Origin: a virus
Length of the DNA: 24,661 nt
Direction: 5' to 3' (one strand)
Virus record (IMG/VR): IMGVR_UViG_3300042524_000063
Coordinates: 1 to 24,661 of that record
Below are positions 1 through 24,661 of the stretch, one piece after another (the first letter of the stretch is position 1; the number at the start of each line of letters is the position of its first letter). The notes below the pieces were generated by a model. The model saw only the letters and a list, made by a program, of their open reading frames with translations. It was not told the DNA's origin and ran no database searches. The position numbers and the translations under genes are program-made.

Positions 1-1347
1 TATTTTGTCGAAGTGTATGATCCAGCAAATAATGTCATCGGTTCATACCGATTTGTTCCAGCAATAACAACTGGTTATGCTGTTGTTGATTTGACACGAA
101 TACTGAAGAACTTTGTTTCATTTGATGACACAACTGTTGGTATTCAAAAAGTTCCAAATAGTTGGTTTGGTTATTACGTCAAAGTGTACGATGAATTTTC
201 TGTTCCGTATGTTTATGATGACTATGTGAATGTATCTGGTGATTTGACATCATTGCAAGCAACAACAAATGTTCATTCATTTATTGTTGGTGATCAAGTG
301 ACCGTTGCACAAAATGATGGCGGTGCTTTGAAGCCGATGCTTCAGGGAGTTCATTCAGTTATATTTCCGACTGTTGCTGGAACAAGTGACTTGTATATTG
401 ATGTTCCATTTTCAACTGTTGGAACAGGTGCGGTGATGGGTGGCGGTGTTATCTATTCGGACAATCGCAAAACAATTTCAGCTGTTGGATTTGAATCTGA
501 CTTGTATTATGTTTTCAATGGTGCTGTTCCGTTTGTTGATTTCATTGGATGGGATGCAAAAGACTATCAACTGTTAACAGCAAGTTCAACACGCAAATTT
601 TTGTCATCAATACCTTCAGAATTTTATGTGACACCAACGCAAGATGTTCGATTGAATTTTGCCAATTGGTTTATTGCTGGCCGTTCATTATACTTTGAAA
701 ATGATGGCGGTGACTTATTAGAATTATCAACTGCAACGGTTATGTCTGGCGAAGCTGTTATTTCTGCAAGTGTTGGACCATTGACAACAATGACTTCAAT
801 CATTTCTGGAACAACACCATTGGTAAAAGCAAACACAATTTATTATGATGTTTGGGTTGTAAAAGCACCAACGCAATATTCCGAAAAGGTAAGATTCTAC
901 ATTGATAACAGATGCACAATCCAACCTTTTGAAATCAGCTTCATGGACAGAATGGGTTCATTTGGTTCATTTGCTTTTCAGCTTCGTGACACGGTGACAA
1001 ACAACAATCAAAAATCGACATTCAAAAAATTGGCTGGTGGCCTTGGAGTTGATGCGACAAATTCGCCAGCTTACACATACAATTCAAAAGCAACTGGTGA
1101 ACAAGTTTATAATGTCAATTTTGATAAGGTGCAACAGCTGACAACTAACTGGATGGATGATGCAAGTTCATTGTATTTTCAAGAATTGATTAGCAGTCCA
1201 GTGACATATTTGAAAACTGAAGATGGGACTTATGTGGCAGTAATTGTGACCGATTCATCAAGCGTTGAACAAAGACAGATTGATAAGCGACTGATAAAAT
1301 ATACAGTGAATGTAAGATTTGCAAATTCTGACAACATAAACATCTAA
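1..1347 (+). CDS. Tail or baseplate structural protein, 5' partial
   Basis: The frame is open from the first base of the window (reading YFVEVYDP), so the true start lies upstream; the GTG at 13 is only an internal codon. About 448 residues are visible, rich in beta-prone, aromatic and Asn/Thr residues, with no signal peptide, transmembrane segment or catalytic motif that I recognise. The stop overlaps the start of the next gene by one base (TAATG at 1345-1349), which suggests translational coupling. Its place directly before the hub-like protein and tape measure supports a tail-tip or baseplate component. The exact role cannot be read from the sequence; a distal-tail or upper-baseplate protein is the best guess. 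Confidence 0.6.
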   Translation, partial: YFVEVYDPANNVIGSYRFVPAITTGYAVVDLTRILKNFVSFDDTTVGIQKVPNSWFGYYVKVYDEFSVPYVYDDYVNVSGDLTSLQATTNVHSFIVGDQVTVAQNDGGALKPMLQGVHSVIFPTVAGTSDLYIDVPFSTVGTGAVMGGGVIYSDNRKTISAVGFESDLYYVFNGAVPFVDFIGWDAKDYQLLTASSTRKFLSSIPSEFYVTPTQDVRLNFANWFIAGRSLYFENDGGDLLELSTATVMSGEAVISASVGPLTTMTSIISGTTPLVKANTIYYDVWVVKAPTQYSEKVRFYIDNRCTIQPFEISFMDRMGSFGSFAFQLRDTVTNNNQKSTFKKLAGGLGVDATNSPAYTYNSKATGEQVYNVNFDKVQQLTTNWMDDASSLYFQELISSPVTYLKTEDGTYVAVIVTDSSSVEQRQIDKRLIKYTVNVRFANSDNINI

Positions 1348-4271
1348 TGGAAAATTCAACACAAATTCAGTTCATTCAAACATACGGACAAGACGGTCCG
1401 ATTGGAATTATTGACGTTGATACGGCTGTTCAATTTCCTATCAACTTTGCAGTTGGTGACATTAAAGATCCGTTTGCAAAGAAGGGTGTGAAGTCTTATA
1501 AGTTTTCTATTGTTGGAAGCAAAGAAACGAATCAACTGTTGAATCATTATTATGACATCAACATTGTTGACGGAACTTACAACAACAATCTAAAGCAAAA
1601 GGTGGCTATACTTCGGAACGGTGTTATCATCTTGGATAACGCTTATATGCAACTATTGAGCATCAAGAAACAAACACACGATGTTTATAGTGATCAACAG
1701 ATCATTTATGACATTGAGGTAGGTGATGATGTGACTTCATTCTTTACAAAAATTACAAACAAATATCTTGATGAATTGGATTTCCAAGATATGACACACA
1801 CATACGAAGCGGCTGAAGTGATTGCTTCGTTTCCAAATTCAGCAATACGGGACAATGTTCTTTTGACTGGCGGCTACAAATATGTTTTGGCTTGGACACC
1901 ATTGGCAAAGTATCAACTTGAAGAATGTCGACCAGCAATTTCAGTCTATGAATATTGGAATCGCATTCATCAAAATGCTGGCTATCAATGGGAGTGGAAA
2001 AACTTTGATAGTGACCAAATTAGAATGGACAAACTTTGGATTCCATACAACGGTGACAGTCCGAAATTGTCAAATCAAAATTTGAGTCTTGTTGCTGCAA
2101 CAAATTCAACACCGTTTTTATTAACCGGACCAAGCCCGTTCCCATCTATATCAAAGACCGTTTTTGTTATGGATGTTGAGGTTCAAGATTTATCTGGCTT
2201 ATATGATCCTGTTACTGGAATCTATACATCAAATATTTATACAGGTGCATCGGCTTTGGATTTTACATTTGAGGTTGAATATGAATTGCAACTGGATAAT
2301 CCATCAGCAGGGACAGCTTATTTAACAACACCATCAGGCTTACCAACATCAGTTGAATCTTGGGAATTTCAAGGTGTATGTGATTTAAAAATTCCGGCAA
2401 CTGGTTCAGCAAATGCAAGGTGGATGAACGAAACAATTGAAACAAGTTTATCGACACCTTACACGCTTCCCGTTGGATTAACAACCATCGCAACGGGAAC
2501 AACACAAACAGCAACCGTTCCTTTTACGGGGTTAACATTTGGAATTAATATTCAAACAAGGATTGGCTTAGAATTAAATACATCAGCATCAGTATTAACA
2601 TTTAGAGATGCAGCAAGTGGTGGTACTTTGTCGGGTGTTACTTCACAGATAAACATAACATCAATAAAGATGATTATTGTTCCCCGTGTTGATGCTTACG
2701 GATATAACACGCAAGTGTTGATGAATGACTTTGTGCCAAGAAAAATCAAGCAATCTGATTTCATCAAGTCAATTGTAAATATGTACAACCTTGTTATTGT
2801 TCCAGATCCGACAAATGACAGAAGAATAATTTATAAAACAAGAGATGACTATTATGATGAAGGAACGGAAAAGGATTGGACTGATAAAATAGCAACGGAC
2901 AAAGGTTCAGATATTTCATTCATAAGCAATACCAACGCAAAGAAAATAACACTTTCATACAAGCCAGACACGGACGTTGTGAACAAAGATTATTTGGCTG
3001 AAACTAAAGAAGTTTATGGTCAGCAAGAATATGTTTTGCAAAATGAAAACATTAAGGGCCTTGAAATGAAAGAAATCATTTTTAGTCCAACACCGATTGA
3101 CAACACATCATTCGGAACATATGCCCCTATGTGGTCTGGTCAGCTTCCAAAATGCAACATTCGAATCTTGATTGATGGCGGTGAACAACCAACGGGTTTG
3201 GGTGGTGCAATGACTTATGACATTATTGACTACACTGTTGGAACGGTTGAAACGGGAATCTTTGGCATTGATACCTATCCAATGCTCACGCATCAAGACA
3301 ATCCAAACACACCGCTGTTTGATATTAACTTTGGATTGTGTGATAAGTATTATCACGATTTCACATCGGTAACAAATAACAATCTTTATTCAATGTTTTG
3401 GCGTAGGACCATTGGTCAAGTTGACAATGGCAAACTGTTCACAGCTTATTTTTATTTGAATGAATATGACATTTCAATACTGAAATTGAGTGACAAAATC
3501 TTTGTGAAAGATACTTGGTACAATATAAATTCATTGCAATACGATCCCAATTCTTTTGGACCAACAAAGGTTGTTTTGATGACCATTGATGATGAACTTG
3601 CGATTGACATAATTAAGCCACGACCGGGTTTTCCATTGTTGGGAACTTTGACACTGGCAACATTATCAGAACAGATTTACAGCGGTTTAAATTGGAACTA
3701 TGCTGACAGTTCTGTTGTGATCCAAGGAACAGGGAATGTTGTAACTGGTGACATTAAAAACGTGCTTGTTGTTGGGAACAACAGAATAGTTGGCGAATCA
3801 AACACTGTTTATTCTGAAAATGTTGTGGCTGACAATATTACTTTGAACGGTAAGGATTTACAAGAAGTATTCAATGACGTATTAATTGATGCAACAATAA
3901 CTGTTCCGAGTGCGGATGTGTTAACATTATTTACAACACCATACCTTTTAATTGATTCGCCCGGTGCTGGTTATTTCATTCAAGTTTTGACAGCTTCGTG
4001 CAAAGTAGATTTTAATACAACAGCTTACACGGTTAACACTTCATTAAACATTTACACCGATACTGCAACAAGGGTTCAGCATTCATTGAACAATGCTTTG
4101 AATGCTTCATTGAGCAGAATCGGTGCATCGGCACAGCAAGGGATAAATGGACCAGCAGATACGCAGTTGATTTCAGATAAGGGAGTTTATTTGAAAGCAC
4201 CACTTGTCAATCCGTTAACGGGGGATAGTGATATAGTTATTTATCTAAGTTATAAAATCATTCAAGAGTAA
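1347..4271 (+). CDS. Baseplate hub / tail-tip protein
   Basis: A 974-residue protein. Residues about 1-245 include the stretch ILDNAYMQLLSIKK, and residues about 450-560 include FIKSIVNMYNLVIVPDP followed by DWTDKI. This is a pattern I associate with large tail-tip or hub proteins of Bacteroidota phages. Between them (about 248-445) is a Thr/Ser/Gly-rich, beta-type segment that looks inserted, with more TTA leucine codons than its flanks. The C-terminal 120 residues again look like a separate beta domain. It follows the preceding gene with a one-base overlap and sits just before the tape measure, as expected for a tail-tip component. No peptidase or lysozyme motif is evident. The structural role is fairly secure, the precise baseplate position is inferred. 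Confidence 0.65.
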   Translation: MENSTQIQFIQTYGQDGPIGIIDVDTAVQFPINFAVGDIKDPFAKKGVKSYKFSIVGSKETNQLLNHYYDINIVDGTYNNNLKQKVAILRNGVIILDNAYMQLLSIKKQTHDVYSDQQIIYDIEVGDDVTSFFTKITNKYLDELDFQDMTHTYEAAEVIASFPNSAIRDNVLLTGGYKYVLAWTPLAKYQLEECRPAISVYEYWNRIHQNAGYQWEWKNFDSDQIRMDKLWIPYNGDSPKLSNQNLSLVAATNSTPFLLTGPSPFPSISKTVFVMDVEVQDLSGLYDPVTGIYTSNIYTGASALDFTFEVEYELQLDNPSAGTAYLTTPSGLPTSVESWEFQGVCDLKIPATGSANARWMNETIETSLSTPYTLPVGLTTIATGTTQTATVPFTGLTFGINIQTRIGLELNTSASVLTFRDAASGGTLSGVTSQINITSIKMIIVPRVDAYGYNTQVLMNDFVPRKIKQSDFIKSIVNMYNLVIVPDPTNDRRIIYKTRDDYYDEGTEKDWTDKIATDKGSDISFISNTNAKKITLSYKPDTDVVNKDYLAETKEVYGQQEYVLQNENIKGLEMKEIIFSPTPIDNTSFGTYAPMWSGQLPKCNIRILIDGGEQPTGLGGAMTYDIIDYTVGTVETGIFGIDTYPMLTHQDNPNTPLFDINFGLCDKYYHDFTSVTNNNLYSMFWRRTIGQVDNGKLFTAYFYLNEYDISILKLSDKIFVKDTWYNINSLQYDPNSFGPTKVVLMTIDDELAIDIIKPRPGFPLLGTLTLATLSEQIYSGLNWNYADSSVVIQGTGNVVTGDIKNVLVVGNNRIVGESNTVYSENVVADNITLNGKDLQEVFNDVLIDATITVPSADVLTLFTTPYLLIDSPGAGYFIQVLTASCKVDFNTTAYTVNTSLNIYTDTATRVQHSLNNALNASLSRIGASAQQGINGPADTQLISDKGVYLKAPLVNPLTGDSDIVIYLSYKIIQE

Positions 4272-4272
4272 A

Positions 4273-4285
4273 TTATAATATATAA
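4273..4285 (+). promoter_or_regulatory. TTATAATATATAA element before the tape measure gene
   Basis: Exact 13-mer TTATAATATATAA, ending two bases before the ATG at 4288. The same element is found at the starts of other late genes. If TATAAT acts as a -10 box, transcription would begin almost at the ATG and give a leaderless message. It may instead be an unstructured ribosome-entry sequence. Confidence 0.6.
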
Positions 4286-4287
4286 CA

Positions 4288-6201
4288 ATGGCTGAAGAAA
4301 CAGATGACATAAGTATAAAAGTTGCGATTGATACGGCAGATGCTGACAAAAGCATTAAGGAAATAAAGCAATCACTTAAGGACCTTAAAAACGTCAAAGC
4401 TGGTGACAAGCTTTTTGATGACGCACAGAAAGCAGCTGTAAAATACAAAGAGAAACTTGATGACATCAAAGATGCTGCTGGTGCAGCTGCTGGTTCTGGT
4501 GTTGAAAAGTTGACCAGTTCAATGAACTTGTTGAAGGATGGATTTATGAATGCCGATCCGGGAAAGTTAAGCATTGCAATGAAAGGATTGGGTGCTGCAA
4601 TGAAAGCTGTTCCTATCTTTTTGGTTATTGAGGGAATAAAATATTTGATTGAAAATTTTGAAAAGCTTTCAAGTGGTGGCGGAGTGCTTGGAAAAGTATT
4701 CACATTTATTGGCGAAGTTATAAGTGCAACAATTCAATATTTTAAGGATTTGTCTGATCAGTTGGGCCTTAGTAGTTTTGCCGCTGAAGATAATGCAGAA
4801 AGGACAATTGCAGCGGCAAAGGCAACTGAAGCGGCAGTGACAGGCAAGTATGATGCTGAAATAAAAATGGCAAAGGCAGCTGGAAAAGAAACAATTGATA
4901 TTGAAATCAAGAAGCAAGAAGTTGTCATTGAATCATTACGGCTTCAACAAAAGGCAATTGAAGCTTTAGCATTAGCAAGTGGTGGAAAGGGAACAACAGC
5001 AAAACAACGTGAAGAATGGTCCAAGCTTGGCGATCTTGTCAGAGATGCAATGTTTGAAATTAATATAATTAAAACAACAGCTGAAACAAAGGCAACTGCA
5101 GACGCAAAGAAATTTGGCGAAGAAAGAGTAAAAATTGCAGAAGATAATGCAAAGAAATTAAGGGATTTGGAAACTGCCAATATTGATGAAATGTATTTGC
5201 AAAAAAGAACGCAGATATTGAACCAATATGCTGATGAAGCTACAAAATATAAAGGTCAAACAGCAATACTTGTTCAGTTAGCTATCCAAAGAGATAAGCA
5301 AATCAAGGCATTAAATGAACAGAAATACGCTGATCAAGAAGCTGGCCTTAAAACATTCACAATGAAAAGTGGTGCAATTGAACAAAAAGGAATTGATGCA
5401 AGCAATGCTAAACAAGTTGAAGCTACAAAAGCGTATGGTTTAAGTTTAACAGCAAAAGAGCAACTTCAAGCATTAAGCAATAAGAAAATTATTGAAGGAA
5501 TAAATTCACTTCTTCAGTCAACGCAAACATTGTTGACAGCTATTGGTGACTACAATCAATCAAAGGCAAATGAATCTGTAAAAGTAAACGAACAAGCATT
5601 GCAAACGCAATTGAGTGCTTTAGATGTGGCTCGTGACCAAGAACTTGCAAAGGAAGGATTGACAGCTGACCAAAAGATTGCAATTGAAAACAAATACAAA
5701 CTTCAAAAATACGCACTTGAACTTCAGGAGTATAATGCAAGCACAGCAATAAAGAAAAAAGCATTCGAGCAAGACAAGAAAATGAAGATTGCACAGGCAA
5801 TCATTTCAACAATCACGGGTGCAATTTCAGCTATTACTGGAATGATTCAAGCAATACCGGGACCAGTCGGAATCATTTTAGGTGTTGTTGCTGGTTTGGC
5901 TGTTACGGCTGCTGGAGTGTTGCAGGTTGCGAAAATTCAGAATACAACATTTGATGCTGGAACACCACCTTCGCCACCAACTTTGACAATGCCATCAGCA
6001 TCATCAGTTGCAGACAGTTCAGCATCGGCAACACCAAGCTTTGACTTGTTTAAGAAAGACACGAATCAAAACGGTGCAAACAATAACGCATCAAGTGGAA
6101 CTTCAAATCAGCCAACGGTTGTGAAAGCTTACGTTGTGTCCCAAGAAATAACCGACCAACAGACGGCAAATAATTATTCAACTTCGATGGGTTCATTATA
6201 A
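4288..6201 (+). CDS. Tape measure protein
   Basis: A 637-residue protein that sets tail length and is packed inside the tail tube. Long stretches are helical and coiled-coil, rich in Ala, Lys, Glu and Gln (residues about 20-75 and 170-500). There are two hydrophobic patches: near 107-125 (around PIFLVIEGIKYLIE) and a long Gly/Ala/Ile segment near 500-548 (around PVGIILGVVAGLAVTAAG). The tail end is low-complexity Ser/Pro/Asn/Thr. Hydrophobic patches in a long helical protein are typical of the family; at 637 residues it would imply a fairly short tail. ATG 4288 lies directly after the TTATAATATATAA element. Position between the hub and the fibre gene fits. Confidence 0.85.
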   Translation: MAEETDDISIKVAIDTADADKSIKEIKQSLKDLKNVKAGDKLFDDAQKAAVKYKEKLDDIKDAAGAAAGSGVEKLTSSMNLLKDGFMNADPGKLSIAMKGLGAAMKAVPIFLVIEGIKYLIENFEKLSSGGGVLGKVFTFIGEVISATIQYFKDLSDQLGLSSFAAEDNAERTIAAAKATEAAVTGKYDAEIKMAKAAGKETIDIEIKKQEVVIESLRLQQKAIEALALASGGKGTTAKQREEWSKLGDLVRDAMFEINIIKTTAETKATADAKKFGEERVKIAEDNAKKLRDLETANIDEMYLQKRTQILNQYADEATKYKGQTAILVQLAIQRDKQIKALNEQKYADQEAGLKTFTMKSGAIEQKGIDASNAKQVEATKAYGLSLTAKEQLQALSNKKIIEGINSLLQSTQTLLTAIGDYNQSKANESVKVNEQALQTQLSALDVARDQELAKEGLTADQKIAIENKYKLQKYALELQEYNASTAIKKKAFEQDKKMKIAQAIISTITGAISAITGMIQAIPGPVGIILGVVAGLAVTAAGVLQVAKIQNTTFDAGTPPSPPTLTMPSASSVADSSASATPSFDLFKKDTNQNGANNNASSGTSNQPTVVKAYVVSQEITDQQTANNYSTSMGSL

Positions 6202-6208
6202 TATATAA
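6196..6208 (+). promoter_or_regulatory. TTATAATATATAA element before the fibre gene
   Basis: Second exact copy of the 13-mer. It overlaps the TAA stop of the tape measure gene (6199-6201) and ends three bases before ATG 6212. Its retention across a gene boundary, where it also supplies the stop codon, argues for function. Confidence 0.6.
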
Positions 6209-6211
6209 AAG

Positions 6212-8509
6212 ATGATAAACATTTCATACATAAGATTGCTAAATGCGTTTGAATCTTTTTCAAATGCACACCTTCAAATAAAAAGATTTGCGAGTGATTT
6301 CCCTGAACAAGTCCCGAATTTTGGAACGGAAAAAGAAAACTATCCTATCCTTTTTGTGTCACCAAACAACACAATATTTGATGAAAATGCAAATCAGTTT
6401 ACTGTTGATGTTTATTGTTTTGACATAATCGAAAAGGATCGTATCAACATCAACACAATTCTGTCAGATACAAACACGATTCTGAATGATGTTTATAGGT
6501 GGTTTAAGGATGGCGAAATCTTCGGCATTGATGTAATTACTGACACGCCAACTTGTACACCATTGAACAACGGATTGTTGGACTACACAGCTGGCTGGCA
6601 AATGTCAATCACTTTTGTTGTTGACACTTATGGCATCTGTGAAATACCATTCAACGAATCACCAGTTGTGATCACTGAAGTTTGTGATATTGTTTATTCT
6701 CAATATCTGACTTGTGAAACACTTGCAGATTGTCCAACAATTATTGACATACAAGCATTGCTTCCAACGCAAGACCAAAAGGATGCAATGGACAATGCGA
6801 ACGGACCAGATGCAACAAATCCATTTGCAACAATGGCTGACGTTGGTGGCGGTGGTGGTTCGTTAACACTTGCACAAGTATTGGCGAATGGAAACATTGT
6901 CAACAATTACGCAATACAAGATGCGACTGGAAATTCATCATTGATTTTGGTAAGCAACAGCAACGCATTATATTATGTGGATGCAACAACATCGAATGAA
7001 TTATCTTTGAATCCAACTTTAAATTCTTTTAGGTTTTTTGATGGAACAAAGTTAGCTTATATAACTGAAGATGCAGTGATGACGGAAATTTCTCACACTG
7101 ATTTGATCAACTTAACTGCAACCAGTGTAACAAAAAATGGTGTTGAGATTGCAACAATAAATGATTTACCAGCTGCACAGATTCAGTCAGATTGGAATCA
7201 AGCAAATAACGCTTTATTAGATTTCATTAAAAACAAACCGACCATTCCGGCCGCACAGGTTAACAGTGATTGGAATGCTGTCAGTGGTGTTGAAGAAATT
7301 CTGAACAAACCAACAATTCCAGCTGCACAGGTCAATTCAGACTGGAACGCTGTTGGTGGTGTGGCTGAAATTTTAAACAAGCCAACCATACCAACAAAAA
7401 CATCTGATTTAACAAATGATGGGGATGATGGAAATCCATTTATTTCGTTGAATGATTTACCTTCAAATCTTATTTTATACGCTACAAATGTAGCAAGTGA
7501 CATTCCTACTTATGTTAAGTTAGTAAGTAGCATTACAGACCCGAGTTATAACACAATAGCTGTTAATGTATCAACGGGTGCAATAACGACTACAAATCAA
7601 TTTATTTCAGCATTAATAACTTTGCCAAATTTAATAGTTGGGAATCCGGGTGTTTTAAATATAACAACAATCGGAAACATAAGAAGGACAGCCGGAACGG
7701 GGAATGCTGAATTTTACTTTGAAGTTTACAAACGTACAAGCGGAGGTGTTGAAACTTTAATTACTACATCGGGAAATACTATCCCCGTTATCAATACGGG
7801 GTATGCTGAATTTTCAGCAACTGCATTATGGAATGATGGTATATTTTTAGCAACTGATAGAATTGTTTTAAAGTTTTACGGAAGTAGAATAACAGGTGGC
7901 TCTAATCCTACATATGATTTTCAATTCGGAGGTAGTACACCAGTAAGGTCTTTAGTTCCGATTCCATTAACTGTAACACCTTTTATTACATTAGATGAAA
8001 TTGCAGATGTAACAATAACAACACCTGCAAACAATGACTTATTAGCATACGAAAGTTCAACAAGTCTTTGGAAAAATAAGAGTGCAAGTGCGTTAGGACT
8101 ATCTGAAAAAAGTATTTTATTGTTTTCGTCTGCTTTAAATCCAGCGGATTCATCAGACTATTATTTTTCTATTGGATATATTGCTGCAACAACATCGCCA
8201 AATCAAAAAAGATTTAGGTTTGAAGCGGGTTCAACAACAGCAATAAAACTTGCTTTGCAAATGACAAATACAGGTGCTGCTTCAAGTGAATTAGTTACTT
8301 TAAATTTAAGAAATCAAACAACTTTAACCGATTATCTTATTGGAACATTTGATATGTCTTTAGTTGTTGCAAATACAAATTATCTTTTTGAGTTTAATTT
8401 TTCACAAACAATTAATACAACAGACCAATGGATAATAAAAATGACAACACCTGCTTGGGTAACAAATCCAACTGCAACAATTATGCAATTTAAACTTTAT
8501 TATAAATAA
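6212..8509 (+). CDS. Tail-completion-like / tail fibre fusion protein
   Basis: A 765-residue protein with distinct parts. Residues 1-150 form a compact alpha/beta domain (starts MINISYIRLLNAFESF, ends near GWQMSITFVVDTYGICEIPF) that resembles a small tail-completion or tail-terminator protein. A Gly-rich linker follows (VGGGGGS, near residue 210-216). Three tandem repeats built on AAQVNSDWN...LNKPTIP lie at about 321-394; such repeats are common in fibre stalks. The last 340 residues look like a beta-rich receptor-binding end. Leucine codons change from mixed TTG/CTT/CTG to almost all TTA in the last 1 kb, which suggests exchange of the distal domain. It probably binds the host surface. The fusion interpretation rests on sequence appearance, not on a search. 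Confidence 0.7.
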   Translation: MINISYIRLLNAFESFSNAHLQIKRFASDFPEQVPNFGTEKENYPILFVSPNNTIFDENANQFTVDVYCFDIIEKDRININTILSDTNTILNDVYRWFKDGEIFGIDVITDTPTCTPLNNGLLDYTAGWQMSITFVVDTYGICEIPFNESPVVITEVCDIVYSQYLTCETLADCPTIIDIQALLPTQDQKDAMDNANGPDATNPFATMADVGGGGGSLTLAQVLANGNIVNNYAIQDATGNSSLILVSNSNALYYVDATTSNELSLNPTLNSFRFFDGTKLAYITEDAVMTEISHTDLINLTATSVTKNGVEIATINDLPAAQIQSDWNQANNALLDFIKNKPTIPAAQVNSDWNAVSGVEEILNKPTIPAAQVNSDWNAVGGVAEILNKPTIPTKTSDLTNDGDDGNPFISLNDLPSNLILYATNVASDIPTYVKLVSSITDPSYNTIAVNVSTGAITTTNQFISALITLPNLIVGNPGVLNITTIGNIRRTAGTGNAEFYFEVYKRTSGGVETLITTSGNTIPVINTGYAEFSATALWNDGIFLATDRIVLKFYGSRITGGSNPTYDFQFGGSTPVRSLVPIPLTVTPFITLDEIADVTITTPANNDLLAYESSTSLWKNKSASALGLSEKSILLFSSALNPADSSDYYFSIGYIAATTSPNQKRFRFEAGSTTAIKLALQMTNTGAASSELVTLNLRNQTTLTDYLIGTFDMSLVVANTNYLFEFNFSQTINTTDQWIIKMTTPAWVTNPTATIMQFKLYYK
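7172..7393 (+). repeat. Three tandem fibre-stalk repeats
   Basis: Three in-frame units at 7172-7249 (26 codons), 7250-7321 and 7322-7393 (24 codons each). Each starts AAQ(V/I)(N/Q)SDWN and ends NKPTIP. Units two and three differ at only two residues (S to G and E to A), so they are recently duplicated or homogenised. The first unit is more divergent. Confidence 0.9.
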
Positions 8510-8688
8510 TGTCAAACATATACACATACAAAAAACAAGGTGACGGACGTGATTCTTGGACTTGCGAGGAGCCAAATGGAAACAAATATATGGTGTACGA
8601 AGACCCGACAAAAGTTGAAACGCTTGAAGAAAAAGCCATTCGATTGTCGAGTGAATTAAATGAAATTATAAACCAACTAAAAAAATAA
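8509..8688 (+). CDS. Small hypothetical protein (59 aa)
   Basis: ATG 8509 overlaps the TAA of the fibre gene by one base, the coupling style used across this cluster. The product starts MSNIYTYKKQGDGRDSW and ends in a charged, probably helical segment (VETLEEKAIRLSSELNEIINQLKK) that could form a short coiled coil. No known domain is recognised. Its place between the fibre and the holin-like genes suggests a fibre accessory or lysis-module role, but nothing in the sequence decides this. Confidence 0.65.
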   Translation: MSNIYTYKKQGDGRDSWTCEEPNGNKYMVYEDPTKVETLEEKAIRLSSELNEIINQLKK

Positions 8689-8698
8689 CCTCTCCGTT

Positions 8699-8863
8699 AT
8701 GAATAAAATATTAGATTATTTTGATGTACCAGTATTACATTGTGTCGCTATTGCAATAACATTTACAGACATTGAAACAGCTTTAAAATTTGTATCTTTG
8801 CTGTTGGCTATTGGATACACTATTTGGAAATGGATTTCAGAATACAAACATAAAAACAAATAA
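8699..8863 (+). CDS. Small single-span membrane protein (54 aa)
   Basis: ATG 8699 reads MNKILDYFDVPVLH and continues into a hydrophobic stretch (FVSLLLAIGYTIWKWI, residues about 31-46) ending in a basic tail (EYKHKNK). This fits one transmembrane helix with a positively charged end. It directly precedes the two-span holin candidate and could be a lysis accessory such as an antiholin or pinholin. That is inferred from size, topology and neighbours only. An inverted repeat ATAAC-CTCTCC-GTTAT at 8685-8700 covers the previous stop and this start codon. Confidence 0.6.
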   Translation: MNKILDYFDVPVLHCVAIAITFTDIETALKFVSLLLAIGYTIWKWISEYKHKNK

Positions 8864-8864
8864 A

Positions 8865-9098
8865 ATGAAACATTCAAAACAATTTGCGTTGTCTATTAAG
8901 GACATAATTAAGGGCTTTATTACTTCGTTTTTAACGGTTGTTATTACGATGTTAATCACAGTCCTAAATACTGGAATCTTTCCAACAACATTAGAACAAT
9001 GGAAGCCAATTCTTTTAGCTGGACTGACGGCTTGCTTGGCTTATCTTTTGAAAAATTGGTTGACAAATTCAGACAATAAATTTTTGATAAAAGAATGA
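8865..9098 (+). CDS. Holin candidate (77 aa, two membrane spans)
   Basis: I start it at ATG 8865 (MKHSKQFALSIKD), one base after the preceding stop; the frame is open further upstream, but that would overlap the 54-aa gene. Two hydrophobic segments are visible, about residues 17-36 (FITSFLTVVITMLITVLNTG) and 46-61 (PILLAGLTACLAYLLK), with charged ends. Size and topology match small phage holins that permeabilise the inner membrane. The M15 peptidase that would act with it is about 8 kb downstream, so the lysis genes are not contiguous. The last codon overlaps the next gene by four bases (ATGA). Confidence 0.6.
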   Translation: MKHSKQFALSIKDIIKGFITSFLTVVITMLITVLNTGIFPTTLEQWKPILLAGLTACLAYLLKNWLTNSDNKFLIKE

Positions 9099-9478
9099 AG
9101 GTATCTGATTACGTCTGGACACAAAAGTATATGCATCAGTATGGAAATGCTGTTGTTGTGGCCATTAAGAAACGGATTCGACAAGACAACTTGATTGACA
9201 CTGGTGACTTGTTAAATTCGATTAATTACGATTTGAAAATGACTGCAAACAGTTTTCAAGTTATTTTTAAAATGGGTGATGGCAATTTCAAATATGGTTC
9301 TGGCTTACCTTCCGAGTATGGAGTGTATCAAGATCAAGGAACAATTTACATTGAACCGCATTACTTTTTTACTGCTCCTATTCCGGGGTTAACGAAAAAA
9401 GTATTTTCACAGAAACTAAAATTGGCAATGAAAAAAGATATTGCTAAATTTATGAAAAATCAACTAAAAGGAAAATGA
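9095..9478 (+). CDS. HK97 gp10-like head-tail joining protein
   Basis: A 127-residue protein with the layout of the HK97-gp10 / tail-completion family: an early IDTGDLLNSINY motif (residues about 34-45, the family has TG.L..SI) and a later segment EYGVYQDQGTIYIEPHYFF (residues about 74-92, the family has Y..f.e.GT...pa.PFl.PA). Members sit at the head-tail junction and help terminate or attach the tail. It overlaps the holin candidate and the minor head protein gene by four bases on each side, so all three are probably cotranslated. Assigned from motif layout and length, which is normal for the family. Confidence 0.7.
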   Translation: MKVSDYVWTQKYMHQYGNAVVVAIKKRIRQDNLIDTGDLLNSINYDLKMTANSFQVIFKMGDGNFKYGSGLPSEYGVYQDQGTIYIEPHYFFTAPIPGLTKKVFSQKLKLAMKKDIAKFMKNQLKGK

Positions 9479-9915
9479 ATCCATTCGCATCAATAGGAAA
9501 ATACCTTGTCAAGCAAAAAGAAGATAAAGCACTTGCTTTTCTTTGCAGTGATAAAATAGGACAAAAAGTGTCCAAAGATGACATTGAAATCATCGACAAA
9601 AATCACTATGCTTCAATTGATCCAAACAAATCTTTCTACTATTATGACGGTCCGCTTGATGACAAAACAAGGGACTTTTGTGCAACCTTATTGCTTCAGG
9701 GGAAATTCTATTCACAAAAAGAAATTGACTATCTATCAAGCCGTTTGGGGTACAACGTGGACTTGTATATGGGTTCATACAACTGCCGCCATCAATGGAA
9801 GCGTGCAAGAATAAAAGGGAAAATTCAAGACGGAACACTTGATGAAAATTTGATTGCAACAAATTCAGATGCAAACAAAGCCATCAAAGAACAGCCAGCA
9901 AATTTAAGGGGTTAG
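9475..9915 (+). CDS. Minor head (SPP1 gp7 / Mu gpF-like) morphogenesis protein
   Basis: A 146-residue protein carrying the signature of phage head morphogenesis proteins: DDKTRDFCATLL (residues about 61-72) followed after about 35 residues by GSYNCRHQWKRAR (about 100-112). The spaced Cys and the NCRH motif mark the conserved C-terminal part of the family. Full-length members are usually 250 residues or more, so this is a short version lacking the N-terminal portal-contacting region. Members bind the portal and are carried in the head. Here it lies 5 kb upstream of the portal gene rather than next to it. Its last 12 bases overlap, tail to tail, the minus-strand endonuclease gene. Confidence 0.65.
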   Translation: MNPFASIGKYLVKQKEDKALAFLCSDKIGQKVSKDDIEIIDKNHYASIDPNKSFYYYDGPLDDKTRDFCATLLLQGKFYSQKEIDYLSSRLGYNVDLYMGSYNCRHQWKRARIKGKIQDGTLDENLIATNSDANKAIKEQPANLRG

Positions 9916-10431
9916 TCGGGACTTTATTCTATTTTGGTTTCCAAGTTTTGACAACCTCATTTTCTCTCTTGTTTGTTCGCTTATCGGTTTTCTAAGTTTT
10001 GCCTTTGCACTTAATTTCGCTTTGGTTTCTTCTGAATGAGGTTTGTGTATTCTTTTTAAAAGAGAAGGTTTAGGTTTCCATCCCTCTGGATGATTATCTT
10101 GAGCTCGTCTTCTTGCTTCCGGCCAAGGCTTCCCTTTTAAAGTTGTTCCTCCACTTACTGCTTTTAAGCTAACATTATACCAAGGAGTTAATAAGTCAAT
10201 CCAGTATTGTTCTTTAATCATCATTGCATCTTCAGAACACAACTCAACTATTGAATATACAAAAGCATCAACTCCATACTTATTAAAACCATTTTGTAAT
10301 TTTTTTGAGTGGTGGGTTTGTAGCCTTAAAGAACTTTTGTGTTGCACCCATCTACGATTAATGTCTTTTGCAGAACCAATGTAAATTTTATTATTTACAA
10401 TATTCTTAATTAAATAAATTCCTGATTCCAT
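9904..10431 (-). CDS. GIY-YIG homing endonuclease with NUMOD3-type tail
   Basis: A 175-residue protein. The GIY-YIG catalytic domain occupies residues about 3-90: GIY at 4-6, YIG at 17-19, Arg at 26-27, the metal-binding Glu at 74 (MIKEQYW) and a conserved Asn at 86. After it come short basic repeats typical of NUMOD3 DNA-binding modules (HSEETKAKLS near 131 and SEQTREKMRLSKLGN near 150). Such enzymes cut a specific site and spread the gene by repair. It is free-standing, on the minus strand, last in the minus island. Its ATG follows a variant of the late element by one base, so it may be expressed late. Confidence 0.9.
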   Translation of the reverse strand: MESGIYLIKNIVNNKIYIGSAKDINRRWVQHKSSLRLQTHHSKKLQNGFNKYGVDAFVYSIVELCSEDAMMIKEQYWIDLLTPWYNVSLKAVSGGTTLKGKPWPEARRRAQDNHPEGWKPKPSLLKRIHKPHSEETKAKLSAKAKLRKPISEQTREKMRLSKLGNQNRIKSRLTP

Positions 10432-10432
10432 A

Positions 10433-10445
10433 CTATATATTATAA
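10433..10445 (-). promoter_or_regulatory. TTATAATATATAG element before the endonuclease gene
   Basis: Read on the minus strand, TTATAATATATAG matches the late element in 12 of 13 bases and ends one base before the ATG at 10431. It shows that the element follows gene orientation, including for a mobile gene. Confidence 0.5.
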
Positions 10446-10466
10446 TAATTCAATCAGTTTTCTATG

Positions 10467-11219
10467 TTAATCAAGTTTTAAATCACGCATCATTGAAAGT
10501 TGATTGAACACGAAGATCAGTTTCAATTCAGTCACTTGGTCAAATGTGAGTGAATGCGATTGTGCGAAGTAATGAATGATTCGTTCCCAATTCCATTTGA
10601 TCACAGCTTTTTCTTTTCTGACAGCTTCAAAATCTTCAGCAGTCAATGGTTCTGGTGCTTCTTCTTCTTCCTGTTCCGTAATCGGTTCTTCAAATAAATT
10701 TTCAAAGCCATCAATGAATTTCTTTTTAAATGTCAAATATGCCTGAATGATTCCAAACACTTCAGTGATTTTGACATCCATAAATTCATTGGCCCGTTCA
10801 GCTTCATTGTATGTTCTTGGCTCAATTACATTGTGATTCCAATCATTCAGTCGGTTTTGCCTGTAAAGGATAGCACAGATTTCTGGAAGCTTCAGCAGAT
10901 AATTGACATTAAATAAATGTTCCAAGTCGATAAATTCACCCAGCGTGATTGTGTTCAATTCTTTGAAGTGATACGATAACACATTGCGTGAAAAATTTAA
11001 AGAAGGTTGAACCTTCAGCCAATCCATTTGTTCAAACAGTTCTTGCAGTTTGTCCGTATCGACATCATTCCAAAGGTCATCTTCAATGGATGTGTTTGTA
11101 AGAATAAAAAGCTGGTCCATTTTGAAAGACAACAAAGAATGAAAGTCATCTTCTTCGACACTTTTCAATTGAATGAACTGATCAAGTGTAATTTCGTTCC
11201 AGCTATTTAGTAAGATCAT
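10467..11219 (-). CDS. Possible tail assembly chaperone-like protein A
   Basis: A 250-residue acidic, helical protein. Its start (SWNEITLDQFIQLKSV) is echoed in the gene upstream of it on the minus strand (AINEITVAEFEQLCVI), so the two are probably paralogues that share an N-terminal module. A Glu-rich linker (EEPITEQEEEEAPEP) lies near residue 177-191, followed by a separate helical end. It starts 17 bases inside the end of the upstream gene. Paired genes with a shared N-terminal module recall tail assembly chaperones (G and GT), which this phage should have and which are not seen elsewhere in the window. The assignment is an inference; I see no slippery site joining the two. Confidence 0.5.
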   Translation of the reverse strand: MILLNSWNEITLDQFIQLKSVEEDDFHSLLSFKMDQLFILTNTSIEDDLWNDVDTDKLQELFEQMDWLKVQPSLNFSRNVLSYHFKELNTITLGEFIDLEHLFNVNYLLKLPEICAILYRQNRLNDWNHNVIEPRTYNEAERANEFMDVKITEVFGIIQAYLTFKKKFIDGFENLFEEPITEQEEEEAPEPLTAEDFEAVRKEKAVIKWNWERIIHYFAQSHSLTFDQVTELKLIFVFNQLSMMRDLKLD

Positions 11220-11760
11220 TTCCCTTCAGTTTGGTCACAATGTCCTTCAAAATCAAATTCACATACGGCAGAATCACATCGGCTGTGACCTTTGCCCGGA
11301 ACAGTTCCGCTTTGCTTTTGATATGCGAATCATCGTAATGGACCATTCTGTCCAGTGCTAAATTTTTGTAGATGACAGCCAGCATTTCGCCCATATATTT
11401 TTGATTGTCTTGCTTGATGTATTTTTCAATCTTTGCCAGATCACGGACTGAAAGCTTAAATTCGGGACCAGTGTAAGCGGTGTAAATTATGCCATCAACT
11501 TCAATGGTTGATTTAAAAACAGTACATTCCCAATCTTCATCTGTGAATGTTTTTGTAAGGTCAATAAATTCATTGGGAGTGATAATGTCAATTTCTTCAT
11601 CAGTCAAACCAAGAACAGCAAAGACACGAAGATAACGGTCAAAAATATCTTCATCATCACCATTTAGAATGACACAAAGCTGCTCAAATTCAGCCACAGT
11701 GATTTCATTGATGGCATTGTTCATTGTTCTTTTGTTTCCAGAGATTTCAATTTGTATCAT
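11203..11760 (-). CDS. Possible tail assembly chaperone-like protein B
   Basis: A 185-residue protein, first gene of the minus-strand island. I use ATG 11760 (MIQIEISGNKRTM); a later Met at residue 13 (MNNAINEITVAEF) is an alternative start that would begin right at the shared module. It is mostly acidic and helical and resembles the next minus gene over the first 60 residues or so (INEIT..EF..L). Its stop lies inside the next gene (17-base overlap), so the two are probably one transcription unit. Only 40 bases separate it from the divergent protease/scaffold gene. Function is inferred, as for its partner. Confidence 0.5.
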   Translation of the reverse strand: MIQIEISGNKRTMNNAINEITVAEFEQLCVILNGDDEDIFDRYLRVFAVLGLTDEEIDIITPNEFIDLTKTFTDEDWECTVFKSTIEVDGIIYTAYTGPEFKLSVRDLAKIEKYIKQDNQKYMGEMLAVIYKNLALDRMVHYDDSHIKSKAELFRAKVTADVILPYVNLILKDIVTKLKGNDLTK

Positions 11761-11784
11761 TTTTTAAAAAGTTTAAAGGGTTTG

Positions 11785-11797
11785 TTATAATATATAA
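11785..11797 (+). promoter_or_regulatory. TTATAATATATAA element in the divergent 40-bp gap
   Basis: Third exact copy of the 13-mer, ending three bases before ATG 11801. The gap 11761-11800 is the only space between two divergent genes, so any promoters for both directions probably lie here or inside the genes. The complementary strand reads TTATATATTATAA, nearly the same sequence, so the element might act both ways. Confidence 0.6.
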
Positions 11798-11800
11798 GTA

Positions 11801-12802
11801 ATGAATTTACCAAAGTATAAAATTACGATTGATGAAGCTTACGGTGATGGCGAAGATTTGGGTATTTCTCAAATTGCTTTCACCGCTACACCAGCAATAA
11901 AGGTCAAAGGTATGGCTTTTTCTTCAAACGAAAAAAGATATTTTACCGATGACATCAAAATGCGTATTGCTGCACCGGCTTTGATTCCGATGGAAATTTA
12001 CCGTTGTGATGAAGATGGCGAATATTTTGCTGAATTTACGGAAGCGGAAATTGAAAGATTGGTTTCAAAGTTTATGGCAAACCTTACAAACAGCGGTAAA
12101 TTCAACATTGAACACAACGAAAATGATGTTGTTCCAGCTTACATTTTGGAAGCTTGGATTGTGAATGATCCTGCCAGAGATAGAGCAAAAACAGAATTTA
12201 ATATTGATACAAAAAAAGGGACTTGGATGGTTGTTAGTCAAGTAACAGATGTAAATTACTACAATCAGCTTGTTGCCAATGTTCAAGTTGGATATAGTAT
12301 TGAAGGATTCCTTGGTTTAAAATTATCAGAACAAATAAACAAACATAAAAATAAATATACAATGGAAGGAAAACCAACGTCACTACCTGAAGGAACAAAG
12401 TTCGAGGTTGATGGCATTAAATACATCGTAAAGGATGGTAAAGTAATGACTGAAGCTTTGGAAGAAGCGGTTGTTGCAGACACAACAGAAGCACAAATGA
12501 CACTTCCATTGGAAGAAGTTCCAGCTGAAGAAGCAGAAGTTGCTGAAGAAATGGCTGTTGAACCAGTTGTTGAACCAGTTGCAGTTGTTGAACCAGTTGT
12601 TGCAACACCAACAGCAATGCCAACAGAAGCGGAAATTCTTGCAATCATTCAGCCGAAGCTTGATGAAATTTACAAGATGATCGCAGACTTGAAAGCGGAA
12701 GAAGTTTCTGAAGAAATAGTTGTTCCTGTTGATATGACTAAAACAAAGATGTCTATTCACGATCGGTTTTCGCAAGTGATGAAGATTTCAAAAGAAAATT
12801 AA
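11801..12802 (+). CDS. XkdF-type prohead protease with C-terminal scaffold
   Basis: A 333-residue protein. Residues about 20-185 match the layout of the XkdF-like prohead serine protease: KFNIEHNENDVVP with His105, then ILEAWIVNDPARDRA, KGTWMVVSQV and GYSIEGFLGL with candidate nucleophile Ser166. The rest is a Glu/Ala/Val/Pro-rich low-complexity segment (about 225-275, repeats of VEPVVEPV) and a helical end (about 277-333), as expected of a scaffold fused to its maturation protease. It would shape the prohead and then digest the scaffold. It lies directly upstream of the major capsid gene, the usual arrangement. An exact TTATAATATATAA precedes ATG 11801. Confidence 0.8.
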   Translation: MNLPKYKITIDEAYGDGEDLGISQIAFTATPAIKVKGMAFSSNEKRYFTDDIKMRIAAPALIPMEIYRCDEDGEYFAEFTEAEIERLVSKFMANLTNSGKFNIEHNENDVVPAYILEAWIVNDPARDRAKTEFNIDTKKGTWMVVSQVTDVNYYNQLVANVQVGYSIEGFLGLKLSEQINKHKNKYTMEGKPTSLPEGTKFEVDGIKYIVKDGKVMTEALEEAVVADTTEAQMTLPLEEVPAEEAEVAEEMAVEPVVEPVAVVEPVVATPTAMPTEAEILAIIQPKLDEIYKMIADLKAEEVSEEIVVPVDMTKTKMSIHDRFSQVMKISKEN

Positions 12803-12818
12803 AAAAACTTTAATTAAA

Positions 12819-12832
12819 TTATAATATATTAA
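12819..12832 (+). promoter_or_regulatory. TTATAATATATTAA element upstream of the capsid gene
   Basis: Matches the late element for its first 11 bases and then has an extra T. Unlike the other copies it lies 23 bases before the ATG (12856), and the space between is A-rich (AACAAAACAAAAAATGG). The capsid message would thus have a normal leader, which may suit the most strongly expressed gene. Confidence 0.5.
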
Positions 12833-12855
12833 TAACGAAATAAACAAAACAAAAA

Positions 12856-13797
12856 ATGGCAAGAAAATTAAAATTCGACATTACAATTGATGCAAACGCA
12901 TTGTTATGTCCAAACCCAAATGAATTTTACAGCAAAGCATATATCAGCGAGGATATCGTTGGAAATTACAGAACGCTTGCTGGAATAAAATATAAAACAA
13001 AAATTGCAAACGTATTGTTTGACAGTTTATTGAAGTCATCAATTTGTACTTGGTCAGCAACAGATTCAACGCTTGATGCGATTGATATTGATGTTTGTCC
13101 GTTGTCAGCAATGGCTCAAATTTGTCGTTTCGACATTGAACAATCATTTGTTTCAGCTTGGATGGCAAAAGGTGCTTCTGCTCCGTTTGATGTGAACGCT
13201 TTTATGTCTTACTATTGGGACGAAATGAGCAAACAAATTGGTGCTGAAATCGAATCAATTCGTTGGCAAGGTGACACCGCTGGTTCAACAAGCACTTATT
13301 TAGATGAGTGCAACGGGTACGAAGTTCAACTTTGTGCTGATCCAGCAGTTGTTCAAATTACAGCAGCTTCAGTTGATGCTACAAATGTTATTGCACAAAT
13401 GAATTTAGTTTATTCTGCATTGACACCAGCATTGCAAGGAAAAAGAAATGACTTACGTTTTTACGTTAGTTCAAATGTTTTCGCTGCATTTTTACAAGCA
13501 ACATATAACTATTCAAACGCAAACATCCCTTCAATTGAAGGCGGTCTTGTTGCGACTTGGTTAGGTATCAAAATTGTTTGTGCTGAAGGTGCTTCAAACA
13601 ACACAATGGTATTGACAAGCAAAAACAATTTGATCTATGCTTTTGATGGTGACAATGATTCCAAAGTGTTGAAATCTGTGAACTTAGAAGATACAGTTGC
13701 AGAACCAATTTTGAGAACACGAGTTGACTTGAAAATGGGATTCTTTTATACAAATCCTTCTGAAATAGTTTTCTATTCTGCTGGTCCTTGTTCATAA
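12856..13797 (+). CDS. Major capsid protein
   Basis: A 313-residue protein of the size of HK97-fold capsid proteins without a long delta domain. It follows the protease/scaffold gene, as capsid genes normally do. The sequence is mixed alpha/beta without membrane segments; near residues 210-240 it has a segment of the P-domain type (RFYVSSNVFAAFLQATYNY), and it ends in a beta-type stretch (LRTRVDLKMGFFYTNPSEIVFYS). An own upstream element and a strong terminator directly downstream make it effectively a single-gene unit, as expected for a protein needed in hundreds of copies. The assignment rests on position, length and general look. Confidence 0.75.
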   Translation: MARKLKFDITIDANALLCPNPNEFYSKAYISEDIVGNYRTLAGIKYKTKIANVLFDSLLKSSICTWSATDSTLDAIDIDVCPLSAMAQICRFDIEQSFVSAWMAKGASAPFDVNAFMSYYWDEMSKQIGAEIESIRWQGDTAGSTSTYLDECNGYEVQLCADPAVVQITAASVDATNVIAQMNLVYSALTPALQGKRNDLRFYVSSNVFAAFLQATYNYSNANIPSIEGGLVATWLGIKIVCAEGASNNTMVLTSKNNLIYAFDGDNDSKVLKSVNLEDTVAEPILRTRVDLKMGFFYTNPSEIVFYSAGPCS

Positions 13798-13820
13798 TAC
13801 AATAGAACAACAACAATTTT

Positions 13821-13853
13821 AAAGGGGCGAGTGAACAGCTCGCCCTTTTTTTT
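13821..13853 (+). terminator. Strong intrinsic terminator after the capsid gene
   Basis: Stem GGGCGAG (13825-13831) and CTCGCCC (13839-13845) with a 7-base loop, extended outward by A/T pairs and followed by eight T. It ends 24 bases before the next ATG. Confidence 0.9.
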
Positions 13854-13876
13854 AAACAATATAAAAACAAAAACAA

Positions 13877-14401
13877 ATGGCTTGTAACGAATTAGAAACA
13901 ATTATCAAAAGCTGTGATAATAATAACGGTGGTATTTATACGGCCTACATTGGCGATATGGATGACATTGCAACAATCACAGAAAACCCAGCAACGTGGT
14001 CAATCACAACAATGACATTGGCTGCATTAACGCCAGCTTTGTCTTTTCACTTTAAACGTAATACTTCAAACTATACTGATGAAGTTGCTTCTGATTTAAT
14101 TGCTGGAAGTTCTTTTGCTACATCAACAATCAACTTGGTTTTTCATCGCAGAGATGCTGACAAATCCAAAGCAATCAAAATACTTGGCGAAGGTCAGCGT
14201 TATTTGTACGTTGTTGTAGGTGATGCAAACGGTTTATTCTGGTACTTCCCATATATGCAATTGACAACAAACGCTGGTGGTTCAGGAACTGGTCGTGCAG
14301 ACGGTTCAAATTATAACGTGACGCTTATTGGTCAGAATGAATTTACAGCAAAAACAATGAGTTCAATTTTAGCTGCTTCTTTATTAGTTGCCACTTCATA
14401 A
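13877..14401 (+). CDS. Major tail tube protein candidate
   Basis: A 174-residue protein rich in Thr, Ala, Gly and beta-prone stretches (ATWSITTMTLAALTPALSF; GQRYLYVVVGDANGLFWYF; NYNVTLIGQNEF), consistent with the tail-tube fold in which subunits form hexameric rings. It begins MACNELETIIKSCDNNNGGI, with two Cys in the first 15 residues. It sits between two strong intrinsic terminators and next to the capsid gene, suggesting an abundant protein made from a short message. A head decoration protein is the main alternative; size and fold character favour the tail tube. Confidence 0.65.
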   Translation: MACNELETIIKSCDNNNGGIYTAYIGDMDDIATITENPATWSITTMTLAALTPALSFHFKRNTSNYTDEVASDLIAGSSFATSTINLVFHRRDADKSKAIKILGEGQRYLYVVVGDANGLFWYFPYMQLTTNAGGSGTGRADGSNYNVTLIGQNEFTAKTMSSILAASLLVATS

Positions 14402-14421
14402 GTTTAATGGGTTTAAACTTT

Positions 14422-14452
14422 AAAGGCCATACCATTTTGGTGTGGCTTTTTT
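14422..14452 (+). terminator. Intrinsic terminator after the tail tube gene
   Basis: Stem GCCATACCA (14426-14434) and TGGTGTGGC (14438-14446), nine pairs including one G-T, with a TTT loop and six T after it. It ends 14 bases before the next ATG. Confidence 0.85.
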
Positions 14453-14465
14453 AATTAATAGAAAG

Positions 14466-14861
14466 ATGATTTACATCATACGAAATACAACCAATCAAGT
14501 TGTTTTGACATTGACCGAAAGCGTGACAATACCAAATCCGTTTTTTATTTTTTCATTTCAGCCATTAGCGACATTGAATGAATACCAACCATTGATTTTT
14601 TTCACTACCTTAGACGTATCAAATTATTGCAACAGATACAACTTGTTTGAAATTGTTGAAGATGACAACGGATCAACAAATGGTGGGAATGACATTCCGC
14701 TATATTTGAAACCCGGGCAATATCAATACAAAGTTTATCAGTCAACAACGGATTCATTGAATCCAAACACGTTTGGTTCATTGCTTGAAGAAGGAAAAAT
14801 GGTTGTCGGTGATTTAACGCAACCAGATCAAGACACAGGTGTCACAGAAATATACAGATAA
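14466..14861 (+). CDS. Small structural protein candidate (131 aa)
   Basis: I choose ATG 14466 (MIYIIRNTTNQVVLTLTE); the in-frame GTG at 14442 lies within the terminator stem and is unlikely to be used. The protein is beta-rich, with TIPNPFFIFSFQPL near the start and LPLYLKPGQYQYKVYQS-like strands in the middle (about 80-97). I associate this type of protein with Bacteroidota phages, where it lies near portal or head-tail genes, but I cannot name a function. It lies six bases before the portal gene and is probably cotranscribed with it. No catalytic motif or membrane segment is seen. Confidence 0.6.
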   Translation: MIYIIRNTTNQVVLTLTESVTIPNPFFIFSFQPLATLNEYQPLIFFTTLDVSNYCNRYNLFEIVEDDNGSTNGGNDIPLYLKPGQYQYKVYQSTTDSLNPNTFGSLLEEGKMVVGDLTQPDQDTGVTEIYR

Positions 14862-14866
14862 AAAAA

Positions 14867-16255
14867 ATGAAAATATTCGGAAAAACATTATTTGAAAAAC
14901 AAACACCGACAACTGAAGTTGTCAATCTGAATGATGGCAAAATGTCGTTTTCAACGCCATTCTTTAAAATTGGGAAGGGTGATCTTGGCAAACCATTCAT
15001 TAGCAGTTGGTACACGATCAGCGGAATAGTTCAATTTGGAAGCGAAAACTTATATCCACAAATCCTTGATCAAATGTACTACACCAGTCCGATGCATTCG
15101 GGGTGTCTTGAATTTATTTCAAGGGCAGCAATCGGTGGCGGTTTTGAATACACAATCCCACCAGTAACAGGTGTGGAAAAAGTTGATTTGTACACATTTG
15201 AAAAGAAAAACAAATGGAAGAAAATTTTCCGTTATTTGCCAATTGACTTCTTGATTCATAAGCGTGTTTGTTTTCTAATCAGAAAAGATGTGAATGGCAA
15301 ATTCGTATCAATGACAAAACTGAATCCAGCAACAATAAGAAACAACCAGACAGTTGATAAATTTATTTATTGCAATGACTGGTCAAGAAGAACGGGTTTG
15401 ATTGAATACAATAAATATACACCAAACGGCAAAGATTTGGAATCACTATGGGTGTACCAAGCTGAAACGGTTGGCCAAGATACTTATCCACTACCTTCGT
15501 ATATATCGGTTTTGAATGATGTTTTTCTTGATGGCGAAATTTCATATTTGCAAAAAAGCAACATTCAAAATTCAATCTGGCCTTCGTTATCAATTCGGGT
15601 TCCAAAGATGTTTGAATCAGATGCTGAAAGGGAAGCGTTCAAACAAGGATTGATTGACAATTCTGGTGCTTCAGGTGCTGGCAAAATTATCATAATGCAA
15701 GGCCAAGGATTCGACAACACACCAGAAGTGACATCAATTCCAACAAATCAAAATGACAAACTTTTTGATTCAACCATTGAAAACATCTTGAACAAAATCT
15801 GTTTTGCTCACGGAATCAATCCGTCAATTATGGGAATCAAAGTTGCTGGCGGAATGGGAAATTCTGAAGAGTTACAAATGTCTTATTCTATTTTTGAAAA
15901 AAATGTGATTATGCCATTGCGTGATGAACTCACTGACATATACGATGAACTTCTTGATATTGCTGGCGTGAAAAATTCAATACAAATCAATGACTTCCAA
16001 ATCATTGAAAAGTCAATTATTCCGGGTCAAGAAAAAGCAATGCAAGAAGAACAAGAATTGAGTGCTGAAACACCTGAAGAAGAACAGTTGATGACAAACG
16101 CAGCAATCACAAATATGACGGGCCGCCATCAACAACAGCTGTTGCGAATCATTCGCCAATATGGTCAGGGCAAAATAAATAAGCAACAAGCTTCTGTTTT
16201 ATTACGGACGGGCTTGGGATTGAAAGAAGAAGATATTAATTTAATGCTCCAATAA
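14867..16255 (+). CDS. Portal protein
   Basis: A 462-residue protein. The N-terminal part has SGIVQFGSENLYPQILDQMYYTSPMHSGCLE (shown here as two motifs, SGIVQFGSENLYP near 52 and SPMHSGCLEFISRAA near 74), the type of start seen in portals. The middle has the usual portal features: TKLNPATIRN, a long helical stem region (SVLNDVFLDGEISYLQKS, about 206-223) and FAHGINPSIMGIKVAGG (about 313-329) followed by EELQMSYSIFEKNVIMPLRDEL. The acidic C-terminal tail (EEEQLMTNAAITN) is also typical. It would form the dodecameric ring through which DNA enters and leaves. No terminase is adjacent; instead a homing endonuclease follows after one base. Confidence 0.85.
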   Translation: MKIFGKTLFEKQTPTTEVVNLNDGKMSFSTPFFKIGKGDLGKPFISSWYTISGIVQFGSENLYPQILDQMYYTSPMHSGCLEFISRAAIGGGFEYTIPPVTGVEKVDLYTFEKKNKWKKIFRYLPIDFLIHKRVCFLIRKDVNGKFVSMTKLNPATIRNNQTVDKFIYCNDWSRRTGLIEYNKYTPNGKDLESLWVYQAETVGQDTYPLPSYISVLNDVFLDGEISYLQKSNIQNSIWPSLSIRVPKMFESDAEREAFKQGLIDNSGASGAGKIIIMQGQGFDNTPEVTSIPTNQNDKLFDSTIENILNKICFAHGINPSIMGIKVAGGMGNSEELQMSYSIFEKNVIMPLRDELTDIYDELLDIAGVKNSIQINDFQIIEKSIIPGQEKAMQEEQELSAETPEEEQLMTNAAITNMTGRHQQQLLRIIRQYGQGKINKQQASVLLRTGLGLKEEDINLMLQ

Positions 16256-16256
16256 G

Positions 16257-16823
16257 ATGGCAAATGATAAGGTTTTATATTTTCATATCAATCCATTAAG
16301 GAATGAAATATTTTATGTTGGTATTGGTAGTAAAGCAAGAGCTTATAGCAAGGATAGCAGAAATAGATTTTGGAAATTTTTAGTTTCTAAATACGGATTT
16401 ATTGTAAATATAGTTGCTGAAAATCTTAGCATAGAACAAGCAAAACAATTAGAAATAAACTACATTAAAAAAATCGGCAGAAGAAATTTAAACAAGGGAA
16501 CTCTTGTCAATTTAGCTGATGGTGGGGAAGGCAGAAATGGAGCAAAAGATAGCGATGAATCAAAACAAAAAAAGAGTGACTATTGGTTTAAACATTATGC
16601 AGAACCAAAGAATAGAGAGCGACTAAAAGGAAGGGTTTATTCAAAAGAAGTAAATCTAAAAAAAGGGAAAATTGGAGGGGATAATAATACAGCAAGAAAA
16701 ATTACTTATAAAGGAACTGAATATAGTTGTGTTAAATCTTTGTGGAGAGAGCAATTTAAAGAGGTTATGAGTTATTCAAACTTTGTTTTATCAACAAGGA
16801 AAAATAAAATAAATTTAATATAA
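16257..16823 (+). CDS. Second GIY-YIG-type homing endonuclease
   Basis: A 188-residue protein of the phage GIY-YIG-like subfamily: VLYFHI (6-11) and IFYVGIG (18-24), Arg28, the spaced helix ending in Glu66 (AKQLEINYIKKIGRR) and GTLVNLADGGEG (81-92). The C-terminal part is basic, and KITYKGTEYSCVKSLWRE looks like a NUMOD1-type DNA-binding module. It follows the portal stop with only one base between and is followed closely by the connector gene, so it seems inserted between two structural genes without breaking either. Its Leu and Arg codons are TTA, AGA and AGG-rich, unlike the portal gene, which fits recent acquisition. Confidence 0.8.
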   Translation: MANDKVLYFHINPLRNEIFYVGIGSKARAYSKDSRNRFWKFLVSKYGFIVNIVAENLSIEQAKQLEINYIKKIGRRNLNKGTLVNLADGGEGRNGAKDSDESKQKKSDYWFKHYAEPKNRERLKGRVYSKEVNLKKGKIGGDNNTARKITYKGTEYSCVKSLWREQFKEVMSYSNFVLSTRKNKINLI

Positions 16824-16833
16824 TATAATATAA
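16819..16833 (+). repeat. TATAA x3 tract leading into the connector start
   Basis: Three perfect TATAA units run from 16819 into the A of ATG 16833, overlapping the stop of the endonuclease gene (16821-16823). It resembles the late element but with a 5-base period, and may be a slipped or degenerate version of it. Confidence 0.5.
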
Positions 16834-17354
16834 TGGCAACAACGGTCTACTTCATTACAGAAAACTATTTGAAAGTGAACACACCAATCACTGCAAATGT
16901 GAACATCACAGAGGTGCTTCCATTGGTAAAAGGTGCTGCCGATATGTGGACACAATCGACATTGGGAACATATTTTTACAATGATTTGCTTGTAAAATAC
17001 AACGCACAGACATTGAATCCAGACGAAGAAACACTTGTTGCATTAATGCAGCCATCCATTGCTTGGAGGGCAGCAGCCGATGCTGTGATTGAATTATCTT
17101 TTCAATTAAAAAACAAGGGAATCCAAACGCAATCTGGTGACAATTCCGCAGCTGCAGAATCAAAGATGGTCCAGTTTATGAACCGTCACTATGCACAAAA
17201 AGCGGAATTTTATGAATTGAAAATGTTTGAATATTTGGTTAAAAATCGTGCTTTATACCCTGAATTTACATCACAGCTGAATCACAATTCAACCTGTTTG
17301 AATTATTGCTGTTCCGGGCAAAACAAATTCAACTCACAGATCCTTTTTTCTTAA
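16833..17354 (+). CDS. Head-tail connector-like protein
   Basis: A 173-residue mainly helical protein (ITEVLPLVKGAADMWTQSTLGTYFYNDL early, IAWRAAADAVIELSF near 75-90, MVQFMNRHYAQKAEFYELKMFEYL near 111-134, written here in parts). Small helical proteins of this size beside the portal are typically gp6/gp15-like connectors closing the neck. I associate this form with a DUF6712-type family in Bacteroidota phages, from memory only. It lies ten bases after the homing endonuclease and overlaps the endolysin gene by one base. It is probably the portal's original neighbour, before the endonuclease entered. Confidence 0.55.
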   Translation: MATTVYFITENYLKVNTPITANVNITEVLPLVKGAADMWTQSTLGTYFYNDLLVKYNAQTLNPDEETLVALMQPSIAWRAAADAVIELSFQLKNKGIQTQSGDNSAAAESKMVQFMNRHYAQKAEFYELKMFEYLVKNRALYPEFTSQLNHNSTCLNYCCSGQNKFNSQILFS

Positions 17355-17773
17355 TGAACATTTCGGAACATATCACATACAACGAAGCAACAGTTTCACC
17401 AACAGCCATCCGTTTTGGTATTGAAAACACACCAACGGAACACCAGCTGTTTGCAATGAGAATTGTTGCATCTGTTTGTTTTGAACCGCTTCGGCAATGG
17501 TATGGTAAGCCAATCCGTATTGGATCATTTTTCAGATGCACATTGCTCAATCAAAAGGTTGGCGGCAGTTCATTAAGTCAGCATTGCAAGGGTGAAGCAA
17601 TTGATTTGACAGCCGGAAGCAAAGAAGAAAACAAAAAGTTGTTTGATTGGTGCAAGGCGAATCTGGTCTTTGATCAGCTTATCTGGGAATACGGAAATGC
17701 CACTGGACCAGACTGGGTTCACATATCTTTTCGCCAAGGGCAAAACAGAAATATGGTTATGAAGATTAAGTAA
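17354..17773 (+). CDS. M15-type peptidase endolysin
   Basis: I start it at ATG 17354, which overlaps the preceding stop (TAATG); the frame is open further upstream but would overlap the connector. The 139-residue product shows the M15A metallopeptidase pattern: IGSFFRC (56-62), SQHCKGEAIDL with zinc ligands His77 and Asp84 (family pattern S.H..G.A.D), and WVHISF with His123 as the third ligand. Such enzymes cleave the peptide part of peptidoglycan and are common phage endolysins. No signal peptide is seen, so export would need the holin candidate at 8865-9098. Length is normal for the family. Confidence 0.88.
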   Translation: MNISEHITYNEATVSPTAIRFGIENTPTEHQLFAMRIVASVCFEPLRQWYGKPIRIGSFFRCTLLNQKVGGSSLSQHCKGEAIDLTAGSKEENKKLFDWCKANLVFDQLIWEYGNATGPDWVHISFRQGQNRNMVMKIK

Positions 17774-17785
17774 AAAAGCTCACAA

Positions 17786-17831
17786 CAACTGCCGTGAAGT
17801 TGCCCCTGAAGGGGAATCTGTTGATTCAGAT
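17786..17831 (+). other. Three adjacent stem-loops in the endolysin 3' region
   Basis: Three perfect hairpins almost touch: CAACT/AGTTG (17786-17790 and 17798-17802, 7-base loop), CCCC/GGGG (17803-17806 and 17811-17814, loop TGAA), and ATCTG/CAGAT (17816-17820 and 17827-17831, 6-base loop). No T-tract follows, so this is not an ordinary terminator. It may be a stabilising 3' structure or a small structured RNA. Confidence 0.5.
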
Positions 17832-17876
17832 ACTCGCTTAGATACATAGTAGAAAGTACAAATATAAAATAAAAAT

Positions 17877-18134
17877 ATGAAATTAGAACAACAACTTGAA
17901 AAATTAGCAAACCTTGAAGATGTCAGCATCAACACGGAAGCAACGCATAACGGTGAACGTATTAAGGATTTATATTGCGATCACTTACCTTATGCAATTA
18001 AAGGCCACGAAATGGCTTTGCTTGTGGTTAAAAATCCATTTGCGAAGATTATCATTCAGCTTGCGATCGTGTTATTGACTGCAATCGGCAAGCGTTTTTG
18101 TGAAGAAGAAGAAAAAGAAACACCTATTTTTTAA
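17877..18134 (+). CDS. Small membrane-associated protein (85 aa)
   Basis: ATG 17877 follows an A-rich leader. The product has a charged N-terminal half (LEQQLEKLANLEDVSI; DLYCDHLPYAIKGHEMALL) and a hydrophobic segment near residues 53-70 (PFAKIIIQLAIVLLTAIGK), then an acidic tail (EEEEKETPIF). This fits one transmembrane helix with the acidic end outside or inside the membrane. It could be a spanin-like or superinfection-related protein, but there is no lipobox and no motif that decides. A terminator directly follows, so it ends the late-side transcription unit. Confidence 0.65.
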   Translation: MKLEQQLEKLANLEDVSINTEATHNGERIKDLYCDHLPYAIKGHEMALLVVKNPFAKIIIQLAIVLLTAIGKRFCEEEEKETPIF

Positions 18135-18154
18135 TTTGTAATCTCTCTAAATAA

Positions 18155-18184
18155 GACCTACACCGCAATAGTGGTGTGGGTTTT
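18155..18184 (+). terminator. Intrinsic terminator
   Basis: Stem ACCTACACC (18156-18164) and GGTGTGGGT (18173-18181), nine pairs with one G-T, and an 8-base loop followed by TTTT. It separates the late side from the early promoter region. Confidence 0.8.
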
Positions 18185-18229
18185 CTCGCTTTTGGCTTAT
18201 TTGTAATCATTATAAATAACAAATAAATG

Positions 18230-18259
18230 TTGCAAGTGTCAAACAATGAACTACATTTG
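18230..18259 (+). promoter_or_regulatory. Bacteroidota-type early promoter
   Basis: TTG at 18230-18232, a 19-base spacer, and TACATTTG at 18252-18259. This matches the known Bacteroidota primary-sigma pattern (-33 TTG and -7 TAnnTTTG, spacing about 19-21). The start of transcription would be near 18266, about 28 bases before ATG 18294. It lies just after the terminator and at the head of the early genes, so it probably uses host RNA polymerase. Confidence 0.75.
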
Positions 18260-18293
18260 TCAAACAAAATTAAACAAACAAAATAATTAAACA

Positions 18294-18437
18294 ATGGCAA
18301 CAGAACTAAAAGGAATAAGAATTGAGATTCAAACAATCAAATTCTTGAAAAAACAAGCAAACCTTGAAGGAAGGACCTTCAGCGGAATAGTAAACAAAAT
18401 ACTTAAAGACTACCAAAATGCAAATAATAAAAATTAA
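18294..18437 (+). CDS. Ribbon-helix-helix DNA-binding protein candidate (47 aa)
   Basis: The product starts MATELKGIRIEIQTIKFLKK, a beta-strand-like start (GIRIEI) followed by two helices (QTIKFLKKQANLEG and FSGIVNKILKDYQN). This matches the Arc/MetJ-type ribbon-helix-helix layout, with a small dimeric fold. It is the first gene after the early promoter, a common place for an autoregulator. No operator is evident within the promoter. The call rests on pattern and size only; a CopG-like repressor is the nearest family. Confidence 0.6.
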   Translation: MATELKGIRIEIQTIKFLKKQANLEGRTFSGIVNKILKDYQNANNKN

Positions 18438-18537
18438 ATCAACCGTTCAACCGGACCACAAATTTATCAGTTATTCCGCTTGGATGAAATACATTAGAAA
18501 CAGAAACAACAAAGCATTAACCCCTAAAATTAAATAA
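18418..18537 (+). CDS. Small basic hypothetical protein (39 aa)
   Basis: ATG 18418 lies 20 bases inside the end of the preceding gene, in another frame. The product (begins MQIIKIKSTVQPDHKF, ends KALTPKIK) is Lys/Arg/Asn-rich, with an aromatic middle (ISYSAWMKYIRNR). It fills the space to the next gene, whose ATG follows its stop by one base, which favours a real gene. No family is recognised. Confidence 0.4.
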   Translation: MQIIKIKSTVQPDHKFISYSAWMKYIRNRNNKALTPKIK

Positions 18538-18538
18538 T

Positions 18539-18715
18539 ATGAACTATGACGATTGGAAATTAGCAACACCGCCAGACTTTGACAATGAAACAGATTACGA
18601 ATATTGTGATCATTGTGACAATCAGTTTGAACCGGATGAACTTAACAACGTATTGATTGACTTGGTCCCGTTCACACTATGTAATAAATGTAAAAATAAA
18701 GCTGAACAAAATTAA
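18539..18715 (+). CDS. Small zinc-ribbon-like protein (58 aa)
   Basis: The product carries two CxxC pairs: YCDHC (Cys23, Cys26) and LCNKC (Cys48, Cys51), spaced as in a small zinc ribbon or treble-clef finger. The N-terminal 20 residues are acidic (DDWKLATPPDFDNETDYEY) and the end is basic (KCKNKAEQN). Such small zinc proteins are common among phage early genes and often bind host proteins or nucleic acids. The zinc role is inferred from the cysteines; the target is unknown. One base separates it from the preceding gene. Confidence 0.65.
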   Translation: MNYDDWKLATPPDFDNETDYEYCDHCDNQFEPDELNNVLIDLVPFTLCNKCKNKAEQN

Positions 18716-18740
18716 TTTAAACCCTAAAAACCCTAAAATT

Positions 18741-18965
18741 ATGAAAACTGCAAAAGAACGCTTTGAAGCTATTATCAAAATGATTGACAGTAATATGATA
18801 CCTGAAGGATGCGAAGTGCGTCTATGGATCAATAATTGCACAAATAATGAACTTTTACATCTTGGTGCTGAACTTGGAATTGCTTGCGAGAGAAGAAGCA
18901 ACAATGACTCACGTTTGTTTCTATGTGTTGAAAAAGATAACTACGAAATAACACTGTGGGCATAA
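18741..18965 (+). CDS. Hypothetical early protein (74 aa)
   Basis: I choose ATG 18741 (MKTAKERFEAIIKMIDSNMI); the frame is open further up, but that would overlap the zinc-ribbon gene. The leader before the ATG has two CCCTAAAA units (AAACCCTAAAAACCCTAAAA), an A-rich start without Shine-Dalgarno, as in Bacteroidota. The product is soluble and mixed alpha/beta, with CEVRLWINNC and LFLCVEKDNYEITLW strands. No domain is recognised. Confidence 0.65.
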   Translation: MKTAKERFEAIIKMIDSNMIPEGCEVRLWINNCTNNELLHLGAELGIACERRSNNDSRLFLCVEKDNYEITLWA

Positions 18966-18983
18966 TCTAAAAACTATAAAACA

Positions 18984-19226
18984 ATGGACAATTTTTTTAC
19001 AAAATCGGAAATGATGCCAGCAACAACGGTGATTGATATGGACAGAGTAGTTCAGTATAGGGATGCACTTTGCTCCTTGCTGGTCCAAGAGCCGCCAAGA
19101 CACCCCGGTGGCCAAAAAAAACAATCACAAAGTACAGCCATCGCCTTAGAAATAATGCAATGCAACCAGTGGCTGAAGCATAACTTCAAACTATTCTTTG
19201 AAGAAGGAAATCTAAATATAAAGTAA
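18984..19226 (+). CDS. Hypothetical early protein (80 aa)
   Basis: The product starts MDNFFTKSEMMPATTVIDMD, has a Gly/Gln/Ser-rich middle (PPRHPGGQKKQSQSTA) and ends in a helical part (LEIMQCNQWLKHNFKLFFEEG). No family is recognised. It lies between small early genes and the ERF recombinase gene, in the same direction and with about 20-base spacing, so it is probably part of the same early transcript. Confidence 0.6.
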   Translation: MDNFFTKSEMMPATTVIDMDRVVQYRDALCSLLVQEPPRHPGGQKKQSQSTAIALEIMQCNQWLKHNFKLFFEEGNLNIK

Positions 19227-19248
19227 ACCCAAAAAACCCAAACAAACT

Positions 19249-19785
19249 ATGAAACACATCAGCAAAGCACTATTAGAAGCCCAAAAAGAAATGGGCAACG
19301 CATTAAAGGAAAGCAAGAACCCTTTTTTCAAATCATCTTACGCAGACTTAAATTCAATTCGTGAGGCTTGTATGCCTTCACTTAACAAGCACGGGATTGT
19401 GGTTCTTCAGCCAACAGCGTTTATTGATGGCAAAAACTTCATTAAAACGATCCTTTTGCACGAAAGCGGGGAAAGTATGGAATCACTGACAGAGATCGTT
19501 TACAGCAAACAAAACGATGCTCAATCGCAAGGAAGCGGCATAACATACGCACGAAGATACGGATTGCAATCTTTTGTAAATGTAGGTGCTGAAGATGATG
19601 ACGGAAACAAAGCAAGCCAATCAAAAAAAGAAGAGCCACCAAAACAGAAAGCACATTTATTGGCAACTAAGATTGATGATGTAAATAAGGCCTTACAAGA
19701 GGGAAAAACAACGATGGATTTTTTACTGGCCAATTATACCATTTCAAATGAAGTTATGAACTTATTAATCATCCCTAAAAAATAA
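19249..19785 (+). CDS. erf: ERF-family single-strand annealing protein
   Basis: A 178-residue recombinase with the ERF signature: NPFFKSSYADLNSIREAC (24-41) and QGSGITYARRYGLQSFVNV (94-112) followed by GAEDDDGN (113-120). ERF proteins bind single-stranded DNA as rings and promote annealing, and serve in phage replication and recombination. The C-terminal 50 residues are Lys/Glu/Pro-rich and variable, as in the family. No paired exonuclease is seen in the window. It lies five bases before the Gp157-like gene, suggesting one unit for recombination. Mosaic exchange in this phage may use it. Confidence 0.9.
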   Translation: MKHISKALLEAQKEMGNALKESKNPFFKSSYADLNSIREACMPSLNKHGIVVLQPTAFIDGKNFIKTILLHESGESMESLTEIVYSKQNDAQSQGSGITYARRYGLQSFVNVGAEDDDGNKASQSKKEEPPKQKAHLLATKIDDVNKALQEGKTTMDFLLANYTISNEVMNLLIIPKK

Positions 19786-19789
19786 AAAT

Positions 19790-20284
19790 ATGAAAATAGC
19801 ATTATATCAGATTGAGCAAGAATATATTTCTTTGGCCAATCAAATAATTGAAAACGAAGGCGAATTGTCTGAAGAATTAGAAGACGCTTTGATGATTAAC
19901 CAAGAGCAGCTGGAACAGAAAGGGAAGGGTTATGGTTATATAATTAAAGACATTGAAGCCGAGATTGATGCAATTGATGTTGAAATCAAAAGGCTTTCAG
20001 CAATGAAGAAGTCCAGAACAAATGCAGTCGATAAGCTAAAAACATCACTTTCACAAGCCATGCAACTGTTTGATATTTCCGAATTGAAAACGGCCACTTT
20101 GAAAATAAGCTTCAGGAAGTCCGAAAGTGTAGAGGTCGAAGATATGCGACTATTAGACCAGTGTTTTATTATAAAGAAAACAACAGAATCAATTGACAAG
20201 GTGGCCATTAAAGAATCAATCAAAGGTGGTGTTCAAGTTTATGGAGCAGTATTAAAAACCAATCTTAATCTACAAATCAAATGA
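19790..20284 (+). CDS. Gp157-like (Siphovirus Gp157) protein
   Basis: A 164-residue protein. It has a long charged coiled-coil region (about 8-95, with DIEAEIDAIDVEIKRLSAMK in the middle) followed by a beta-rich end (LKTATLKISFRKSESVEVED, then a C-terminal GGVQVYGAVLKTNLNLQIK). This layout, with the FRKSESVEV motif, is characteristic of Siphovirus Gp157, a family found beside recombination genes and in one case linked with phage-resistance phenotypes. The biochemical role is not known. It overlaps the next gene by four bases (ATGA). Confidence 0.8.
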   Translation: MKIALYQIEQEYISLANQIIENEGELSEELEDALMINQEQLEQKGKGYGYIIKDIEAEIDAIDVEIKRLSAMKKSRTNAVDKLKTSLSQAMQLFDISELKTATLKISFRKSESVEVEDMRLLDQCFIIKKTTESIDKVAIKESIKGGVQVYGAVLKTNLNLQIK

Positions 20285-20637
20285 AGATAATTCTATCAGC
20301 AACAATTGAAGGGATTTCCACCAGAGTGGACAACACTATTGCAATAAAATTAGGGACACAAGAACTTGATCCTGAAATGTGCGGACAACTTTTCCAGCTT
20401 AGAAATAAGCTGGTAAAGGTGTTGCTTTCAGATTCAAACATTACAAAGTTGGAAGAAGATTTGGTTGATGCCGAAAACATTGCACAAGTGAAAAAGGGCA
20501 AATCACCCAGCCAAAGATTCAGGGCCGTTTTGTTTCTGGTCAACAAAACACTTGGAGGATCAGATGAAAGTTTTGAGCAGTTCTACGCAACGGAATTGGA
20601 AAGGTTAATTGAACACTACAAAAAGAAGCTGGACTAA
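20281..20637 (+). CDS. Hypothetical recombination-module protein (118 aa)
   Basis: It starts with a beta hairpin-like segment (MKIILSATIEGISTRVDNTI) and continues as a helical protein with KGKSPSQRFRAVLFLVN (about 73-89). The end is charged and helical (ELERLIEHYKKKLD). It overlaps both neighbours (ATGA upstream, TAATG downstream), so it is tightly coupled to the Gp157-like and NinG genes and probably works in the same DNA recombination module. No known family is recognised. Confidence 0.7.
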   Translation: MKIILSATIEGISTRVDNTIAIKLGTQELDPEMCGQLFQLRNKLVKVLLSDSNITKLEEDLVDAENIAQVKKGKSPSQRFRAVLFLVNKTLGGSDESFEQFYATELERLIEHYKKKLD

Positions 20638-21167
20638 TGGCAAAATGTAAAAACCCCAATTGCAAGGATAAATTCAAACCTAAATACTTTTTGCAAAAGC
20701 ACTGCATGGAAAAGGATGAATGTATTGCCTTAGAAATAGAAATGAAAAAGGCAACTATTTGGAAGGAGAAACGTGCCGAATGGAAAGAGGACCTAAAAAC
20801 AAAAGGTGACTGGATCAAACTTTTGCAAGTTACCTTCAACACTTTTATTCGGGTAAGGGATAAAGAATTGCCTTGTATCAGCTGTTTAAAAACAAAGGTT
20901 GAAGAATTTCATGCTGGACACTACATTGCGACAACGTATCAATATCACCGATTCAACGAAGATAATGTTCACAAGCAATGCAGCCAGTGTAACACCCATC
21001 TGCGTGGAAACTTAATTCCTTACCGAATTGAGCTAATTAAAAGGATTGGGTTGAATCGTGTTGAGTATTTAGAAAACACCAGACACATGATGCTGGAGCT
21101 TACGATTCCAGAAATACAAGAACTAATTAAAGAATATAAATTTAAAACTAAAGAACTAAAAAAATGA
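20637..21167 (+). CDS. ninG: NinG (Rap)-like recombination protein
   Basis: A 176-residue protein matching lambda NinG. An N-terminal zinc-binding segment (Cys4, Cys9, Cys23) is followed by a helical linker, then FNTFIRVRDKELPCISC (67-83) with Cys80/Cys83, FHAGHYI (91-97), RFNEDNVHKQCSQCNTHLRG (105-124) with Cys115/Cys118, and RIELIKRIG. NinG/Rap is a structure-specific endonuclease that resolves recombination intermediates. It sits in one overlapping unit with the ERF, Gp157-like and winged-helix candidate genes. All key residues are present. Confidence 0.9.
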   Translation: MAKCKNPNCKDKFKPKYFLQKHCMEKDECIALEIEMKKATIWKEKRAEWKEDLKTKGDWIKLLQVTFNTFIRVRDKELPCISCLKTKVEEFHAGHYIATTYQYHRFNEDNVHKQCSQCNTHLRGNLIPYRIELIKRIGLNRVEYLENTRHMMLELTIPEIQELIKEYKFKTKELKK

Positions 21168-21436
21168 ACCACTACAATACAACACACGAATCTGGGCAGC
21201 TTCTATTGCAATATGAGTACGTTGCACTATCCCTTGAAAAGATTGTTCTTGAACTATTTAAGATGCAGAACAGACCATTAACTTGGAGTGATGTGCATTT
21301 GATTATTCCAAACGTGAATGAAGTCAGCTTAAAAAGAAGCATCACTAACTTGAAAACTTCAGGACACTTGGAAAAGACAAAAGAAAAAGGGATCAGCATT
21401 TATGGGCGGCCAGCGTATAAATATAAATTAATTTGA
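21164..21436 (+). CDS. Winged-helix-like DNA-binding protein (90 aa)
   Basis: ATG 21164 overlaps the stop of NinG by four bases. The product has a helical first half (YEYVALSLEKIVLELFKMQN) then LTWSDVHLIIPNVNEVSLKRSITNLKTSGHLEKT (given in part) and a strand-turn-strand end (GISIYGRPAYKYKLI). This helix-turn-helix-wing pattern fits a small winged helix. It ends the recombination unit and may regulate the next region, whose intergenic dyads begin 55 bases on. The exact family is not recognised. Confidence 0.6.
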   Translation: MNHYNTTHESGQLLLQYEYVALSLEKIVLELFKMQNRPLTWSDVHLIIPNVNEVSLKRSITNLKTSGHLEKTKEKGISIYGRPAYKYKLI

Positions 21437-21490
21437 TATAATTAAAATTATGTGTATATTGCATAACATTTAGTTCTTAAAATTTATAAA

Positions 21491-21533
21491 GTTATTGGTC
21501 AGAATAACAATCGAAATAGTGTATTTTATACAC
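21491..21533 (+). promoter_or_regulatory. Two tandem dyads, probable operator region
   Basis: Two perfect inverted repeats lie 10 bases apart: GTTATT-N6-AATAAC (21491-21508) and GTGTAT-TTT-ATACAC (21519-21533). They are in the 162-base gap between the recombination and replication units, upstream of a terminator. They look like protein-binding sites. The partner could be the winged-helix or the ribbon-helix-helix product; no clear -33/-7 promoter is visible nearby. Confidence 0.5.
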
Positions 21534-21542
21534 GATACGATT

Positions 21543-21580
21543 AAGCCCCATTTTGTACTGACCTACACTTGGGGCTTTTT
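21543..21580 (+). terminator. Intrinsic terminator or attenuator before the replication unit
   Basis: Stem AAGCCCCA (21543-21550) and TGGGGCTT (21570-21577), eight perfect pairs with a 19-base loop, running into five T. It ends 19 bases before ATG 21599, so transcripts for the replication genes must either read through it or begin just inside it. Confidence 0.8.
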
Positions 21581-21598
21581 CGTTTAAACATTAAAACA

Positions 21599-22294
21599 AT
21601 GGCTGAAAATAAAAAATCATTTTTGCTTTATTGCGACATAATTCACACTATAAATAAAATGCCAGATGACAAGGCCGGGGAATTATTCAAACATATTTTA
21701 AGGTATGTAAATGATGAAGATCCTTCCACGGATGACTTAATTATCAATTTAACCTTTGAACCCATTAAGCAACAGCTTAAAAGGGATTTGTCTAAGTACG
21801 AGGGCATTAGAGCAAAAAATAAATTGAACGCTGATAAGCGTTGGAATGCGACCGCATCCGACCGCATGCCAACCGATGCCAAACATGCCGATACAGATAC
21901 AGTAACAGATAATGATAAAGTAATAAAAGATATTAAAGTATCTGTGGCAAAAAAGCCACTTGTTGAATATCAGCCTTGTTTGGATTTTTGGCTCAAGGAC
22001 TTTCATCCAGACTGGACATTTGGAGGGCAGCAAGGAAAAGCTTTAAAATCAATCATTAAAAAAATTGAAAAGCTTAGGAAAAATGAAACGGATTCAATTG
22101 TTGAACTGTTTAAGTTTATATGCTTAAAGCTTCCTGAATGGTACAAAGACAAAGATTTGCCAATAATAGATTCAAAATTTAACGAAATAATTGAACAAAT
22201 TAAAATTCAAAAAAATGGAAATACAGCGAGTAAATCAAGTGACACAATTGGAGCTATCAATAGAATCCTTGAAAAAAAAGGATTGCTATCTTAA
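21599..22294 (+). CDS. Replication-region protein with DUF6291-like N-terminus
   Basis: I choose ATG 21599 (MAENKKSFLLYCDIIHTINK); the upstream in-frame TTG lies in the terminator stem. The 231-residue product has an N-terminal domain (about 1-90, with MPDDKAGELFKHILRYVND and FEPIKQQLKRDLSKYE) like those in DUF6291 proteins of Bacteroidota phages. A variable, charged linker follows (TDAKHADTDTVTDNDKV, about 97-113), then a helical C-terminal domain (LDFWLKDFHPDWTFGGQQGK, about 130-149). This resembles DnaD-type replisome-organiser proteins, with a DNA-binding head and a helical tail. It is the first gene of the replication unit. The role is inferred. Confidence 0.65.
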   Translation: MAENKKSFLLYCDIIHTINKMPDDKAGELFKHILRYVNDEDPSTDDLIINLTFEPIKQQLKRDLSKYEGIRAKNKLNADKRWNATASDRMPTDAKHADTDTVTDNDKVIKDIKVSVAKKPLVEYQPCLDFWLKDFHPDWTFGGQQGKALKSIIKKIEKLRKNETDSIVELFKFICLKLPEWYKDKDLPIIDSKFNEIIEQIKIQKNGNTASKSSDTIGAINRILEKKGLLS

Positions 22295-23030
22295 ACTGAC
22301 AGCAGCGGAAAAAGAAATTGCTTTGTGCTGTATTGAATTGAAAATAAAAGAGTTAACAGAAAACACATTCAAAACAAAAATGCTTCACTTGATTGGCCAG
22401 ACGCATTTGAATTGCGGATTTAAAACCGATGAAAACCAAGTTGAACAAACGATTGATGAGCTTTGTGCCGACCTTTTGAAATACAATTCAACGCTTTCAT
22501 TCGAAGAAATTGAACTCGCTTTCAAAAATGGCTGGAAAAAGGAATACGGTGATTTCTTTGGTTTAAACAACGCAACATACTTTCAATGGGTAAATGCTTA
22601 CACTTGGGGAGAAAAGCGTTTAAAAGTCAAGAAAACGCTATTAGAGGCCAAAGAAAATGAAAAGATAGAGCCAGCGAAAAAGACCGAAGCCGAAATTGAT
22701 GCAATAATGCGTGACGCTTGTTTAAGAAGTTTTGATGATTTTAAGAAGAAAATTCTGGTGGTTGATGCTGGAAATGTAAAATATAATTATCTGGTCAAAT
22801 GTGGACTTATAAATTTCACAAAAGAACGCAAGCAAGAAATAAGAACAATTGTTGAATCCAGAATGCGAACACAAGCAATTGAAAACAGACAAAAAAGCGA
22901 ATCAATTGAAAAATCAATTGCAAAAATACTGCCGGAATCAATCATTTCGGAATCACGAAGGGAAGCTTTGGTTGTATTTTATAAAGATTTGATTGAAACA
23001 GAAACAGAATTGATTGATTTACTTAATTAA
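22215..23030 (+). CDS. Replication-associated protein, possible helicase loader
   Basis: I start at ATG 22215 (MEIQRVNQVTQLELSIE), which overlaps the preceding gene by 80 bases in another frame. Later starts would remove the LTAAEKEIALCCIELKIKEL segment, which looks like real protein. The 271-residue product has FEEIELAFKNGWKKEYGDFFGLNNATYFQWVNAY (about 96-128, given in part), a pattern I recall from proteins next to replication genes in Bacteroidota phages, then a Lys/Glu-rich helical C-terminal half. It could load the helicase or prime replication with its neighbour, by analogy with O/P-type pairs, but no direct motif shows this. Confidence 0.6.
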   Translation: MEIQRVNQVTQLELSIESLKKKDCYLKLTAAEKEIALCCIELKIKELTENTFKTKMLHLIGQTHLNCGFKTDENQVEQTIDELCADLLKYNSTLSFEEIELAFKNGWKKEYGDFFGLNNATYFQWVNAYTWGEKRLKVKKTLLEAKENEKIEPAKKTEAEIDAIMRDACLRSFDDFKKKILVVDAGNVKYNYLVKCGLINFTKERKQEIRTIVESRMRTQAIENRQKSESIEKSIAKILPESIISESRREALVVFYKDLIETETELIDLLN

Positions 23031-23037
23031 AAACGAT

Positions 23038-23262
23038 ATGAAACAAACAAGAAAGTCAATCCAAACAGAAAAATACGTTGACCTTTACATTGAAATGAAT
23101 GACGGAAGGCCGCCAACATACAAGGAAATTGAAGAAAGATTCAACGTCAAACGGACTTCAGCATATAACAGATGCAAGGATTTCCGACATAAAATGTCAC
23201 AACATTCACAGACCGAAACAGTCATTGATCAATATATTCGTAAATATAAACAAGTCGCATAA
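23038..23262 (+). CDS. Small helix-turn-helix protein (74 aa)
   Basis: I choose ATG 23038 (MKQTRKSIQTEKYVDLYIEM); the frame is open to 23014 but that would overlap the previous gene. The product has a helix-turn-helix-like core: GRPPTYKEIEERFNVKRTSAYNRCKDF (about 22-48, given in part), with the second helix basic as in DNA-recognition helices. It may regulate early or replication genes. It is directly followed by the first copy of the repeated leader. The helix-turn-helix call rests on pattern only. Confidence 0.6.
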   Translation: MKQTRKSIQTEKYVDLYIEMNDGRPPTYKEIEERFNVKRTSAYNRCKDFRHKMSQHSQTETVIDQYIRKYKQVA

Positions 23263-23277
23263 ACTAAACAAACAAGA
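23263..23277 (+). repeat. Leader repeat copy 1 (ACTAAACAAACAAGA)
   Basis: ACTAAACAAACAAGA, just before ATG 23280. The same 15 bases recur at 24522-24536, and all but the first two recur at 23542-23554. It is an A-rich leader without Shine-Dalgarno and may be a conserved translation leader or a preferred recombination point. Confidence 0.7.
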
Positions 23278-23279
23278 AA

Positions 23280-23558
23280 ATGAAAAGCAAAGAAGAAATA
23301 GAACAGTTAGCTGATAACTTTTACCCACTTGTAACAACAGATTTAATATGTTCTCCTAAATTAGTTAGAGATGGTTATTTTAAAGGCTACACTCAATGCC
23401 AAGAAGATATGGCTAAGAAATATACAGAGGAGGATGTTATACATCTTATGTTTAATGCTTCAAATTGGGATACATTTAAAGAAGGGGAAGTTGGATATGA
23501 TATGTCTTTAAGTGAGTACATACAACATTGCTTACAAAAATTAAACAAACAAGACTAA
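23280..23558 (+). CDS. Hypothetical early protein (92 aa)
   Basis: The product starts MKSKEEIEQLADNFYP and has a middle GYFKGYTQCQEDMAKKYTEE (about 35-54) of a type I associate with small proteins of Flavobacterium phages; it ends LNKQD. The last codons are encoded by the leader repeat (copy 2), so the gene's end is part of the direct repeat that flanks the cassette block. No function is recognised. Length and acidic character fit a small soluble protein. Confidence 0.65.
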   Translation: MKSKEEIEQLADNFYPLVTTDLICSPKLVRDGYFKGYTQCQEDMAKKYTEEDVIHLMFNASNWDTFKEGEVGYDMSLSEYIQHCLQKLNKQD

Positions 23559-23559
23559 T
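23542..23559 (+). repeat. 18-bp direct repeat, left copy
   Basis: TAAACAAACAAGACTAAT, identical to 24524-24541 and 982 bases from it. This copy spans the stop codon of the preceding gene and has ATG two bases on. The pair brackets the cassette-like block. Confidence 0.85.
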
Positions 23560-23570
23560 ATGAAAAGCTT

Positions 23571-23665
23571 GCCACTAACGGACGAGGCTAAGAGCAGTTG
23601 CCTAAAATACTGCTCAAAATTTGCACTACGCTTGATGGCAATTGCTTTTAGCCTTTGTTAGTGGC
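23571..23665 (+). repeat. attC-like hairpin 1
   Basis: Outer box GCCACTAAC (23571-23579) pairs perfectly with GTTAGTGGC (23657-23665). Unpaired spacers follow (GGACG on the left, TT on the right). The inner arms AGGCTAAGAGCAGTTGCC (23585-23602) and 23637-23654 then pair over 18 positions, two of them G-T. The loop is 34 bases. Outer box, asymmetric spacer and inner stem are the architecture of an integron attC site. The ends match the consensus (YAAC...GTTR) only in part. No T-tract follows. Confidence 0.6.
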
Positions 23666-23689
23666 TGGTGCGGTAAATTAAACGAGATT

Positions 23690-23914
23690 ATGTCAGAACA
23701 CGCAAAATCGGCTATGTTAGATAACATTAAGCAAAACCTAATTGAAATGATGGCAGACTATTTAGATAGTGAAAGCCTGATACTTGACCAAGCAATTGCA
23801 TTGGTAAAAGACCCGATACCGAGAGAAGAAAGTGAGTTGCATATACGAATGGCAGAAGCCGCCTTTCTTGAATATCAGAAAACTGTTGTTGATGCAAACG
23901 GAAGTAGCACTTGA
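23690..23914 (+). CDS. Cassette gene 1, hypothetical protein (74 aa)
   Basis: I choose ATG 23690 (MSEHAKSAMLDNIKQNL), 24 bases after hairpin 1; the frame is open upstream through the hairpin's right arm, which is unlikely to be coding. The product is acidic and helical: NLIEMMADYLDSESLILDQAI, then LHIRMAEAAFLEYQKTVVDA. No domain is recognised. It is the only gene between hairpins 1 and 2, and its stop (TGA at 23912-23914) lies at the edge of hairpin 2. Given its neighbour it could also act against host defences, but nothing in its sequence shows that. Confidence 0.6.
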   Translation: MSEHAKSAMLDNIKQNLIEMMADYLDSESLILDQAIALVKDPIPREESELHIRMAEAAFLEYQKTVVDANGSST

Positions 23915-24001
23915 TACTAACGTTTTGCAGCTAATAGAAGGCTGTAATTACACTAAAATATATGAGCGGTTAACTCAGCTTTTTATTAGGTGCTGTTATA
24001 A
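23915..24001 (+). repeat. attC-like hairpin 2
   Basis: Inner arms GCAGCTAATAGAAGGCTG (23927-23944) and CAGCTTTTTATTAGGTGC (23976-23993) pair at 17 of 18 positions, two of them G-T, with a 31-base loop. Outside lie TACTAAC (23915-23921) with a 5-base spacer (GTTTT), and GTTATAA (23995-24001) after one base. Only four outer bases pair here. The left box ACTAAC instead complements the GTTAGT of hairpin 1, as expected when the region between is one excisable cassette. Confidence 0.6.
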
Positions 24002-24052
24002 CTAGTAGGGATGTTTGCTGAATGTTTTTTTAAGACACAAAATAAATAAATA

Positions 24053-24060
24053 TAGCTTTG
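24053..24060 (+). promoter_or_regulatory. Possible -7 box of a cassette promoter
   Basis: TAGCTTTG matches the Bacteroidota TAnnTTTG box, with a T-run (24025-24031) about 21 bases upstream instead of a clear TTG. It lies 27 bases before ATG 24088. The promoter is weak or speculative; a cassette with its own promoter would be unusual but fits an anti-defence gene. Confidence 0.35.
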
Positions 24061-24087
24061 GACGAGCTTTGTAAAATCCGATAAAAT

Positions 24088-24423
24088 ATGAATACAGAAC
24101 AAACAAGAAGTTTAACTTTTGGATTAGCTATTGAGGCTTTAAAAAGTGGAAAAATGATTGCTAGAGAAGGATGGAATGGAAAAGGATTATTTGTTTTTAT
24201 GCAAGTTCCTTCAACTATCAATAAGGAAATTGTACCTAAAATGCAGAGTTTACCACAAAGCGTAAAGGATGAATTTCAAAGAAGATTTGATGATGCAAGT
24301 GAGCAAATAGATGCTATTTATTATAGTAATCAAATGGCTTTAGTTGGAAAATCAAATACTATTAGTGGATGGTCGCCATCATCATCAGACACATTAGCAG
24401 ATGATTGGTTTATTTTAGGATAA
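24088..24423 (+). CDS. tad2: Tad2-like anti-defence protein (DUF2829)
   Basis: A 111-residue protein with both halves of the DUF2829/Tad2 pattern: FGLAIEALKSGKMIAREGWN (11-30) then GKGLFVFM (31-38), and after a variable insertion (about 41-79) NQMALVGKSNTISGW (81-95) and DTLADDWFIL (101-110). Characterised Tad2 proteins bind glycocyclic ADP-ribose signals and so block the Thoeris defence; some members are reported to bind CBASS cyclic nucleotides. The insertion is where members differ and may affect ligand choice. The gene sits alone between attC-like hairpin 2 and junction 3. Family call is firm, ligand is unknown. Confidence 0.88.
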   Translation: MNTEQTRSLTFGLAIEALKSGKMIAREGWNGKGLFVFMQVPSTINKEIVPKMQSLPQSVKDEFQRRFDDASEQIDAIYYSNQMALVGKSNTISGWSPSSSDTLADDWFILG

Positions 24424-24433
24424 AAAACATAGA

Positions 24434-24472
24434 GCAGTAGGTAAACAGAATATTACTGACAATGCCTACTGC
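24434..24472 (+). repeat. Hairpin after the Tad2-like gene
   Basis: Perfect 8-base arms GCAGTAGG (24434-24441) and CCTACTGC (24465-24472) with a 23-base loop that may hold a small inner stem (CAG/CTG). No T-tract follows, so it is not a clear terminator. It opens the third junction of the cassette block. Confidence 0.6.
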
Positions 24473-24475
24473 CCT

Positions 24476-24491
24476 ATTAGTTATAACTAAT
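24476..24491 (+). repeat. 16-bp perfect palindrome ATTAGTTATAACTAAT
   Basis: A perfect 16-base palindrome without spacer. Its core GTTATAACTA also occurs at the right end of hairpin 2 (23995-24004). It may be a junction box of the cassette array or a protein-binding site. Confidence 0.75.
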
Positions 24492-24498
24492 GGCTAAC

Positions 24499-24513
24499 CG
24501 CCATAACGTGGCG
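24499..24513 (+). repeat. Small hairpin CGCCA-TAACG-TGGCG
   Basis: Perfect 5-base arms around TAACG, 10 bases before the right leader repeat. It completes the structured 116-base gap 24424-24539. Confidence 0.5.
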
Positions 24514-24523
24514 CATATACAAC

Positions 24524-24541
24524 TAAACAAACAAGACTAAT
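24524..24541 (+). repeat. 18-bp direct repeat, right copy
   Basis: TAAACAAACAAGACTAAT, identical to the left copy. It runs into ATG 24540 of the glycosyltransferase gene. The 15-base ACTAAACAAACAAGA form at 24522-24536 also matches leader copy 1 exactly. Confidence 0.85.
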
Positions 24542-24661
24542 GAAAATAAAAATCATTATCTTTTCATACCAACGGCAACAGATGCTTGAATCCCTAATCA
24601 ATGAAGTCAAAGAATATGACTACGTTGTCATTGATGACGGATCAAGCTTCAAGTTGTCCAA
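24540..24661 (+). CDS. Glycosyltransferase (GT-A fold), 3' partial
   Basis: Only the first 40 residues are in the window: MKIKIIIFSYQRQQMLESLI, then YDYVVIDDGSSFKLS. The initial strand IIIFSYQR, the helix with ESLI and the VIDDGSS motif match the nucleotide-sugar-binding start of GT2-type glycosyltransferases. Such phage enzymes often modify DNA or surface components. The gene starts inside the right copy of the leader repeat. The acceptor cannot be judged from this fragment. Confidence 0.75.
   Translation, partial: MKIKIIIFSYQRQQMLESLINEVKEYDYVVIDDGSSFKLS

Follow-up and report, generated by a model that had tools for sequence, protein, structure and literature searches.

A two-gene block in a phage genome fragment as a probable cassette array of an integron-like system with a Xer-like recombinase

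A short block at the right end of a phage genome fragment is, very probably, a two-cassette array belonging to a phage-borne, integron-like system that uses a Xer-like tyrosine recombinase. The evidence consists of hairpin homology, the association of such hairpins with a recombinase, an attI-like fixed site, covariation between arms, and module breakpoints in related phages. Homology makes the cassette nature of the block almost certain, and we consider it highly likely that the associated Xer-like recombinase moves such cassettes through folded strands. The original prediction was that integron-like cassettes had entered a phage. One-gene cassettes with attC-like hairpins are indeed present, but the recombinase found with their relatives is not IntI and falls in a Xer-like clade. 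The classical picture of an integron cassette likewise held in part: these are cassettes, but the hairpin appears to travel with its downstream gene, in the reverse of the classical order.

The block, its genes and its hairpins

The window, meaning the whole 24,661-base stretch that was analysed, covers positions 1 to 24,661 of the virus record IMGVR_UViG_3300042524_000063 in IMG/VR, on one strand. It is a fragment of a tailed-phage genome with a portal protein, a virion structural protein, the NinG and ERF families and DUF6291, and its right end holds a block of two small genes and two long hairpins (Table 1). ORFs resembling GIY-YIG homing endonucleases lie between structural genes at 9904-10431 (-) and 16257-16823 (+), the latter with zero Pfam matches.

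Table 1. Features of the block at the right end of the window, with the basis of each assignment.
Feature	Position	Strand	Structure or basis
Gene-start leader, left copy of the 18-bp repeat	23542..23559	+	Exact copies in 18 other phage loci
Hairpin 1, attC-like	23574..23662	+	ACTAAC - 5 nt - long stem - 2 nt - GTTAGT
Putative cassette A (hairpin 1 and unit-1 gene)	23579..23920	+	Cut AA^C at both left boxes; left-box breakpoints of related arrays; window borders by analogy
Unit-1 gene, 74 aa	23690..23914	+	Homologue cassette-borne in L054, ordinary gene in other phages
Hairpin 2, attC-like	23916..24000	+	ACTAAC - GTTTT - GCAGCTAATAG...TTATTAGGTGC - T - GTTATA
Putative cassette B (hairpin 2 and Tad2-like gene)	23921..24486	+	As cassette A; block ends 15/16 complementary, conserved G.T at position 8
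Start arm of gene block 2, GTTATAACTAGTAGGG	23995..24010	+	94% complementary to 24472-24487
Tad2-like (Thoeris anti-defence 2) gene, 111 aa	24088..24423	+	PF11195
Stem-loop GCAGTAGG...CCTACTGC directly after the Tad2-like stop	24433..24472	+	Fold z -4; no R1 match
End arm of gene block 2, CCCTATTAGTTATAAC, which is what junction 3 actually contains	24472..24487	+	Arm complementarity
Possible relic of an attI-like docking site, TAAC followed by TAATGGCTAACCGCCATAAC...	24485..24513	+	Suggested by similarity to the L013 site
Gene-start leader, right copy of the 18-bp repeat	24524..24541	+	Ahead of the ATG at 24540

One unit carries a likely anti-defence gene, as had been proposed. The unit-2 product matched the Tad2-like domain PF11195 (E=5.5e-19; 68.9 bits against a cut-off of 25), and on the strength of this domain it likely has an anti-defence (anti-Thoeris) role. 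The unit-1 protein matched no Pfam or PHROGs family, and searches for its relatives returned zero among named phages and zero on plasmids. A relative in phage contig L054 is 60% identical and flanked by hairpins of like design. Just inside its boxes the L054 block has the same sequences as unit 1 (GTTAnnGGCTGGTGCGG at the start and GGAAGTAGCACTTG...TAAC at the end), and its neighbours differ from those in the window. The gene family also occurs without hairpins, in phage loci L053 and L056. In another phage (L051/L052, 4300-5260), three copies of a repeated element, AACTAATGTATAGCCG...GATAGGGTACGGCT, surround small genes, one of which is fused to a unit-1 homologue; this is possibly another cassette-like repeat. 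Upstream of 5001 in L027, a cassette-like tail (AGTAGCACTTGCTGGTAAC) that resembles the unit-1 tail stands ahead of a homologue of gene 23280.

Both hairpins have the outer boxes, 5-nt left spacer and long inner stem first described for them, with right spacers of 2 and 1 nt, so that AAC...GTT boxes enclosing a hairpin, as in attC sites, are present in the window. The box relations were found as written, namely ACTAAC with GTTAGT, and GTTATAAC as the right box of hairpin 2 that recurs in junction 3. A hairpin finder (TAAC, 4-6 nt, stem, 0-3 nt, GTTA) run on both strands of the window returned exactly hairpins 1 and 2, with scores of 15.0 and 12.5, and a single match of 12 or more arose in 400 dinucleotide shuffles of the entire window. 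The folding energy suggested as a check was strong for hairpin 1 (z -4.3) and weak for hairpin 2 (z -1.3). Because folding energy alone is weak for hairpin 2, the case for the hairpins rests on homology. A covariance model (R1) built from 20 hairpins, all from other phages and with the window left out, matched hairpin 2 with 73 bits (E=1.9e-15) and hairpin 1 with 40.6 bits (E=1.1e-7), and had zero other matches in the window up to E=5.

Hairpin 2 has a twin (96.3% identity over 81 nt) in the 76-kb phage L152, which itself encodes a recombinase; there the twin precedes a different gene, and hairpins may therefore also be exchanged without their genes. Relatives of hairpin 1 are 82% identical in L057 and 78% in L149. 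When such hairpins were described by a degenerate DNA pattern, TAACGTTTTGCRGCT...GCTGTTATA, it matched 53 stretches of viral contigs, among which the stems vary greatly and the ends are conserved. The hairpins have not simply strayed into one phage, since they occur in dozens of viral contigs, many of which also have a recombinase and a docking site of their own. Hairpins were present in 6 of 60 phage loci picked via another window gene, and the arrays are therefore patchy. When one hairpin was searched against named phages, zero relatives were found.

An exact 18-bp direct repeat, TAAACAAACAAGACTAAT, had been thought to bracket the block. The repeat is real and exact, but it is a gene-start leader and no part of the element. 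Its core, AAACAAACAA[AG], is followed by ATG in 39 of 42 cases and is probably a translation signal in this phage group. We rejected the repeat as a target-site duplication, as transposon ends and as an insertion mark because it is such a common leader. Copies of AAACAAACAA[AG] lie at 23266-23283, 23543-23560 and 24525-24541 in the window, and ahead of start codons in loci L003-L045.

Junction 3 does fold unlike the two hairpins; it is a cassette end, and we rejected it as a third attC, given that R1 had no match there up to E=5. Its segment CCCTATTAGTTATAAC is the complement of the unit-2 start GTTATAACTAGTAGGG at 15 of 16 positions, with a mismatch, G.T at position 8, that is conserved across the family. 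An apparent inverted-repeat element around the Tad2-like gene was also rejected, as it amounts to these complementary arms of gene block 2. The stem-loop after the Tad2-like stop lies outside the attC-like family and is perhaps a terminator. Positions 24475-24534 are 75% identical over 60 nt to the TAACTAATATATTACCGC site and leader ahead of the gene 23280 homologue in L013, a similarity that makes the docking-site relic listed in Table 1 possible.

Recombinase and fixed site beside related arrays

The window was correctly said to lack an integrase, as no recombinase was found in its 24.7 kb. A tyrosine recombinase is present in 6 of 50 hairpin-bearing viral records, representing three lineages. 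Each of the six is encoded on the strand of its hairpins and 1-2 kb downstream of them, even where the contig is as long as 76 or 310 kb. The other 44 records have no recombinase; many are fragments, and several are of 59-108 kb. A reciprocal search by recombinase alone gave 80 viral loci. With near-copies removed, the recombinase strand had 142 hairpins in 225 kb of upstream sequence and 2 in 321 kb of downstream sequence, and the opposite strand had 4; the covariance model placed 60 of 60 matches upstream on the recombinase strand in 40 loci, counts that are not fully independent because the loci are related. Local-composition shuffles produced zero hairpins. No array adjoins the integrases of Polaribacter phage Leef_1, Cellulophaga phage Ingeline or a Leptospira phage.

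The recombinase is about 270 aa long, with a SAM-like N-terminal domain and a catalytic domain, and the catalytic residues R, K, H, R, H and Y are invariant in 26 of 26 phage recombinases. Integron integrases are defined by an additional, IntI-specific domain (PMC9668308). The gap between RxxSE and HxLRH measures 80-86 aa in the phage recombinases versus 127 in IntI, and this domain is therefore missing. The phage recombinases scored 157-165 bits with TIGR02249 against its cut-off of 265, and formed a clade apart from IntI in a phylogenetic tree (support 98/95). Their best NCBIfam match was the XerA-type NF040815, at 198 and 179 bits, under its cut-off of 220. XerA-type proteins are the nearest solved relatives by sequence, and XerA and IntI4 gave the best fold matches to an AlphaFold2 model (pLDDT 90.5). 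The catalytic residues and the missing IntI insertion together fit the Xer family, and judged by sequence the associated recombinase is a member of a Xer-like clade without that insertion. Xer recombinases act on one dif site, resolving chromosomes, or integrate elements that mimic dif. Unlike its relatives in this family (archaeal XerA, XerC/XerD, XerH), the phage enzyme adjoins arrays of hairpin cassettes.

A fixed site, ATTGCnnnTAAC followed by TAnTATATGTA, lies ahead of the recombinase in 61 of 79 loci, usually at a distance of 53-57 nt from its ATG. To the left of its TAAC the sequence varies with the last cassette, and to the right lies constant backbone. Where phages have 98.8-100% of the recombinase region in common, their sequences part exactly at this TAAC, and their arrays differ in spite of the near-identical recombinase regions. 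Read on the other strand the site is TACATAnTAG^TTA, like an integron attI. An attI-like site beside the recombinase is thus a feature of the related phages, and the window has at most its possible relic.

Cassette borders, polarity and proposed mechanism

The expectation that a site ends in bases of the neighbouring unit was borne out by covariation. The right box of one hairpin and the left box of the next form the two ends of a gene block and vary together as complements. Their match at positions 2-6 beyond GTT/AAC is 0.82-0.92; position 8 has the conserved G.T, and pairing continues past it. Across 140 distinct pairs, the observed total was reached in 0 of 2000 permutations. The two boxes of a single hairpin match each other at the random level. 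One box of each site is thus contributed by the neighbouring cassette, as in integrons, and the genuine IntI array L132 has like block-end complementarity over 12-16 bases. Since the covariation reaches across an entire gene, the two ends would have to meet, as in a circular cassette.

Modules shared between phages began within 6 nt of the left box in 34 cases versus 3 for the right box, and six alignments end at the right box. Where homologous blocks had one changed neighbour, it was the downstream hairpin that differed and the upstream one that was retained in all 3 pairs, and never the reverse. These breakpoints and the retained upstream hairpins place the cut at TAA^C, to the left of each hairpin. 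In the proposed comparison of related phages, modules break mainly at the left box. No close relative turned up in which the site is empty, and the one close relative of the neighbouring gene ends before the locus. A cassette would accordingly seem to consist of a hairpin and its downstream gene, the reverse of a classical cassette, and we hold this polarity to be probable on counts that are one-sided but small. Each block has one sense ORF, but the hairpin precedes its gene, whereas an integron cassette usually has one promoterless gene and then its attC. The spacers are mirrored as well, at 5 nt left and 1-2 nt right in the phages versus 2 and 6 in L132. In reverse complement, a phage locus presents recombinase, attI and array as in an integron, with the genes turned round inside the cassettes.

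The mechanism that we infer from these patterns involves single-strand folding, a defined cut, the recombinase, and circular intermediates. Each cassette would be a folding hairpin followed by one gene. The Xer-like tyrosine recombinase, which many relatives encode by a fixed attI-like site, would act on a circular cassette as a folded single strand, cut at TAA^C (G^TTA in the complementary strand) and link the cassette either with the fixed site or with a further hairpin. In the circular cassette, complementary outer arms would lengthen the stem of the hairpin and so turn it into a good substrate, whereas in the array each arm would face a foreign partner. Turning the genes round relative to IntI integrons would allow array and recombinase to be read in one direction. 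Given the lack of a recombinase in 24.7 kb, the cassettes in the window presumably owe their position to an enzyme that acted in trans or is encoded beyond the fragment.

A narrower form of this explanation holds that the cassettes are dead relics here, put in place in the distant past by a since-lost recombinase and moved afterwards only by homologous recombination between phages. The missing recombinase, in the window as in 44 of 50 hairpin-bearing records, is in keeping with such decay, as is the drifted arm before hairpin 2 (ATACTAAC versus the expected CCACTAAC). However, neither hairpin 2 nor the block 2 arms have decayed, the arms keeping their 15/16 complementarity and conserved mismatch, and we regard the narrower form as possible but rather unlikely.

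Relation to known systems and cargo

The reading of the block as part of a phage-borne system with a Xer-like recombinase has to be weighed against the capture, by a phage, of ordinary IntI-type cassettes from its Bacteroidota host. Genuine IntI array L132 follows the same box and block-end logic, and IntI is common in the phylum, exceeding the cut-off in 84 of 296 genomes. Yet the hairpins adjoin a different recombinase, which differs from IntI in its 80-86 aa gap and its 157-165 bits, and the cassettes are reversed relative to their genes. Moreover, the phage-hairpin model had zero matches in twelve true IntI loci (216 kb), including the clear cassette array of L132. No IntI integrase is involved as far as these loci go, given that the window has no recombinase and the enzyme of related phages lacks the insertion and scores below the TIGR02249 cut-off. 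Capture of IntI cassettes is thus very unlikely and largely refuted. The original prediction had also staked itself on related hairpins near an integron integrase; their absence there counts against IntI, but not against cassettes, because the hairpins adjoin another recombinase.

Like IntI integrons (class 1, chromosomal, and CALINs without integrase), the phage system has an array of single-gene cassettes, hairpins with AAC/GTT boxes, a fixed site by a tyrosine recombinase (G^TTA, one strand), and site ends contributed by the neighbouring cassette. Unlike them, it is phage-borne, its recombinase is not IntI and is without the extra domain, its hairpins have a long inner stem, a 5/1-2 nt spacer asymmetry and the conserved outer-arm G.T, and its genes point the other way in the cassettes.

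Related recombinases occur at E<=1e-75 in 71 of 395 Bacteroidota genomes, with Labilibaculum as the centre genome. Around twelve of them (loci L269-L280), the covariance model found 32 hairpins in 193 kb, and the gene blocks have the same arm pattern of 7 pairs, a mismatch and 4 pairs. These arrays, with A2-like recombinases, thus resemble the phage system in recombinase, hairpin model and arms. Unlike in the phage system, their hairpins are opposite to the recombinase strand in nearly all loci, their genes are larger, and in L273, the one locus mapped in detail, the hairpins are opposite to the genes in the classical gene-then-site order. We know of no name for these arrays and found no paper on them. 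One bacterial recombinase falls inside the phage clade and is perhaps that of a prophage. The exact phage-type hairpin pattern was absent from 395 Bacteroidota genomes, a result that is uninformative at the rate seen in viral contigs. The 84 of 296 Bacteroidota species genomes with an integron integrase above the TIGR02249 cut-off (loci L110-L129) are far above the published picture for Bacteroidetes, in which IntegronFinder 2.0 reportedly recovered very few integrons.

Least probable of all, and hard to maintain, is the notion that the hairpins are RNA elements of a phage operon (5' leaders, terminators or processing sites) without DNA mobility: they do lie in gaps between co-directional genes, directly before start codons, and a stem-loop also follows the Tad2-like gene, but an Rfam search returned no family and a single chance miRNA match, complementarity links the ends of gene blocks hundreds of bases apart rather than the sides of one hairpin, modules ending at the boxes are common to different contexts, and the hairpins are strictly tied to the recombinase and its fixed site.

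The cargo of related arrays was considered in 207 blocks, of which 186 contain an ORF, with the longest ORF antisense in 8 and a median block coverage of 0.82. About 15 of 100 cassette protein clusters are DNA methyltransferases; a TET-associated glycosyltransferase, an RNA ligase, a radical SAM protein and a GNAT protein account for one cluster each, and most of the 100 are without a known family. Together with the Tad2 of the window, the methyltransferases make the cargo look like a counter-defence repertoire, the swapping of which would be the benefit of the system. The unit-2 gene belongs to the Tad2 family (PF11195) but differs in being carried here as a putative exchangeable cassette. 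Bacterial cassettes also often hold methylation genes (PMC8618304). A search of a library of open-access papers found no phage integron and no non-IntI cassette system of Bacteroidota.

Taken together, the block appears to represent an apparently undescribed integron-like system that collects counter-defence genes in phages of Bacteroidota. More tentatively, we lean towards the existence, in Bacteroidota and the phages that infect them, of another lineage of cassette systems with folded hairpins that is independent of IntI. Its phage branch would have reversed the cassettes for operon reading and would keep counter-defence genes, DNA methyltransferases and Tad2 among them, as an exchangeable store, the cassettes being common to unrelated phages, including those without a recombinase.

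Integrons are bacterial (and archaeal) gene-capture platforms driven by IntI. If our reading is correct, phages run a parallel system with another recombinase, gathering anti-defence genes cassette by cassette, which would explain the spread of such genes between unrelated phages. The recognisable cassette borders would provide a handle for finding new counter-defence genes, most of the 100 families being unassigned. Finally, the existence of chromosomal relatives points to an origin, or a diversification, of folded-site recombination outside the IntI lineage.
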